Assembly (NCBI GenBank): GCA_013373015.1
Contig: JABXIQ010000007.1
Span: forward strand, 1-64,000
Length of the DNA: 64,000 nucleotides
Source: Kangiellaceae bacterium
GTDB lineage: Bacteria; Pseudomonadota; Gammaproteobacteria; Enterobacterales; Kangiellaceae
Direction of reading: 5' to 3'
In this document: piece by piece, positions 1-64,000 of the stretch
Layout of the letters: each line of letters begins with the position of its first letter
Position numbering within the stretch: the first letter of the stretch is position 1
Position numbers and translations under genes: made by a program
The notes under the pieces: model-generated
Databases searched by the model: none
What the model saw: the letters and a program-made list of their open reading frames with translations, nothing else
What the model was told of the DNA's origin: nothing

Positions 1-25
1 AAGCCACTTCACAGAAGTGGCTTTT
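1..25. terminator. Hairpin terminator at the window edge
   Basis: A perfect 10-bp stem (AAGCCACTTC / GAAGTGGCTT) with a 3-nt loop. It lies downstream of the leftmost tRNA-Lys on the minus strand. On the plus strand it is followed by a T-rich run, so it could also end a gene lying left of the window. Confidence 0.75.
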
Positions 26-51
26 CGTCTTTCTTTTATTGAAAGAAAATA

Positions 52-127
52 TGGTGGGTTGCACAGGAATCGAACCTGTGACCAATTGATTAAAAGTCAA
101 CTGCTCTACCGACTGAGCTAGCAACCC
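52..127 (-). tRNA. tRNA-Lys (anticodon TTT), copy 1
   Basis: The reverse complement is a 76-nt tRNA with encoded CCA. The acceptor arm starts GGGTTGC and pairs with GCAACCC, the D-arm contains AGCTCAGTCGGTAGAGC, the anticodon loop is CTTTTAA (anticodon TTT) and the T-arm contains GGTTCGATTCC. It closely resembles enterobacterial tRNA-Lys and is identical to the second copy at 277-352. Confidence 0.98.
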
Positions 128-164
128 AAAAGCTAAATTGGCTTGACCAAGTTTGCTGGCGCGT

Positions 165-192
165 ATGATACCGATTTACGACAGAAACTCAA
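165..192 (-). promoter_or_regulatory. Promoter of tRNA-Lys copy 1
   Basis: On the minus strand a -35 TTGAGT (187-192) and a -10 TATCAT (165-170) are separated by 16 bp. A GC-rich discriminator (ACGCGCC) follows, as is typical of growth-rate-controlled stable RNA promoters. The same arrangement recurs before copy 2. Confidence 0.6.
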
Positions 193-228
193 GCCTAAAT
201 CGCCATTATTTTTACAAATTCAAGGAAC

Positions 229-258
229 AAAAAAGCCGTTAATCGCTTAACGGCTTTT
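229..258 (-). terminator. Terminator of tRNA-Lys copy 2
   Basis: A 10-bp perfect stem (AAGCCGTTAA / TTAACGGCTT) with a TCGC loop; the minus-strand transcript ends in six T. It separates the two tRNA-Lys units, so each is an independent transcript. Confidence 0.85.
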
Positions 259-276
259 GCTCTTTACAGATTAATA

Positions 277-352
277 TGGTGGGTTGCACAGGAATCGAAC
301 CTGTGACCAATTGATTAAAAGTCAACTGCTCTACCGACTGAGCTAGCAACCC
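277..352 (-). tRNA. tRNA-Lys (anticodon TTT), copy 2
   Basis: Identical 76-nt tRNA-Lys with anticodon TTT, encoded CCA and the same arms as copy 1. It is transcribed leftwards from its own promoter, with its own terminator at 229-258. Confidence 0.98.
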
Positions 353-404
353 ATTGATTTATAAAGCATCTCTGCCTGCGAGGGTCAATCTCGCTGAGGC
401 GTGT

Positions 405-432
405 ATAATACTGTTTTCAGCAGAAAATACAA
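405..432 (-). promoter_or_regulatory. Promoter of tRNA-Lys copy 2
   Basis: A minus-strand -35 TTGTAT (427-432) and -10 TATTAT (405-410) with a 16-bp spacer and a GC-rich discriminator (ACACGCC). The surrounding bases resemble the copy 1 promoter, so the duplication seems to have included the promoter. Confidence 0.6.
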
Positions 433-482
433 GCCCAAATTAACAAATTATTGTGCTTTTTTAACGCTAACAACCGCCACTC

Positions 483-671
483 AATATCTTCGATCCAAGC
501 TATTTGAATTGCTTCTTAGATTCTCTCACCGAAAGGTTCTGTATCAGAATTAAACTTTTCAAGCCGTAATACCATGCTTCTTAAATCCATAAAATTAAAC
601 TTTTTCGGTTCAACTTCGGAATGAACGCCATAAAGCTCAATTACAATATCTAAAGAATCTGTCCATTGCAT
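483..671 (-). pseudogene. iscX: iscX remnant with an in-frame nonsense codon
   Basis: An ATG at 671 (minus) opens a 51-residue frame beginning MQWTDSLDI and containing ELY, EPKKFNF and a LEKF segment, ending ERI before TAA at 518-516. The frame then continues EAIQIAWIEDIE. Without gaps this matches the whole of IscX (WTDS near the start, EAI...W near the end), with the stop replacing the Leu of the family's KILEAI motif (TTA to TAA). The family's aromatic HQW region is also eroded. It lies downstream of fdx, where iscX normally sits in the operon, but is 167 bp away instead of being adjacent. IscX is a small acidic protein that binds IscS and modulates iron delivery to the scaffold. I infer the gene is inactive. 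The rest of 353-838 shows only this remnant and the tRNA promoter. Confidence 0.85.
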
Positions 672-838
672 TCCGTTTTATCTAACGGCACTTCGATAAA
701 AAATACATCATTCACAGCAAAAACTGACTTGCTAGAGCTAGTCGAGGCATTTTGTTAATTATTCTGATTGAGTTTATAATAAATAAATGACGAAGAATAA
801 TGACAAAATAACAAAGACTAGCCGACGATAGTTAGGTT

Positions 839-1177
839 TTAATGGTTTTCCTTAGCATGATTAAGCGTATATTTAGGAATCTCAACCACCAAGTCTTCAT
901 CAGCAAGTCGAGCCTGACAACTTAAACGCGACTCAGGCTCTAACCCCCAAGCTTTATCCAGCATATCATCTTCTAATTCATCACTTTCTTCTAATGAATC
1001 AAAACCTTCTCGCACAATGACGTGACAAGTTGTGCAAGCACAAGACATTTCACAGGCATGTTCAATTTCAATATCATGCGCTTTGGCAGCCTCAAGGATA
1101 GTTTGCCCTTCTTCGGCTTCAACTACAGCGCCGTCAGGACATAACTCTTCATTCGGCAAAAATATAACTTTTGGCAT
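839..1177 (-). CDS. fdx: ISC-type [2Fe-2S] ferredoxin
   Basis: 112 residues, the usual length for the ISC ferredoxin. Cysteines C42, C48, C51 and C87 match the four cluster ligands of the family, and C46 corresponds to the conserved non-ligating cysteine (ACEMSCACTTC). The protein supplies electrons during cluster assembly on IscU, probably partnering IscS, in the cytoplasm. It is the last intact gene of the isc operon, 45 nt after hscA. The broken iscX follows it. Confidence 0.97.
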   Translation of the reverse strand: MPKVIFLPNEELCPDGAVVEAEEGQTILEAAKAHDIEIEHACEMSCACTTCHVIVREGFDSLEESDELEDDMLDKAWGLEPESRLSCQARLADEDLVVEIPKYTLNHAKENH

Positions 1178-1222
1178 TTATTTTTCCAGCTTTGGATTAT
1201 ATTGGTTGTTTCATCACGTGGA

Positions 1223-3091
1223 TTATTCAACAACATCATCTAATGATTCTACTTGATGCCCTACTAACGCTTTAGCAATACTGGCATCCATTCTTCTATT
1301 AGCAAACTCTTGAGTATTGTTATCAACTACTTTAATAGCCTGCTCAATAGCTTGTATATCGGTGCTTTGAGCAATAATTTCAAGTTGCTCAATAGCAGAT
1401 TCAATGGCATGTATTTCATCAGCGGTCAACAACTCTTGACCATTTTCTTGTAATGCCGCTTTAATCGCCTCAATTACTCTGGCTGCTTCAACTTGTTGTT
1501 CTCTTAACATACGAGCCTGAATATCCTGCTTTGCACTTTCCACAGAGCTTTTCAGCATACTGGTAATTTGCTCATCGGTTAACCCATAAGAGGGTTTAAC
1601 TTGAATATTGGCTTTAACACCCGTAGTCGTTTCTTCAGCCGCAACTTGTAATAAGCCATCAGCGTCCACTTGATAAGTCACCTTAATACGCGCAGCACCC
1701 GCTACCATAGGCGGAATTCCGCGCAACTCAAAACGCGCTAATGAACGACAATCATCAACCAATTCACGTTCGCCTTGCAATACATGAATGGCCATAGCTG
1801 TTTGTCCATCTTTAAAGGTAGTAAATTCCTGCGCACGAGCAATTGGAATTGGCGTGTTACGCGGAATGATTTTTTCAACCAAACCACCCATAGTTTCAAC
1901 GCCTAGTGACAATGGAATAACATCCAACAGCAACATTTCGTTATCAGATTTATTGCCCGCTAAAACATTGGCTTGAATCGCAGCACCTATCGCAACCACC
2001 TTATCTGGGTCAATATCGGCTAATGGTGGTTTGCCAAAAAAATCTGCAACCTTTTGACGCACAAGAGGCACTCGTGTAGAGCCTCCAACCATGACCACAT
2101 CTTGTATATCAGCAGTTTTCAAACCTGCATCACGTAAAGTTCTGCGACATGCCAAAAGCGCCTTATCAACAATAGGAGAAATTAACTCCTCAATCAGTTG
2201 CCTTGTTATTTGACCTTTCCAATGATAAAAATCAACATCAATGATTTCAGCATCGGTTAACTTTTCTTTGATTTCACGAGCTTTCAACATAGCCATTTGC
2301 CGAGCTTGATGATCATCTGCAGTGATATGAGTCTGCTCAACCAAATAACCCGCAATTGCTCGATCAAAATCGTCACCGCCTAACGCACTATCTCCACCAG
2401 TAGCTAATACTTCAAAGACACCTTTTTCAAGACGTAAAATTGAGATATCAAAAGTTCCGCCACCCAAATCAAAGATGGCATGAACGCCCTCTTTACCAGT
2501 ATCTAAGCCATAAGCTACGGCAGCTGCCGTGGGCTCGCTCAGCAGGCGTAAAACATTTAAACCAGCTAACTCAGCAGCATCTTTAGTTGCCTGGCGTTGT
2601 GCTTCATCAAAATAAGCTGGAACCGTAATGACTACACCAGTTAAATCACCGCCTAGAGCCTGCTCAGCTCTATTGGCAAGCGTTCTTAAAATTTCACTGG
2701 AAACTTCAACAGGGTTTTTGATACCGTTATCGGTAACAACCGCTGGCATGCCCATTCCCGAAGCAGTTAATTGATTAGCACTAAACTCTTTAATTTTCTT
2801 AACATCAGCTAAACCACGTCCCATCAATCTTTTCACCGAACTAATGGTATTTCTTGCATCTGAACATTGAAACAATTTAGCCGAATGACCAACACTAATC
2901 GTGCCATCTTTAGCATAATGCACTATCGACGGTAACAAATGCTGCCCTTCCAGATTAGCAATAGTTTCAGCAACGCCACTGCGCACTGTAGCAATTAATG
3001 AATTAGTGGTTCCTAAATCAATACCCGCAGCTAATTTATGCTCATGTGGCTTAGTGCTTTGTCCAGGCTCTGCGATCTGTAGTAATGCCAT
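1223..3091 (-). CDS. hscA: Hsp70-type chaperone of Fe-S assembly, HscA
   Basis: 622 residues against about 616 in E. coli. The nucleotide-binding domain opens with [10 protein letters not shown] and has the phosphate-binding DLGGGTFD and the [10 protein letters not shown] motif. A substrate-binding domain follows from about residue 390 and a helical lid from about 510. HscA recognises the LPPVK motif of IscU, which is present here in iscU, and with HscB promotes cluster transfer to acceptor proteins by ATP hydrolysis. It lies between hscB and fdx on the same strand with short gaps, in the normal isc order. Confidence 0.97.
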
Positions 3092-3125
3092 GCTATGTTT
3101 TAACTTTTAGTTGAGTGATTTATGA

Positions 3126-3644
3126 CTAATCGAGTAATTTATCTTCAGCGGCTTCTATATCCGCTAAAGTCTTATATAAGAATTGTAACTTATAAATAGC
3201 AGTTTGTATTGATTGAGTATTCCATTCAACTTGTTCAAACTCCTGAGCAAGCTCATCACGCTGACTATCAGCCATTAACTCAATGTTGTCAGAAAAGTTA
3301 ATTAAATCCGAAACGTTTTTTTGTTCAATGATGGTTTCCAGTTGCTCACGAAGTTCAAGTTGCTGCATCAGAAACATTGGATCTTTAACAGTTACTTCTT
3401 TAGTAGCATCGATACCCGTTTTCAGCTCTAATAAATATTGCGCTCGACGCACTGGATGTTTCAAAACAGCAAAAGCATCGTTAAGTTGGGTTGTTTTTTG
3501 CATAGCAATCATTTGCTGCTGACTGCCTGAGCTTGCAAAGCGATCAGGATGACTAGCATTTAATAAAGCCCGTAACTTTGACGATAACTCAGCTTCGTTA
3601 ATGAAAAAATTCGGCTCAAGGCCGAATAACTCAAAATAATTCAA
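3126..3644 (-). CDS. hscB: J-domain co-chaperone HscB
   Basis: 172 residues, the usual HscB size. An N-terminal J domain starts NYFELFGLEP and carries the HPD motif (ASHPDRF) that stimulates HscA ATPase activity. The C-terminal part (about 85-172) is a predicted helical bundle that binds IscU. It sits 34 nt upstream of hscA. A 162-nt gap to iscA, holding an inverted repeat, separates it from the first half of the operon, so expression of iscRSUA and hscBA-fdx may not be equal. Confidence 0.96.
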   Translation of the reverse strand: MNYFELFGLEPNFFINEAELSSKLRALLNASHPDRFASSGSQQQMIAMQKTTQLNDAFAVLKHPVRRAQYLLELKTGIDATKEVTVKDPMFLMQQLELREQLETIIEQKNVSDLINFSDNIELMADSQRDELAQEFEQVEWNTQSIQTAIYKLQFLYKTLADIEAAEDKLLD

Positions 3645-3720
3645 AGTAACTCTCTGTTTCCAAGAATGATGTTGCTTTTGCTATTAAAGATAGCTAGATA
3701 ATTTTGCTTTAGTACGCGGC

Positions 3721-3780
3721 AAATTAAAATTTTGTTAGGGAGTTTATATCTAATAAACGACTGCAACGAAATTTTAATTT
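3721..3780. repeat. Long AT-rich inverted repeat between iscA and hscB
   Basis: Perfect 12-bp arms (AAATTAAAATTT at 3721-3732 and its complement at 3769-3780) enclose a second stem, GTTTAT/ATAAAC (3742-3747 and 3753-3758). The RNA would fold as a rod. There is no U-tract, so it is not a plain terminator; operon-internal attenuation or an RNase processing site is possible. The architecture resembles the two elements in the liu operon. Confidence 0.6.
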
Positions 3781-3806
3781 AACAAAGTAATAAACAAAAT
3801 TAGCAG

Positions 3807-4130
3807 CTAAACAGTGAAACTCTCACCACAACCACACTCACCTTTCACATTCGGATTAGTAAATTCAAACCCTTCATTCAAGCCTTCTTTCTTGAACTCA
3901 AGATGCGTGCCCTCTAGATAGACTTTACTCTTTTTATCAACGATGATGGTGACACCTTTATCTTGGTAGGTTTCGTCATCTTCATTAAGCTCATCAACAA
4001 ACTCAAGAATGTAAGCCAATCCCGAACAACCTGTGGTAGTAACGCCTAATCGTAAACCTAATCCTTTGCCTCTAGTGGCTAAGAAAGTTTTAACACGCTC
4101 TGCTGCTGCTTCTGATAGTGTAATAGCCAT
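3807..4130 (-). CDS. iscA: A-type Fe-S carrier IscA
   Basis: 107 residues, the same length as E. coli IscA. The three conserved cysteines are C35 (TTGCSG), C99 and C101 (ECGCGESF). A-type carriers receive clusters from the scaffold and pass them to [4Fe-4S] apoproteins in the cytoplasm. The gene is 24 nt after iscU on the same strand. A 162-nt space holding a large inverted repeat follows before hscB. Confidence 0.97.
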
Positions 4131-4154
4131 CTGTTTAGTCTTTTATGTGCTTAA

Positions 4155-4538
4155 TTATTTACCGCGCTTTTCTTTATAGTCATTAACTGCTGCTTTAATA
4201 GCATCTTCAGCCAATACTGAGCAGTGGATCTTAACAGGCGGCAAGGCCAATTCTTCTGCAATGTCAGTATTTTTAATGGCTTGGGCTTCATCAATAGATT
4301 TGCCTTTTACCCACTCAGTCACTAAAGAGCTTGAAGCAATGGCAGAGCCGCAACCGTAAGTTTTGAACTTTGCATCTTCAATGATACCGTCTTCGCTCAC
4401 CTTGATTTGCAACTTCATAACGTCGCCACAAGCTGGCGCTCCAACCATGCCAGTACCTACGCTGTCGTCGTCTTTTTCAAAAGCACCAACATTGCGTGGA
4501 TTTTCATAATGGTCAATTACTTTTTCACTATAAGCCAT
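4155..4538 (-). CDS. iscU: Fe-S cluster scaffold protein IscU
   Basis: 127 residues, starting MAYSEKVIDHYENPRNVG like other IscU proteins. The three ligand cysteines lie in APACGD, TYGCGSA and HCSVLAED, and the HscA recognition motif LPPVK comes just before the third. IscU is where the [2Fe-2S] cluster is built from sulfur supplied by IscS. The gene follows iscS by 56 nt and precedes iscA by 24 nt. Confidence 0.98.
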   Translation of the reverse strand: MAYSEKVIDHYENPRNVGAFEKDDDSVGTGMVGAPACGDVMKLQIKVSEDGIIEDAKFKTYGCGSAIASSSLVTEWVKGKSIDEAQAIKNTDIAEELALPPVKIHCSVLAEDAIKAAVNDYKEKRGK

Positions 4539-4594
4539 GATATTTCTCCGCTTATTTCAATCTATTTTGCCGAATTCAATTTATCGTTAACACA

Positions 4595-5809
4595 CTAGTG
4601 CGCTGTCCATTGGACTTTCGACAAATCCACACCATCTTTGAACATTTCCCAAAGCGGTGATAATTCACGTAAGCGCGCAATACCGTCGCGCACTTTTTCT
4701 ATGGCATAATCCACATCTTCTTCATTGGTAAAACGACCAATAGAAAAACGAATAGAGCTATGCGCCAATTCATCATTTAAACCTAAAGCACGTAAAACAT
4801 AAGACGGTTCTAAACTCGCTGAAGTACAAGCAGAGCCAGAAGATACCGCTAAGTCTTTTAACGCCATGATCAAAGACTCACCTTCAACAAAGTTAAAGCT
4901 GATGTTCGTAATCCCTGCTACGCGCTGATCAGCATGACCATTCAAATAAACCTCTTCCATATCTTTTACGCCATTCCATAAACGCTCACGCAACTTAATA
5001 ATTCGCGCATTGTCAGTAGCCATATCAGCTTTAGCTATACGAGCAGCTTCGCCCATACCCACAATTTGATGGGTCGCTAATGTACCTGAACGCATACCAC
5101 GCTCGTGACCACCACCGTGCATTTGTGCTTCAATACGTACACGTGGTTTGCGACGCACATACAAAGCACCAATACCTTTAGGCCCATACATTTTGTGCGC
5201 TGAAATTGACATTAAATCGACTTTAGTTTGCTCTACATCAATCGGTAACTTGCCTGCAGATTGAGCAGCGTCAACATGGAAAATAATCTTACGTGCGCGA
5301 CACATTTCACCAATAGCATCAATATCTTGTACTACGCCCGTTTCATTATTAACGTGCATGACGCTAACCAAAACTGTATCGTCACGCATGGCCGCTTCAA
5401 GTGCTTTCAAATCAAGCAAACCATCGCTTTGCACATCCATATAAGTGACATCATAACCTTCGCGCTCAAGTTGACGAGCCGTATCTAAAACTGCTTTGTG
5501 CTCGGTTTTAACGGTAATAATGTGCTTACCTTTTTTGTTGTAAAAATGTGCAGCACCCTTGATGGCCAAGTTATCTGATTCGGTCGCACCCGATGTCCAC
5601 ACAATTTCGCGTGGATCAGCATTGATCAAGTCAGCAACATATTGACGAGCTTCATCGACTGCTTCTTCTGCTTCCCAACCAAATTTATGCGAACGAGACG
5701 CTGGGTTGCCATAAATACCGTCAACACTCATGTATTGAACCATCTTCTCGGCAACACGCGGATCGACTGGCGTGGTTGCGGCATAATCAAGATAGATGGG
5801 TAATTTCAT
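4595..5809 (-). CDS. iscS: Cysteine desulfurase IscS
   Basis: 404 residues from the ATG at 5809, giving [16 protein letters not shown] exactly as in the family. A GGAG ribosome site lies just upstream (TGGAGAATACA), so I prefer this start to the in-frame one 24 nt earlier. The PLP lysine is in [10 protein letters not shown] and the persulfide-forming cysteine in [13 protein letters not shown]. The enzyme takes sulfur from cysteine for Fe-S assembly and tRNA thiolation. It lies 27 nt after iscR within the operon. Confidence 0.97.
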
Positions 5810-5836
5810 TGTATTCTCCACTGCATTTACCAAGCG

Positions 5837-6304
5837 TTAACCGAAAACGATTAACTCTTCGTCTAAAAACTTATGATTTTGACGCTCCGCTACTTGCTGA
5901 ACAAAACGTCTTTGAATAACTTGTTCTAAAGTAATTCCACTTAAAAAGGTATATATCTGGTCACTTAATTCAGCCCATAATTGATGTGAAAGACATAAAT
6001 CACCATCTTGGCAACCGCCTTTTCCATTACATCGTGTCGCGGTTAAGGGCTCGTTCACCGCCAACACAACCTCAGCTACAGAAATCTGTTTGGCGGGGCG
6101 TTTAAGTTCGTAACCGCCACCAGGGCCGCGCACACTATCAACTAAATCGGCTTTACGCAACTTAGAAAACAACTGCTCCAAATAAGATAAAGAAATATCC
6201 TGTCTTCCCGAAATTTCAGACAAACTAATAGGCCCACTTCCAGAATGAAGCGCCAAATCAAGCATCGCTGTCACCGCATAACGGCCTTTTGTACTTAATT
6301 TCAT
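5837..6304 (-). CDS. iscR: Rrf2-family Fe-S-sensing regulator IscR
   Basis: 155 residues. An N-terminal winged helix starts [18 protein letters not shown]. The cluster ligands C92, C98, C104 and H107 are at the same positions as in E. coli IscR. Holo-IscR represses its own operon through type 1 sites, and an almost ideal type 1 site overlaps the promoter just upstream, so autoregulation is well supported. It is the first gene of the isc operon. In many relatives cysE lies directly upstream; here about 4.2 kb of other genes intervenes. Confidence 0.97.
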
Positions 6305-6359
6305 AATTAAATGTCGTTCGAGTTAGAAAAACTAATTAAAAGCGGATTTCTATAGTGAA

Positions 6360-6392
6360 ATTATCTCAATTCCGACTAATTTAGTCAAGAAT
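6360..6392 (-). promoter_or_regulatory. isc promoter with IscR type 1 box
   Basis: On the minus strand a consensus -35 TTGACT (6383-6388) and -10 GATAAT (6360-6365) are separated by 17 bp. The dyad GACTAAATTAGTC (6374-6386) overlaps the -35 and fits the type 1 IscR consensus (GACT, five A/T-rich bases, AGTC, then GG). Holo-IscR bound here would block RNA polymerase. Confidence 0.88.
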
Positions 6393-6427
6393 ATACAACT
6401 AATAATAGTGCTTATAGTTGTAGTATT

Positions 6428-6988
6428 ATGAATAACACTAGTAAATTCCAAAGAACACCTCATTCGGTGCTACAATACAACTTACATCCCCTCACTCGTG
6501 CAAAACAAAAAAGCTATATGAGTCATGAAATAAACTACAAAAACAATCCGCTTAATGGGGTTGGCCTCAAGCAGTTGGTTACTGAAATTGTGGAGTATTA
6601 TGGTTATGAGATTCTACATGCTTACTTAAATCTAAATTGCTTTAAATCTAACCCAAGCATTCCATCTAGCGTTAATTTCTTAAAAAAAACCGAGTGGGCT
6701 CGTGAAAAAGTGGAAGGCTTTTATTTATATCAGTATAAAAACCTACCTTCACCTTCTTACAAACAACAGCAAGTGCCGCCGAGAGATCGCATTATTCCTG
6801 ATGACCAACTACCAGCAGAACCAGCAATCCTTACTTTAGAAGATGCTAAACGACTTCGTGAACAAAACTCTAATAAAGCGGCTGAATTTGATAAAAATCA
6901 CTCTAATAAGAGTAAAAGTCAAAGCCAACAAAGAAAAAAACCAAATCCAAAAAATAATCCTTGGGCAAAATTTCGACATAAAGAGTGA
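6428..6988 (+). CDS. VF530-family (DUF2132) putative DNA-binding protein
   Basis: 186 residues. Residues 31-105 match the VF530 family: NPLNGVGLKQLVTEIVEYYG, a CFKSNPSI segment and FLKKTEWAREKVEGFYLY. VF530 proteins are small helical, putative DNA-binding proteins of unclear role. The C-terminal tail (about 110-186) is low-complexity and rich in Lys, Gln, Asn and Ser, and might bind nucleic acid. The start is uncertain: neither the ATG at 6428 nor the one at 6518 has a clear ribosome site, and 6518 begins directly at the conserved domain. The gene is divergent from iscR and ends in a good terminator. Confidence 0.75.
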   Translation: MNNTSKFQRTPHSVLQYNLHPLTRAKQKSYMSHEINYKNNPLNGVGLKQLVTEIVEYYGYEILHAYLNLNCFKSNPSIPSSVNFLKKTEWAREKVEGFYLYQYKNLPSPSYKQQQVPPRDRIIPDDQLPAEPAILTLEDAKRLREQNSNKAAEFDKNHSNKSKSQSQQRKKPNPKNNPWAKFRHKE

Positions 6989-7016
6989 GCATCGGGTTTT
7001 AATTCAAATATTTATC

Positions 7017-7053
7017 AATGCTAACCTCTTTACTTTGCTGGTTAGCATTCTTT
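7017..7053 (+). terminator. Terminator after the VF530-like gene
   Basis: Perfect 10-bp stem AATGCTAACC (7017-7026) / GGTTAGCATT (7040-7049), 13-nt loop, then CTTTAATT on the plus strand. Confidence 0.75.
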
Positions 7054-7090
7054 AATTCACTAAGTATTTATCCAGCTGGGATTTTTTAAG

Positions 7091-7432
7091 CTATTTACCA
7101 TTAACAATAACAGCGCTGATAGAGCGAGTATGACGAATATCAGACAACGGATTGTGCTCTTACAATAATAGATCAGCTCGAGAGCCTTCTTTTATGATAC
7201 CGGTATTTACTCCATCCATTTGGTGGGGACAAAAGTTGCGGCTTGCAGTACTTGCGAGTTACTCAAGCCCAGTCTATTGAGCTCTACTAATTCAGAATGT
7301 CAAGAAAAGCCAGCTATCATACCACTGGCTCCTAACGTATCGGTTCCAGCGAGAATAATTACACCAGCACCCCTTAATGCTAAAGTACAATCGAGAGTAG
7401 AACTAGAGTTAATAGCCCAAACAGTATTTTTT
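7091..7432 (-). pseudogene. Amidohydrolase C-terminal remnant
   Basis: The minus strand encodes LALRGAGVIILAGTDTLGA, then GMIAGFS, a TGA stop, HSELVELNRLGLSNSQVLQA, ATFVPTKW, a frameshift, GVNTGIIKEGSRADLLL, a TAA stop and EHNPLSDIRHTRSISAVIVN ending GK. This follows the C-terminal half of imidazolonepropionase-like metal-dependent amidohydrolases: the GTD metal-ligand strand, the GxIxxGxxADL motif, and NPLxDI with VxxNGK. Two nonsense codons and one frameshift leave no long frame, and the N-terminal half is absent. It lies between the VF530-like gene's terminator and the TPR gene and accounts for most of the 7054-7452 gap. Confidence 0.8.
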
Positions 7433-7452
7433 AATTAAAGAATCCATAGTGG

Positions 7453-8373
7453 CTATAATTTAACCTCTTTTAAAAAAGAACTAATTTTATCTTTTAATGA
7501 CTTTTCCTCGGTCTTTGCTTTTAGAGCATTAATGGTTTGCTTATTTACAGAACTATTACCACTTAAAAATTGCAGTTGTAATAATCTAAATTCTACCCAG
7601 TCATCAGGAATAGTTTTATCTTCTGCTGATAATTCTGCATATTGTTGGATACTTTCTACTCCTAGATCAAGCTCCCTACGAGACTCTGCTGCGAGCTTTG
7701 CCACTTGGTATAGACGCATTGCGGCAAAGTCAGCGATCAATTCAGGTTTGCTCAGATCAATCGTCAGTATCATATCCAAAGCTTTTGAATAGTAACCATA
7801 TTTGGATAACTGCATAGCAAAGTCATATTTAAACTGCTCCGAATTACTTGAGTCCTGTTGATTAAGCGCCTCTTGGTAGCGCTTCTCTAACAACTCAAAC
7901 TCTTTGTTGTCAAGCAACTTACCGCTTTGCATAGTAAAAGCTGTCTTTTTATCAACTTTACGGAGTTGCTCAATTAACGCTGGAATTGACTCTTTTTCTC
8001 CACCAGCCATTACAGGAGCTTGTTCATGGAATCGAATCAAGCCTATGATTGATGGCTTATGGTATGGATCTATAGATAAGGCTTGTTCAAAATATTTCTT
8101 AACATCTCTGGCATAGCCTAGTTTACTAAAAATGCTGGCCTCTTGAGCTTGAGCACCCGCAATACGACCCGCCATAAAAAGATGATTAGGCTCATCAGGT
8201 GAATGCTCTAGAAGTTTTTCTATATATTCCTCTGCTTTATCCAGCTGCTTAGCAGCTAAAGCAAGCTTTGCTTTTTCTAGCAATCCTTGATTTGCATTAG
8301 AGTTAAAAGCGATAGCCAAGCTAGTGATCATTAAAATAGCTTTTAGTCCATTTAATAATTTGTTCAATTTCAT
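7453..8373 (-). CDS. Secreted TPR-repeat protein
   Basis: 306 residues with an N-terminal signal peptide (about 1-27, cleavage near NSNANQ). TPR-like helical repeats run from about residue 30 to 110 (AKLALAAKQLDKAEEYIEKL; FEQALSIDPYHKPSIIGL), then an APVMAGGEKE segment typical of a family of exported TPR proteins. The C-terminal helical part lacks an obvious catalytic motif. It is probably a periplasmic scaffold protein of unknown partner. It stands alone between the amidohydrolase remnant and the DUF2306 gene. Confidence 0.7.
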   Translation of the reverse strand: MKLNKLLNGLKAILMITSLAIAFNSNANQGLLEKAKLALAAKQLDKAEEYIEKLLEHSPDEPNHLFMAGRIAGAQAQEASIFSKLGYARDVKKYFEQALSIDPYHKPSIIGLIRFHEQAPVMAGGEKESIPALIEQLRKVDKKTAFTMQSGKLLDNKEFELLEKRYQEALNQQDSSNSEQFKYDFAMQLSKYGYYSKALDMILTIDLSKPELIADFAAMRLYQVAKLAAESRRELDLGVESIQQYAELSAEDKTIPDDWVEFRLLQLQFLSGNSSVNKQTINALKAKTEEKSLKDKISSFLKEVKL

Positions 8374-8464
8374 TGATATTTTCCTAATAATTGATAGTGA
8401 GAGGCAAATTTATGCATAATTTTGTGCTTAAACCTCTCAATTTTAATTTTGAGAGCGTTAATTT

Positions 8465-9223
8465 CTAAGAATTTGATGGATTTGTTCTTTTATTAGTAGA
8501 TAAGCCATCAACTCTAAAGACCTTAAGCTTTACCAACCAATAAGCGATATAAAGCAAAGTGATTACTGTCGGTGCAAACCAATCAAAATAGCCACCCAAT
8601 ATCTTTTGTGCTACAAAAAACCCCGTTACTGAAGTTGCATAACCTGCTAACATTTTGGATAGATGAAATACTAACCACCTTTTCTTGGCTAATCCTGATT
8701 TAGAGAAAACCCAAAGATCAACCAAGCAAAAGCCAACTGCGAGGCAACCAAAAACGGTTTGTAGTGGCTGGTATCCACCGTATAAATATTTGGCATAGAA
8801 TAAAATAAAGATGCTAACTATTATCGTTAAATAGACAAAAGCTTTATCTATGGAGTAATTGTGGGCGCTGCTTTTAAAGGAAAGACTGCGTACTCCGCCG
8901 AACAGAAAATACAGCGTCATGACGCTAATTTGAAACATAGAAGTGCTAAAATGATGTGGTATTGTAGCTACTATTAATGTGAAAACTGCTGACAAACTCA
9001 TCTGCAGAAAAAACAGCCTGCCTGTAAGTTTATGTAATTTTCCACCTTTTTTGGCAACTAAAGCAACTCCGCCAACAATAAAAGCTAACGAGCCCAGAAC
9101 GACATGCACTGCAATCATGGCATTAACTAATCTTATTTCTAAAAAGTGTACAAACAACCATGTTGCAAAAATGGTTAACATTGTTGTTATAATTAACTGA
9201 TAGGTCAGTGCTTTACTATTCAT
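8465..9223 (-). CDS. DUF2306-like integral membrane protein
   Basis: 252 residues from the ATG at 9223, which has a GGGAAA ribosome site; a frame-extending ATG 30 nt upstream has none. About seven hydrophobic segments. An early HVVLGSLAFIVGGVAL helix is followed by KKGGKLHKLTGRLFF, the His-containing loop characteristic of DUF2306 membrane proteins. Function is unknown. The divergent neighbour is an AraC-type regulator with its own membrane domain, so it may control this gene; that is inference from position. Confidence 0.65.
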   Translation of the reverse strand: MNSKALTYQLIITTMLTIFATWLFVHFLEIRLVNAMIAVHVVLGSLAFIVGGVALVAKKGGKLHKLTGRLFFLQMSLSAVFTLIVATIPHHFSTSMFQISVMTLYFLFGGVRSLSFKSSAHNYSIDKAFVYLTIIVSIFILFYAKYLYGGYQPLQTVFGCLAVGFCLVDLWVFSKSGLAKKRWLVFHLSKMLAGYATSVTGFFVAQKILGGYFDWFAPTVITLLYIAYWLVKLKVFRVDGLSTNKRTNPSNS

Positions 9224-9429
9224 TGCTTTTTCCCATATAAAGTAAAAAAGCAAAAAATAGCTTTATTACACTTATAAAACCTCTTAAAAATTGTTTTGAG
9301 AGTAACTTTTGGAAGAAAAAATATATTGAAAGATAATTCGTTGGCTCATATAAACCCAAAGTTCAACTACAGCATTAAATCCAGTTTGAAAAGCATAACT
9401 CAAACAACAACCCTACTAGGTAGCATTAC

Positions 9430-10563
9430 ATGCAGTTTTCTTTTTTCGATGTATTACTTTTAATTGGCATAACCCAAGGACTGGTAGCCGTGCCATTGTT
9501 GTTGTTTGCTAAGAAGAAGCGAACGAGTAATTTGTTTTTAGCTTTAGCCATCCTGAGCTTTTGCATGTTATTCATCAAAATTGTAATGAATTACAATGGC
9601 TTAGCGGGAAGAGCTGGTTTTAGATATTTACCCAATGCCTTTGAACTAACAACGGCCCCACTATTCTATTTCTATTTGCTTGCCCTAACTGAAAATGGGT
9701 TTAGGTGGAAAAATAAACTCTTAATACATTTTATTCCCTTTGCCATAGCCCAAGGTTACGCTCTATATCTATACTTCCATGTTTATGATTTGCCAACTAG
9801 CGACCTACAAGATCAAGCGGCTCGATTGTTTCACTATGCTCCAGTGAAAGAAGTAGAAAACTGGCTGATAGTCATATCAATATTAGGCTACTTATTCGCA
9901 GGCTATCGAAAGTTTGTGCAATTTCAACAAAGAGTCAAAAACAACACTGCGGATAGCGCGTATCCAACTTTGCGATGGTTAAAAAGCATCATTATATTAA
10001 GTGCTATTTTAATTAGTTTCTTGATTATTAATATGTTGGTAGACCGCTTCTGGTATATAGAAAGTCACACTGAAGCGCATTGGAAAACTTACTTTATTTA
10101 TCAAGCAGCAGTTACTTATTACTTAAGTTTTATGGCTTACAGGCAACCAAAAATTGATCTGAAGCAAATATATCCACCTGAAAGTTTAGAAAACGCTCAA
10201 GAAACATTTTCTGAAAGTCATGGAACGGTTGTTAATCAATTAGAGCAGGTGTTGCAAGAACAAAAGCTTTATCTTGATCCTAGTTTAAATGTTTCTCGAC
10301 TTGCTCAAGAGCTAGATATTAGCCCAACTAACCTATCACTAATCATTAATTCTCATTACAAACAGAGTTTTCGTTCATTGATTAATGATTATCGCCTTAA
10401 AGATATCAAAGCCAAGCTGCTCGATCCTAATAACAAAGCATCCATTTTATCTTTAGCACTGGAGTCTGGGTTTAACTCTGAGGCTAGCTTTTATAGAGTG
10501 TTTAAGGCTACAACGGGTTTAACACCAAGGGCATTTATCGAACAGCACTCAGCAAAAGATTAA
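9430..10563 (+). CDS. AraC-family regulator with N-terminal membrane domain
   Basis: 377 residues. Residues 1-230 contain about seven hydrophobic helices (starting FFDVLLLIGITQGLVAVPLL). Residues 270-375 form a double helix-turn-helix AraC DNA-binding domain (SRLAQELDISPTNLSLIIN, then ILSLALESGFNSEASFYRVF and TGLTPRAF). Such membrane-anchored AraC proteins probably couple a membrane signal to transcription. It is divergent from the DUF2306 gene, with a 206-bp shared control region, and convergent with cysE. The signal is unknown. Confidence 0.85.
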   Translation: MQFSFFDVLLLIGITQGLVAVPLLLFAKKKRTSNLFLALAILSFCMLFIKIVMNYNGLAGRAGFRYLPNAFELTTAPLFYFYLLALTENGFRWKNKLLIHFIPFAIAQGYALYLYFHVYDLPTSDLQDQAARLFHYAPVKEVENWLIVISILGYLFAGYRKFVQFQQRVKNNTADSAYPTLRWLKSIIILSAILISFLIINMLVDRFWYIESHTEAHWKTYFIYQAAVTYYLSFMAYRQPKIDLKQIYPPESLENAQETFSESHGTVVNQLEQVLQEQKLYLDPSLNVSRLAQELDISPTNLSLIINSHYKQSFRSLINDYRLKDIKAKLLDPNNKASILSLALESGFNSEASFYRVFKATTGLTPRAFIEQHSAKD

Positions 10564-10568
10564 AATTT

Positions 10569-11291
10569 TTATTTTCTTATTTCATCGGAGCAATCAAGCT
10601 CTGGAATATCCATTTCATCAAGATCAAAACCCTTGCTCTTCAAAACGCAACTGATTCGCTTGAGCTGCTCTTCTAAAGCATTGGCATGCGCATACATACT
10701 GCGGATAGACTGGGTAATGGGATCTTGCTGATCGGCACTGATGCCATAGGCCTCGAAAATATCTTCACTATTTTGTGTACCGCGTGCAGCTTCGCGAGCA
10801 GGAATACCTATAACAGTTTTATCTTGCGCCACATCTTTAATAACCACAGCATTTGAGCCAACTTTTGCGCCAGTATGTAAAGTAATCGGGCCCAAAACTT
10901 TAGCGCCAGCACCAATAACCACATTATCTTGTAGGGTCGGATGGCGTTTACCCTCTTTCCAGCTAGTACCGCCAAGTGTGACGCCGTGATAAAGGGTACA
11001 ATCATCACCAATTTCGGCGGTTTCACCAATCACCACGCCCATACCATGATCAATAAAAAAACGACGACCAATTTTTGCACCTGGGTGAATTTCAATCCCC
11101 GTTAACCAACGCGAAAAAGTCGATAAAGAGCGAGCCAACCACTTCCAATTAGTTTTCCACAGTCTATGTGCCCCTCGATGCAACCAAATAGCATGCAGCC
11201 CAGGATAATTCGTGAGTATTTCAAAATTATTACGCGCCGCTGGGTCGCGGTGGTATACACTTTTAATATCTTCTTTTATTCGCTCAAACAT
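10569..11291 (-). CDS. cysE: Serine O-acetyltransferase
   Basis: 240 residues, the short CysE/EpsC form. An N-terminal helical part is followed by left-handed beta-helix hexapeptide repeats ([61 protein letters not shown]). The catalytic DHGMG and GVTLGGT segments are intact. The enzyme makes O-acetylserine from serine and acetyl-CoA, the carbon acceptor for cysteine synthesis, and cysteine is the substrate of IscS. It is 16 nt downstream of trmJ on the same strand. In pseudomonad-like genomes trmJ-cysE runs straight into iscR; here that link is broken by the 6.4-10.6 kb block. Confidence 0.96.
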
Positions 11292-11307
11292 AAGTATCGT
11301 CTTAACA

Positions 11308-12087
11308 TTATTGTCGCGTTGTACGCTTAATGTATTTATCTATTGATGATAAAAAGCCACGTAAAATATTCACTTCGCCCTGGTTAAGTTGCGCTTTAGC
11401 GAATAATCGCCGTATTCTTGCTGGCAACAATTTAGGTTGTTCAGGATCATAAAACTCGGTTTGCTGCATCACCAATTGCAAATGGTTATATAAACCATCC
11501 ACTTCGGTTATAGTGGCCGCTTGCTCACTATCTTTATCAACAATGTGTTCTTGATGTGCTTCGTCGCCTCCTTGACTAGACAGTTGAGCTAAACGCAGCT
11601 CATAAGCAATAATTTGCACTGCTGATGCCAAATTCAAGGACATGTACTCTGGATTGGCTGGAATATTCACATGATAATTACACTGTTGTAACTCTTCGTT
11701 AAGCAAACCGGTACTTTCACGACCAAACATAATAGCAATCGGATAAGATTGCTTTTTATCCAAGCAAATCTGTGCCATTTCGCGCGGCTCAATCAAAGGC
11801 CATGGCAAAGCTCTATTACGAGAACTTGTACCAATCACCAAACGACAGCCAGATAAAGCCTGCTCAAGAGTCTCCACTACCAGCGCATTATCAAGAATAT
11901 CCAAAGCTCCTGAAGATCGCGTGAAGGCTTCTTCCGAAGGAAAATGCTTCGGTTTCAGCAAAACCAAGTGCTTCAAACCCATAGTTTTCATTGCCCGCGC
12001 CGCCGCACCAATATTACCAGGGTGACTGGTTTGGCAGAGTACAATCTTGATGTTATCTAATAAATCTTGTGATAGTGACTCGTTCAT
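11308..12087 (-). CDS. trmJ: tRNA (cytidine/uridine-2'-O-)-methyltransferase TrmJ
   Basis: 259 residues from the ATG at 12087; the codon before it is TTG and would add one residue. This is a SpoU/SPOUT-type methyltransferase: [20 protein letters not shown] at the N-terminus, [13 protein letters not shown] (motif 2) and [19 protein letters not shown] (motif 3, the SAM-binding knot). The C-terminal extension (about 170-259) is typical of TrmJ. It 2'-O-methylates position 32 of several tRNAs. It is divergent from suhB, a widely conserved arrangement, and is followed by cysE. Confidence 0.94.
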
Positions 12088-12180
12088 CAATTGTTAATTA
12101 GTTACGTGCGTTATCGAAAAGCCAATGATATCAAAGACCTAAGCATAACCCCATTTTTTATTTTAACTGTTGGATTTTTT

Positions 12181-12189
12181 TGGTATGAT
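12181..12189 (+). promoter_or_regulatory. Extended -10 of the suhB promoter
   Basis: TGGTATGAT is an extended -10 element (TGn followed by TATGAT), about 100 nt before the suhB start. No good -35 is visible, which is usual for extended -10 promoters. Confidence 0.45.
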
Positions 12190-12287
12190 GCGCGCAATTC
12201 GGCACACTAGCCTGAATGTAATTACATTGATTATGCGATAGTGCAAAATCAACTAATGATGATCTTTAATACTGGTGGTATCTATAC

Positions 12288-13076
12288 ATGAACGCATACA
12301 AAAATATTGCAGTGCGTGCGGCTAACCGTGCGGGTGATTTTGTGGCAAAAGCCTTTGGCGATCGTGATCGCATTATTGCCCAATCAAAGGGTATCAACGA
12401 CTTTGTAAGCAATATCGACAGAAAAGCCGAACAAATCATTATTGATACTATCCAGCTATCTTACCCAGAACACGCTATTTTAGCTGAAGAATCTGGCCAT
12501 ATCGAAGGAAAAGGTGACGACGCACAAGTTACTTGGGTCATTGATCCCATTGATGGCACAACCAATTTTTTACAAGGTATTCCCCACTTCGCCATATCTA
12601 TAGCCGTAAAGCAGAATGGCAAAACCGTTGCTGCGGTTGTATTTGATCCGATAAAAGACGAAATGTTTTCTGCCGCTAATGGCGAAGGTGCACAGCTTAA
12701 CAATAAGCGTATTCGTGTTAGCGATAAACGCAAATTGGATAATGCTGTTTTGGCTACAGGCTTTCCATTCCGTCACCACGCACAACTAGATAACTACCTA
12801 GAATACTTTTCAACATTGTTACCATTATGCTCAGACATGCGTCGCGCAGGCTCTGCCGCTTTAGATTTGGCCTATGTAGCAGCTGGACGAGTGGATGGTT
12901 TTTGGGAGTTCAACCTAGCAGAATGGGACACTGCAGCAGGTATTTTGCTCGTTAAAGAAGCTGGCGGGTTAATTGGTGACGTAAAAGGCAACCCCTACTC
13001 TACAAAATCAAAAAGCATATTGGCAGCTAATCCAGGCGTGTTTAAGCACTTTATGCAAACCGTTAAAAACATATAA
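12288..13076 (+). CDS. suhB: Inositol-1-monophosphatase / NusB-NusA cofactor SuhB
   Basis: 262 residues, the usual SuhB length. The inositol monophosphatase metal site is complete: EESG, WVIDPIDGTTNF and the C-terminal AEWDTAAG. Biochemically it dephosphorylates inositol monophosphate; in enterobacteria SuhB also joins the rRNA antitermination complex. It is divergent from trmJ and ends in a clear terminator. Confidence 0.95.
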   Translation: MNAYKNIAVRAANRAGDFVAKAFGDRDRIIAQSKGINDFVSNIDRKAEQIIIDTIQLSYPEHAILAEESGHIEGKGDDAQVTWVIDPIDGTTNFLQGIPHFAISIAVKQNGKTVAAVVFDPIKDEMFSAANGEGAQLNNKRIRVSDKRKLDNAVLATGFPFRHHAQLDNYLEYFSTLLPLCSDMRRAGSAALDLAYVAAGRVDGFWEFNLAEWDTAAGILLVKEAGGLIGDVKGNPYSTKSKSILAANPGVFKHFMQTVKNI

Positions 13077-13116
13077 GGTATTGATTTAACAAGAATTAAA
13101 TAGTTCATATTGAAAT

Positions 13117-13146
13117 AAGCACTTGTTTTGTTGCAAGTGCTTTTTT
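13117..13146 (+). terminator. suhB terminator
   Basis: Perfect 9-bp stem AAGCACTTG / CAAGTGCTT with an 8-nt loop followed by a T-run. Confidence 0.9.
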
Positions 13147-13294
13147 AATCCACAACTGAATTCAAAGTTTAGTCTAAGAACCAGACTACAGTTTAATACA
13201 AAATTTTACTAACACTCTCAACTAACAAGAAGATATAATTGGTCAGTCCTCTTACCATTAAGTTGTTTTGTGTTATGGGTAAAGGTTATGACTA

Positions 13295-14125
13295 ATGAAT
13301 ATTTCAAACACATGTAGTGAGCACACAATGAAACAGTTTTTCGAATCTTTATGGAATGACTATGTATCGATCACCCCTGACGCATTAGCCATTCATAATA
13401 AATTCAAGCAGTTAGGTGATACAGAAATCGTCAATGACCATGTTGCGTTTCGTACTTTCAATGATGGTTTAATCAGCCTAAAGCATATCGGAGCCTATTT
13501 AGAGCAACTAGGTTATCAAGAAGCTGGAGAGTACCACTTTGAGGAGAAAAAGCTTTATGCGAAACATTTTGCTCATAAAACAGAGCAAGATGCACCTAAG
13601 ATCTTTGTTAGCGAACTGTTATTAGAAGAGTTTTCACCTGAGTTGCAAATGTTCTGCCGAGGCTTAATTGCTGAAGCGAATTGGAATATTGGGAAAAATG
13701 GCTTACAGATCCCTTCACGTCCGTGGGGTAAAATCAGTCGCACCGCCTACCAAAAGCTACTTGAAGAAAGTGAATATGCTGCATGGCTTGCCGTTTTTGG
13801 TTTACGCGCCAACCACTTTACCGTATCAATCAACCACTTAGAATCTTTAGGCAATATTGAAACAGTCAATCAATATCTTAAAGAAAGCGGCTTTGAACTA
13901 AACACTAGTGGCGGCGAAATTAAAGGCAATGAAGAAGTTTGCTTAAAACAAAGTTCAACCATGGCCAATACTGTTAATTGGGAGTTTGAAGACGGCAACT
14001 ACCCTATTCGCTCATGCTTCTATGAGTTTGCCGAGCGCTTCCCAATGCAAAACGGTGAGCTATATCAAGGTTTTGTTGCTGCAAGTGCTGATAAGATTTT
14101 TGAATCCACAAACGTCGCAGCTTAA
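13295..14125 (+). CDS. DUF1338-family protein (HglS-like, short form)
   Basis: 276 residues from the ATG at 13295, or 265 from the ATG at 13328, which begins MKQFFESLW directly at the domain start. The sequence has DUF1338 features: NDHVAFRTFND near the start (first metal-ligand His), GLRANHFTVSINHL in the middle (second) and SCFYEFAERF near the end (Glu). DUF1338 includes HglS/YdcJ, a non-haem iron 2-oxoadipate dioxygenase of lysine breakdown, but HglS is longer, so the substrate here is uncertain. It is a single gene convergent with the CAP-domain gene. Confidence 0.8.
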   Translation: MNISNTCSEHTMKQFFESLWNDYVSITPDALAIHNKFKQLGDTEIVNDHVAFRTFNDGLISLKHIGAYLEQLGYQEAGEYHFEEKKLYAKHFAHKTEQDAPKIFVSELLLEEFSPELQMFCRGLIAEANWNIGKNGLQIPSRPWGKISRTAYQKLLEESEYAAWLAVFGLRANHFTVSINHLESLGNIETVNQYLKESGFELNTSGGEIKGNEEVCLKQSSTMANTVNWEFEDGNYPIRSCFYEFAERFPMQNGELYQGFVAASADKIFESTNVAA

Positions 14126-14142
14126 TGAGCAAACTTAAGAAA

Positions 14143-14167
14143 AAGCCAGCTTAATGCTGGCTTTTTT
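14143..14167. terminator. Shared terminator between convergent genes
   Basis: Stem AAGCCAGC / GCTGGCTT with a TTAAT loop, flanked by A-runs and T-runs, so it works on both strands. It covers the last codons and stop of the CAP-domain gene. Confidence 0.85.
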
Positions 14168-14693
14168 GTTCTTTTTTGGCGACATACACAGCCCAATAAT
14201 CAACATGAGGACTTTCCCACTTACGATAATAACCTACCCCAATTTCATCTTGCTCAAGAAAAAAAGAGTGTTCTCCCAAGAGGTGAATACGGTGCCCATA
14301 ACTTGTTTTAAACTCAAACCAAGCATCATCAGCATACTCAAACCCACCTTGCACTGCCTCACTTTGATTTTTTAAACCTAGATCATCAACTAGCCGAAGC
14401 GGATAACCAGCTTCACGCAAACGAGCGTTAGCAGAGATTTTTGAACCAAAATGATCAACAACTCCTAGATCAGCCATTTCTTTGGCTTTATCAGCTGCAA
14501 TTTCGGCTAGCAAAGGGTTGCATGTTAACTTTACCCTTTTCTGCTCTTCGTCATTAATAATAAGTTTTGCCAACTCTATGGCTTTTGGGTGCAAGCCGCA
14601 TTTGGTGTAGTCCTGCTCATCACTAGCCAACACTATGTGGTTAGCGTTGATAAGCAAAACTAGCGAAAATAACAGCGTTGTTTTAATCATCAT
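14151..14693 (-). CDS. Secreted CAP-domain (YkwD/SCP-like) protein
   Basis: 180 residues from the ATG at 14693 (or 179 from the adjacent ATG at 14690). A signal peptide runs MMIKTTLLFSLVLLI to about NHIVLASD. The remainder is a CAP domain: CNPLLAEIAADKAKEMAD, then VVDHFGSKISANARLREAGY, and a central HRIHLLGE with a GVGYYR strand. CAP proteins are exported and of varied or unknown function. The start overlaps the mscS stop (ATGATGATTAA), implying translational coupling. A longer in-frame start exists but would destroy the signal peptide. Confidence 0.78.
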   Translation of the reverse strand: MMIKTTLLFSLVLLINANHIVLASDEQDYTKCGLHPKAIELAKLIINDEEQKRVKLTCNPLLAEIAADKAKEMADLGVVDHFGSKISANARLREAGYPLRLVDDLGLKNQSEAVQGGFEYADDAWFEFKTSYGHRIHLLGEHSFFLEQDEIGVGYYRKWESPHVDYWAVYVAKKEQKSQH

Positions 14694-15840
14694 TTTTCGG
14701 TAATTCTTTGATATACAAATCCTGTTTTGAATAAGGTATTTCGATTCCTTCATCTTTAAATCGTTGGTGAATAGTTAGAATTAAGTTATGAATCACTCGT
14801 CCTCGTAACTCTGGTCTATCAATCCAAGCCTGAATTTGGAAATCTATGCTTGAGCCATTAAATAATTTTGCGCGAACTCTTGGCACTGGATCTTTACACA
14901 CATGCTCGGACTGGTTGGCGATATCTTCTAACACAGCACAGACTTTATCTAAATCTGAATCATAAGAAACCCCAACAGCTACACGAATACGTGTTTTAAC
15001 CCAAGGTCCACCACTTTCGTTGACGATTTTGGCATTACCCATCACCGAGTTAGGAATAGTCACTTCAACATCATCTCGAGTTAACAAGCGAGTACTGCGA
15101 ATACCGACATGAGTAACCATTCCTCTTTCGCCTGTGTCGAGCACAATATAGTCACCCAATTTATATGGCGCATCCGCGACAATAAAGAAACCAGCGAACA
15201 AATTTGCTAGAGTGTCTTTGGCAGCAAAACCTATCGCGATACCAATAACACCAGCTGAAGCTAACCAAGCAGTAGGATCTTTACCCCAAAGTAAGATTAA
15301 AAAGTAAGAACCTAAACCAATGACCAATATTTGGGTCATTATATTAAGCACAGGAATGGTTCGCTCTTCTACGAACTTAAAATATTTACGGTTATGACTT
15401 AAGGCTTCAAGTATAACTTTACTGCCTTTCCACGCAGTAACGATTAAAGCAATAATGAGTAAGCTGAAAATAACTCTTTTCAGCGTTGTGTCTGTGCTTG
15501 ATGATAACTGTAATGCTTCAACAGCTAATGCCATTGCACCATAAAAAATCACACTAAAGACAGGTTTACTAAGAACTGCGATTATCCGATCATCAAAATC
15601 ATTTTCTGTTTTAGCGGTTAAACTACCCCACACAGTTTTGAATAGCCACTGACTAACTTTGGCAATGATATAGCCTGTAGCCAATACTACCAACATCAAA
15701 ATCCAAGGATGTGTTTGTAGTTGCTCCCAATAATTCAAAATAAAATCAGGAAGCCAAGACTTTATATCGGAAAACATCTGCTCTGCTACTTGAGAGTCTG
15801 TATTTTCTGCTTGCTCGGTTGCGGTTGTTTGTTCTGCCAT
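14683..15840 (-). CDS. MscS-family mechanosensitive channel
   Basis: 385 residues. Four or five membrane helices span about 45-210, and the pore helix reads WLASAGVIGIAIGFAAKDTL, continuing ANLFAGFF as in MscS. The cytosolic beta domain (GDYIVLDTGERGMVTHVGIRSTRL) and alpha/beta domain follow. These channels open under membrane tension to release solutes during osmotic downshift. It is co-transcribed with the downstream CAP gene through overlapping stop and start codons. It is similar in form to YnaI/YbdG-like subfamilies, but I cannot assign one. Confidence 0.9.
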   Translation of the reverse strand: MAEQTTATEQAENTDSQVAEQMFSDIKSWLPDFILNYWEQLQTHPWILMLVVLATGYIIAKVSQWLFKTVWGSLTAKTENDFDDRIIAVLSKPVFSVIFYGAMALAVEALQLSSSTDTTLKRVIFSLLIIALIVTAWKGSKVILEALSHNRKYFKFVEERTIPVLNIMTQILVIGLGSYFLILLWGKDPTAWLASAGVIGIAIGFAAKDTLANLFAGFFIVADAPYKLGDYIVLDTGERGMVTHVGIRSTRLLTRDDVEVTIPNSVMGNAKIVNESGGPWVKTRIRVAVGVSYDSDLDKVCAVLEDIANQSEHVCKDPVPRVRAKLFNGSSIDFQIQAWIDRPELRGRVIHNLILTIHQRFKDEGIEIPYSKQDLYIKELPKNDD

Positions 15841-15870
15841 AGTGTTTAATCGTGTTAAATGTGATAAGCC

Positions 15871-15907
15871 AAAAAAAACGGCTCAGAATATTTCTATTCT
15901 AAGCCGT
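15871..15907 (-). terminator. secDF terminator
   Basis: A 13-bp imperfect stem (ACGGCTcAGAATA / TATTCTaAGCCGT) with a TTTC loop, ending in eight T on the minus strand, downstream of secF. Confidence 0.9.
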
Positions 15908-15965
15908 CTTGTATAAATTAAAAGTGAATAAGTTAAAAATTATTCTAATGCCTCTTAATTAGTGT

Positions 15966-16904
15966 TTAAGGCATATCAAATTCTTCACCTTCTTTCTTCA
16001 CTTCCGGCGGCATCAAATCTTCTTTCTTAACGCCTAATGCCAACGCTACAGTACTAGCGACATAAACAGAAGAGTAAGTACCGATCAAAACACCAACAAT
16101 CAATGCTTCAGCGAATGAATGAATAGTTTGACCACCGAAGAAGAATAACGCTAACAATACCAATAAAGTTGTAATCGAGGTCATTAATGTACGCGCTAAG
16201 GTTTGATTCAAAGAAGTATTAACCACTTCTTCGGAGTTTCCTTTACGCATTTTTAAGAAATTTTCACGAATACGATCATATACAACAATAGTATCGTTTA
16301 GAGAGTAACCGATAACCGCTAATAAAGCCGCTAACACCGTTAAATCAAACTCAACTTCGGTTATTGAGAAAAAGCCAATAACGATAATAACGTCGTGTGC
16401 TAGGGCTGCCACAGAACCAATCGAGAACTTCCACTCAAAACGCAATGCAACATAGATCATGATACAGATCAAAGCGACTAACATGGCTAAACCACCCTGT
16501 TCCTTAAGCTCCTCACCAATCACTGGGCCTACATAAGACTGATCGCGTTTAACAACTTCTGAGCCATCAGAGCGAAGTGCTTTTAATACTTCATCGCTCA
16601 CGTTGACATTCTCAATATGATCTTGCTGTGGCATACGAATTTGAACTACTTTTGATGAGCCAAAGTTTTGCACCACCGCGCCATTAATCTCAATATCAGC
16701 CAACTGTTGACGAATTTTTGATAAATCAGCATCTTGCTCATAACCTACTTCAACCATTGTTCCACCAGTAAAGTCCAAACCATAGTTCAGACCTTTAGTG
16801 AAGAATGCTGTTATTGAAGCAATGATCAACAAGCTTGATAAAACGATTGCAAATTTGCGTAGTTTTAAGAAATCAAAATTGGGTTCTTTATTAAATATTT
16901 GCAT
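15966..16904 (-). CDS. secF: Protein translocase subunit SecF
   Basis: 312 residues with six membrane segments. The SecF signature GLDFTGGTMVEVGY follows the first helix, and the membrane motifs YSLNDTIVVYDRIRENF and TSITTLLVLLALFFFGG are present. SecF works with SecD and YajC to drive proteins through SecYEG using the ion gradient. It lies 14 nt after secD, the normal arrangement, and a strong terminator follows. Confidence 0.97.
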   Translation of the reverse strand: MQIFNKEPNFDFLKLRKFAIVLSSLLIIASITAFFTKGLNYGLDFTGGTMVEVGYEQDADLSKIRQQLADIEINGAVVQNFGSSKVVQIRMPQQDHIENVNVSDEVLKALRSDGSEVVKRDQSYVGPVIGEELKEQGGLAMLVALICIMIYVALRFEWKFSIGSVAALAHDVIIVIGFFSITEVEFDLTVLAALLAVIGYSLNDTIVVYDRIRENFLKMRKGNSEEVVNTSLNQTLARTLMTSITTLLVLLALFFFGGQTIHSFAEALIVGVLIGTYSSVYVASTVALALGVKKEDLMPPEVKKEGEEFDMP

Positions 16905-16918
16905 GGTGTGTCTCCCGT

Positions 16919-18835
16919 CTATATCGACAATTTCTCGACGGATTTACCGCCATACATTAAGTTAATAATACCGCGACTGACCACGATAGCAGTAAACATT
17001 GAAGTTAAGATACCAATGAATAAAGTAATCGCGAAACCTTTGACAGGGCCAGTTCCAATAGCAAACAAAATAATTGCAGCGATCATGGTAGTAATATTAG
17101 CATCAGCAATGGTTGATAAGGCTTGTCCATAACCTTTATCAATCGCCTGAGCTGGCTTAGTGCCGTCTCGCAACTCCTCACGGATCCGCTCAAAAATCAA
17201 TACGTTAGCATCGACAGCCATACCAACAGTCAAAACGATACCTGCGATACCTGGCAAGGTTAAGGTTGCTCCCATCAGCGACATCACAGCAATGATCAAG
17301 ACTAAATTTAGAGTCAAAGCAACATTTGCAACCAAACCGAATAACTTGTAGTACACCAGCATAAAGATCAGAACAAGGCTGAAGCCGATAATGACCGATT
17401 TAATACCTTTTTCAATATTCTCAGCCCCTAAAGTCGCACCAATAGTACGCTCTTCAACGATAAAGGTTGGCGCAATCAAAGCACCAGAGCGTAATTGAGT
17501 CGCTAAATCTTTAGTATTGGCTGGAGTAAAGTCAGGACCCTCAATAAAGAAATCCGTACTGAATTGACCATTGATATTCGGTGAACTGATCACCGTTTCA
17601 ACAATACTTGATTTAACTAAAGTACGTTTACCATCTTTAATTTCAAAAACTGGTACTGACTCTTTTAAAATCATCGCCATTGGTTTGCCGCGGTTTTTGG
17701 TAGTGGTTTCGAGCATTCTCGCGCCACCTTCACCGTCTAAACGTACTGAAACGATTGGTGAATTAGTTTGTGGATGGAAACCAGGAAAAGCGTCAGTCAA
17801 ATGCTCACCAGAAACTTCAACTTTATCAAACACCACCAATGGTCCACGGTCACTGTCTAATAATTTACTGCCAGGTGGGACACGACCATTCTGCGCTGCT
17901 ACCGGATCAGCTTCTACATTCACCATACGGAACTCAAGAGTGGCCGTCGCACCCAGAACACGTTTCGCCAAAGCTGAGTCTTGAACACCCGGCAATTGAA
18001 CTACGATACGATCCGCGCCATGACGTTGAATTAACGGCTCCGCGACACCTAAGGAGTTCACGCGGTTGCTTAAAATCAAACGGTTTTGGCTAACGGCATT
18101 GTCACGAATTTCTTGCAACTTGGTTTGGTTGAAAATAGCAGCTACATAAGGACGGTTATTAGTCTCTTTTAATTCCAGCTGAACACGATCTGAATAGCGC
18201 TGGAATAATGCTGTATAAGCACGCTCTGCATCTTCTTGGCTTCTAAAAGTCACATGCAGACCATTTTCCACAGACTCCACTCGACCACGAATAGAAGGCT
18301 TCTCGGAAGTCAAGGTATCAATAAAATCACGACGCAACTGCTCTTGCTGCTTCTTAACCGCCTGCTCCATATCCACTTGCATCAAGAAGTGAATACCACC
18401 ACGCAAGTCCAAGCCAAGCTTCATCGGCTTACCACCTAAATCAGCTAACCAGTCAGGTGTTGCCGGCGCTAAATTCAAAGCCACCACATAATCTTGCGCA
18501 TCTTGCGAAGGATTAAGGATTTTATTAGCGATTTCTTGTGCTTGCAGTTGTTGTTCATTTTTTGCAAAACGAGCAACCACTTTCTGTTCTGTTTGTGCTT
18601 CAACGGCTATCGGTGTTAAACCTTTGGCTTGCCACGCAGCTTCAATCTCAGCAACTTGTTGCTCAGAAATCTTAGTATCTCTTAAACCTGACAACTGTAC
18701 CGCTGGATCTTCACCAAAAAGGTTCGGAGCGGCATACAAAAATGCAATAGCAAGCACCAATACAATCATCACATACTTCCACTTAGGGTAAGTATTCAAT
18801 GGTAATTGGCGTTGCGGCTGTTGATCAAAAATCAT
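16919..18835 (-). CDS. secD: Protein translocase subunit SecD
   Basis: 638 residues, slightly longer than the 615 of E. coli. An N-terminal helix (YVMIVLVLAIAFLYAAPNLFG) and the LGLDLRGGIHFLMQVD motif begin the large periplasmic part (about 45-455). Five helices follow, with the conserved GMAVDANVLIFERIREELRD segment near the C-terminus. It captures translocating chains on the periplasmic face. It lies between yajC and secF; a hairpin in the 97-nt gap after yajC may reduce transcription into secD. Confidence 0.97.
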   Translation of the reverse strand: MIFDQQPQRQLPLNTYPKWKYVMIVLVLAIAFLYAAPNLFGEDPAVQLSGLRDTKISEQQVAEIEAAWQAKGLTPIAVEAQTEQKVVARFAKNEQQLQAQEIANKILNPSQDAQDYVVALNLAPATPDWLADLGGKPMKLGLDLRGGIHFLMQVDMEQAVKKQQEQLRRDFIDTLTSEKPSIRGRVESVENGLHVTFRSQEDAERAYTALFQRYSDRVQLELKETNNRPYVAAIFNQTKLQEIRDNAVSQNRLILSNRVNSLGVAEPLIQRHGADRIVVQLPGVQDSALAKRVLGATATLEFRMVNVEADPVAAQNGRVPPGSKLLDSDRGPLVVFDKVEVSGEHLTDAFPGFHPQTNSPIVSVRLDGEGGARMLETTTKNRGKPMAMILKESVPVFEIKDGKRTLVKSSIVETVISSPNINGQFSTDFFIEGPDFTPANTKDLATQLRSGALIAPTFIVEERTIGATLGAENIEKGIKSVIIGFSLVLIFMLVYYKLFGLVANVALTLNLVLIIAVMSLMGATLTLPGIAGIVLTVGMAVDANVLIFERIREELRDGTKPAQAIDKGYGQALSTIADANITTMIAAIILFAIGTGPVKGFAITLFIGILTSMFTAIVVSRGIINLMYGGKSVEKLSI

Positions 18836-18902
18836 AATTTGGCCTGTTTGGACTTATGGTAATTCGTACTATATAGAACTTTATCTTATTGATTAATAAA
18901 GC

Positions 18903-18927
18903 AAAACGCCCGCTTTGCAGCAGGCGT
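18903..18927 (-). terminator. Possible internal attenuator between yajC and secD
   Basis: On the minus strand ACGCCTGC pairs with GCGGGCGT (one mismatch) across a short loop, followed by TTTTG. It lies 6 nt past the yajC stop. It could partly end transcription before secDF. Confidence 0.5.
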
Positions 18928-18932
18928 CAATT

Positions 18933-19247
18933 TTAGCTTTCGATAGACTTAATCGTGCCTTTCGGTAGTGTTTGAGCAATTGAAGCTTTTTGAAATTTAA
19001 TTTCCATACCTTCATTAATCGCCACCACAACAAAGTCATCTTTAATTTTAGCGACTTTGCCGATGATGCCACCAGTAGTCATGACTTCATCGCCTTTTTC
19101 TAAAGCATTCATCATTTCTTTATGTTGCTTCATTTTCTTTTGTTGTGGGCGAATCATCATGAAGTACATAATCAAAATCAATGGTACAAACATGATTAGG
19201 AAGCTCATTAAACCACCACCTTGTGGTGCAGCAGTTGCTAGTAACAT
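18933..19247 (-). CDS. yajC: Sec accessory membrane protein YajC
   Basis: 104 residues. One N-terminal membrane helix (LMSFLIMFVPLILIMYFM) is followed by the signature MIRPQQKKMKQHKEMMNAL and GDEVMTTGGIIGKVAKI. YajC joins the SecDF complex in the inner membrane. It is first of the yajC-secD-secF group and follows tgt by 60 nt on the same strand, the standard queA-tgt-yajC-secDF order. Confidence 0.96.
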   Translation of the reverse strand: MLLATAAPQGGGLMSFLIMFVPLILIMYFMMIRPQQKKMKQHKEMMNALEKGDEVMTTGGIIGKVAKIKDDFVVVAINEGMEIKFQKASIAQTLPKGTIKSIES

Positions 19248-19307
19248 TTTTTATAACCTCATTATTAAATTATTAACTTTTTATAAATTTGTAGCTTGGC
19301 TAAAACC

Positions 19308-20471
<1,164 letters not shown>

Positions 20472-21587
20472 TTAACTATTTTCAGCACACTTGTCATCTA
20501 AGTGCTTGGATTGATTGGCTATATCAACATATTTACTCTGAATAAACATCGAATCGCCATAACTGAAAAAGCGATAACGCTCTGTCACTGCAGTATTATA
20601 CGCATTCATGATATATTTTTTACTAGCAAAAGCGCTCACCAACATCATCAATGTCGATTCGGGCAAGTGAAAATTGGTAATTAGAGCATCAACGGACTGA
20701 AACTGATACCCAGGATAGATAAAAATATCTGTTTCACCCGAACGTGGAGCAATCTGACCATTACTTGATGCTGACTCTAAACATCGCACCGAAGTGGTTC
20801 CCACCGCAATCACCCGCCCACCCCGAGCTCGTGCTTGATTAACCTTATCACACACTTCTTGCGAGACTTCATAGCGCTCGGAGTGCATTTTATGTTCAGT
20901 AATATTATTTACTCGAACAGGGGAAAAAGTGCCAGCACCGACGTGTAGAGTCACGAAGGTCGTTTCAACGCCCTTGTCACGAATTTTTTGCAGCAAGTCA
21001 TCGTCAAAGTGCAAACCCGCGGTTGGTGCTGCGACTGCGCCTTCTATTCTGCTATAAACCGTCTGATAGCGCTCTTTATCTTCAAGCTCATCTTCCCGAT
21101 CAATATAAGGCGGTAATGGCATATGTCCGATTTCATGCATCATTGAGTGCCAATCACCTGTTTGCAACTCGATTTGAAATAACGCCTCTTTTCGTCCTTT
21201 AATCAGTAATTTAGCACCGTTTTGCAAAATAATTTCAGTTTCGGCTTTTGGCGTACGGTTAGAACGAATGTGAGCAAGAGCCAACACATCCGAATCAATA
21301 CGTTCAATAAGAATCTCTATCTTGCCACCAGAGCTTTTTTGACCAAATAAACGCGCAGGAATCACTCGCGTATTGTTGAACACCAACAAATCATTAGGTT
21401 CTAACAGATCGACTAATTGATAAAAATGATTATGTTGAATATCGCCATTCTGCCCATCAAGGCACAGCAAACGGCTATCGGTACGCTTTTCCGTGGGATA
21501 ACGAGCGATCAGCTCATCAGGCAAATCGAAGTGGAAATCAGCTAAGGAAAGCTGTGAATTATCAGCTTTTGGTTCAATCAAGGACAT
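20472..21587 (-). CDS. queA: S-adenosylmethionine:tRNA ribosyltransferase-isomerase
   Basis: 371 residues from the ATG at 21587 (an in-frame GTG lies 9 nt upstream; neither has a strong ribosome site). QueA motifs: [51 protein letters not shown]-like [13 protein letters not shown] and [20 protein letters not shown]. It transfers ribosyl from SAM to preQ1-tRNA, giving epoxyqueuosine. It is followed 12 nt later by tgt. The last step is supplied by queH at 49978-50652. Confidence 0.96.
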
Positions 21588-21663
21588 TAAATACACTCTG
21601 ACCTTACGGGGTCACAAGTAAAAGTGCGCCTAGTTTACTGTGAAGCTAGTAAAAGGCAAGAAA

Positions 21664-21683
21664 AAGCCGTCACATGACGGCTT
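21664..21683 (-). terminator. Terminator of the TonB_C/Sel1 gene
   Basis: Stem AAGCCGTC / GACGGCTT with an ACAT loop, followed on the minus strand by TTTTTC. Confidence 0.85.
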
Positions 21684-21691
21684 AATCATTA

Positions 21692-23017
21692 TTAGGATTT
21701 ATTGTTGGATTTATAAAGTTCTAGTTTTTGAGTCATCTCATCTGTAACTTTAGAGATTTTCCGCATCAATTTGTTGGCTTTCTTTTGATAATCAACCGCC
21801 TCTTCGTAATTACCTAAATCTGCATAAGTTTTAGCGTATAATTCATATAACCGAATTGGGGTATCGATAGCCTTTTCGTCAACAAGCTGTAACTGCTCTA
21901 AAACTGTTTTGCTATCAAACTGCTGAAAACTTGATTCATCAAGGAACTTGGCCAATTCATAGGCTATTTCTTTATCTTTCGCATAAACCGCTTTTGTTAA
22001 CCAAAATACTCCTTTTTCTTGATTATCCATTTCTAAGAACAACTCTGCTAACTTGAATTGTGAGCGGCCTAGATTTCCAGATGCTGATTTCAATAACCAA
22101 TTAATACCTTTTTCTTTATCCTGCTCACAACCCTTACCTTCTAAAAGGTTAAGCGCCACTTCATATTGAGCATCAGCAATACCGCCCTGAGCTGCTTTAT
22201 AAAACCACTCGGTAGAATTCACTTTCTTTTTGGGGAAGACGATAGGCGCATATTTTGCATAATAATATTGAGCTAAAAAATCTCCTTCATTAGCCAATGC
22301 TTCCACTTGGTCTATAGCATTTTTTATTTTTCTTGAAAAACCAGATCTGGTTGAAAATTGGTATGCAATGAAATAGTCCATTTTTTGCGAAAGATCTTCT
22401 TCAACAATTTCAAACTGCCACTGTTTTACAGCTTTGATAGTTTCCTTGTCAAAAACACCTTTTGGATAAGAATCTGTCACAACAATCTCTGTTGGGCTTC
22501 CATCTGCTGTAAGGCCGAAAGACAACTTTACCCACCCCTCAATTCCTTTTAATTGAGCAGTTGCAGGATATTTAGGCGGGACAGTTTTAATTGGCGTAAT
22601 ATTTGGTCTGACTTCTTCGACACGATCATTAAAAACAGGCATCAACTGACTAACCAGAGCTTGCTTTCCAAAAGAACCAAAAATTGAATTATAGTAAAAC
22701 TCAGCTTCTTGCTTTTTATCTTCTACTAAATGCTTTTCAATATTAGCTAAAAGCTCTTGCTCTTTTTGAGCATCTTCATCAGACAGCTTGATCCAAGCCC
22801 ATGCTTTAACAAGATCCTGCTTTGTACCCAAACCATCTAAATACATCATTCCAAGGTTATACTGGGCAGATTTATTGCCAATCTCAGCGAGTGTTTGAAA
22901 CTCTTGCAAAGCCGCTTGGTAATTACCAACTTCATAACTTTCTATAGCATCATTGAAAGTTGCATATACAGGTGTTGATAAGGCCAAAACAAACAATAGT
23001 ATTAGAATTCTCTTCAT
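21692..23017 (-). CDS. Exported Sel1-repeat protein with internal TonB C-terminal domain
   Basis: 441 residues. Signal peptide 1-19 (MKRILILLFVLALSTPVYA). A Sel1/TPR-like repeat (about 20-80, AQYNLGMMYLDGLGTKQDLV) is followed by a TonB_C domain (about 145-215: PPKYPATAQLKGIEGWVKLS, then VFDKETIKAVKQWQFE). More Sel1 repeats follow (about 240-350: AQYYYAKYAP, AQYEVALNLLEGKGCEQDKE, GRSQFKLAELFLE) and then a C-terminal helical part. TonB_C normally contacts TonB-box receptors, but here there is no transmembrane anchor and the domain sits mid-protein, so it may act as a periplasmic interaction module. Monocistronic with its own terminator. Confidence 0.8.
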   Translation of the reverse strand: MKRILILLFVLALSTPVYATFNDAIESYEVGNYQAALQEFQTLAEIGNKSAQYNLGMMYLDGLGTKQDLVKAWAWIKLSDEDAQKEQELLANIEKHLVEDKKQEAEFYYNSIFGSFGKQALVSQLMPVFNDRVEEVRPNITPIKTVPPKYPATAQLKGIEGWVKLSFGLTADGSPTEIVVTDSYPKGVFDKETIKAVKQWQFEIVEEDLSQKMDYFIAYQFSTRSGFSRKIKNAIDQVEALANEGDFLAQYYYAKYAPIVFPKKKVNSTEWFYKAAQGGIADAQYEVALNLLEGKGCEQDKEKGINWLLKSASGNLGRSQFKLAELFLEMDNQEKGVFWLTKAVYAKDKEIAYELAKFLDESSFQQFDSKTVLEQLQLVDEKAIDTPIRLYELYAKTYADLGNYEEAVDYQKKANKLMRKISKVTDEMTQKLELYKSNNKS

Positions 23018-23130
23018 GAAGTCTCCTTTTTGAATTTATTATTTTTCCAGAACAAACTATACATATTTCTAAAAGCGGTTTCAATATACCGATTTAACCC
23101 CCAAACCTTTGATTTACATGATCATTTCTC

Positions 23131-23160
23131 ACAAAAAAGCCCAGTTATCTGGGCTTTTTC
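23131..23160 (-). terminator. rmf terminator
   Basis: Stem AAAAGCCCAG / CTGGGCTTTT with a TTAT loop and T-tract on the minus strand, 25 nt past the rmf stop. Confidence 0.9.
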
Positions 23161-23185
23161 AATGATCGAATACGAACACATCAAT

Positions 23186-23368
23186 TTAGATATAGTTTTT
23201 CATTCCATTAATAGTATAGGCCTCTCGCCCTTCTCGCCAACCACCTAACCATTCTTCTTTAGCATTTAATTCTTCATAAGGACATATTTCTTTTGACTGC
23301 CCCTGCAATGCTGCATGAAAACCTTTGGCGTGGGCTCTTTGGAGTTTATCTCTTTTTTGACGTTTCAT
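23186..23368 (-). CDS. rmf: Ribosome modulation factor
   Basis: 60 residues. MKRQKRDKLQRAHAKGFHA and SKEICPYEELN...WLGGWREGRE match RMF throughout; E. coli RMF is 55 residues, so a short C-terminal tail (about AYTINGMKNYI) is extra. RMF binds the 30S decoding region in stationary phase and promotes 100S ribosome dimers. A strong AAGGGGA ribosome site precedes the start. The leader contains a perfect 14-bp palindrome (TAGTTAATTAACTA, 23401-23414). Monocistronic, as usual. Confidence 0.93.
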   Translation of the reverse strand: MKRQKRDKLQRAHAKGFHAALQGQSKEICPYEELNAKEEWLGGWREGREAYTINGMKNYI

Positions 23369-23499
23369 AGATGCGTCCCCTTATTGGTGATTTATTAGCA
23401 TAGTTAATTAACTACGCGTGATATTTCAGTGTATAAATAATCATAGAATCAATGACTTATACAAAAGTAGTACAAATAATTAACACAAAATTGCAGCAC

Positions 23500-23534
23500 A
23501 AAAAAACCGACAACTCTAGATAGAGTTATCGGTT
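23500..23534 (-). terminator. Orphan terminator hairpin
   Basis: Stem AACCGAcAACTCTA / TAGAGTTaTCGGTT, 14 bp with one mismatch and a GA loop, followed by seven T on the minus strand. No gene lies upstream of it on that strand up to the liuR promoter region. Confidence 0.75.
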
Positions 23535-23644
23535 CTTAACATTCGTTTACTGTCTTTTGTCTCACAAGCTTTTCTTATGGCGTTAAATACTTTTTATTGA
23601 CTACTAAATATACAACTTACTCTTTTCTAGTTTTTTTTCAATAG

Positions 23645-23665
23645 AAAAATGTCGCAGTTTGCGAC
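23645..23665 (-). terminator. Second orphan terminator-like hairpin
   Basis: Stem GTCGCA / TGCGAC with a 3-nt loop followed on the minus strand by ATTTTTC. Like 23500-23534 it has no annotated gene upstream. Confidence 0.5.
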
Positions 23666-23824
23666 TTTCTATAAATGATCAATAGCTTAGGTTTAAAAGC
23701 TACAATTTCTTGAAGCTATACCCATAATTTACCGCTTATATTTAATATCAATTTATCATTGCATTTTTTGATTATTAGCCAAAACCAGAAGGTCAGACCA
23801 GGCACAGGTTTTAGTTTGCGCAAG

Positions 23825-23855
23825 TTTACGTTTGCGTAAAGGTAAGGTATATTAT
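23825..23855 (+). promoter_or_regulatory. liuR promoter with dyad operator
   Basis: The inverted repeat TTTACG-TTTG-CGTAAA (23825-23840) includes a possible -35 (TTTACG, 23825-23830). A -10 lies at TATATT (23848-23853, 17-bp spacer) or TATTAT (23850-23855, 19-bp spacer, the MerR-type geometry). TTTACG/CGTAAA dyads are typical LiuR operators in gammaproteobacteria, so autoregulation is likely. Confidence 0.7.
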
Positions 23856-23888
23856 AAACATCCATTTTTATGATCATTATGGCGATTG

Positions 23889-24254
23889 ATGACTGTAGCA
23901 GAAAAAGAATACACAATCAGTGAGTTAGCGAAGGAATTTGATATTACTTCTCGCTCTATTCGTCATTATGAAGATGAAAACCTTATCAGCCCTGAGCGTC
24001 GCGGCACCCACCGTATATACAGCCCTAGAGATCGAGTTCGCTTACAGCTGATCCTACGAGGCAAACGGTTAGGCTTTTCGTTAGCCCAAATCCGCGAAAT
24101 CATTGATTTATATGACCTTCCTGAAGGTAAGCAAAAACAAACCACATTGTTAATCGGCTTAATTCAGGAGCGTCGTGATGCCCTTTTGCAGCAACGCAAA
24201 GACATTAATTTTATGCTCAAAGAGCTTGATATGCTCGAAGGCAAGTTAGATTAA
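23889..24254 (+). CDS. liuR: MerR-family regulator of leucine catabolism, LiuR
   Basis: 121 residues from the ATG at 23889 (an in-frame TTG precedes it directly). The N-terminal MerR winged helix reads YTISELAKEFDITSRSIRHY, then LISPERRGTHRIYS, RVRLQLILRGKRLGFSLAQI and a coiled-coil dimerisation helix (about 75-121). No cysteine metal site is present, which suits a CoA-ester or unliganded sensor. LiuR represses branched-chain amino acid catabolic genes. It heads the liu operon and has a TTTACG dyad in its promoter. Confidence 0.9.
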   Translation: MTVAEKEYTISELAKEFDITSRSIRHYEDENLISPERRGTHRIYSPRDRVRLQLILRGKRLGFSLAQIREIIDLYDLPEGKQKQTTLLIGLIQERRDALLQQRKDINFMLKELDMLEGKLD

Positions 24255-24300
24255 ACAAGATATATTGAATTTAAGTTATTGAAATATTTGAGGAAAAACC

Positions 24301-25461
24301 ATGTACCCATCATTAAATTATGACCTTGGCGAAACCGCTGACATGATCCGCGACATGGTGCGCGGCTTTGCAGAAAAGGAAATCGCACCAATCGCTGAAA
24401 AAACTGATGAAGAAAACTTGTTCCCACATCATTTATGGCAAAAACTTGGTGAACTCGGTTTATTGGGTATTACTGTTGAAGAAGAATATGGCGGTTCAGG
24501 CATGGGTTACCTTGAACATGTAGTGGCGATGGAAGAAATTAGCCGCGCTAGTGCTTCGATTGGTTTAAGTTATGGAGCTCACTCAAACCTTTGTGTAAAT
24601 CAGATCCGTCGCAATGCATCCGAAGAGCAGAAAAAGAAGTATTTACCTAAACTTTGCTCAGGTGAACATGTGGGTGCATTGGCTATGTCTGAACCAGGTG
24701 CTGGTTCTGATGTAGTGTCTATGAAATTAAAAGCAGAACTTAAAGGCGATAAGTACATCCTTAATGGCAATAAGATGTGGATTACCAATGGTCCAGAGGC
24801 TGACGTATTAGTCGTTTATGCTAAAACCGACATGGAAGCCCATTCTCGCGGCATTACAGCCTTCATCATCGAGAAAGGTATGAAAGGCTTCTCAACTGCG
24901 CAGAAACTCGACAAATTAGGTATGCGTGGCTCAAACACCTGTGAGCTGGTATTTGAAGATTGCGAAGTACCTGTTGAGAATGTGATGGGAACAGTTAACG
25001 AAGGGGTGAAAATCCTTATGAGTGGCTTGGACTATGAGCGTGCAGTTCTTTCTGCTGGCCCATTAGGCATCATGCGCGCTTGCATGGATGTGGTTGTTCC
25101 TTACGTTCACGAGCGTAAGCAGTTTGGCAAACCAATTGGTACTTTCCAATTGATGCAAGGTAAATTAGCCGATATGTACACGACTATGAACGCCAGCCGC
25201 GCTTATGTATATGCTGTGGCAAAAGCCTGTGATCGCAAAGAAACCACTCGCAAAGATGCTGCTGCAGCCATTTTATTTGCCGCTGAAAATGCCACTAAAC
25301 TCGCATTAGATGCGATTCAAGTGTTAGGTGGTAATGGTTACATCAACGAATACCCTACGGGTCGTTTATTGCGTGACGCTAAGTTGTATGAGATTGGCGC
25401 AGGCACGTCAGAGATTCGTCGTATGTTGATTGGTCGCGAATTATTTAGCGAAACAGCCTAA
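24301..25461 (+). CDS. liuA: Isovaleryl-CoA dehydrogenase
   Basis: 386 residues, typical for the acyl-CoA dehydrogenase family. Flavin and substrate motifs: [40 protein letters not shown] and [18 protein letters not shown]. The catalytic Glu is in the [13 protein letters not shown] segment, the position used by isovaleryl-CoA dehydrogenase rather than the usual C-terminal one, which has Gly-Ala here (IGAGTSE). It oxidises isovaleryl-CoA to 3-methylcrotonyl-CoA, passing electrons to ETF. It has a GAGGA ribosome site and follows liuR by 46 nt. Confidence 0.95.
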
Positions 25462-25488
25462 AATGTTTATATTCGCTAACTCATTGTT

Positions 25489-25547
25489 AAAAGTTATCTC
25501 AAAGTGCTCACTTAGGTTACTAAACTCCGCGCTTTTCGATAACTTTT
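25489..25547. repeat. Rod-like inverted repeat after liuA
   Basis: Outer arms AAAAGTTATC (25489-25498) and GATAACTTTT (25538-25547) are perfect complements. Inside, AAAGTGC pairs with GCGCTTT (one G-U as RNA) and TTAG with CTAA. The 59-nt RNA would fold into an extended hairpin ending in UUUU. It may attenuate or process the liu transcript, or be an intergenic repeat. Confidence 0.65.
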
Positions 25548-25590
25548 GCCGCGATTTAGCTTCATCTAAAGCATTTTAGGAATTAATATA

Positions 25591-25983
25591 ATGACTCTTG
25601 AAACCCTGTTAACCATTGGCGGTATTTTTCATTTAGTATTCTTACTATTCCACTTAATGTTCTGGAAGTTGTTTAAGTGGGAAAGCCAGCTAAAGAAATT
25701 ACATCCAATCAATAAAGGCGCCATGCGGGCAATGAATATTATACTCATTGCCATTTTTGCAATATTTGCCGTAATATCACTAGGGTTTCAAGAAGAATTA
25801 TTGACCAGCCGTTTAGGTTTTTTCCTTATCGTTTCTATAGCTTCTGTTTGGCTATTAAGAACCATTATTCAAATTCCATTATTTACTTTACAAGCAGTCG
25901 CTTCTAAAGTGTTTTTTATCACCACATTAATTGGAGCCAGCATCTATGCTTACATTGGGCTGGCTCTATATAAACAGTTTTAA
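25591..25983 (+). CDS. Small membrane protein within the liu operon
   Basis: 130 residues with four predicted membrane helices (about 6-25, 46-66, 76-96 and 103-126). No catalytic motif and no family that I recognise. It starts after a GGAATTAAT leader and is followed 9 nt later by the thiolase gene, so it is probably translated as part of the operon. A role in membrane adaptation to branched-chain products, or as a partner of an electron-transfer step, is conceivable but unsupported. Confidence 0.7.
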   Translation: MTLETLLTIGGIFHLVFLLFHLMFWKLFKWESQLKKLHPINKGAMRAMNIILIAIFAIFAVISLGFQEELLTSRLGFFLIVSIASVWLLRTIIQIPLFTLQAVASKVFFITTLIGASIYAYIGLALYKQF

Positions 25984-25992
25984 GGTATTATT

Positions 25993-27177
25993 ATGAGTAA
26001 TCAAGATCCTATCGTAATTGTTGGCGCTGCCAGAACTCCTATGGGCGGTTTCGGCGGTTCACTTTCAACTGTAAAATCAACTGAGCTAGGTTCAATTGCC
26101 ATTAAAGCTGCAATTGAGCGCGCCGGTATTCAAGCTGAAGACGTACAAGAAGCCATTATGGGCTGCGTACTTCCAGCAGGCGTTGGTCAAGCTCCAGCAC
26201 GTCAAGCAGCGTTAGGTGCAGGCATGACCGTTAACTCTACCGCAATGACTATCAATAAAGTGTGCGGCTCTGGCATGAAGTCTATCATGTTAGCTCATGA
26301 TTTATTAAAAGCTGGAACCAACGAAGTTATGGTTGCTGGTGGAATGGAAAGCATGAGCTTAGCGCCTTACTTATTGCCTACAGGCCGTTATGGTCAGCGT
26401 TTTGGTCATGGCAAAACTTTGGATCACATGGCTTACGATGGTTTAGAAGATGCTTACGAAGGTCAAGCGATGGGCGTTTATGCCGAGCAAACTGTTGAAA
26501 AATATGGTTTTACTCGCGAAGATCAAGACGCTTTCGCCATTGAGTCGCTTACTCGTGCTAACGCGGCCATTGAAGCAGGTCATTTTAATAATGAAATCGT
26601 GCCAGTAACTGTTAAATCTCGTCGTGGTGACACAGTTGTTGATACCGATGAGCAACCACCAAAGGCTCGTCCCGAAAAAATTCCCTCACTGCGCCCTGCT
26701 TTCAAAAAAGATGGCACAGTTACAGCAGCCAACGCAAGTTCAATTTCTGACGGCGCGGCGGCAGTGGTTATGATGCGCCAATCAGAAGCTGAAAAGCGTG
26801 GTCTAAAGCCATTAGCAAAAATCGTTGCACAAGAGTCAAACGCACGCATCCCAGCAGAATTTACTATTGCACCTGTTGGCGCGATGGAAAAAGCCATGGC
26901 ATCAGCGGGCTGGTCAAAAGACGATGTTGATTTATTCGAAATCAACGAAGCATTTGCCGTAGTGACAATGGCAGCGATGAAAGATTTAGACTTAGACCAT
27001 GCCAAAGTCAATGTTCACGGTGGCGCTACAGCTCTTGGTCACCCTATCGGCTGTTCAGGTACTCGTATTGTAGTGACTTTGATCGAAGCTTTACGTACTC
27101 ATGGCAAAACTAAAGGCGTTGCTTCTTTATGTATCGGTGGTGGTGAGGCGACTGCCTTAGCAATCGAGTTGGTTTAA
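25993..27177 (+). CDS. Acetyl-CoA C-acetyltransferase (thiolase)
   Basis: 394 residues, standard for a biosynthetic/degradative thiolase. The acyl-accepting Cys is in NKVCGSGMKS, the catalytic His in GGATALGHPIGCSG and the second Cys in the LCIGGGEA motif. It splits acetoacetyl-CoA into two acetyl-CoA. In this operon it would act after the CoA-transferase that activates acetoacetate, the end product of leucine breakdown. It has its own GGTATTATT leader 9 nt after the small membrane gene. Confidence 0.95.
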   Translation: MSNQDPIVIVGAARTPMGGFGGSLSTVKSTELGSIAIKAAIERAGIQAEDVQEAIMGCVLPAGVGQAPARQAALGAGMTVNSTAMTINKVCGSGMKSIMLAHDLLKAGTNEVMVAGGMESMSLAPYLLPTGRYGQRFGHGKTLDHMAYDGLEDAYEGQAMGVYAEQTVEKYGFTREDQDAFAIESLTRANAAIEAGHFNNEIVPVTVKSRRGDTVVDTDEQPPKARPEKIPSLRPAFKKDGTVTAANASSISDGAAAVVMMRQSEAEKRGLKPLAKIVAQESNARIPAEFTIAPVGAMEKAMASAGWSKDDVDLFEINEAFAVVTMAAMKDLDLDHAKVNVHGGATALGHPIGCSGTRIVVTLIEALRTHGKTKGVASLCIGGGEATALAIELV

Positions 27178-27184
27178 AATCGTC

Positions 27185-27285
27185 TTTTTATTCAATAACT
27201 TTGTTAGCTACGTGCTCAAGCCTCATCGAGCACTAATGCGCACTCAGAGCTCTGCGCGCGTAACTGTCGCGTTCTTGAATAAAAA
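27185..27285. repeat. Multi-stem inverted repeat after the thiolase gene
   Basis: Perfect 11-bp outer arms TTTTTATTCAA (27185-27195) and TTGAATAAAAA (27275-27285). Inside are GTGCTC/GAGCAC (27212-27217 and 27228-27233) and a GCGCA...TGCGC stem topped by the palindrome CAGAGCTCTG. As RNA this forms a multi-branched fold. It occupies most of the 158-bp gap before the next gene. Confidence 0.65.
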
Positions 27286-27335
27286 TTCTGCTTTTAAATT
27301 GTGCAATAAAATTACTTCTTTAAAGAGATGAATTT

Positions 27336-28472
27336 ATGATTCTTACTGAAGAACAAACCATGATTCAAGATATGGCAAGAGGTTATGTGCAAGAGCGCAT
27401 AGCTCCTTTCTCTGAAGAATGGGATAAAAATAAAACTTTCCCTGCTGAAGCCCTACAGGGTCTAGGTGAGCTTGGATTTTATGGCATGTTAGTGCCTGAG
27501 CAATGGGGTGGCAGTGAAATTGGTTATACTGCTGCAGCATTAGTTCTTGAAGAAATTGCAGCTGGTGATGGTGCCTGCTCTACCATTATTTCCGTTACCA
27601 ATTCTGTTGGTTGTATGCCGATATTGAACTTTGGTAATGACGAACAAAAAGAAAAGTTTTTGAAACCTTTGGCTTCGGGTCAAATGTTAGGAGCCTTTTG
27701 CTTAACGGAGCCTCACGCAGGTTCTGATGCAGCGGATTTAAGAACTAAAGCCGTCCTCGATGGCGACGAATACGTTTTAAATGGTGTTAAGCAATTTATT
27801 ACTTCAGGAAAAAATGGCGACGTGGCGATTGTATTTGCGGTAACTGACCCAAGTGCAGGTAAAAAAGGTATTAGTGCTTTTATCGTTCCGACCAATACGC
27901 CTGGTTATATCGTTGCTAACATTGAAGATAAGATGGGACAAAATGCTTCTGATACAGCTCAGATTGTATTAGAAGACTGCCGTATCCCTGCAGCCAACTT
28001 GTTAGGCGAAGAAGGTCAAGGTTATAAAATAGCCCTTTCCGGTTTAGAAGGTGGACGAATTGGTATCGCGGCGCAATGTGTTGGTATGGCACGCGCAGCT
28101 TATGAATATGCTTTACAATATGCCAAAGATCGTACTTCGTTTGGCAAGCCAATTTTCGAACATCAAGCTATTCAATTCAAGTTGGCGGAAATGGCGACTA
28201 AAGTTGATGCGGCACGCAATATGGTATTAAACGCGGCGCAACTACGTGATAATAATCTACCTTGCCTTAAAGAAGCCTGTATGGCTAAGTTATTTGCCTC
28301 TGAAGCAGCCGAAAAAGTTTGCTCAGATGCGATACAGGTCTTGGGTGGTTACGGCTATCTGCGAGAATTTCCTGTAGAACGAATTTATCGCGATGTGCGT
28401 ATTGCTCAAATATATGAAGGCACAAGTGAAGTGCAAAAAATGGTAATCGCTCGCGCAATTGCTAATGATTAA
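27336..28472 (+). CDS. Acyl-CoA dehydrogenase, short/branched-chain type
   Basis: 378 residues. FAD-binding motifs [20 protein letters not shown] and [17 protein letters not shown]; the catalytic Glu is in the C-terminal [20 protein letters not shown], as in short-chain and 2-methyl-branched-chain enzymes, unlike liuA. Isobutyryl- or 2-methylbutyryl-CoA (from valine and isoleucine) or butyryl-CoA are likely substrates. Its place between thiolase and liuB suggests general branched-chain acyl-CoA oxidation. The exact substrate cannot be read from sequence. Confidence 0.9.
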
Positions 28473-28504
28473 ATTAATCAAAGACTTTTTATCTAGGATC
28501 AGAA

Positions 28505-30115
28505 ATGCCAGTTATTAAATCTTCAATCAATCCCCGCAGCGCAGTATTTCAAGAAAATGCTGATGCAATGAGCGCGTTAGTCGATGACTTACGCGACAAG
28601 ATGGAATACATCACTCAAGGTGGTGGCGCAAAATATCAAGAGAAGCATTTATCGCGGGGCAAATTACTACCGCGCGATCGTGTTCGTAAACTGCTCGATG
28701 TTGGTTCGCCATTCCTTGAGATTTCTCAAATGGCTGCTTGGGATATGTATGACAACAAGGTTCCTGCTGCAGGTTTAATTGCTGGTATTGGACGTGTTTC
28801 AGGTATCGAATGCATGATCGTTGCTAATGACGCAACGGTCAAAGGCGGCACCTACTTTCCTGAAACGGTCAAGAAGCATTTGCGAGCACAAGAGATAGCC
28901 GAGCAAAATAATTTACCGTGTATTTATCTTGTAGATTCGGGCGGCGCCAACTTGCCGCAACAAGATGAAGTGTTCCCTGATAAAGACCATTTTGGTCGCA
29001 TCTTCTACAACCAAGCCAATATGTCGGCTAAAGGCATTCCGCAGATTGCTGTGGTTATGGGTTCTTGTACCGCTGGTGGAGCCTATGTTCCAGCAATGGC
29101 AGATGAATCAATTATTGTTAAAGAACAAGGCACTATATTCTTAGGTGGACCACCATTAGTAAAAGCCGCAACTGGAGAAGTTGTTTCTAGTGAAGATCTA
29201 GGTGGTGCTGACGTACATTGTAAAACCTCTGGCGTAACTGACCATTATGCAATCAATGATGAACACGCATTAAAACTAGCCCGTCAGGTAGTTAAGAACT
29301 TAAACCGTAAAAAAGCACCTTTTGTTACCATCGAAAAGCCTGTAGAACCACTCTACCCTGCTGAAGAGCTATATGGTGTGGTCAATAAGGATCCGCGTAA
29401 GCCATTCGATATTCGAGAAATTATTGCGCGCATCGTTGACGGATCTGAGCTAGATGAATTTAAAGCAATGTACGGCAACACGCTAATTTGCGGATTTGCT
29501 CGAATACATGGTTATCCAGTAGGTATCGTTGCTAATAATGGTATTTTATTCTCAGAATCAGCACAAAAAGGTGCTCACTTTATTGAACTCTGTTCGCAGC
29601 GCGGCATACCTCTGGTTTTCTTACAAAACATTACTGGCTTTATGGTTGGCCGCAAATATGAAAACGAAGGCATTGCTAAACATGGCGCAAAAATGGTGAC
29701 TGCGGTTGCATGTGCTCGCGTACCTAAATTCACGGTAATTATTGGCGGTAGTTTTGGTGCTGGTAACTACGGAATGTGTGGTCGTGCATACTCTCCTCGC
29801 TTCTTATGGATGTGGCCTAACTCACGAATTTCTGTGATGGGCGGCGAGCAAGCAGCAAACGTATTGGCGCAAATTAAGCGTGATAATTTTGAGCGGACTG
29901 GTCAACCAATGTGGTCTGAGGACGAAGAAAAAGCGTTCAAAAAGCCAATTGAAGATCAGTATGAAAAACAAGGACACCCTTATTATTCCAGCGCTAGACT
30001 GTGGGATGACGGTATTATTGATCCTGCTGATACTCGTATGGTGCTAGGTCTTGCACTCTCAACCGCTATGAACCAAGAAGCCGAAGAAACCAAGTTTGGC
30101 GTCTTTAGAATGTAG
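28505..30115 (+). CDS. liuB: Methylcrotonyl-CoA carboxylase, carboxyltransferase (beta) subunit
   Basis: 536 residues. Two crotonase-fold carboxyltransferase halves: [57 protein letters not shown], then the C-terminal [20 protein letters not shown] and [20 protein letters not shown]. It transfers CO2 from biotin to 3-methylcrotonyl-CoA, giving 3-methylglutaconyl-CoA. It is followed at once by liuC and liuD, the order seen in other liu operons. Confidence 0.96.
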
Positions 30116-30126
30116 GAGTGTTAACA

Positions 30127-30957
30127 ATGCAAGAAGCACTAAAAATTTCTATTGATGAAAACACATTAGGTTCTGAAGGTCGCGGCGTGGGTTATATCAC
30201 ATTGACTCGCGGCGAAATTCATAATGCCTTTGATGATCAGCTCATTGCTGATTTAACATCTGCTTTTGAGGCAATGCAAAACAACGACGATGTTGAAGTT
30301 GTTGTGTTAAATGCTGAGGGTAAAAGTTTTTCTGCAGGCGCAGACTTAAACTGGATGCGCCGCATGGCTGATTACTCTTGGCAAGAAAACTTCCAAGACT
30401 CTCAAGCCTTAGCTAAATTGATGAACACGATTTACAGCATGAGCAAGCCTACTGTATGCATGGTACAAGGTGCTGCTTTTGGTGGTGGCGTAGGTTTAGT
30501 AGCTTGTTGCGATATTGTTATCGCATCTGAGCGCGCAAGCTTTTGTTTGTCAGAGGTTAAGTTAGGTTTAATTCCTGCTGTAATCAGCCCTTACGTTGTT
30601 AAAGCAATTGGTGAGCGTCAAGCACAACGCTATTTCTTAACGGCTGAACGTTTCAAAGCTCAACAAGCCAAAGATTTTGGTTTAGTCCATGAGGTAGTCG
30701 CCGAAGACGAATTACAAACCAAAACCGATGAAGTTATTAGCACCCTACTTTCTAATGGCCCGCAAGCAGTAGTCGCGGCAAAAGATTTAATTCGCGTGGT
30801 TGAAGGCAAAACTATTAATCAAGAATTAATGGATGAAACTGCTAAGCGCATCGCTGATATTAGAGCAAGCGAACAAGGTAAAGAAGGTTTAAACGCATTC
30901 TTAGAAAAGAGACCTGCCCTATGGTCTAAAGACAAAATGTCTAATGGCCAATCATAG
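30127..30957 (+). CDS. liuC: Methylglutaconyl-CoA hydratase
   Basis: 276 residues from the ATG at 30127, 8 nt after an AGGAG site; a GTG 9 nt upstream overlaps that site. Crotonase fold: SFSAGADLNWMRRMADY (oxyanion hole), GAAFGGGVGLVACCDIVIA and the SFCLSEVKLGLIPAVISPYV segment. It hydrates 3-methylglutaconyl-CoA to HMG-CoA. It lies 11 nt past liuB and 14 nt before liuD. Confidence 0.94.
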   Translation: MQEALKISIDENTLGSEGRGVGYITLTRGEIHNAFDDQLIADLTSAFEAMQNNDDVEVVVLNAEGKSFSAGADLNWMRRMADYSWQENFQDSQALAKLMNTIYSMSKPTVCMVQGAAFGGGVGLVACCDIVIASERASFCLSEVKLGLIPAVISPYVVKAIGERQAQRYFLTAERFKAQQAKDFGLVHEVVAEDELQTKTDEVISTLLSNGPQAVVAAKDLIRVVEGKTINQELMDETAKRIADIRASEQGKEGLNAFLEKRPALWSKDKMSNGQS

Positions 30958-30971
30958 GAGATTAAAGAATA

Positions 30972-32993
30972 ATGTTTACAAAAATATTAATTGCAAACCG
31001 TGGTGAAATTGCCTGCCGGGTCATAAAAACCGCACAAAAACTTGGCATAAAAACAGTTGCAGTTTATTCAGAAGCCGATAAAAATGCCATGCATGTGGCT
31101 ATGGCCGATGAAGCAATTTATTTAGGTCCAGCGCCAGCTCGTGACTCTTACCTGAAAGGCGACTTGATCATAGAAGCAGCTAAACAAACAGGTGCACAAG
31201 GTATTCATCCAGGTTATGGCTTCTTGTCGGAAAATGCAGACTTTGCTAAAGCCTGTTTTGCCAACGGCATCGAGTTTATTGGCCCGCCTGAAGGCGCAAT
31301 TATCGCTATGGGATCGAAATCTGCGGCCAAAGAAATCATGGAAAACGCTCAAGTACCATTGGTGCCTGGCTATCATGGTGAAAACCAAGAGCCTAAGTTC
31401 CTAAAATCTGAAGCCGATAAAATGGGTTATCCCGTTATCATTAAAGCTACCGCTGGTGGCGGTGGTAAAGGTATGCGCATTGTTTGGAAATCAGAAGACT
31501 TCACCGCAAACTTAGCATCTTGTAAACGTGAGTCAGCAGCCTCCTTTGGCGATGACCGTGTATTAGTAGAGAAGTACATTACCAAGCCACGCCACGTTGA
31601 AATTCAGGTGTTCGCAGATAAGCATGGTAATGCAGTACATTTATTTGAACGCGATTGTTCGGTTCAACGTCGCCATCAAAAGGTTATTGAAGAAGCACCA
31701 GCTCCAGGATTAAGTGAAACCACTCGTCATACCATGGGACAAGTGGCGATTCACGCTGCTCAAGCAATTGGTTATGTGGGCGCTGGTACGGTTGAGTTCT
31801 TGTACGATGAAGATGGTTCTTTCTACTTCATGGAAATGAATACTCGTCTTCAAGTTGAGCATCCTGTAACAGAATTAATTACTGGCCAAGATTTGGTAGA
31901 ATGGCAATTAAAAGTTGCTTCAGGCCAAGAGTTACCATTAACTCAAAATGAATTATCAATTAATGGTCATGCCTTTGAAGTCAGAATTTATGCCGAAGAT
32001 CCACGACAGGACTTCTTGCCCGCTACAGGTACTTTGCAGCACCTTGATACCCCCGCAGAAACTCAACACGTTCGCATTGATACAGGTGTTGGTCAAGGTG
32101 ATACGGTTTCAGTGCACTATGATCCAATGATTGCTAAGTTAATTGTTTGGGATCATGACCGTAATTCAGCGCTGGCTCGACTGCGTGGTGCTTTGGCTCA
32201 ATATCAAGTAGTTGGCGTTACCACTAATACTGAGTTTTTATCTGCTCTAGCCTCTAACCAAGCATTTGAAGATTTAGATTTAGATACTAACTTTATTGAA
32301 CGTCATAAAGACGACTTAATTATTGATGATTTAGCTGCTGACAATGATACTTTAGTTGCTGCGGCAATCTATCAAATTCTGAAACGCGAACAAAACGCGC
32401 AAGAAGTTGCAGCACAAAGTCATGATCCCTATTCTCCTTGGAGTCAAGTAACTGGCTGGCGTTTAAACACTGACAATCATCACGTATTAGATTACAAAGA
32501 CTTGGTGGATGGTATTGCCAACGATATATCGGTAACCGTTCATTTTAGAGGCACAGCACAAGAGCAAGCTTATTTGTTAGAACTTCCTTCTACAGAACTC
32601 AAAGTTTTGTCAGCTAAACTGGCTGGCCATGATTTACGTTTAGATGTTGAAGGCCGTCGTTTTAATGCCAAAGTAGTTGAAGACACTAACAAATTACATG
32701 TTTTTATCAATGGCAACTACCAGATGCTAGAAATTGTCGATAAAGGGCAAGCGGGAGAATCGAATGATGCAGGAGGTAGCTTAACAGCACCAATGCCCGG
32801 CACCATTATTGAAGTATTAGTTGAGGCTGGTGATGCGGTTGAAGCTGGACAACCATTGGTCATTTTAGAAGCCATGAAAATGGAACACACTATCAATTCG
32901 CCAAGCGCTGGTACGGTTGCGGAAGTAATGTACTCAGCGGGCGATTTGGTTGAAGATGGCGCAGAATTGCTATCTTTAGAGGCTGCGGAGTAA
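30972..32993 (+). CDS. liuD: Methylcrotonyl-CoA carboxylase, biotin (alpha) subunit
   Basis: 673 residues. Biotin carboxylase domain 1-450 ([23 protein letters not shown]-binding [30 protein letters not shown] and QVEHPVTE), a linker, and a C-terminal biotinyl domain with EAMKMEH, whose Lys is biotinylated. It carboxylates biotin with bicarbonate and ATP and hands CO2 to LiuB. An AGGAG site precedes the start. liuE follows 5 nt later. Confidence 0.96.
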
Positions 32994-32998
32994 TCGCT

Positions 32999-33934
32999 AT
33001 GGTCATGGTGTCGGAAAATCCAATCCTACCTTCACGAGTTAAAATCGTGGAGATGGGACCAAGAGATGGTTTGCAAAATGAAAAGCAGCCCGTTTCTACC
33101 GAAGTTAAATTAGAACTTATCAAGCGTTTGATGGATGCTGGTGAAAAACATATTGAAGCCACAGCTTTTGTTTCGCCTAAATGGGTACCGCAAATGGCGG
33201 ATCACAATGAAATCATGCAAGGTTTGAAAAGCCTAGACAATGCTGATGACATAATGTTTCCCGTGCTTACACCAAACCTTAGAGGTTTTGAAGCTGCTTT
33301 AGCAGGCGGTGCTAAAGAAGTGGCGGTTTTCGCTGCGGCTTCTGAGAGCTTTTCACAAAAAAATATCAATTGCTCGATAGCGGAATCTATTGAGCGCTTT
33401 AAGCCAGTCATGACCGCGGCTAAAGAAAATGATGTTCTAGTTCGCGGCTATGTATCTTGTGTATTAGGCTGCCCTTTTGAAGGTGACATTGCGCCAGAAA
33501 AAGTTGCAGAAGTAGCGAAAGCACTATACGACTTAGGTTGTTACGAAATATCATTAGGCGATACCATTGGCACAGGCACACCAGCCAAAGCACAGGCGAT
33601 GATTAAAGAAGTAGCAAAATATGTTCCGATAAACCATTTGGCTTGCCACTTCCACGATACTTATGGTCAAGCTCTAGCAAATATTTATGCTTGTCTAGAA
33701 TTAGGTGTTTCAACTATTGATAGCTCCGTTGCTGGAATCGGTGGCTGCCCTTATGCCCCAGGAGCTACTGGTAATGTTGCTACCGAGGACGTAGTTTATA
33801 TGCTCAATGGTTTAGGCATTGAAACAGGTATAGATTTAGACAAATTAGTTGATGCAGGCGTATTTATTTCTGATGCACTTGGTAGAAAGCCTGTATCCAA
33901 TGCAGCTAATGCAATTCTTGCTAAAAGAACTTAA
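32999..33934 (+). CDS. liuE: Hydroxymethylglutaryl-CoA lyase
   Basis: 311 residues. TIM-barrel HMG-CoA lyase: [20 protein letters not shown] (metal-binding Asp), [37 protein letters not shown] (metal-binding His) and [20 protein letters not shown] with the catalytic Cys. It cleaves HMG-CoA into acetoacetate and acetyl-CoA, completing leucine breakdown. A GGAG site within the end of liuD serves the ATG. Its stop overlaps by one base the ATG of the next small membrane gene. Confidence 0.96.
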
Positions 33935-34242
33935 TGGATTTTATTTATTCTTATTTGTTACCATCAGCATCAATTATAATTTTGCTGATATTGATTTATC
34001 CAACTTGGGATAAATTTTTAAAAAGAAAATACCAAAAATATGTAGTTATAACCTTTATAAACTATGGGTTTATTGCAACACCTGCATACTTTCTGCTTGT
34101 TGGATATTTTAAGTTTATTACTGTAAGTGAATTGGACAACCCTATAATAATAAACCTTTTTATTATAGGCAGTTTTATTACTTACAAAAGCATACGATTA
34201 ACAATTGACTATTATAGAGGTAAAACCGATGTCAGGTTTTAA
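33934..34242 (+). CDS. Small AT-rich membrane protein between liuE and the CoA-transferase
   Basis: 102 residues with three predicted membrane helices (about 6-25, 38-60 and 72-90) and basic loops ([10 protein letters not shown]). No family recognised. The ATG overlaps the liuE stop (TAATG) and the 3' end overlaps the CoA-transferase start by 14 nt, so it is translationally coupled on both sides. It looks much richer in A and T than the adjacent liu genes. An inserted foreign or fast-evolving gene is possible. Confidence 0.65.
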
Positions 34243-34942
34243 TAAAGTCGTAACAAGTTACGAAGAAGCCTTAGCTGGCTTTACAGACAATATGACCGTA
34301 ATGGTCGGAGGCTTTGGCCTTTGCGGTATTCCAGAAGGTTTGATTGAGCAAGTGAATAAGCTTGGCTCTACAGGCTTAACCGCTATCTCAAACAATGCGG
34401 GCGTTGATGGTTTTGGTTTAGGCAAATGGTTAGAAAAACGCCAAATCTCAACCATGATCGGCTCTTACGTTGGTGAAAACGAGTTATTTGAGAAACTATT
34501 ACTGTCTGGTGAAATGGAAGTAATTCTAACGCCGCAAGGTACTCTAGCTGAAAAAATTCGTGCTGGCGGCGCTGGCATCCCAGCATTTTTCACAGCAACT
34601 GGTTATGGCACGGATGTTGCCAATGGCAAAGAAACCCGTGAAATTGATGGTCGTCATTACGTTTTAGAGCCATCACTAACCGCTGATTTTGCTTTGGTTA
34701 AAGCATGGAAAGCCGACACTATGGGCAACTTAATTTTCCGCAAAACAGCTATGAACTTTAATCCAATGATGGCAACTGCTGGTAAAATCACTGTTGCAGA
34801 AGTTGAAGAAATTGTTGAGCCTGGTGAATTGGATCCCAACTATATCCACACCCCTGGTATTTATGTTCAACGCGTGATCAAAGGTCAATTTGAAAAACGC
34901 ATTGAACAAAGAACTGTAAAACCTTCTCATCAAGAATCATAA
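34229..34942 (+). CDS. scoA: Succinyl-CoA:3-ketoacid CoA-transferase, subunit A
   Basis: 237 residues from the ATG at 34229, which has a GAGG site; an in-frame upstream ATG would add 8 residues inside the previous gene. The family start [18 protein letters not shown] is followed by [17 protein letters not shown] and [19 protein letters not shown]. With subunit B it activates acetoacetate from succinyl-CoA, giving acetoacetyl-CoA for the thiolase. 11 nt before scoB. Confidence 0.94.
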
Positions 34943-34953
34943 GGAGCACTCAG

Positions 34954-35610
34954 ATGGCATTAACTCGTGATCAAATCGCCATGCGAGTGGCGCAAGAATT
35001 ACAAGACGGTTATTACGTTAATCTTGGTATTGGTATCCCTACCCTAGTCGCGAACTATATACCTGAAGGCATGGAAGTTATGTTGCAATCAGAGAATGGT
35101 TTATTGGGCATGGGTGAGTTTCCAACAGAAGAAACTATCGATCCTGATTTAATCAATGCTGGTAAGCAAACAGTAACGGCTGTTACTGGTGCAGCTTATT
35201 TCTCATCAGCGGAAAGCTTTGCCATGATCCGCGGTGGTCATGTGGATTTAACCGTACTAGGCGCCTTTGAAGTGGATCAAGAAGGTAACATTGCTTCTTG
35301 GATGATCCCTGGCAAGTTAGTTAAAGGTATGGGCGGCGCTATGGATTTAGTAGCTGGCGCTGAAAACATTATCGTAACCATGACTCACGCCAACAAGCAC
35401 GGTGTCTCTAAAATCTTGAAGAAATGTACATTACCGCTCACTGGAGCTGGTTGTATTAAACGTGTGATTACTGAATTAGCTTTCATGGAAATCAAAGATG
35501 GTGCATTCCATTTATTAGAACGCGCTCCAGGTGTTTCTGTTGAAGAAATTCAAGCCTTAACTGAAGCGGATTTGGTGATTCCAGAGCATGTACCAGAGAT
35601 GAAGGTTTAA
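34954..35610 (+). CDS. scoB: Succinyl-CoA:3-ketoacid CoA-transferase, subunit B
   Basis: 218 residues. Starts MALTRDQIAMRVAQELQDGY; YVNLGIGIPTLVANYIPEG and the catalytic Glu in LQSENGLLGMG are conserved, as is GGHVDLTVLGAFEVD. It completes the CoA-transferase with scoA. A GGAG ribosome site lies 7 nt upstream. It is the last gene of the liu operon and is followed by a strong terminator. Confidence 0.95.
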   Translation: MALTRDQIAMRVAQELQDGYYVNLGIGIPTLVANYIPEGMEVMLQSENGLLGMGEFPTEETIDPDLINAGKQTVTAVTGAAYFSSAESFAMIRGGHVDLTVLGAFEVDQEGNIASWMIPGKLVKGMGGAMDLVAGAENIIVTMTHANKHGVSKILKKCTLPLTGAGCIKRVITELAFMEIKDGAFHLLERAPGVSVEEIQALTEADLVIPEHVPEMKV

Positions 35611-35629
35611 CTTCACTTATTAACATTTT

Positions 35630-35654
35630 AAGCCAGCAAATTGCTGGCTTTTTT
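35630..35654 (+). terminator. liu operon terminator
   Basis: Stem AAGCCAGC / GCTGGCTT with an AAATT loop and a T6 tail. Confidence 0.92.
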
Positions 35655-35767
35655 ATCAAAAAAATGATTTACAAGCGCTTACATTTTAACAAATAGAAAC
35701 CCTAGGATTTTCGGATAATTTGTTTATTATGTAGGGCATGATTTTATGGGGAAATTTAGGATAGATT

Positions 35768-37930
35768 ATGAAAAAACTACTTATTTCAGCAGCTTTATCT
35801 GTAGCTGCATTGCCATTAGCTGCCGATGAAGGCATGTGGCAACCACATCAACTACCAAGTCTTAAAAAAGAGCTTAAAAAGGCTGGCCTGAAGTTAAATC
35901 CAAACGATTTAACGGAGTTAACTGAGTTCCCAATGGGAGCGATTGTTAGTTTGGGTGGTTGTTCAGCGGCTTTTTTATCTGATAAAGGCTTAGTTGCAAC
36001 TAACCATCACTGCACCTACGGCAGTATTCAGTTCAATTCTACGGCAGAAAACAACCTTATCGAAAAAGGCTTTTTAGCAAAAGAGTTAAAAGAAGAACTT
36101 AAAGCTGCACCAGGTAGTCGCGTGTATGTCACTGAACAAGTGGATAATGTCACTGACAAAGTATTGGCTAATATTGATGCTCAAATGAGTGGTATTGATC
36201 GTTATAAAGCAATAGAAAGTAAGCAAAAGCAATTAATTTCTGAGTGTGAATCGGAAGAAGGTTACCGCTGTCGTGTGAGCGCTTTCCACGGTGGTTTGGA
36301 ATATTATTTAATTAAACAGATGGAAATCAAGGACGTTCGTTTAGTCTATGCACCAGCGGGTGCTATTGGTAAATACGGCGGTGATATCGATAACTGGATG
36401 TGGCCACGTCATACAGGCGACTTTTCTTTCTATCGCGCTTATGTCAGCAAAGACGGCAAACCCGTTGAATACTCAGAAGGTAATGTGCCATACAAACCTA
36501 AGCATTTCTTAACAGTTAATGCAAACGGTGTTGATGATGGCGATTTCGTAATGATCGCTGGCTATCCTGGTAGCACCAATCGTTACCGCACCAGTGTTGA
36601 GGTCAAGAATCAATTTGAGTGGTACTACCCTACTTTCCGCAAATTAGTTCATAACTATATTGATATTATTGAGAAAAATGCACCAGAAGGCTCTGATGCG
36701 CGAGTTAAATATGCGTCAACCTTAGCCAGTTTGAACAATGTTGAAAAAAACTGGGGCAGTATGATCGAAAGTTATGGCAAAGGTGATTTCTATCATCGAA
36801 AAGTCGATACAGAAAACAAACTGAACAACTGGTTAGACTCTGATGATGAAATGCGTGCGAAACATCAAAGCTCAATTGATGCCTTAAACCAACTAATTTT
36901 AGTAAATCAAAAAGATCAAGAAACCAACATGAAACTTTGGGCAATGGGACGAGACGCCTTAAGCTCAACAGCGGCAAATTTATATCGCCTTGCGTTAGAA
37001 AAGCAAAAGCCTGATGCAGAGCGTGAGCCTGGTTATCAAGAGCGTGATATGACGCGCTTTGCAGAAGGTTTAAAGCGTTTCAACCGTCGTTGGGATGCGG
37101 ATGTGGCCAAGGCGCTCTATAATTTCTTTATTGCTGAGTATGCCACCTTACCGATGGATCAACGTGTGAAAAGCTTTGATACAGCGATGGGCATTGGAGA
37201 GACCTTTGATGCGCAGAAATTTGCAAAGACTATCGACTCAATGTTCGAAAAAACCAAGTTAACTGATGAAGCCGTTCGCCTAGCTTGGATGGACAAATCT
37301 GTAGAAGATTTCAATAAATCAGATGATCCGTTTATTCAGTTGGCAGTTGCAACTTATGAAGAAAACTATCAGCGCGAACTTGAAAACAAGCAACGTTCAG
37401 GTCAGTTCCAACAATTACGTCCTAAATATATGGCGGCTATGATTGATTTCTATGATCACTTAGACAAGCCCATTTATGCGGACGCCAACAGTACTTTGCG
37501 CGTAACTTACGGCAATGTAAAAGGCTACTCACCGAAAGATGGCATCTATGCAACGCCATTCACCACCCTTGAAGGTTTGTTGGCAAAACATACTGGCGAA
37601 GAACCCTTCAACTCTCCAGAAGCCCAAAATCAGCTTATAAAGAGCAAAGATTATGGAAAATACCTTGATAAAAACCTAGGTTCGGTACAAGTTAACTACT
37701 TAACAACAGTGGATATTACTGGCGGTAACTCAGGCTCTTCAACGTTAAATGATAAAGCTGAATTTGTCGGTCTTGTATTCGACGGTAACTACGAGTCCAT
37801 TATTGGCGATTGGGATTATGATGCAAATTTAAAACGCGGTATTCATGTCTCCAGCGCCTATATGTTGTGGGTTATGGAACATATTGATAATGCTCATAAT
37901 TTAATAGAAGAGATGAAAATAGTTAGATAA
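35768..37930 (+). CDS. S46-family dipeptidyl-peptidase, DPP7 type
   Basis: 720 residues, typical for S46. Signal peptide 1-19. Chymotrypsin-like active site: His in VATNHHC (80-81), Asp in the GGDIDNWMWPRHTGDF region (206-218) and nucleophile S655 in GGNSGSS. The residue 18 after the serine is G673, which in DPP7 gives broad hydrophobic specificity; DPP11 has Arg there and prefers acidic residues. It would release dipeptides in the periplasm from N-termini of extracellular peptides, feeding amino acid catabolism such as the adjacent liu pathway. It is preceded by its own leader and followed by a terminator. Confidence 0.93.
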   Translation: MKKLLISAALSVAALPLAADEGMWQPHQLPSLKKELKKAGLKLNPNDLTELTEFPMGAIVSLGGCSAAFLSDKGLVATNHHCTYGSIQFNSTAENNLIEKGFLAKELKEELKAAPGSRVYVTEQVDNVTDKVLANIDAQMSGIDRYKAIESKQKQLISECESEEGYRCRVSAFHGGLEYYLIKQMEIKDVRLVYAPAGAIGKYGGDIDNWMWPRHTGDFSFYRAYVSKDGKPVEYSEGNVPYKPKHFLTVNANGVDDGDFVMIAGYPGSTNRYRTSVEVKNQFEWYYPTFRKLVHNYIDIIEKNAPEGSDARVKYASTLASLNNVEKNWGSMIESYGKGDFYHRKVDTENKLNNWLDSDDEMRAKHQSSIDALNQLILVNQKDQETNMKLWAMGRDALSSTAANLYRLALEKQKPDAEREPGYQERDMTRFAEGLKRFNRRWDADVAKALYNFFIAEYATLPMDQRVKSFDTAMGIGETFDAQKFAKTIDSMFEKTKLTDEAVRLAWMDKSVEDFNKSDDPFIQLAVATYEENYQRELENKQRSGQFQQLRPKYMAAMIDFYDHLDKPIYADANSTLRVTYGNVKGYSPKDGIYATPFTTLEGLLAKHTGEEPFNSPEAQNQLIKSKDYGKYLDKNLGSVQVNYLTTVDITGGNSGSSTLNDKAEFVGLVFDGNYESIIGDWDYDANLKRGIHVSSAYMLWVMEHIDNAHNLIEEMKIVR

Positions 37931-37969
37931 GCTATTGAATTATTATTTTTAATTAGTTTTTCTAATATA

Positions 37970-37996
37970 AAGCCAGCATTCTACGCTGGCTTTTTT
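37970..37996 (+). terminator. Terminator of the S46 peptidase gene
   Basis: Stem AAGCCAGC / GCTGGCTT with a 7-nt loop and T6. The arms are identical to those of the liu terminator. Confidence 0.92.
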
Positions 37997-38089
37997 GTGC
38001 GAATATTAAACAATGTTTACAATTAGATACAAGTAACTCGCTTATAATAGCGCCTCATTAAAGCTCTTATTGTTTTGAGGCTCTTGCAC

Positions 38090-38527
38090 TTGATCGAAAA
38101 ATTATTAAGCCTACAACCCGCAGGTTACGTCAGTAAACCGCGCTCTGAGCAAAAACTTAAAGTCACTGCTCTAAACCAAAATACTTGGAAGGCCATATTT
38201 CCACAGAACATTCAGATTTGCAGCCTGTTTTTGCAAGAGTTAGATAGCACCATTGCTGATGAGGCAACCACTCCCTGTAAACTATTAATAGAGCTTAATG
38301 GTGTAGACGGTTTTACCGAAAACTCTAAACGTCACTTGGTTTCTAAAGCTCATATTCAACATTACCAAGCGATTGCCTTTGTTAAAAAGACTACTGGTGA
38401 TATGAGTGTTTTAGAAAACCACTACCTACAACAATTTCTACAATTTACCCAAATTCCTGAACACTACAGTAAACAATTTTTTGTGGATGAGAAAAAAGCC
38501 TTGAATTGGTTAGAGCAACAACACTGA
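38090..38527 (+). CDS. Small STAS-like cytoplasmic protein
   Basis: 145 residues from a TTG at 38090, 9 nt after a GAGG site; in-frame TTG codons at 38075 and 38084 are alternatives and no ATG fits. A -10-like TATAAT (38043-38048) lies upstream. Alternating strands and helices with CKLLIELNGVDGFTENSKRH and a C-terminal FFVDEKKALNWLEQ resemble SpoIIAA/STAS-like proteins (DKxxAxxWL ending), but similarity is by pattern only. Function unknown. Possibly read together with the following sensor gene, 98 nt away. Confidence 0.6.
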   Translation: MIEKLLSLQPAGYVSKPRSEQKLKVTALNQNTWKAIFPQNIQICSLFLQELDSTIADEATTPCKLLIELNGVDGFTENSKRHLVSKAHIQHYQAIAFVKKTTGDMSVLENHYLQQFLQFTQIPEHYSKQFFVDEKKALNWLEQQH

Positions 38528-38625
38528 AGGATATAATTTTCAATAGCTTATCATAATAATTTTACGCTTTTTATTTGCTAAAACACCGAAAAAGGAATAA
38601 GGTTAAAGTATGCAAGGGGGTAGAG

Positions 38626-41295
38626 TTGTTTAATAAGCACATTAGACAATGTCGTTTATTTTTCGCGTTAATATTTCTTATTAGCGCTCAAATTGCTTAC
38701 GCAGCGCAAAACCCCAATAAAGAAAAAGTTCTGATCTCCATCCAACATGCTCCACCAGCTCTTATTGTCAATGAAAATGGGCAGCATCAAGGCATGTTAG
38801 TAGAGTTTCTTAAAGAAGTTGCCTTGCTTGAAAATTGGGATATCGAATGGCAAGTTAACGACTGGCCAACAACCATCAGACTAGCTCGCGAGAAGAAAGT
38901 CGACTTAATTCCCTTTATTGCTTATTCTAAGGAACGCGCTGAATTTCTTGACTATAATATAGAAAGTTTTATTACTGGATGGGGGCAAGTTTACACTCAT
39001 CAAGATCAAGAACAAGCTGAAAATATCTTTGATTTTAAGGACAAGACTATTGCAGTTGTTGAAGATGAAATCTACGCCATACGCTTTTCTCAGCTTTGCG
39101 AGCAGTTTGGTGTAAAGTGTAATTTACTTGAAGTTAAAGATTATGAAACCGCCTTTGATATGCTTGATAAAAAACGAGTACAGGGCGCAGTCAGCGGCAA
39201 TCTAGTTGGTTACAGTTTCGAAGCTCAATTCAACATTAAAAGAACTTCTATACTCTTTGATCCTAATAAAGTACTGTTTGCCAGCCCCAAAGGGACCAAC
39301 AGCAGTGTTCTATCAACCCTGGACAACTATATCAATTTATGGCGCCAAGACGCTAACTCACCCTACTTCGCAATTCGTGAAAAATGGTTAGGCGATACCC
39401 AAGAAGTTCATAGCACTTTGCCCAAATGGATGATTTACAGCTTGATCATTGGTCTTGGCTTACTCATATTTAGTGCTACCATTGTTATGTTTTTAAGACG
39501 TCAAATTAAAATTAAGACTGCTGATTTGGCAGACCAAAGCGATCAAATCAAACAAATCATAAACCTTGTCCCACACATGATTTATGCAACCAATGCCAAC
39601 GGTAAAATCATTCTCGCTAATCGTTATGCGGCTGATTACTTTGGGTTAAAAATTCGTGATTTTGAACACATCGACCGCGAACAACTGATCAAAAGTGTTC
39701 CTCAATCGAGTAATTTATTTGAAGATGAAGAGTATCTTTTACGAAAAGATGCCACTCCGATCCAAAAAGAACTAGAAACATCTGATGTGGATCACAAAGA
39801 CTTGGTTTTGAGATTGTCAAAAGTACCTTTTATGAGCCGCTTCAGTCGTATTCCTTCCGTTGTTACTGTTGGAGTTGATATTACTGAAGCTAAACGATAC
39901 GAACGACAAATCCAACATATGGCACAGCATGACTCTTTAACAGGATTGCCGAACCGTTTGTTACTCAATGATAGAATTAATCAGTCTTTAGCCCTATCCA
40001 TGCGTCATGGCCATAATGGAGCCATACTTTTTATTGATTTGGATTATTTCAAAACTATCAACGACTCTCTAGGTCATATTGCAGGTGATAAGCTATTGAT
40101 TGAGGTTGGTAAACGCCTGCAAAAGCATATAAGAGAGGGAGATACGGTTGCACGCTTGGGTGGAGATGAGTTTATAGTACAACTTAATGAGTTGGCAGAT
40201 AGCCCTGAACAAGCTGAAAAAAACGCGCTAACTATCGCTGAAAAAATTAACACTTCAATAGCTGAACAATACGACATTGATCATCAACAACTATTCGTTA
40301 GCGCAAGCATTGGCATCGTTATTTATCCGCGAGATGCAAAAACCCACGAGCAAATCATGCAACGTGCCGATACAGCAATGTATCATGCTAAATCCAGCGG
40401 TCGTAACCGAAATGCTATCTTCAAACGGCATATGGAGAAGGCAGTCGTTCGCCGTCATGTATTAGAGAGTGAGCTACGAAAAGCAGTTACCAATGCAGAA
40501 TTTTTTGTCGAGTATCAACCACAAGTTTCAGGCACCGATAATACAATAGTTGGTGTTGAAGCCTTAGTACGCTGGAAACATCCAGAAGAAGGGATTATAC
40601 CACCGTCAGAATTTATACCAGTGGCTGAAGAAAGCTCGCTGATTATCCCGCTTGGAGAATGGGTGCTCAAGCAAGCCTGTCGCCAAATCAAACTATGGCT
40701 CGATAGTTACGGAGAATCTCCTTTTATCACTGTCAACTTGTCTGTTGTGCAAATTCGAAACTCTAACCTTGTCGATTACTTGAAAAACTTGCTAGAAATT
40801 AATCAAATTCCTGCATCATTGTTAGAGCTGGAAGTTACAGAAACCCTTCTGCTCAGCGAAGCAAAAAAATCGATTGATGTATTGAACGAATTAAAAAATC
40901 TTGGCGTTCGCTTGTCGATAGATGATTTTGGAACAGGCTTCTCCTCACTTAATTATTTGAAAAAATTACCTTTAGATAAACTAAAAATAGATCGCTCATT
41001 CGTTAAAGACATTCCAGGCGATCCTGATAGTGAAACTATCATTAAAACAATCATAGGAATGAGCCATGATCTTGGTTTAGAGGTGATTGCAGAGGGCGTA
41101 GAAACACAAGCTCAACTTAACTTTCTGCTCAAGGAAAATTGCAAATATTTCCAAGGCTATTATTTCGACCGACCAATCTCTTTTGAAGATATTCAAACCA
41201 AGTATCTTGAAACATCACTCTTATCCCCAAAACAGCAACATAAGAGTAACGATACTAATGATAATGTGGTTAAGTTTGTTAACGATAAAAATTAG
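38626..41295 (+). CDS. Periplasmic-sensor hybrid with PAS, GGDEF and EAL domains
   Basis: 889 residues from a TTG at 38626 with an AAGGGGG site 5 nt upstream; this gives a clean signal peptide (to about AQIAYAAQ). Order: periplasmic solute-binding domain of the SBP_bac_3 type (about 35-265), membrane helix (about 270-292), PAS (about 305-420), GGDEF with LGGDEF and an RxxD I-site (REGD), and EAL with EALVRW and DDFGTGFSSLNYLKKLP. Both c-di-GMP synthesis and hydrolysis motifs look intact, so net activity is unknown. The sensor probably reads amino acids or similar solutes. Its stop overlaps the stop of the convergent MAPEG gene. Confidence 0.9.
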   Translation: MFNKHIRQCRLFFALIFLISAQIAYAAQNPNKEKVLISIQHAPPALIVNENGQHQGMLVEFLKEVALLENWDIEWQVNDWPTTIRLAREKKVDLIPFIAYSKERAEFLDYNIESFITGWGQVYTHQDQEQAENIFDFKDKTIAVVEDEIYAIRFSQLCEQFGVKCNLLEVKDYETAFDMLDKKRVQGAVSGNLVGYSFEAQFNIKRTSILFDPNKVLFASPKGTNSSVLSTLDNYINLWRQDANSPYFAIREKWLGDTQEVHSTLPKWMIYSLIIGLGLLIFSATIVMFLRRQIKIKTADLADQSDQIKQIINLVPHMIYATNANGKIILANRYAADYFGLKIRDFEHIDREQLIKSVPQSSNLFEDEEYLLRKDATPIQKELETSDVDHKDLVLRLSKVPFMSRFSRIPSVVTVGVDITEAKRYERQIQHMAQHDSLTGLPNRLLLNDRINQSLALSMRHGHNGAILFIDLDYFKTINDSLGHIAGDKLLIEVGKRLQKHIREGDTVARLGGDEFIVQLNELADSPEQAEKNALTIAEKINTSIAEQYDIDHQQLFVSASIGIVIYPRDAKTHEQIMQRADTAMYHAKSSGRNRNAIFKRHMEKAVVRRHVLESELRKAVTNAEFFVEYQPQVSGTDNTIVGVEALVRWKHPEEGIIPPSEFIPVAEESSLIIPLGEWVLKQACRQIKLWLDSYGESPFITVNLSVVQIRNSNLVDYLKNLLEINQIPASLLELEVTETLLLSEAKKSIDVLNELKNLGVRLSIDDFGTGFSSLNYLKKLPLDKLKIDRSFVKDIPGDPDSETIIKTIIGMSHDLGLEVIAEGVETQAQLNFLLKENCKYFQGYYFDRPISFEDIQTKYLETSLLSPKQQHKSNDTNDNVVKFVNDKN

Positions 41296-41690
41296 ACTAC
41301 TCGTTGAGCACTAATCAGCAAAACAGACATTGACGCAATAACTATCGCGAGCCAAGTGAATATAGTGCCATAGTACCGCCCAAAAGAAACACCCGCTGAA
41401 CGACCTAAACCATAAGCATGCAGTATTCGACCAAACAATAAGCAAGCACCGCAAATATTGATAATCAAAGCCCCAGCACCTAACCACTCAGCACAAACCA
41501 TGACGATTAATGTTATTGGCACATATTCTATTGCGTTGGCATGAACCCGAACAGCTTGCGCTAAATCGCGTTCGCCTTTTGTGCCTATGCCGACCTTGTG
41601 TTTACGTCGTAACAAAACAACTTTGAAAGCCAATAAAAGAATAATGAGAGCTAATAAAGCTGCATAAACGGGTGTGTATATAATTGTCAT
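41292..41690 (-). CDS. MAPEG-family membrane protein (YecN-like)
   Basis: 132 residues from the ATG at 41690, which has an AGAGAG site. An upstream in-frame start would lie within the acnB terminator. Four membrane helices with the MAPEG pattern: LRRKHKVGIGTKGERDLAQA, RVHANAIEYVPI and GRILHAYGLGRS. Bacterial MAPEG proteins resemble glutathione-dependent eicosanoid and detoxification enzymes; the bacterial substrate is unknown. The stop codons of this gene and the GGDEF/EAL gene overlap (TTAG). Confidence 0.85.
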   Translation of the reverse strand: MTIIYTPVYAALLALIILLLAFKVVLLRRKHKVGIGTKGERDLAQAVRVHANAIEYVPITLIVMVCAEWLGAGALIINICGACLLFGRILHAYGLGRSAGVSFGRYYGTIFTWLAIVIASMSVLLISAQRVV

Positions 41691-41728
41691 ATTAATCTCT
41701 CTATATAAATAGGCACATACTAACATAA

Positions 41729-41755
41729 AAAAAGCCTGCAAAATGCAGGCTTTTT
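41729..41755 (-). terminator. acnB terminator
   Basis: Stem AAAGCCTGCA / TGCAGGCTTT with a 3-nt loop and a T-tract on the minus strand. Confidence 0.9.
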
Positions 41756-41773
41756 AACGGCTCATTAAAATGA

Positions 41774-44386
41774 TTACATTCCAACTGTTACCTTGTTTTC
41801 CACTGGAATAGTCACTTGATTAGCTTTCTGTTTATACTCTTCCATTTGATGGAAATTCATATAAACATAAATATCATCAGCCATCGAATCAATCTTACTT
41901 GCGTATTCAAGATACTCTTCTGGAGTTGGTAACTTACCCATAACCGCAGCAATTGCAGCTAACTCAGCAGAAGCTAAGTAAACATTTGCTCCTTGGCCCA
42001 GACGGTTTGGAAAGTTACGCGTCGAAGTTGAAACTACTGTAGATTTAGGAGCTACTCGCGCTTGATTACCCATACACAATGAACAACCCGGCATTTCTAA
42101 ACGAGCACCAGAACGGCCAAAAATATTGTAGTGCCCTTCTTCCATCAATTGGTGCTCGTCCATCTTAGTCGGTGGAGCAATCCAAAGACGTGTCTGCAAA
42201 GTGCCAGCTTCAACAGTTTCTAATAATTTAGATGCCGCGCGGAAGTGACCAATGTTGGTCATACAAGAACCAATGAATACTTCATCAATCTTATCACCAG
42301 CAACTTCTGATAATAAACGTGCATCATCAGGATCATTTGGAGCACACAATACAGGCTCCTTTAAGTCACTCATATTGATTTCAATAACTGCTGCATATTC
42401 TGCATCAGCATCCGCTTGCATCAATGAAGGATTAGCCAACCACTCTTCCATCTTCTCTACACGGCGTGAAATTGTACGCTCGTCACCATAACCATTGGCA
42501 ATCATCCACTTTAATAAGACGATATTTGATTGCAAATATTCAGAAACCGACTCTTCACTTAATTTAATGGTACAGCCAGCAGCTGAACGCTCTGCAGATG
42601 CATCGGATAATTCAAAGGCTTGCTCAGCAGTCAAATGCTCAAGACCTTCAATTTCCAATACACGACCAGAGAAGATATTTTTCTTGCCTGCTTTTTCGAC
42701 GGTTAACAAACCGTCTTTAATCGCTTGATAAGGGATTGCATGAACTAAGTCACGCAAAGTAATACCTGGCTGCATTTCACCTGTAAACTTAACCAATACC
42801 GACTCAGGCATATCTAAAGGCATAACACCCGTTGCTGCAGCGAAAGCCACCAATCCAGAGCCTGCTGGGAAAGAAATGCCTAATGGGAAACGTGTGTGCG
42901 AATCGCCGCCAGTACCGACAGTATCAGGCAACAACATACGGTTTAACCAAGAGTGGATAATACCGTCACCAGGACGCAAAGAAACACCACCACGATTCAT
43001 AATAAAATCAGGTAAAGAGTGTTGAGTATCAATATCAACAGGTTTTGGATAAGCTGCTGTGTGACAGAAAGACTGCATGACTAAATCTGCAGAGAAGCCT
43101 AAACAGGCCAAATCTTTTAACTCATCACGCGTCATAGGTCCCGTGGTATCTTGTGAGCCCACTGTAGTCATTTTAGGTTCGCAATATTGGCCTGGACGAA
43201 CACCTTCTAGTCCACAAGCATAACCAACCATTTTTTGAGCCAAAGTATAACCTTTGCCAGAATCTGACACTGGCGCTGGTATACGGAAGAAATCAGCGGC
43301 TGGCAAACCTAGATATTCACGTGCACGAGCGGTTAAGCCACGACCAATAATCAATGGAATACGACCACCGGCCTGAACTTCATCTAACAATACGTCTGTT
43401 TTTAGCTCGAAAGTCGAGATAACTTGGCCATTTTTCTCAACTTTTCCTTGGTATGGGTATAAGTCGATAACATCGCCCATTTCCATTTGTGAAACATCAA
43501 GCTCAACAGGTAATGCACCCGCATCTTCCATGGTATTGAAGAAAATCGGAGCTATTTTGCCACCAAAACAGAAACCGCCATCACGCTTGTTTGGAACATA
43601 AGGAATATCATCACCCATATACCACAACACTGAGTTGGTCGCTGACTTACGTGAAGAGCCCGTACCCACAACGTCACCCACGTACACAAGAGGATGACCA
43701 CGAGATTCAAGCTCATTAATTAAATTGATTGGGCCAATCTCACCTTCTTTATCTGCATCAATACCTTCACGAGAGTTTTTCAACATGGCTAATGCATGTA
43801 GAGGGATATCTGGACGCGACCAAGCATCTTGAGCTGGCGACAAGTCATCGGTATTGGTTTCACCTAAAACTTTAAATACCGTTAAAGTGATTTTTTCTGC
43901 TAAAGCAGGCTTAGATTTAAACCACTCAGCATCAGCCCATGATTGAATAACGCTTTGTGCCACAGCATTGCCAGCCTTAGCTCTATCAGCAACATCATGG
44001 AAAGCATCAAACATCAATAATGTTTTCTTTAACTTCTCACCCGCCAATTCTGCTAATTCGGCGTCATCTAGCAATTGAACAAGTGTTTCGATGTTATAAC
44101 CGCCCAACATTGTGCCCAGCAATTGTACTGCGTGTGCCTTATCTACTAATGGAGATATCACTTCACCTTTAGCCACTGCAGACAAGAAACCAGCTTTGAC
44201 ATAAGCGGCCTCATCAACACCTGGAGGAACTCTATTGGTCAATAATTCAACTAAAAACTCTTCTTCACCTGCAGGTGGATTTTTTAATAGTTCAACTAGG
44301 TCATTTACCTGCTCAGCACTCAATGGTAATGGCGGAATACCTAATTCAGCTCGCTCTGCAACATGTGTTCTGTAAGCTTCTAACAC
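41774..44386 (-). CDS. acnB: Aconitate hydratase B
   Basis: 870 residues against 865 in E. coli. The AcnB-type N-terminal HEAT-like domain ([40 protein letters not shown]) precedes the swivel domain and the catalytic domains. Cluster cysteines lie in the SCMTNIGHF region and [11 protein letters not shown]. It interconverts citrate and isocitrate in the TCA cycle, needs a [4Fe-4S] cluster, and in E. coli the apo form binds mRNA. Monocistronic with its own terminator. Confidence 0.97.
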
Positions 44387-44605
44387 GCTAGATTCCTCGT
44401 TTTATGGCTATTTATTGGCTGCTAATGGTTACACTTGGTTATTTATTAAACAAAGCAACCATCCCTGCCATGAATTGATTGATTTTGGGTAGCAAATTAT
44501 AACACAGAGTACGGAAAATGTGAGTTCTATCTTGTTCAGTTGGGGTTCATTCGATAAAACCTATGCTATAGTCGAGTCATAGCTAAATTAGAGGGGAACC
44601 TTACA

Positions 44606-45103
44606 ATGACAAATATCAAAGAATTGATGAATAAAGTACTCTTAACGGCTTCAGCACTGAGCGTTACTTTAACACTCGCACTATTTTCAAATGATGCGTC
44701 AGCATATGGTGATGATGAGCACAAAGCAAAACCTATCAGCGCCAAACCAGCCACCAACCGTCTTTTTAGTGACGATGATCGCCATATGATCCGTGATTAT
44801 TATGGCCATAATTACCATGGTGGCTATGAGCATGAAGGAAAAAAGAAAAAGCGTTTACCGCCAGGTTTGCAAAAGAAATACGAGCGCACTGGCGAATTAC
44901 CACCTGGTTGGCAGAAAAAATTACAACGTGGCGAAGTCATGCCAATTGATGTTTATCGCTATGGACGACCTTTACCAATTGATTTAGAGCGTCGTTTGCC
45001 GATTGGTCCAGTTGGCAGTAAAGTCTTAGAGATTGAAGGCAAAGTCATTCGCGTAATTGAAAATACTCGCGAAATATTAGATATTTTAGACTTGGGTCTT
45101 TAG
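44606..45103 (+). CDS. Exported basic protein with LPPG motifs (RcnB-like region)
   Basis: 165 residues. Signal peptide to about residue 33 (ALSVTLTLALFSNDASAYG). A His/Asp-rich segment (DDDRHMIRDYYGHNYHGGYE) precedes a repeated basic motif, RLPPGLQKKYERTGELPPGW, and a C-terminal IEGKVIRVIENTREILDI strand pair. This LPPGxxKK pattern recurs in small periplasmic proteins of the RcnB/DUF type. The His-rich stretch could bind metal. Function unknown. A terminator follows. Confidence 0.75.
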   Translation: MTNIKELMNKVLLTASALSVTLTLALFSNDASAYGDDEHKAKPISAKPATNRLFSDDDRHMIRDYYGHNYHGGYEHEGKKKKRLPPGLQKKYERTGELPPGWQKKLQRGEVMPIDVYRYGRPLPIDLERRLPIGPVGSKVLEIEGKVIRVIENTREILDILDLGL

Positions 45104-45124
45104 TAAAATTGCCAAAAAACATAA

Positions 45125-45150
45125 AAGCCAGCAATAAGCTGGCTTTTTTT
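45125..45150 (+). terminator. Terminator with the same AAGCCAGC stem
   Basis: Stem AAGCCAGC / GCTGGCTT, loop AATAA, T7 tail. The third plus-strand copy of the same stem in the window. Confidence 0.92.
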
Positions 45151-45177
45151 ATAGATTTTCATCCTAATTCAATATTG

Positions 45178-45594
45178 TTATTTCATATAACTAGAATGAG
45201 CCTGCGCACTAGAAAAATGGTTGTTGTCGCTCAATAGCTGTTTTAGTCTCTTGTTGTAATTTTCCGCAAACTCTCGGGTTTTCACCCTTAATTGAGCATG
45301 CTCGTTGTTGTACACAATCTCAGACATCCCCTCAAGTAACTCGTATTCTTTACTTTCAACCACTTGCTCACATAAATTCTTAGGCAGTCCAGGGATTTTG
45401 ACATTTCCATCCAACTCAACCGCTAAAAAACGGGGTTTACTATCTATGTTTCGCGCGATCATAGAATCAACGGTGGTATTTTCTACCCACAGCATATCTT
45501 CAACCACTTTTTTAGCTTCTACACTTTGATGTTTGCCCTGATATTCGCAGGCTGATAGCACAATCATCATTATGGCGATTACACAATATTTCAC
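45178..45594 (-). CDS. Small putative lipoprotein
   Basis: 138 residues. The N-terminus MKYCVIAIMMIVLSACEYQG has a lipobox (LSAC), so the mature protein would start at Cys16 and be lipid-anchored. Asp is absent at +2 (Glu instead), leaving outer-membrane sorting likely. The remainder is helical and charged with no motif I recognise. It is convergent with the preceding gene and divergent from purB. Confidence 0.65.
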   Translation of the reverse strand: MKYCVIAIMMIVLSACEYQGKHQSVEAKKVVEDMLWVENTTVDSMIARNIDSKPRFLAVELDGNVKIPGLPKNLCEQVVESKEYELLEGMSEIVYNNEHAQLRVKTREFAENYNKRLKQLLSDNNHFSSAQAHSSYMK

Positions 45595-45658
45595 GCTTAA
45601 CTTCTGCCCTTCACGTTTTTGTTCTGCCTTATTTTATAGCTAACGGCTTAATTTTGTT

Positions 45659-45674
45659 CACAATTGCAATTGTG
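45659..45674. promoter_or_regulatory. 16-bp perfect palindrome upstream of purB
   Basis: CACAATTG followed directly by its complement CAATTGTG, in the 268-bp region between the divergent lipoprotein and purB genes. It could be an operator for a dimeric regulator; it does not resemble the E. coli PurR box. Confidence 0.4.
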
Positions 45675-45722
45675 CCAAATTATTTTTCGCTACAGAATCA
45701 ATATTTGTTAGTTTTTTGTATC

Positions 45723-45741
45723 CATTCGTAGTAAACGAATG
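45723..45741. repeat. Inverted repeat upstream of purB
   Basis: CATTCGT and ACGAATG, 7-bp arms with a 5-bp centre (AGTAA), about 120 bp before the purB start. Operator or leader hairpin; undecided. Confidence 0.35.
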
Positions 45742-45844
45742 TTTGAAATTGGCTGATTATAAGCCATTTATAGATGCTTCATGTGCCAACTTAAGGTATG
45801 ATCGCTTTTTTCTGGTTTCAAGCCTTCAAAGTTAATTTTTTTAA

Positions 45845-47227
<1,383 letters not shown>

Positions 47228-47248
47228 TTCAGCTATTCGAATTATGAT

Positions 47249-48433
47249 ATGAGCATCTACGACAACGACGCGTTTGGAAAAATCCTTGGCGATATAAGCG
47301 TAGATGCTTTTTTCAGAGATTATTGGCAAAAGAAACCATTAATAATCCGCAATGCATTTGATCCCAAGTTAGTCGCTGGCGATCAGCCCTTAATCAGTCC
47401 TGAGGAGCTGGCTGGTTATAGTCTTGAGCCTGACATTGAATCACGTTTAATCACTAACGATTTGCAATGGACTCTTGAGCATGGCCCACTTGATGAATCA
47501 GTATTTTCTCAAGTTCCTGAAAGTCATTGGACATTATTGGTTCAATCCTTAGATTATTTCCACCCGCCTCTGCAACAACTGATTAAATCCTGCGATTTTA
47601 TTCCGCGCTGGCGCTTAGATGATGTGATGGTTTCTTACGCGACTAATGGCGGTGGTGTTGGTCCGCACTTGGATAAATACGATGTATTTCTGATCCAAGG
47701 CCAAGGGCAAAGACGTTGGCGTGTCGGGCATAAAGATCAATTGGTCGTTCACTTCAGTCCACATCCAGAGATAGCTCAAATAGAGCCTTTTGAAGCCGAT
47801 ATGGATATTATAGTTAATGCTGGTGATATGTTGTACATACCACCAAATACCCCGCACTGGGGCGAATCTATTGACGAGTCTATTTGCTACTCAGTTGGTT
47901 TTAGAGCTCCTAATATTGGCAGTATTATTCAAACGCTGTTACAGACTTTAATAGATAATGAGCAGACGGATTTAGATACGCTTTGGCAAGATGGCGGTAA
48001 ACTATCATCACGTTTTAGCGATGGTCAACTCCATTCACAACTCGACGGCTGGGCTCAAGACGCCATTTTTAAATTGTTCAACAAGCGAGACTTGCTGATT
48101 GCCATCGGCAAACAAGTCACCGAACTCAAATATCCAGAAGCGGTTGAGCCTATAGACGATTGCGAAGCTAACGAATTATCAGAGCTGGCTTTCGTGAAAC
48201 ATTGCAGTTTACATCCACTGGCAAGGATGGCTTACTTTGAAGATGATTTAGAATTACTAACCTTTATCAATGGCGAGTATTTTCAATTCCCATTGGCACT
48301 CAAGCCGATTATTCGTGCACTTAATCTCAATCAAGTAATAGAGCCGCAAAATCTGCGCGATACTCCCAAACATCCGTTACGCGAATTTTTCTCTTGCGCT
48401 TTTTTATTAGGCGCATTGGAAATAGTAGCTTAA
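47249..48433 (+). CDS. roxA: Ribosomal protein L16 arginine hydroxylase, RoxA/YcfD-like
   Basis: 394 residues, typical of YcfD/RoxA. A JmjC-type cupin: DYWQKKPLIIRNAF near the start, the iron triad HLD (GGGVGPHLDKYDVFLIQG) with the distal His in PPNTPHWGESI, and a C-terminal winged-helix part. It is a 2-oxoglutarate- and Fe(II)-dependent oxygenase that hydroxylates an arginine of ribosomal protein L16. purB precedes it, as in other gammaproteobacteria. Confidence 0.92.
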   Translation: MSIYDNDAFGKILGDISVDAFFRDYWQKKPLIIRNAFDPKLVAGDQPLISPEELAGYSLEPDIESRLITNDLQWTLEHGPLDESVFSQVPESHWTLLVQSLDYFHPPLQQLIKSCDFIPRWRLDDVMVSYATNGGGVGPHLDKYDVFLIQGQGQRRWRVGHKDQLVVHFSPHPEIAQIEPFEADMDIIVNAGDMLYIPPNTPHWGESIDESICYSVGFRAPNIGSIIQTLLQTLIDNEQTDLDTLWQDGGKLSSRFSDGQLHSQLDGWAQDAIFKLFNKRDLLIAIGKQVTELKYPEAVEPIDDCEANELSELAFVKHCSLHPLARMAYFEDDLELLTFINGEYFQFPLALKPIIRALNLNQVIEPQNLRDTPKHPLREFFSCAFLLGALEIVA

Positions 48434-48520
48434 ACTAACCAGTTATTGCATAAGCAAACGTTTTTCATTCATTCAAGCCTAGTAATAGGCAAATAATAAG
48501 ACTAACAATAAGAAACAAAT

Positions 48521-49885
48521 ATGAAACATCTTCCCTGGCAGGATATTCGCCAAGAAAGCTCTGAGCTGATAAAAGTTGCAGTTCCAGCAATTTTCGCTCA
48601 GTTAGCACAAATGGCTTTAGGAGTCATTGACACTTTAATGGCTGGCAATCACTCAAGCCTGTCATTGGCCGCAGTCGGTACTGGGGTCAATACCTTTCTG
48701 ATCATTTTTTCATTATTTTTTGGTTTAACTTTTGCCTTAAACCCGATGGTTGCTCACTTTAATGGACAAGGCAAATTTGAGCAGATTGGCAAAGTCTTTC
48801 AATTGGGAATGTTTCTAGCAATCATTTTTGGGTTGATTACTTTTATTTTGCTCAACAATATCGAACCCATGCTTAACGCAATCAATGTGGCGCCAGATTT
48901 GGTTGAAACTACTAGCGGTTATTTATCGGCTTTAAGTTGGGGTTCCATTTCCATTTTTATGTTTTTGGCCTTACGTTCCTCAAATGAAGGCTTGTTTTCA
49001 ACCCGCGCCATTATGATTTGCTCATTTCTAGCAATTCCTTTTAATGTATTGTTTAACTACTGGTTTATCTTTGGTGGATTTGGTGTGCCAGCTATGGGCG
49101 CGGTAGGTGTCGGTTATGCCACCAGCTTAGTCTGGACTTTGCTGTTTCTGTTTTTATTGATATTCACCTATCGCCACAAACCCTATAAAAACTTGAATAT
49201 TTTCAAGAATATACAGCTACCACGCAAACCACTAGTTAAAGAGTTTTTTCAAGTTGGTACTCCGCTTGCCATTGGTATTTTGATGGAAGTGGCCATGTTT
49301 GGCTTGATCGGTGTTGCCATTGCTCGATTTGGAATTGAACTGACAGGAGCACATCAAGTAGCTATGAACTTAGCCTCATTGGCCTTTATGATACCGCTAG
49401 GTTTATCGGTTGCGATCACCGCTCGCGTGGGTTATTGGATGGGCAAGCAGCAGCATCGTCAAATGCGCCTATCAGGTTATTGTGGGATCGGTATCAGCTT
49501 ATTATTTCAAACGCTTTCGGTCAGCATTATGTTGCTATTCCGTTACCAATTAGTAGGTTTCTATACTGATGATTTAATGATCATAGAAATAGCAGCTTCG
49601 TTATTATTCTTAGCGGCTATATTCCAGTTTTCGGACGGGCTACAAGTCAATGCCGCAGGCGCTTTACGGGGTATGAAAGACACTACAGTTCCAATGATGT
49701 ACATGGCTATCTCTTATTGGATTTTCGGCTTCCCCATAGGCTACTATCTCGCTGAGAAAAAAGAAATGTTGGTTCAAGGCTATTGGATTGGCATTATTTG
49801 CGGCTTAACAGTTGCCGCCGTACTGTTACTTGGCCGCTGGAAACATAAATCAAAACAACTAGTTAGCCCAGCCGCTCTGACATAA
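48521..49885 (+). CDS. MATE-family multidrug efflux transporter (NorM-like)
   Basis: 454 residues and about twelve membrane helices in two homologous halves. VPAIFAQLAQMALGVIDTLM and MVAHFNGQGK are typical of the first half, GTPLAIGILMEVAMFGLIG and GLSVAITARVGYWMGKQ of the second. MATE pumps export cationic drugs in exchange for Na+ or H+. It is NorM-like by form; the substrate cannot be deduced. A terminator follows. Confidence 0.92.
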   Translation: MKHLPWQDIRQESSELIKVAVPAIFAQLAQMALGVIDTLMAGNHSSLSLAAVGTGVNTFLIIFSLFFGLTFALNPMVAHFNGQGKFEQIGKVFQLGMFLAIIFGLITFILLNNIEPMLNAINVAPDLVETTSGYLSALSWGSISIFMFLALRSSNEGLFSTRAIMICSFLAIPFNVLFNYWFIFGGFGVPAMGAVGVGYATSLVWTLLFLFLLIFTYRHKPYKNLNIFKNIQLPRKPLVKEFFQVGTPLAIGILMEVAMFGLIGVAIARFGIELTGAHQVAMNLASLAFMIPLGLSVAITARVGYWMGKQQHRQMRLSGYCGIGISLLFQTLSVSIMLLFRYQLVGFYTDDLMIIEIAASLLFLAAIFQFSDGLQVNAAGALRGMKDTTVPMMYMAISYWIFGFPIGYYLAEKKEMLVQGYWIGIICGLTVAAVLLLGRWKHKSKQLVSPAALT

Positions 49886-49918
49886 AAGCCCAACAGCAAT
49901 AGATCAAACTTGCTTGAA

Positions 49919-49951
49919 GCGCCTGTGATCAGTACCATAGGCGCGTTTTTT
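49919..49951 (+). terminator. Terminator of the MATE gene
   Basis: Stem GCGCCT / AGGCGC with a 14-nt loop followed by GTTTTTT. Confidence 0.8.
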
Positions 49952-49977
49952 AGATTATTTTATAACCAGATATCACT

Positions 49978-50652
49978 ATGAACCCTTATTCTGTCGATAA
50001 TTATCAACGTCCATTACTAGAAACACCTAATGGCGAAGAAAAAGTCCTGATGCACTCATGCTGCGCACCTTGCGCTGCGGAAGTTATGGAAGCGGTTCAT
50101 CACTCTGGCATCGAGCAAGTGATCTTTTTCTATAATCCTAATATTCACCCAATTGAAGAATACGAAATTCGCAAAAACGAAAACAAACGCTTCTGCGATA
50201 AACTGGGTATTAAGTTTATTGATGCGGATTACGACAAAGACAATTGGTTTGAGCGTGTGAAAGGGCTCGAAATGGAGCCTGAGCGCGGTGCCCGCTGTAC
50301 TGTATGCTTTGATATGCGTTTTGAGCGAACAGCGCTGTATGCTGAGGAAAATGGCTTTAACCTGATCACCAGCACATTGGGCATTTCACGCTGGAAAAAC
50401 ATGGAACAAATTAACGACTGCGGAGTACGTGCCGCCAACCGTTATGACGATGTAAACTATTGGACCTTCAATTGGCGCAAGCAAGGCGGTGCCCAGCGCA
50501 TGATTGAAATATCTAAGCGCGAAGAGTTTTATCAGCAAGAATATTGTGGCTGCGTTTACTCGCTACGCGACACCAACCGCTGGCGTAAATCCAACGGCCG
50601 CGATCGCATCAAAAGAAATATTAAATTTTATGGACATGATAAGCCTGAATAA
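49978..50652 (+). CDS. queH: Epoxyqueuosine reductase QueH
   Basis: 224 residues. The QueH (DUF208) cysteine sets are all present: [29 protein letters not shown] and [15 protein letters not shown], binding a [4Fe-4S] cluster and a second metal. QueH reduces epoxyqueuosine-tRNA to queuosine-tRNA, replacing the unrelated cobalamin-dependent QueG. Together with tgt and queA the window encodes the late queuosine steps. The stop is inside a 12-bp stem-loop. Confidence 0.93.
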
Positions 50653-50665
50653 ACAGGCTTATCAT
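50636..50665. terminator. 12-bp stem-loop spanning the queH stop
   Basis: Perfect arms ATGATAAGCCTG (50636-50647) and CAGGCTTATCAT (50654-50665), loop AATAAA. It lies between convergent genes; T-tracts are poor, so it is a weak terminator or a transcript-end stabiliser. Confidence 0.6.
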
Positions 50666-50666
50666 A

Positions 50667-51368
50667 TTACTTCATTGGCAACTTATTTAAACAAACATCA
50701 AGCTCATTTCGCTTAGCTTTGATACCAGCTAAAACCGCATCCGAACTTCTTTTTGAACACCATCCCTGATGATTTTCAGCTGAGTGATGTTGAACAGAAC
50801 AACCTAAGGCCTCAATAGCTTTATCCATATTAATGGCACTTTTAGCATAATCTCGGCAGAATTGTGAATCTGGATTATTGGAAAAATTTGTGCTGTTATC
50901 TTGTGAATCATTTGATGGGGAGAGGATGTCTGCACACCTATATTTCTTACCTCCCAAAGATTTATCTGTGGACTTATACTCTCGTGATGAGCCAGCCCAA
51001 ATTTTAACTAACTCTATTTCTTCACCTGCATTGCTATGTCTATCAGAAAATTCTCTTTGCGCTGCCAAACAAGTCATCTTTGCCATATCTTCGTAGGTAT
51101 GCATCGATAAAGCATAGTCTATTGATATTTCGTTTGCTCTTTCGCATGCCTTTTTGCGTGCTTTTTCTGGAGAAACACGAGCAAAACCAATGCCTTCCTT
51201 ATAGTAAGATTCTGGAAAGTAATAATAAACCTTTTCCCATATACTACCAACCTTTGCTTTAGCAGAAATTTTTAGAGAATCTGTATCACAACTCCTTTTC
51301 ACATCTGCCTCAACTGAGCCTGTAAAAAAGAGACTACCGAACAGAATTAAACTAATTACTTTCTTCAT
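50667..51368 (-). CDS. Exported protein of unknown function
   Basis: 233 residues. Signal peptide about 1-21 (MKKVISLILFGSLFFTGSVEA). The mature part is polar with about ten cysteines, several of them spaced as in disulfide-bonded periplasmic proteins (SFCRDYAKS-like QFCRDYAKSAI, LGCSVQ, GWCSKRS, DVCLNKL near the end). No family recognised. It is convergent with queH and lies on the same strand as slp but separated from it by 59 nt. Confidence 0.6.
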   Translation of the reverse strand: MKKVISLILFGSLFFTGSVEADVKRSCDTDSLKISAKAKVGSIWEKVYYYFPESYYKEGIGFARVSPEKARKKACERANEISIDYALSMHTYEDMAKMTCLAAQREFSDRHSNAGEEIELVKIWAGSSREYKSTDKSLGGKKYRCADILSPSNDSQDNSTNFSNNPDSQFCRDYAKSAINMDKAIEALGCSVQHHSAENHQGWCSKRSSDAVLAGIKAKRNELDVCLNKLPMK

Positions 51369-51427
51369 ACCACCCTCCTATACCCTATTACAAAGACATA
51401 TAACCTATAAAAAAAGCTTTATCAAGA

Positions 51428-52456
51428 TTATTTAATCCGTATATTCGAACTTCTTACTTTTGGTGTTGAAGTTCTTGTCGAACTTCTAGAACTTGAACGC
51501 GACTCGCTGCGAGTCGATGAGCGAGAACTTGAAGACTCACGTCGGCTAGTGTCTTTTGGACTTGAGCGACGTTCAACTCTTACTGGCTTAGGCTCTAGTC
51601 TAGTAGGTTCAATACGAGTTGGCTCAACCTGAGCAGGCTCAAAGCGTTGCACTTCTCGGTATTCTCTAAACTGAGTTGGATCACGATCAGAGTTATTGGT
51701 TACCGCCATAGGTAAATTAGTCACTGGACGAGTGCTACGAACTCTTGGCTCTGTAGTTTGGCCGACTTGCACATCTGTCGAATGTCTATGATCTAAACGA
51801 CGATCATCATGGCGGTTATCACGGTATTGGTAATGGTCTCTATATCTGTGTCCATCACGGTATCTATAAGGGTCCCATAAAGGATAGCGGTTGTAGTAAT
51901 AGTAGCCGTGCGTACCATGATAAACACGGTATCTATAATGATATGGCCAGAAATACGGTCTGTGATAGAACCAGAAAGGATCCCATGTGGAATAAACTTC
52001 AATATGACGATGTGCTGGGCGTTCTTGCCATAAATGATGACCACGCGTATCAACTACTGGGAAATTAATTTCATGTTGCCCTACTTTACCGGGCATTGGC
52101 TCACTCAATTGTCCAACAATGGTAATTTCTTTACCTTGTTGATAAATCATTGGATCAAGAAAACCTGGCACACGGGCAATAAAACGACCGCCGGTTTGCT
52201 GGTTAGCAACTGGGCGTGCTTGGTAATCAAGCGGTAAATTAACAATTTCTACCATCGTATCGCGCTCAAGATTTTCCACACGAGCAATAATACCGCCCCA
52301 CTGAACCTCTTGCCCAACATGAGCGTTTGGAGATTGTGCAACTTGTATAAAACTCACTGTTGGCACATCAGTTTGTACTGAGCGAGGTGCACTCATACAA
52401 GCCGAAAGCAAGGCTGTCGCTGCGACAATTAATGATAATTTAAGGGCTTGGGTCAT
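51428..52456 (-). CDS. Slp-family lipoprotein with long low-complexity tail
   Basis: 342 residues from the ATG at 52456 with a GGAG site; a longer in-frame start has no leader. Lipobox LLSAC gives a lipid-anchored mature protein. Residues about 30-150 are Slp-like (GQEVQWGGIIARVENLERDT, FIARVPGFLDPMIYQQGKEI). The tail has two unusual zones: a Tyr/His/Arg/Trp-rich stretch (about 160-220) and an Arg/Ser-rich end (RESSSSRSSTRSESRSS). Slp proteins are outer-membrane, starvation- or acid-linked; such a tail is not typical. It lies downstream of tsaB as in other gammaproteobacteria. Confidence 0.8.
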   Translation of the reverse strand: MTQALKLSLIVAATALLSACMSAPRSVQTDVPTVSFIQVAQSPNAHVGQEVQWGGIIARVENLERDTMVEIVNLPLDYQARPVANQQTGGRFIARVPGFLDPMIYQQGKEITIVGQLSEPMPGKVGQHEINFPVVDTRGHHLWQERPAHRHIEVYSTWDPFWFYHRPYFWPYHYRYRVYHGTHGYYYYNRYPLWDPYRYRDGHRYRDHYQYRDNRHDDRRLDHRHSTDVQVGQTTEPRVRSTRPVTNLPMAVTNNSDRDPTQFREYREVQRFEPAQVEPTRIEPTRLEPKPVRVERRSSPKDTSRRESSSSRSSTRSESRSSSRSSTRTSTPKVRSSNIRIK

Positions 52457-52594
52457 ATCTAACTCCATACTTCTGTCCAAATCACAGGATCTTGAAGCAG
52501 TAAAACTGAATCTTTTTCCTATACTGAACCATTTTTAGCATAATTTCTATGAATTGAAGCTGAATAGCGATTTGTTTTGCATTTCTTATAAAGA

Positions 52595-53368
52595 TTATTT
52601 TGCCAATTTACCCTGCTCGGCTTTCTTCTTTGCAACATCGTTGCGCAAGTAAACTGGTTGAGCAAACTCTGCGGCAACGGCCTTACCACGCTCAAACTCG
52701 TATTGCACTAGCGATAACATGGCTTTTGCCGAAGGAAAAGTTACTTCTGGCTCAATCACCATCGAAACCTTGGCTGCGTCGCTTAATATTTTAGAATAGG
52801 TTTGCCAGCCTGAACCAACACTCCAATAAATAGGATTAATAACTTCAGCTACTTGTGGGTTAGACGATTGAGCTACTTGTGCGGTGACATTTTCTGGCGC
52901 ACACACGACTTCCTCTCCAACCAGTTGCATTACGCCTGTAGCTTCACTTTCTAAGCGATATTGTCCCCAATACACTTCCCCCATACGAGCATCAATCGCC
53001 GATAGAACATGAGTTTCACCACGCTCCTGATAAGCCGCTTGCGCCATAGCTTGTAAGGTTGAAACACCTACCACTGGTACGTTTGCCCCATAGGCCAAGC
53101 CTTGCACAATACTGATACAGATCCGCAAGCCGGTAAAAGCGCCTGGACCACGACCATAACCGATCACGTCCAAATCAATGAGTTTAATGCCTGCTTGCTT
53201 GAGTAAATCATCCACCAACGGCAACACCAGTTCGCCATGTTGACGCGGTGCGACTTGATAAGAGTGGTAAACCTGGGGTTGGGATTGATTGTCAAAGCCA
53301 TGACTTTCAACCTGCAAAGCAACCGAGCAGGCTTCTGTTGATGTGTCTATAACGAGAATGTTTGGCAT
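52595..53368 (-). CDS. tsaB: tRNA threonylcarbamoyladenosine biosynthesis protein TsaB
   Basis: 257 residues. ASKHA fold: ILVIDTSTEACSVALQ, GELVLPLVDDLLKQAG and YGRGPGAFTGLRI. TsaB lacks catalytic activity itself and holds together TsaD and TsaE to make t6A37 on ANN-decoding tRNAs. It follows yoaA by 22 nt and precedes slp, a conserved order. Confidence 0.95.
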   Translation of the reverse strand: MPNILVIDTSTEACSVALQVESHGFDNQSQPQVYHSYQVAPRQHGELVLPLVDDLLKQAGIKLIDLDVIGYGRGPGAFTGLRICISIVQGLAYGANVPVVGVSTLQAMAQAAYQERGETHVLSAIDARMGEVYWGQYRLESEATGVMQLVGEEVVCAPENVTAQVAQSSNPQVAEVINPIYWSVGSGWQTYSKILSDAAKVSMVIEPEVTFPSAKAMLSLVQYEFERGKAVAAEFAQPVYLRNDVAKKKAEQGKLAK

Positions 53369-53390
53369 AAATTATTGAGCTAACTGTGTA

Positions 53391-55385
53391 CTATTCAGAC
53401 AAATTTTGCAGAAAGTTTATCACAACTTGTTGTTCCCGTGTGCGCGGCATTGGCGGTAAACTTTGCAAAAAACGTTTACCATAATGATTGGCAATCAAAC
53501 GCGGATCACACAACACTAAAACGCCTTTATCTTGTGCATCGCGAATAAGACGACCAGCGCCTTGTTTTAAGGCGATAATAGCTTCTGGGATTTGCAAATC
53601 AAAAAAAGGATTCTTGCCGCTTTTACGCATATGCTGAATTTTAGCTTCAATCAATGGCTCATCTGGTGCAGTAAAAGGCAATTTATCGATGATCACACAA
53701 CTTAACGCTAAACCTTTAACGTCAACACCTTCCCAAAAACTTGATGTCGCCAATAAAATCGCATTACCTTGCTCGCGAAAGTCTTCAATTAATTCATTCT
53801 TTGGTTTTTCACCCTGCACTAACAATTGCCTATCAAATCCTGCTTCTTGCCCTGCTTGCTGCCACAAATCTTTGACTTTGTGCATCGCAAAATAACTGGT
53901 AAACAAGACAAAAGTACCGCCCGGATTGGCTTGAACGATTGGCAAAACCTGTTCTTGCCATTTTTCGATGTATTGACGATCTCGCGGATCGGGTAAACCT
54001 CTTGGAATATGCAAAAGCGCCTGTTTTTGATAATCGAATGGGCTGTTTAAGACCAATTCTTTAGCTTGATGCAGACCTAATTTCTCTTTGAAATGGCTAA
54101 AATCATTCTGTTGAGCTTCAGACTCACCCGCCTGAGAAATCGTCGCCGAAGTAAACAACCATGTATGGGCCGCCTGTTCATTACGGCTTTGCTCAAACGC
54201 TTCAGCAATATCAAGTGGAGTCTCTATAATGGCGAAGCCTTGACGATAGGTTTCTACCCAGCGCACCGCACTCTCTTGTTGCGAGGGCTTATCTTTCTGC
54301 TCATCAAACAAGACCAGTGTTTGCAAGGCATCAACCGCACGTCGATGGCATGAATCTAAGCCTTTAGAGCGCGAAGCATTCATTTCTAAGCGATTGGATA
54401 AGGACTTTAATTCGGCCTTAAGCTCTAACAATAACTTTTGTAATTTGGGACTAGCGATTTGATTCCAATTGGTCTTTTTGCCTGATTCTCCAAAAAGCAA
54501 ACGGATTTCATTAATAGCCCCTTCAACCCGGCGCGTGGTGACAGTGAGCTGACGATCATCTTTAGCCGTAGTCATAGCCTCTAGCTCAGTATCGCGGCAC
54601 AATTCCATCACTTGACGGCTAGTAAAGCGACGTCCATAAAAGCTATGCGCAATATCCGCCAGTTGATGAGCCTCATCAACCATCACCAAATCTGCATCGG
54701 GTAACAATTCGCCAAAACCATCTTCTTTGAGCACCATATCAGCGAGTAATAAATGATGATTGACCACCACCACATCAGCATCAATAGCTTTTTGCCGAGC
54801 TTTAGCCACATAACACTCATCATACAAAGGGCAGTCACCACCCAAGCAATTTTCGTTGGTCGAGGTGACATAAGACCATAAGGGATCATTGTCGCCCAAA
54901 TCGGAACATTGAGTTAAATCGCCAGAGCTGGTTTGGCTTGACCATTCTTTCACCCGCTGCAAAGTATCGAGCATAGAACGACTTTGAAAGCGACCAGAAC
55001 CTAAACTTTGTTCAAGCCGATATTCGCACAAATAATTATTACGACCTTTCAGTAACGCAGTTTTTGGAGAGATTGATAGGGCTTGGCAAATATTAGGTAA
55101 GTCTCTGAAAAACAACTGATCTTGTAAGTTTTTTGTACCTGTTGAGACGATGATTTTCTTATCGTGCTCCTGCCAACTCTTCAAAGCTGGCACCAAGTAA
55201 GCGAAGGTCTTACCGGTTCCCGTCCCTGCCTCTATACATACCGACTGCTGCTGCTCGATAGCTTGAGCAATAGTTTGCGCCATTGATAATTGTTCATCAC
55301 GTTGAATAAAGCCCGTAAAAGCCTGTGCCAACAAGCCATCGGAGGAAAACAATTGCGGGATATCAGGTAAATCAGATTGGGACAA
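53391..55385 (-). CDS. yoaA: DinG-family ATP-dependent helicase YoaA
   Basis: 664 residues. XPD-like helicase: Walker A EAGTGTGKTFAYLVP, DEAH box (MVDEAHQL), Fe-S cysteines (YLCEYRLEQ, then a C..C...C set around NCLGGDCPLYDEC), and motif VI GAGRLIRDAQDKGVL. YoaA acts in DNA repair with the clamp-loader chi subunit HolC in E. coli. It sits 26 nt after hemH, so the adk-hemH-yoaA-tsaB run is probably one transcript. Confidence 0.93.
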   Translation of the reverse strand: MSQSDLPDIPQLFSSDGLLAQAFTGFIQRDEQLSMAQTIAQAIEQQQSVCIEAGTGTGKTFAYLVPALKSWQEHDKKIIVSTGTKNLQDQLFFRDLPNICQALSISPKTALLKGRNNYLCEYRLEQSLGSGRFQSRSMLDTLQRVKEWSSQTSSGDLTQCSDLGDNDPLWSYVTSTNENCLGGDCPLYDECYVAKARQKAIDADVVVVNHHLLLADMVLKEDGFGELLPDADLVMVDEAHQLADIAHSFYGRRFTSRQVMELCRDTELEAMTTAKDDRQLTVTTRRVEGAINEIRLLFGESGKKTNWNQIASPKLQKLLLELKAELKSLSNRLEMNASRSKGLDSCHRRAVDALQTLVLFDEQKDKPSQQESAVRWVETYRQGFAIIETPLDIAEAFEQSRNEQAAHTWLFTSATISQAGESEAQQNDFSHFKEKLGLHQAKELVLNSPFDYQKQALLHIPRGLPDPRDRQYIEKWQEQVLPIVQANPGGTFVLFTSYFAMHKVKDLWQQAGQEAGFDRQLLVQGEKPKNELIEDFREQGNAILLATSSFWEGVDVKGLALSCVIIDKLPFTAPDEPLIEAKIQHMRKSGKNPFFDLQIPEAIIALKQGAGRLIRDAQDKGVLVLCDPRLIANHYGKRFLQSLPPMPRTREQQVVINFLQNLSE

Positions 55386-55411
55386 GTACGAGCGCCTTAA
55401 GCCAAAATGAT

Positions 55412-56413
55412 CTAATGAATAATGCGCTGTTCAACCAGCGATAACATTAATTGAATATGAGCTTTATCGTCATTCAAAGCAGGAATATATTGGTACGAGG
55501 CATTTTCCTGACTATGATTTTCAAGAAATAACTGTTTGTTTTCCATAGCAATTTCTTCAAGAGTTTCTAGGCAGTCGGCACTGAAGGCTGGGCAAACCAC
55601 TTGCACCGACTCAACGCCCTCTTTTGCCCACTCGGTTAACTTGGCATCGGTTGCAGGGCCAATCCACTCCTCTTTACCAAACTGTGATTGAAATGAAATA
55701 TCAAATTGCTCAGCATCTAAACCCAACGCCTGAGCCACTAACTCAGTAGTGTTACGGCATTGAGCTTCATAAGGATCATTGTTTGCGCTAAAACGTTTGG
55801 GCACACCATGATAAGAAAACAATAATTTATCCGACTGACCGTGCTCGTGCCAGTGGCGTTGAATAGAATCTGCTAGGGCTTTAATATACAACTCATGATC
55901 GTGATAATCACCCACATAACTAATTTCTGGGACAAAATAACGATCCTTATAGTGTTTGGCCACTCGGTCAAAAATTGATGCACTAGTAGCCGAACAATAT
56001 TGAGGATACAACGGCATGATAATAATCCTCTCGCACCCTTGATCTTCAAGAGTCTTCAAACCTTTCGCGATTGAGGGATTTCCGTATGCCATAGCGATTT
56101 CTACAGGAATGTGCTTACCGTATTTTTGCTCGACAAAACGATCATTAATGGCATTTTGCAATTTCTGTCGCTGTTGTTGGCTGATTACGAGCAACGGTGA
56201 ACCTTGTCGCAACCAAATCTTTTGGTACAGTTTGGCGACTTTGGCAGGTCGAATACGCAAGATAATACCGTGTAAAATCAAACACCAGATCCAACGCGAT
56301 ATGGAGACTACACGTTTATCGTGTAGAAATTCGGCAAGATACTGACGCACAGCAGGCGCTGTTGGTGCGTCAGGAGTACCAAGATTACATAGGAGAATTC
56401 CTTGTTTTTTCAA
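55412..56413 (-). CDS. hemH: Ferrochelatase
   Basis: 333 residues. GILLCNLGTPDAPT at the N-terminus, the metal-site His in LFSYHGVPKRF and the conserved VCPAFSADCLETLEEI. It inserts Fe2+ into protoporphyrin IX, the last haem step. It follows adk by 25 nt, as in enterobacteria. Confidence 0.96.
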   Translation of the reverse strand: MKKQGILLCNLGTPDAPTAPAVRQYLAEFLHDKRVVSISRWIWCLILHGIILRIRPAKVAKLYQKIWLRQGSPLLVISQQQRQKLQNAINDRFVEQKYGKHIPVEIAMAYGNPSIAKGLKTLEDQGCERIIIMPLYPQYCSATSASIFDRVAKHYKDRYFVPEISYVGDYHDHELYIKALADSIQRHWHEHGQSDKLLFSYHGVPKRFSANNDPYEAQCRNTTELVAQALGLDAEQFDISFQSQFGKEEWIGPATDAKLTEWAKEGVESVQVVCPAFSADCLETLEEIAMENKQLFLENHSQENASYQYIPALNDDKAHIQLMLSLVEQRIIH

Positions 56414-56438
56414 AAACTTATCTCCTTTTAAGAAAAAA

Positions 56439-57107
<669 letters not shown>

Positions 57108-57204
57108 CTACAAATTACCGCAACAAATTTGAACAAATAGCTGTAAGGCGCTAAAGATACTTTGATTACAGCCCTAGCTCAAGCAAAAAGTCGTTTTTTT
57201 GCTC

Positions 57205-59034
57205 TTAATCGAGCAAAAGATCATCAATCTCTTGATTTGCCGCAACTACACAGTTTCGACCATTGTTTTTCGCTTGATATAACGCAGTGTCAGCTAAACT
57301 CATCAACTGATCTAATGACAAATTATCTCGCCAATAAGCATAGCCAACAGAAATGCTGATACGGATCGGCTGACCTTCATAGCTCACAGCTTGTTGATTG
57401 ACTAAAGTTCTTAGCCTATTAGCCAATTCATCTGCCTCTTCTGTATCTGAGCATTCAAGCATTAGAGCAAATTCTTCACCACCGATTCTCGATACCAGAT
57501 CAATCTCACGAACCTCGTTGCTGAGTATTTTAGAAACTTCGCTGAGTACAGCATCACCAGCAGCATGACCAAAATTATCATTAACTTGCTTGAAATGATC
57601 CACATCAATCATAAATAAATATAGCTTTTTGGCCATGTTACGCTTACTTCGTGCAATTGATTGATTGGCTTGCTCAATAAAGGCTCTACGATTGGTAAGC
57701 CCTGTGAGGATATCAATTCTCGCTTCTTTTTCAGCTTTATTTTTTGCTTGTTCTAATAACTTGGTTTGTTCTTTAACCTTTTGATTTAACACATCAGCAG
57801 TGTGCTCAAGATTGGTGCGATAGAGTGTTTCTGCCTCAATACGCGCTTTTTGCATGTGACGTATTCTGAGCACCAGAATGGTCAACAACAGGAATATTTC
57901 AATGAAACCACCCACATAAATCATCCATAAGCTGATGGGCGTATCGGCAATATAACCACGCAATCGCATGGATGCTAAGACCATTCCAATTAAAAAGATA
58001 ATCCAGCTGAACATGAACAGCAACGAGTTTGGCACTTTCTTGAAGTAAGAATAAATACCTATCGGAATTAGCAGAAAATAACCAATTGCAGTGTAATCGA
58101 TGATAACCCTAGAAAAGTAAGGATAACCAAGCACGTTCAACACCACACCAACCACATCAATAGCAATAACCGTCAACAATAGTTTATCGGTTATTGGCAT
58201 ATTCTTTGCAGTTTCCAAAAAAAATCGAATGAACAGAATCGCGGTAATTTGGCATATATTGATTTTCAGCACCACCATCCACAATTGATAGCTCGAATGC
58301 GACAACCAATAAGGCAATATGCCGCTGGCACTGACAAACATGAAGAATGCTGCCAAAGCAAATGCCGAATAGAATAAAAATAGTTTTTCTTTAGATACGA
58401 AATACAGCAACAATGTTATAAACGCCATGAATAATTCTGTGCTGAATAAAATCGTCAGAAACGTCAACTCTTTATCACTATGTCGATAAAACTCTCTTTC
58501 TGACCATATATCAAAAGCGGTAAAACTGTGCATTGGAAACTGATTTCCAGGCATGATACGAATAACCACTTCTTTTTCACTGTTAGGCGCTAAACTGAGA
58601 TGAAACGCGGGGCGATGAAAAGACACTTCTCTTAGCTCTGCGGGGGCTGCGTATAAAAAACTTTGCAGCTCAAATGCTTGCGAACTATTCTTAAGACGGC
58701 TATGGAAATCTATTCGACTCACGGCAGGATCGACATAGGCGATAATAAGTTTTTTTTCTAACCCTGAACGATTTTGTAAAACAAATCGCATCCATGAAAC
58801 ATCTTTATCCATTCCACGATTATGAATTTTGCCTGTGGAAGCAAGCCAATTGTGCTGCGCCAGCACATCTTCCAATGTTAATTGCTGACTTGCATCCTTG
58901 ATATAATGATAATCGTTGTTAGTTTTTATATGACCTTGCAAATTTGAAACGTCAACCACGGGGACGTTTTGAGCAGCTGAAAATGCGATAGGAGAAAACA
59001 CAAGCAACACCATCAACATGATGCTTTTCACCAT
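57205..59034 (-). CDS. 7TMR-DISM membrane sensor diguanylate cyclase
   Basis: 609 residues from the ATG at 59034; the longer frame starts at a TTG. Signal peptide about 1-20. A periplasmic 7TMR-DISMED2 domain (about 25-165: LEDVLAQHNWLASTGKIHNR, the SWMRFVLQNRS core) is followed by seven membrane helices (about 190-390), a coiled coil (about 395-440) and a GGDEF domain with GGEEF (518-522) and an RxxD I-site (REID). It should make c-di-GMP, with feedback inhibition, in response to a periplasmic ligand. It lies 46 nt downstream of the lipoxygenase on the same strand without an intervening terminator. Confidence 0.9.
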   Translation of the reverse strand: MVKSIMLMVLLVFSPIAFSAAQNVPVVDVSNLQGHIKTNNDYHYIKDASQQLTLEDVLAQHNWLASTGKIHNRGMDKDVSWMRFVLQNRSGLEKKLIIAYVDPAVSRIDFHSRLKNSSQAFELQSFLYAAPAELREVSFHRPAFHLSLAPNSEKEVVIRIMPGNQFPMHSFTAFDIWSEREFYRHSDKELTFLTILFSTELFMAFITLLLYFVSKEKLFLFYSAFALAAFFMFVSASGILPYWLSHSSYQLWMVVLKINICQITAILFIRFFLETAKNMPITDKLLLTVIAIDVVGVVLNVLGYPYFSRVIIDYTAIGYFLLIPIGIYSYFKKVPNSLLFMFSWIIFLIGMVLASMRLRGYIADTPISLWMIYVGGFIEIFLLLTILVLRIRHMQKARIEAETLYRTNLEHTADVLNQKVKEQTKLLEQAKNKAEKEARIDILTGLTNRRAFIEQANQSIARSKRNMAKKLYLFMIDVDHFKQVNDNFGHAAGDAVLSEVSKILSNEVREIDLVSRIGGEEFALMLECSDTEEADELANRLRTLVNQQAVSYEGQPIRISISVGYAYWRDNLSLDQLMSLADTALYQAKNNGRNCVVAANQEIDDLLLD

Positions 59035-59080
59035 TATCTCTGTCGCTCTTTGCACTTCTCTCAAAGGGTTATTGTCTCAT

Positions 59081-61249
59081 TTATATACTAATGCTATTTG
59101 GGATCATCGAAGGCAACTGAGACTTATAGGCAAGCGGCCTTTGACGATTTCGCTCAGTTATCTCAACTTCAATTTGTTTTAATGTCAGTTGGAACTTTGC
59201 CAACAAAGGCTCAACGCGCTCATCAGCAAAATAATGATATCGATGATGCTGATTATAATACCCTAATATGTCGTATTGTACACTGCTGAGTAAGTAGCCA
59301 AAAGACACTTGATAAAGACTCACATCCAGCGGTGGTAACCATTTAATAAAATCCGTTTGACTCAAGGTTTGCGAACGGTTCGGCGGCGGCGCGTATAATG
59401 CTCCAGTCACACTGGGAATATAGGTCATCAGCGGATATTGAGCATAATTGACCGAAGCATGTTGCGCGCTGGCGGTATAAATGATCAAAGAAATAACTTT
59501 TACTAAATAGTCAAAATCATCGATTTGTTTGCTCCCATCCACAGAATCAGACAGCCCATTCATGCCTTTCACCGCTGCTCGACGGCTATTAACCATTTCA
59601 TTGATCCAACTTTGCAGCTCTTTATCGGCCAACATCTTCTGCTGCTTTGAAACTGTATCTCCTTGATAATAAAGAGAAAGATAAGATTCAACAAAAGATT
59701 GAATGGCCTGCCATAAAAGCAAGGTATCATCTCTAAAAGGAAATTCAGCTAACCTATCTTTCTCAACGCCACGGATAGTAAACAAGACATCAGGAAACTG
59801 CTCATCGAAGCGCCAATGGTTATAAGCATCAACAATTAATTGGCAACTGCTGCTATGATCCGTACCAACTAGAGAGTCCACCACCCCGCCAGGGACAATC
59901 AAGCTATGAATTGCGCCATTATTAATATCTAAAGTAAATCGGAAATGTGGCTTCAACAACACCATAATCGGATGTTGCTGAGACAATTGGCGATTAGCGG
60001 CAATTACCATTGGCTCTATCGTCAGGTGACAAGCACCCAAATGAGCTACAGTTTCATGCTGGATGGCACAGGCATTTTGCACAGACAATTTGGCCACTTG
60101 CCATTTCGTTCGATCAGGATCATTGTTGTTAGTACAATCATTCGGAGTGAAAATTGGCATAGTTTCAGCATCATATTGCTGACCTAATTGAATCGCAATC
60201 GGTTGCAAAGATGCCTGCGGAGGATAACCTTGCGGCGGTGTTTCGTTCCAATAAAATAAGGCGATTGGCGCAGTAACATAACGTTTTAAGTTATGAATTT
60301 CACTGCCTTTAAGACCATCAAACATTGAATAATCACAAACATATAAAGTGCCAGCTTGCGCAGCCGCCTGCAAAGTCAACTCTTTTTGGCCCGTCACACT
60401 CTGCAGAACTTCATCTGTGATTGGGAACTTTTCCAATAATTTCAACAAACTAACGGCATTATTAGTACTGGATGGGGTCAATGGTTCGCTCACCACACCT
60501 TTAAGGTTGGTGGTATTAAACCCTCCGATCTGCATATAACCAAAATACCAGTCTTGCTCGCTGATTTTCAACTCATCCGTTACTGTCATCCACGGCTTTA
60601 TTGGAATGCTAAGATTAAAGGGCTTGGCTGTCTTCTTGTACAGATCTTGGTAATCACCCAAACTGCTTGCTTGTAAATAATTACGCTTACCATCAATAGT
60701 CAACATGTCAAAAAGCGTGTTCTTAAGAAAGGCTGTGAACCCCTCGCGTTCAAACTCTGCAAAAACCTTTTCTAAACCTGTGATAATAGTCACAACGTCT
60801 TTTGGCAAGCGGCTAATACCTTTAACTGAAGGGACTAGAGTCTTAGGCACTTGAGCCAACAAACCCATCAAATGAACAATATCTTTACCTTCTTTGATAT
60901 ATTTATGATGCTCTTTATCGGCTTCAAATTTTGCAAAAGTCGTTTCTATATCGTGCAATAAAGCCAAGCCTTCTTGCGGCAAATCATTTAATAACTCGCT
61001 TTCCAACAAGGCTACAATTACTGCTTTGAAATTATCAGCCAATGGCAAAAATACTTTCAGCAACTGAGCATTATAATCGAGTGTAAAACTTTCACCTTCG
61101 GGAACATCGGCTGAAATTGGCAAAGGGTCGAGGTAACTAAACATATAGTTATAGGCCGTGCGCGCTAATGACAACTCAAACTCACGTTGTTTTTGTTCGA
61201 CAGCACTCGCAAATTGCGGCAAGACTGGCATCTTGTTATCGTGGTGCAT
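59081..61249 (-). CDS. Bacterial lipoxygenase
   Basis: 722 residues, the size of bacterial and animal lipoxygenases. The non-haem iron ligands are all visible: H398 and H403 (HETVAHLGACH), H597 and N601 (QHASVNYAQY) and the C-terminal Ile722 (PNSISI at the end, as in plant enzymes). EPMVIAANRQLSQQHPIMVL and LKPHFRFTLDIN also match the family. It would dioxygenate polyunsaturated fatty acids to hydroperoxides. No signal peptide is present, so it is probably cytoplasmic, unlike the periplasmic enzyme of P. aeruginosa. A GGGGA site precedes the ATG. It is divergent from an HPP gene and is followed by a DISM diguanylate cyclase. Confidence 0.93.
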   Translation of the reverse strand: MHHDNKMPVLPQFASAVEQKQREFELSLARTAYNYMFSYLDPLPISADVPEGESFTLDYNAQLLKVFLPLADNFKAVIVALLESELLNDLPQEGLALLHDIETTFAKFEADKEHHKYIKEGKDIVHLMGLLAQVPKTLVPSVKGISRLPKDVVTIITGLEKVFAEFEREGFTAFLKNTLFDMLTIDGKRNYLQASSLGDYQDLYKKTAKPFNLSIPIKPWMTVTDELKISEQDWYFGYMQIGGFNTTNLKGVVSEPLTPSSTNNAVSLLKLLEKFPITDEVLQSVTGQKELTLQAAAQAGTLYVCDYSMFDGLKGSEIHNLKRYVTAPIALFYWNETPPQGYPPQASLQPIAIQLGQQYDAETMPIFTPNDCTNNNDPDRTKWQVAKLSVQNACAIQHETVAHLGACHLTIEPMVIAANRQLSQQHPIMVLLKPHFRFTLDINNGAIHSLIVPGGVVDSLVGTDHSSSCQLIVDAYNHWRFDEQFPDVLFTIRGVEKDRLAEFPFRDDTLLLWQAIQSFVESYLSLYYQGDTVSKQQKMLADKELQSWINEMVNSRRAAVKGMNGLSDSVDGSKQIDDFDYLVKVISLIIYTASAQHASVNYAQYPLMTYIPSVTGALYAPPPNRSQTLSQTDFIKWLPPLDVSLYQVSFGYLLSSVQYDILGYYNQHHRYHYFADERVEPLLAKFQLTLKQIEVEITERNRQRPLAYKSQLPSMIPNSISI

Positions 61250-61488
61250 GACATCCCCTATTAATCATTACTATTATATGTGCAATGCATTTAGTCCTTT
61301 GCATGTTTACAAATGGCTCTCCATGCCTATAACCCATTGATAATAAAAACATTATATTATAGACAACACTTATGAAAGAAAAGCAAAATATTCAAAACCG
61401 AACTGCTTAGGGACTTTTTTTCGCTATGCAAAATTTTTCCAGGCTGATATTCTGCCACAATCTTTTATAACATCATTCATTATCCGCT

Positions 61489-61998
61489 ATGCCAATGAAA
61501 ACCATGTCCAACAAAGAGGTCACTATCTCCATTATTGGCGCCTTTATCGCTACTCTATTCGCCTCATTTTTCAGCAACAATATCTTACAAGCAGAAGGCA
61601 TGCCGATGGTTTTGGCCTCAACGGGTGCTTCGGCGATGTTAATTTTTGGGATCCCGCATAGCCCTGTTTCTCAGCCATGGCCAATCGTTGGCGGGCACCT
61701 AGTCTCTGCGCTCATTGGCGTGACTTGTTACTATCTAATTCCAAACCCCATACTGGCATCATCAACAGCCATCGGGTTAGCCATGCTAGCGATGCATTTT
61801 ACTGACTCTATGCACCCACCAGGAGGCGCTACCGCCGTCACTGCCGTAATAGGCGGCGCAACCGTACATCAACTCGGTTATTTCTTCGTTATAGTTCCTG
61901 TTTTTATCAACTCAATCATATTGCTCTCAGTAGCCATGGCGGTAGCTTCTTTTAGAGAGAAGAACCCTTTTATTGACGAGCCAATGACAACTTCCTAA
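61489..61998 (+). CDS. HPP-family integral membrane protein
   Basis: 169 residues with about five membrane helices. The family signature is DSMHPPGGATAVTAVIGG, preceded by ILVFGIPHSPVSQP-like (LIFGIPHSPVSQPWPIVGGH). HPP proteins are poorly characterised; some plant members transport nitrite. The start is uncertain (ATG at 61489 or 61504). It is divergent from the lipoxygenase, with a 239-bp gap that could hold promoters for both. Confidence 0.88.
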   Translation: MPMKTMSNKEVTISIIGAFIATLFASFFSNNILQAEGMPMVLASTGASAMLIFGIPHSPVSQPWPIVGGHLVSALIGVTCYYLIPNPILASSTAIGLAMLAMHFTDSMHPPGGATAVTAVIGGATVHQLGYFFVIVPVFINSIILLSVAMAVASFREKNPFIDEPMTTS

Positions 61999-62186
61999 GC
62001 TGTATTTTGATACACTTACTCCTAACAATGTCAAAATACTTTACAAATCATTATCTTTTCTAATGCAAAATTGCATCGTGGATCTCCTACACGATTTCAA
62101 GAAATCAACTCTTTTTCTTATATAACCAATTGAATAATCTGTAATTGCTTTATATGGAAAGCACAACACAACCAAGGATGGAAATT

Positions 62187-62717
62187 ATGAAAAATTTATT
62201 AATAGGATTATTTTTATTATCTGCTAGCTCTTCTGTCATTGCTGGTAATTCAGGTGTATCGGGCACTCGAGGTGACTTTAGCAATACGCTTTCTTATTAC
62301 GATAGCTATAAACTGCAATCGTTTAATGTCAATGAAAAACTTGATAGGCCTTGTTATGTCAGCGCTATTCTACGAGGTACTAACGGAACTGTTGAAGAAA
62401 CAACTAACAACTGCTATTTGTCACCAAACCACACATCTGTCAGTGCAGTAGGTCTATTCTATGGAAAAATTGAAACACTTCAGGTTTGCCACTCAAAAAG
62501 TGGTCGCGTCAAAGGTTATAAAATCACTGGAACCAATCAGCAAGGTTTACCCGATACCGACTTCTACAAACGTGCGAATTGTTCAAAGTGGAAAAACACC
62601 GTTTCTTGCCCATCGGGCGAAATTGCTAATGGCTTACGCGCCTATTTCAAAGGAGCATCTTTTAATAAGTCAGACATATTGGTTGGCCTGCAGTTATTAT
62701 GCAGAATAGATAACTAA
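62187..62717 (+). CDS. Small exported cysteine-containing protein
   Basis: 176 residues from the ATG at 62187, after a GGAAA site, giving a clean signal peptide (MKNLLIGLFLLSASSSVIAG). The mature part has six cysteines and ends CPSGEIANGLRAYF...ILVGLQLLCRI, a pattern of secreted single-domain proteins of unknown role. A longer in-frame ATG at 62145 would mask the signal peptide. No family assigned. Confidence 0.65.
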   Translation: MKNLLIGLFLLSASSSVIAGNSGVSGTRGDFSNTLSYYDSYKLQSFNVNEKLDRPCYVSAILRGTNGTVEETTNNCYLSPNHTSVSAVGLFYGKIETLQVCHSKSGRVKGYKITGTNQQGLPDTDFYKRANCSKWKNTVSCPSGEIANGLRAYFKGASFNKSDILVGLQLLCRIDN

Positions 62718-62732
62718 GTTAGAATTATTATG

Positions 62733-62756
62733 TAAAGGCTGTTTATTCAGCCTTTA
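62733..62756. terminator. Stem-loop between convergent genes
   Basis: TAAAGGCTG / CAGCCTTTA with a TTTATT loop. Overlaps the end of the vanZ-like gene; T-tract is weak. Confidence 0.5.
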
Positions 62757-63102
62757 CTAAATAAGGTTTTAACCAATTTCCAATCAGCACACCCGAAACA
62801 ACACCTAAACTATTAGCGAGCAAATCCTGCCATTCAAAGCCGCGATTTGGAATAAATTGTTGCAACACTTCGATCACCAGTGAAAACACAATACAGCCCA
62901 GTGCAATCTGCCAATGTTTGTGTTTAGTAGAGCCTAAGCGAGCCAATAGAGCTAATCCAAAATATCCTATGAAATGCAAGGCTTTATCCCAGGGTAAGTT
63001 AGAAGGCAGTTGTTTTCCAGGCATCAGGGACATGATAAAAATAAATGTTGTAGCAGCGAGGAACAACACTTTAAATAATTTTGAGTTTAAGATTTTCAAC
63101 AT
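62743..63102 (-). CDS. VanZ-family membrane protein
   Basis: 119 residues with four membrane helices. VanZ-like pattern: MSLMPGKQLPSNLPWDKALHFIGYFGLALL and FIPNRGFEWQDLLANSLG. VanZ of enterococci gives low-level teicoplanin resistance; the role of such proteins in Gram-negatives is unknown. The ATG directly adjoins the T-tract of the htpG terminator and has no ribosome site, so translation may start inside (ATG codons near residue 24) or rely on an unusual leaderless or read-through transcript. Confidence 0.75.
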   Translation of the reverse strand: MLKILNSKLFKVLFLAATTFIFIMSLMPGKQLPSNLPWDKALHFIGYFGLALLARLGSTKHKHWQIALGCIVFSLVIEVLQQFIPNRGFEWQDLLANSLGVVSGVLIGNWLKPYLVKAE

Positions 63103-63137
63103 AAAAAAACCGCTCTTATCTTCACGATAAAAGCGGT
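63103..63137 (-). terminator. htpG terminator
   Basis: Stem ACCGCTcTTATC / GATAAaAGCGGT with a TTCAC loop, followed by seven T on the minus strand. Confidence 0.92.
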
Positions 63138-63158
63138 CTCCATTTAAGATTTCAGCTT

Positions 63159-64000
63159 CTATTGAGCCAATTTTAGCAGCAGCTTGTTGAGCTTACTAGC
63201 AAAACTAGCCGGGTCTTCCAACTGCCCTGCTTCTGCTAATTGTGCCTGATCGAATAATACATCAACCCACTCAGCAAACTTCTCTTCATCAGCTTCATGA
63301 TCGACCAATTGGATCAGCGCATGCTCAGGATTAATTTCAAAAACAGGTTTTACCTCTGGAACAGGTTGACCTGCTGCCTGCATCATCTTCACGATTTGCA
63401 ATGGCATATCACCTTCGCCAGCAACAATCACAGCAGGCGTGTCAGTTAAGCGATTGGTCACGCGAACTTCAGCAACTTTCTCGCCTAAAGTATCTGCAAT
63501 ACGTTTAGTTAGCGCTTCATGCTGTTTTGAAGCAACTTCTTTAGCTTTTTTCTCTTCTGCATCTTCGAGATTCCCCAAATCTAATGCGCCTTGGGTTACC
63601 GACACAAATTGCTTACCTTTATACTCCTGAAGGTGTGACACAGTCCATTCATCAATTCGATCAGACATCAATAACACCTCGATACCTTTCTTACGGAATA
63701 TTTCCAAATGAGGACTGTTTTTGGCTGCTAAGAAACTATCTGTAGCAATATAATATATCTTGTCTTGCTCAGGCTTCATGCGTTCAATATAGGCATCCAA
63801 TGAAATGGTTTGCTCTTTTGTGTCAACATGAGTTGAGCTAAAACGGAACAATTGGGCTATTTTTTCTTTATTAGCAAAATCTTCGCCAGGACCTTCTTTT
63901 AATACTTGGCCAAATTCATTCCAAAACTCTTGGTATTTGTCGGCATCTTTTTTCGCCAGCTGCTCTAACATTTTTAACACACGGCTTACAGTAGCACTGC
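63159..64000 (-). CDS. htpG: Chaperone HtpG (Hsp90), 3' part
   Basis: The frame is open to the right window edge, so the 5' part of the gene lies outside. Before the first ATG in the window the frame reads SATVSRVLK, continuing MLEQLAKKDADKYQEFWNEF and GQVLKEGPGEDFANKEKIAQ. This is the middle domain of HtpG, followed by the C-terminal dimerisation domain (RLTDTPAVIVAGEGDMPLQI and INPEHALIQLVDHEADEEKF). It ends LLKLAQ. HtpG remodels client proteins in the cytoplasm, in partnership with DnaK. A strong terminator follows. Confidence 0.95.
   Translation of the reverse strand, partial: SATVSRVLKMLEQLAKKDADKYQEFWNEFGQVLKEGPGEDFANKEKIAQLFRFSSTHVDTKEQTISLDAYIERMKPEQDKIYYIATDSFLAAKNSPHLEIFRKKGIEVLLMSDRIDEWTVSHLQEYKGKQFVSVTQGALDLGNLEDAEEKKAKEVASKQHEALTKRIADTLGEKVAEVRVTNRLTDTPAVIVAGEGDMPLQIVKMMQAAGQPVPEVKPVFEINPEHALIQLVDHEADEEKFAEWVDVLFDQAQLAEAGQLEDPASFASKLNKLLLKLAQ

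Follow-up and report, generated by a model that had tools for sequence, protein, structure and literature searches.

A close described parallel to the locus analysed here is the RpfF/RpfR system of Burkholderia and other bacteria, in which the gene for an enzyme making a fatty-acid signal adjoins the gene for a c-di-GMP enzyme, and the signal, BDSF, is described as binding and controlling that enzyme (PMC6361424, PMC8846402). RpfF is not a lipoxygenase, however; its partner RpfR, of soluble type with an FI-PAS-DGC-PDE architecture, acts as a phosphodiesterase, and the two genes are convergent, whereas here a lipoxygenase (LOX) and a diguanylate cyclase (DGC) with a seven-helix membrane bundle (7TM) are encoded on one strand; neither an RpfF-type synthase nor the FI-PAS-DGC-PDE architecture is present in the pair. 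In a 2022 review the lipid sensor domain of c-di-GMP networks is listed as still to be identified, with BDSF/RpfR counted as quorum sensing (PMC8846402).

The oxylipin-dependent quorum sensing system (ODS) of P. aeruginosa (diol synthase PA2077/PA2078, OdsR) is a second parallel, in that oxylipins serve as bacterial signals (PMC6377657). The first-pass annotation of this DNA attributed those signals to a lipoxygenase, but the sources derive them from oleic acid by way of a diol synthase (PMC6377657, PMC5155153), an enzyme of a di-heme family and not a LOX (PMC4496055), and the receptor is a LysR-type regulator. A model from the same group has c-di-GMP as a downstream element of biofilm formation and includes no dedicated sensor (PMC5155153); c-di-GMP does not occur in PMC6377657. 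Neither of the marks of ODS, a diol synthase or a LysR domain, was found in the genes scanned beside the pair.

P. aeruginosa LoxA and other bacterial lipoxygenases share the PF00305 family and its iron ligands with the LOX of the pair, yet LoxA is described as secreted (PMC6702342), whereas the paired LOX has no hydrophobic N-terminus and carries a conserved extra NDCTNNND loop. RetS, SagS and the DISM-GGDEF cyclases likewise share the DISMED2 and 7TM architecture of the second protein, but the cyclases of the pair form a separate orthologue set among 7TMR-DISM proteins: scored with a profile of ten members, full-length cyclases of the set reach 942-1095 bits and the next DISM-GGDEF protein 376 bits. 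Lipoxygenases occur in <0.5% of sequenced bacterial species by one estimate (PMC6612559). Most bacterial lipoxygenases have no settled physiological role; a partner gene that is conserved beside one suggests a part in signalling and indicates which signal is involved. In searches of an open-access library, no paper evidently describing a LOX-DGC pair came up.

The lipoxygenase and cyclase genes

The window, a 64,000-nucleotide stretch from a Kangiellaceae bacterium, carries the pair on its minus strand. The first gene (59081..61249) encodes a 722-residue protein that matches PF00305 with 201.7 bits (curated cut-off 23.6) and is the sole match to this family in the window's assembly at E 0.001; at the same threshold the family is absent from 14 of 14 control genomes. 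The iron of lipoxygenases is bound by three His, an Asn and the C-terminal Ile. In the window's LOX, residues H398, H403, H597, N601 and C-terminal I722, which we take to be these ligands, line up with their counterparts in lipoxygenases of solved structure (5med), and all five are kept in 12 of 12 paired LOXs. The protein is a predicted fatty-acid dioxygenase with 1,4-pentadiene chemistry. By hydropathy it has no hydrophobic N-terminal stretch and should therefore be cytosolic. An AlphaFold model from 12 rows was set aside (pLDDT 57.7).

The second gene (57205..59034, minus strand) starts with the ATG at 59034. Behind a signal-peptide-like hydrophobic N-terminus, its product comprises DISMED2 (residues 42-163; PF07696, 52 bits), 7TM (192-388; PF07695, 81.9 bits) and GGDEF (439-594; PF00990) domains, with seven further hydrophobic stretches that are helices in the predicted model (pLDDT 77.4). 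An intact GGEEF (518-522) lies five residues downstream of an I-site (R509-x-x-D512), and both motifs are found in 12 of 12 paired DGCs as well as in an orthologue from a genome without the LOX (G576), consistent with a c-di-GMP-making enzyme whose catalytic motif is intact. The domain search detected neither a PAS nor an EAL domain at E 0.001. Among the best 50 Foldseek matches listed, all are GGDEF proteins and none bears on the sensor part, which matches the RetS sensor (2xbz) weakly in sequence (E 0.82).

The 46 nt from the LOX stop to the DGC ATG (59035..59080, minus strand) contain no terminator-like site or hairpin that we could find and fold unstably (z 0.72); an in-frame TTG at 59064 is an alternative start that would reduce the gap to 16 nt. 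The first-pass account of two same-strand genes with a 46-nt gap and no terminator, encoding a LOX with all its iron ligands and a 7TMR-DISM cyclase with intact GGEEF and I-site, is therefore borne out. In Shewanella co-transcription is doubtful: 237-253 nt separate the LOX stop from the earliest possible start of the DGC, and at each of the four loci a strong hairpin lies in this interval. Simple scans for promoters and terminators performed at chance level, the scan of one locus (L084) overlooking a hairpin that folding detected. A shared operator, GTAAG-N9-CTTAC, was considered and rejected, since two of the four Shewanella loci have this repeat between LOX and DGC and 0 of 12 LOXs have it upstream.

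Recurrence of the pair and its surroundings

LOX and DGC genes of this type occur together, in identical order and strand, at 12 loci (three in the window's genus, four in Shewanella, one in Enterovibrio, three Grimontia-type and one in a gammaproteobacterial MAG) that fall into eight neighbourhoods without a common flanking gene, as judged from ORFs of at least 110 aa within 7 kb or, for the window, from seven listed genes; the Enterovibrio norvegicus contig ends ~1 kb past the pair. Across the eight contexts order and strand are maintained, even where protein identity falls to 45%. Because the arrangement recurs in this way, the pairing exceeds chance, and the search of related genomes proposed in the first-pass annotation removes its concern that the adjacency might be peculiar to this genome. 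Altogether 12 of the 15 full-length LOXs found of this clade are paired with a DGC.

Occurrence of the two genes is matched as well. Among 129 Shewanella genomes, LOX exceeds 1300 bits in four and the DGC sensor part exceeds 660 bits in the identical four, the next scoring 62.7 bits; among 276 Vibrionaceae, LOX exceeds 900 bits in five, DGC exceeds 600 bits in five, and both do so in four. Both genes are found in the identical three of 20 genomes of the window's genus, two of the 20 being 55 and 86% complete, and in a draw of 369 genomes from the class a comparable score for either gene was reached only in G000, the next being 197.5 bits for LOX and 108 for DGC. Unpaired relatives are the DGC of G576 and the LOXs of G568, G028 and Plesiocystis, which are without this DGC. 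The clades of the LOX tree match those of the DGC tree, with a distance correlation of 0.97 over 12 pairs, although this agreement and the co-occurrence partly reflect shared descent, as the four Shewanella and the four Vibrionaceae pairs may each represent one acquisition.

An adjoining DISM-type DGC was found at 0 of 19 loci of other or distant LOXs (G458, G529, G547 C15, G551 C20, G548, G543 C1:1666453, G553 C79, G427 C26, G703, G670, G646, G688, G658, G556, G085, G342, G817 C3, G024 and G016). The contrast of 12/15 with 0/19 gives a naive Fisher p of 8e-7, with the proviso that not every one of the 19 is a good control, since G342 lacks the HxxxxH iron motif, G543 has an internal stop and G085, G817 and G016 are distant. 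Outside the control count stand G505, G506, G547 C2, G551 C35, G553 C166, the other places in G543, G707, G694, G597 and weak matches. A functional link between LOX and DGC is strongly supported.

In the window the site of the pair is marked by adk (56439..57095, minus strand), a vanZ-like gene (62743-63102) and htpG (63159-63980), all outside the module; relatives have the htpG-vanZ-adk interval without the pair. The divergent HPP membrane protein gene (61489..61998, plus strand), which had been put forward as a possible part, is excluded: a search of the stretches around the 11 other pairs found no HPP relative, and among 41 genomes its one close copy (78%, the others being at most 42%) is in G021, which has no LOX. 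In Enterovibrio norvegicus the DGC gene and a glutathione peroxidase (GPx) gene share an overlap of 4 nt. The resulting order, LOX-DGC-GPx, would be expected if the module's currency were a lipid hydroperoxide; GPx is found at this one of the 12 loci. A methionine sulfoxide reductase gene is divergent from the pair in G010, and in G611 a phage-type integrase gene lies ~0.5 kb upstream of LOX.

The LOX itself shares 32% identity across 68% of its length with a LOX encoded by a plasmid of P. aeruginosa. A plasmid-borne origin was rejected, as the eight plasmid records that match are each below 60% identity (best-ranked record 33.7%) and none covers >80% of the query. No foreign signature was found in the base composition of the two genes against the window (G+C of 41.4% for LOX, 39.0% for DGC and 40.6% for the window).

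From lipid to c-di-GMP: candidate readings

The best explanation, to which we give roughly even odds (about 0.5), is a two-gene module that converts a lipid input into c-di-GMP. Its base is observed: both genes, their intact catalytic motifs, their conserved pairing, matched occurrence and parallel descent. The cytosolic LOX would oxygenate polyunsaturated fatty acyl chains, and the adjoining 7TMR-DISM protein would respond either to the hydroperoxy or hydroxy fatty acid so formed or to the change that this acid causes in the inner membrane. Recognition would probably take place in the 7TM bundle or next to it and would alter diguanylate cyclase output in favour of attachment. What we infer here is the substrate, the activity, the role of the product as ligand and the direction in which cyclase output changes. 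Such an enzyme-coupled lipid sensor would be analogous to RpfF/RpfR, with a presumed ligand and direction. Polyunsaturated fatty acids (PUFA) could be self-made where a PfaA-type synthase is present, as in Shewanella, and in other carriers would probably come from the surroundings, for example algae or animal tissue; PfaA was above cut-off in only three of the ten paired genomes among the 12 searched, a set to which the paired G557 and G611 do not belong. We advance more tentatively, and at somewhat less than even odds, the proposal that in bacteria without such a synthase LOX turns algal or animal PUFA into an oxylipin read in the membrane by the 7TM cyclase, so that a eukaryotic lipid would lead to attachment. 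If the product or membrane effect of LOX does control the cyclase, eukaryotic-type oxylipin chemistry would be linked to c-di-GMP as a dedicated lipid input, and either way a bacterial lipoxygenase gains a bench-testable role. The occurrence of the pair in several marine bacteria suggests that fat oxidation is turned into a behavioural signal.

Two genes kept together may instead respond in parallel to a single cue, with the DGC itself sensing a lipid-rich surface or host (for example a glycan via DISMED2) and driving attachment through raised c-di-GMP, while LOX acts as an effector in nutrient processing or in manipulating competitors or the host, with no step from product to sensor. DISMED2 is predicted to recognise carbohydrate through a jelly-roll fold (PMC8846402), separate transcription is likely in Shewanella, and G576, with the DGC but no LOX, indicates that the sensor can be kept alone. 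This scheme does not by itself explain why, apart from G576, the genomes searched have the DGC orthologue only where this LOX is present too, and we think it unlikely, if worth keeping in view. Less probable still is a unit for membrane damage or oxidative stress, in which LOX would remove or oxidise membrane PUFA and the DGC would read the altered or peroxidised membrane as a stress sensor and not as part of a signalling pathway. The adjoining GPx of E. norvegicus, the methionine sulfoxide reductase of G010 and the group-specific conservation in the 7TM bundle described below would suit it, but GPx was found at one locus in 12, and lipid hydroperoxides are what a LOX produces, not what it removes.

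Control might also run in reverse, with c-di-GMP or the DGC protein governing LOX activity or expression, much as RpfR restrains RpfF by contact, its FI domain being reported to bind and inhibit RpfF (PMC6361424); transcription of the P. aeruginosa LoxA operon (PA1168-PA1169) is likewise reported to be lower under a compound interfering with c-di-GMP signalling (PMC8271024). The domain search recognised neither a c-di-GMP-binding domain in LOX nor an additional interaction domain in the DGC, and we regard this direction as quite improbable. Chance neighbours, or unlinked genes hitch-hiking on a mobile island, would fit the htpG-vanZ-adk intervals that are without the pair and the integrase gene of G611, yet this view is contradicted by the survey, in which order and strand are constant in eight contexts at identities down to 45% and none of the 19 other LOX loci has such a neighbour; we give it hardly any credence.

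Within the favoured lipid-to-c-di-GMP module, direct reading of the product by DISMED2, as the first-pass annotation envisaged, is complicated by location, since LOX is expected to be cytosolic and DISMED2 periplasmic. Conservation of the 7TM bundle over GGDEF in the group (59% vs 53%) was discarded as a special sign, as some unrelated orthologue pairs likewise favour the 7TM. Sensor positions were compared between ten group members (nine paired and the LOX-less G576, with the near-identical G. celer, G611 and G557 left out) and 23 other DISM-GGDEF proteins, a set from which three poor rows (L184, L187 and L188) had been dropped. Positions invariant in the group and rare (at most 10%) in the others number 19 of 197 in the 7TM and 2 of 122 in DISMED2 (Fisher p 0.0045), and include E200, Q262, N300, D313 and R359. 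Since invariant positions overall are 51/197 and 17/122, the contrast among these alone (19/51 vs 2/17, p 0.07) is weaker than the raw one. Since the 7TM bundle thus has more group-specific conservation than DISMED2, sensing in the membrane appears at least as likely as sensing in the periplasm.

The lipoxygenase and cyclase genes

The lipoxygenase (LOX) gene (61249-59081, minus strand; 722 aa) matches PF00305 at 201.7 bits and is the only match to that family in its assembly (G000) at E 0.001. The catalytic part of the protein aligns with lipoxygenases of known structure (best 5med, 7e-67), and the iron-binding His, Asn and C-terminal Ile are all in place; the alignment bears out the first-pass annotation, which had the full set of iron ligands. 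An inserted NDCTNNND-type loop at residues 370-377, containing Cys372, and Cys407 just past HxxxxH make up a subfamily signature, both cysteines being present in 14 of 15 LOXs of the clade (the exception is Plesiocystis) and missing from the 5 other LOXs aligned. The C-terminal residue in Plesiocystis is Ser, and Ile in the other clade members. No hydrophobic stretch was found at the N-terminus of the window LOX, so by this feature of its sequence the enzyme should be cytosolic.

The diguanylate cyclase (DGC) gene follows after 46 nt (ATG 59034 to 57205, minus strand; 609 aa), and the minus-strand run continues with adk and hemH. In its product an N-terminus that is hydrophobic and resembles a signal peptide is combined with DISMED2, seven TM stretches and a GGDEF domain carrying GGEEF and an RxxD I-site, which confirms the earlier description of a 7TMR-DISM cyclase with both motifs intact. 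The two genes had also been described as lying on one strand across a 46-nt gap without a terminator; this holds in the window, where no terminator-like element was found in the gap. The gap is 45-48 nt in the same-genus genomes G010 and G005, while the first possible cyclase starts, which are not proven, lie within about 50 nt in a gammaproteobacterial MAG and the Vibrionaceae and 237-253 nt away in Shewanella. Folding predicts a strong hairpin between the genes at all four Shewanella loci (z -2.7 to -4.8), followed in three by a short T run. With no terminator in the window gap and strong hairpins in Shewanella, an operon is likely in the former and doubtful in the latter; the conserved feature of the pair is neighbourhood, not co-transcription. 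The Shewanella hairpins are terminator-like and differ in sequence (L084:12158-12260, L192, L085, L083), and a partly conserved block precedes the DGC in these gaps.

Conservation of the pairing

Among 61 genomes (the source genome and relatives), full-length close LOXs occur in G000, G005 and G010, of one genus, and in G028, with identities to the window LOX of 59-60% for G005 and G010 and 53% for G028. The three congeners carry the cyclase directly downstream (orthologues 48-49% identical over nearly the whole length), and matches in the remaining 17 same-genus genomes are far weaker (best E 2e-38). Named genomes were scanned as well and yielded 8 LOX loci. In Shewanella waksmanii, S. nanhaiensis, S. 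hanedai, Enterovibrio norvegicus, Grimontia indica, G. celer and the MAG, 7 loci in all, the cyclase comes next with order and strand unchanged; the LOX of Plesiocystis pacifica lacks this neighbour. With G557 (Shewanella) and G611 (Vibrionaceae), 12 of the 15 full-length LOXs found in the clade are paired, in 8 neighbourhoods without any common flanking gene (ORFs of at least 110 aa within 7 kb; match at 1e-10 and 30% identity). Adjacency beyond the source genome, proposed earlier as a check, was thus found; the pairing is conserved, LOX and cyclase are a real two-gene module, and we put the probability of a functional link between them at about 0.9.

Several other LOX subfamilies occur in Shewanella and Vibrionaceae (about 140 to 280 bits). 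Other or distant LOXs were examined at 19 loci, and a cyclase of the window type is adjacent at none of them, one having a GGDEF gene ~5.5 kb off; the resulting Fisher p of 8e-7 (12/15 versus 0/19) is naive, and not all 19 loci make strong controls. One other-subfamily LOX (G543, L198:6442-8451) has an internal stop codon. The LOXs without a window-type cyclase, from G568 (46%), G028 (51-53%) and Plesiocystis (45%), form a side branch (85/85). In G028 a 1711-aa kinase-AAA-GAF-GGDEF protein is encoded convergently with LOX (L078:11654-16789), possibly by chance since the genome is GGDEF-rich (91 first-look candidates). In Plesiocystis an aldehyde dehydrogenase gene (L090:8410-9963) lies ~13 nt upstream of LOX on the same strand. 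Conversely, G576 has the cyclase (48.6%) and no LOX match was found in its genome; the sister position of this cyclase to other Vibrionaceae cyclases (100/99) suggests that LOX was lost.

Across 129 Shewanella genomes, LOX exceeds 1300 bits in 4 and the cyclase sensor part exceeds 660 bits in exactly those 4, the next-best sensor match being 62.7 bits. Among 276 Vibrionaceae, LOX is found in 5 (four at ~1300 bits, G568 at 920) and the cyclase (>600 bits) in 5, with 4 in common. In a sample of 369 gammaproteobacterial genomes only G000 reaches comparable scores for either protein, distant matches occurring in 5 others for LOX (best 197.5 bits) and 33 others for the sensor (best 108 bits). The naive chance probabilities of co-occurrence (Shewanella 9e-8, Vibrionaceae 1e-7, same genus 9e-4) are too small because of shared descent, as each set may represent one acquisition. 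LOX and cyclase trees contain the same clades, with path lengths correlated at 0.97, an agreement that fits joint inheritance and simple species kinship as well.

Nature of the link

PfaA, which marks PUFA synthesis in bacteria, scored above its cut-off in 3 of the 10 paired genomes tested, each of them a Shewanella, so the substrate elsewhere is probably external; going by PfaA, the negative carriers would oxidize PUFA from outside the cell. A lipid hydroperoxide may be the intermediate, which fits a LOX-DGC-GPx run in E. norvegicus, with an overlap of 4 nt between the cyclase gene and a glutathione peroxidase gene (L086:14202-14864); at the other pair loci scanned, the gene that follows downstream does not encode a peroxidase. 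Ten cyclases of the group (nine paired plus G576) were compared with 23 other DISM-GGDEF proteins: positions that are invariant in the former and rare in the latter number 19/197 in the 7TM part versus 2/122 in DISMED2 (p 0.0045), an excess partly due to the 7TM part being better conserved as a whole (19/51 versus 2/17 among invariant positions; p 0.07). These positions include the polar residues E200, Q262, N300, D313 and R359. Our preferred reading, a suggestion only, is that an oxylipin or its membrane effect is sensed at the 7TM bundle. That the LOX product or its membrane effect is the cyclase input we infer at even odds.

The nearest working analogue is RpfF/RpfR, in which a fatty-acid signal synthase and a signal-binding c-di-GMP enzyme are gene neighbours (PMC6361424, PMC8846402); by protein families the window pair is not a member. 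The analogy drawn earlier with lipoxygenase-derived oxylipins in P. aeruginosa quorum sensing fails, because that system uses a diol synthase and OdsR (PMC6377657). Its authors' biofilm model places c-di-GMP late (PMC5155153). One paper describes lower transcription of the P. aeruginosa LoxA operon under a compound interfering with c-di-GMP signalling (PMC8271024), which hints that c-di-GMP could also act on LOX, the reverse direction of the link. Searches of the open-access literature listed no paper that clearly reports a lipoxygenase gene as the neighbour of a diguanylate cyclase gene.

Genomic setting and origin

The genes htpG, vanZ-like and adk directly follow one another in at least five genomes of the genus (G014, G005, G002, G007, G001). 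In the window, vanZ and adk are separated by a 190-aa ORF (62145-62717; without a match to Pfam or NCBIfam at E 0.001), the HPP membrane protein gene (61489-61998, plus strand) and the LOX-cyclase pair. The 190-aa ORF may be native to this interval, since G006 and G009 also have relatives of it (40 and 55% identity) between vanZ and adk. Pair and adk are on separate contigs in G005 and G010. The window LOX is 59-60% identical to those of its two congeners and 58% to Shewanella LOX, compared with 85-87% for adk, a divergence that suggests transfer or old loss rather than recent vertical descent; base composition is neutral, neither for nor against transfer. A divergent LOX-like gene in G016 (L080:8967-10529; 520 aa, PF00305 66 bits, 25% identity) sits between vanZ and htpG, the general interval of the window pair. 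Just downstream of the pair in G010 are convergent genes for a sigma-70-family factor (L076:12712-13257) and a zinc-finger, anti-sigma-like protein (12288-12725).
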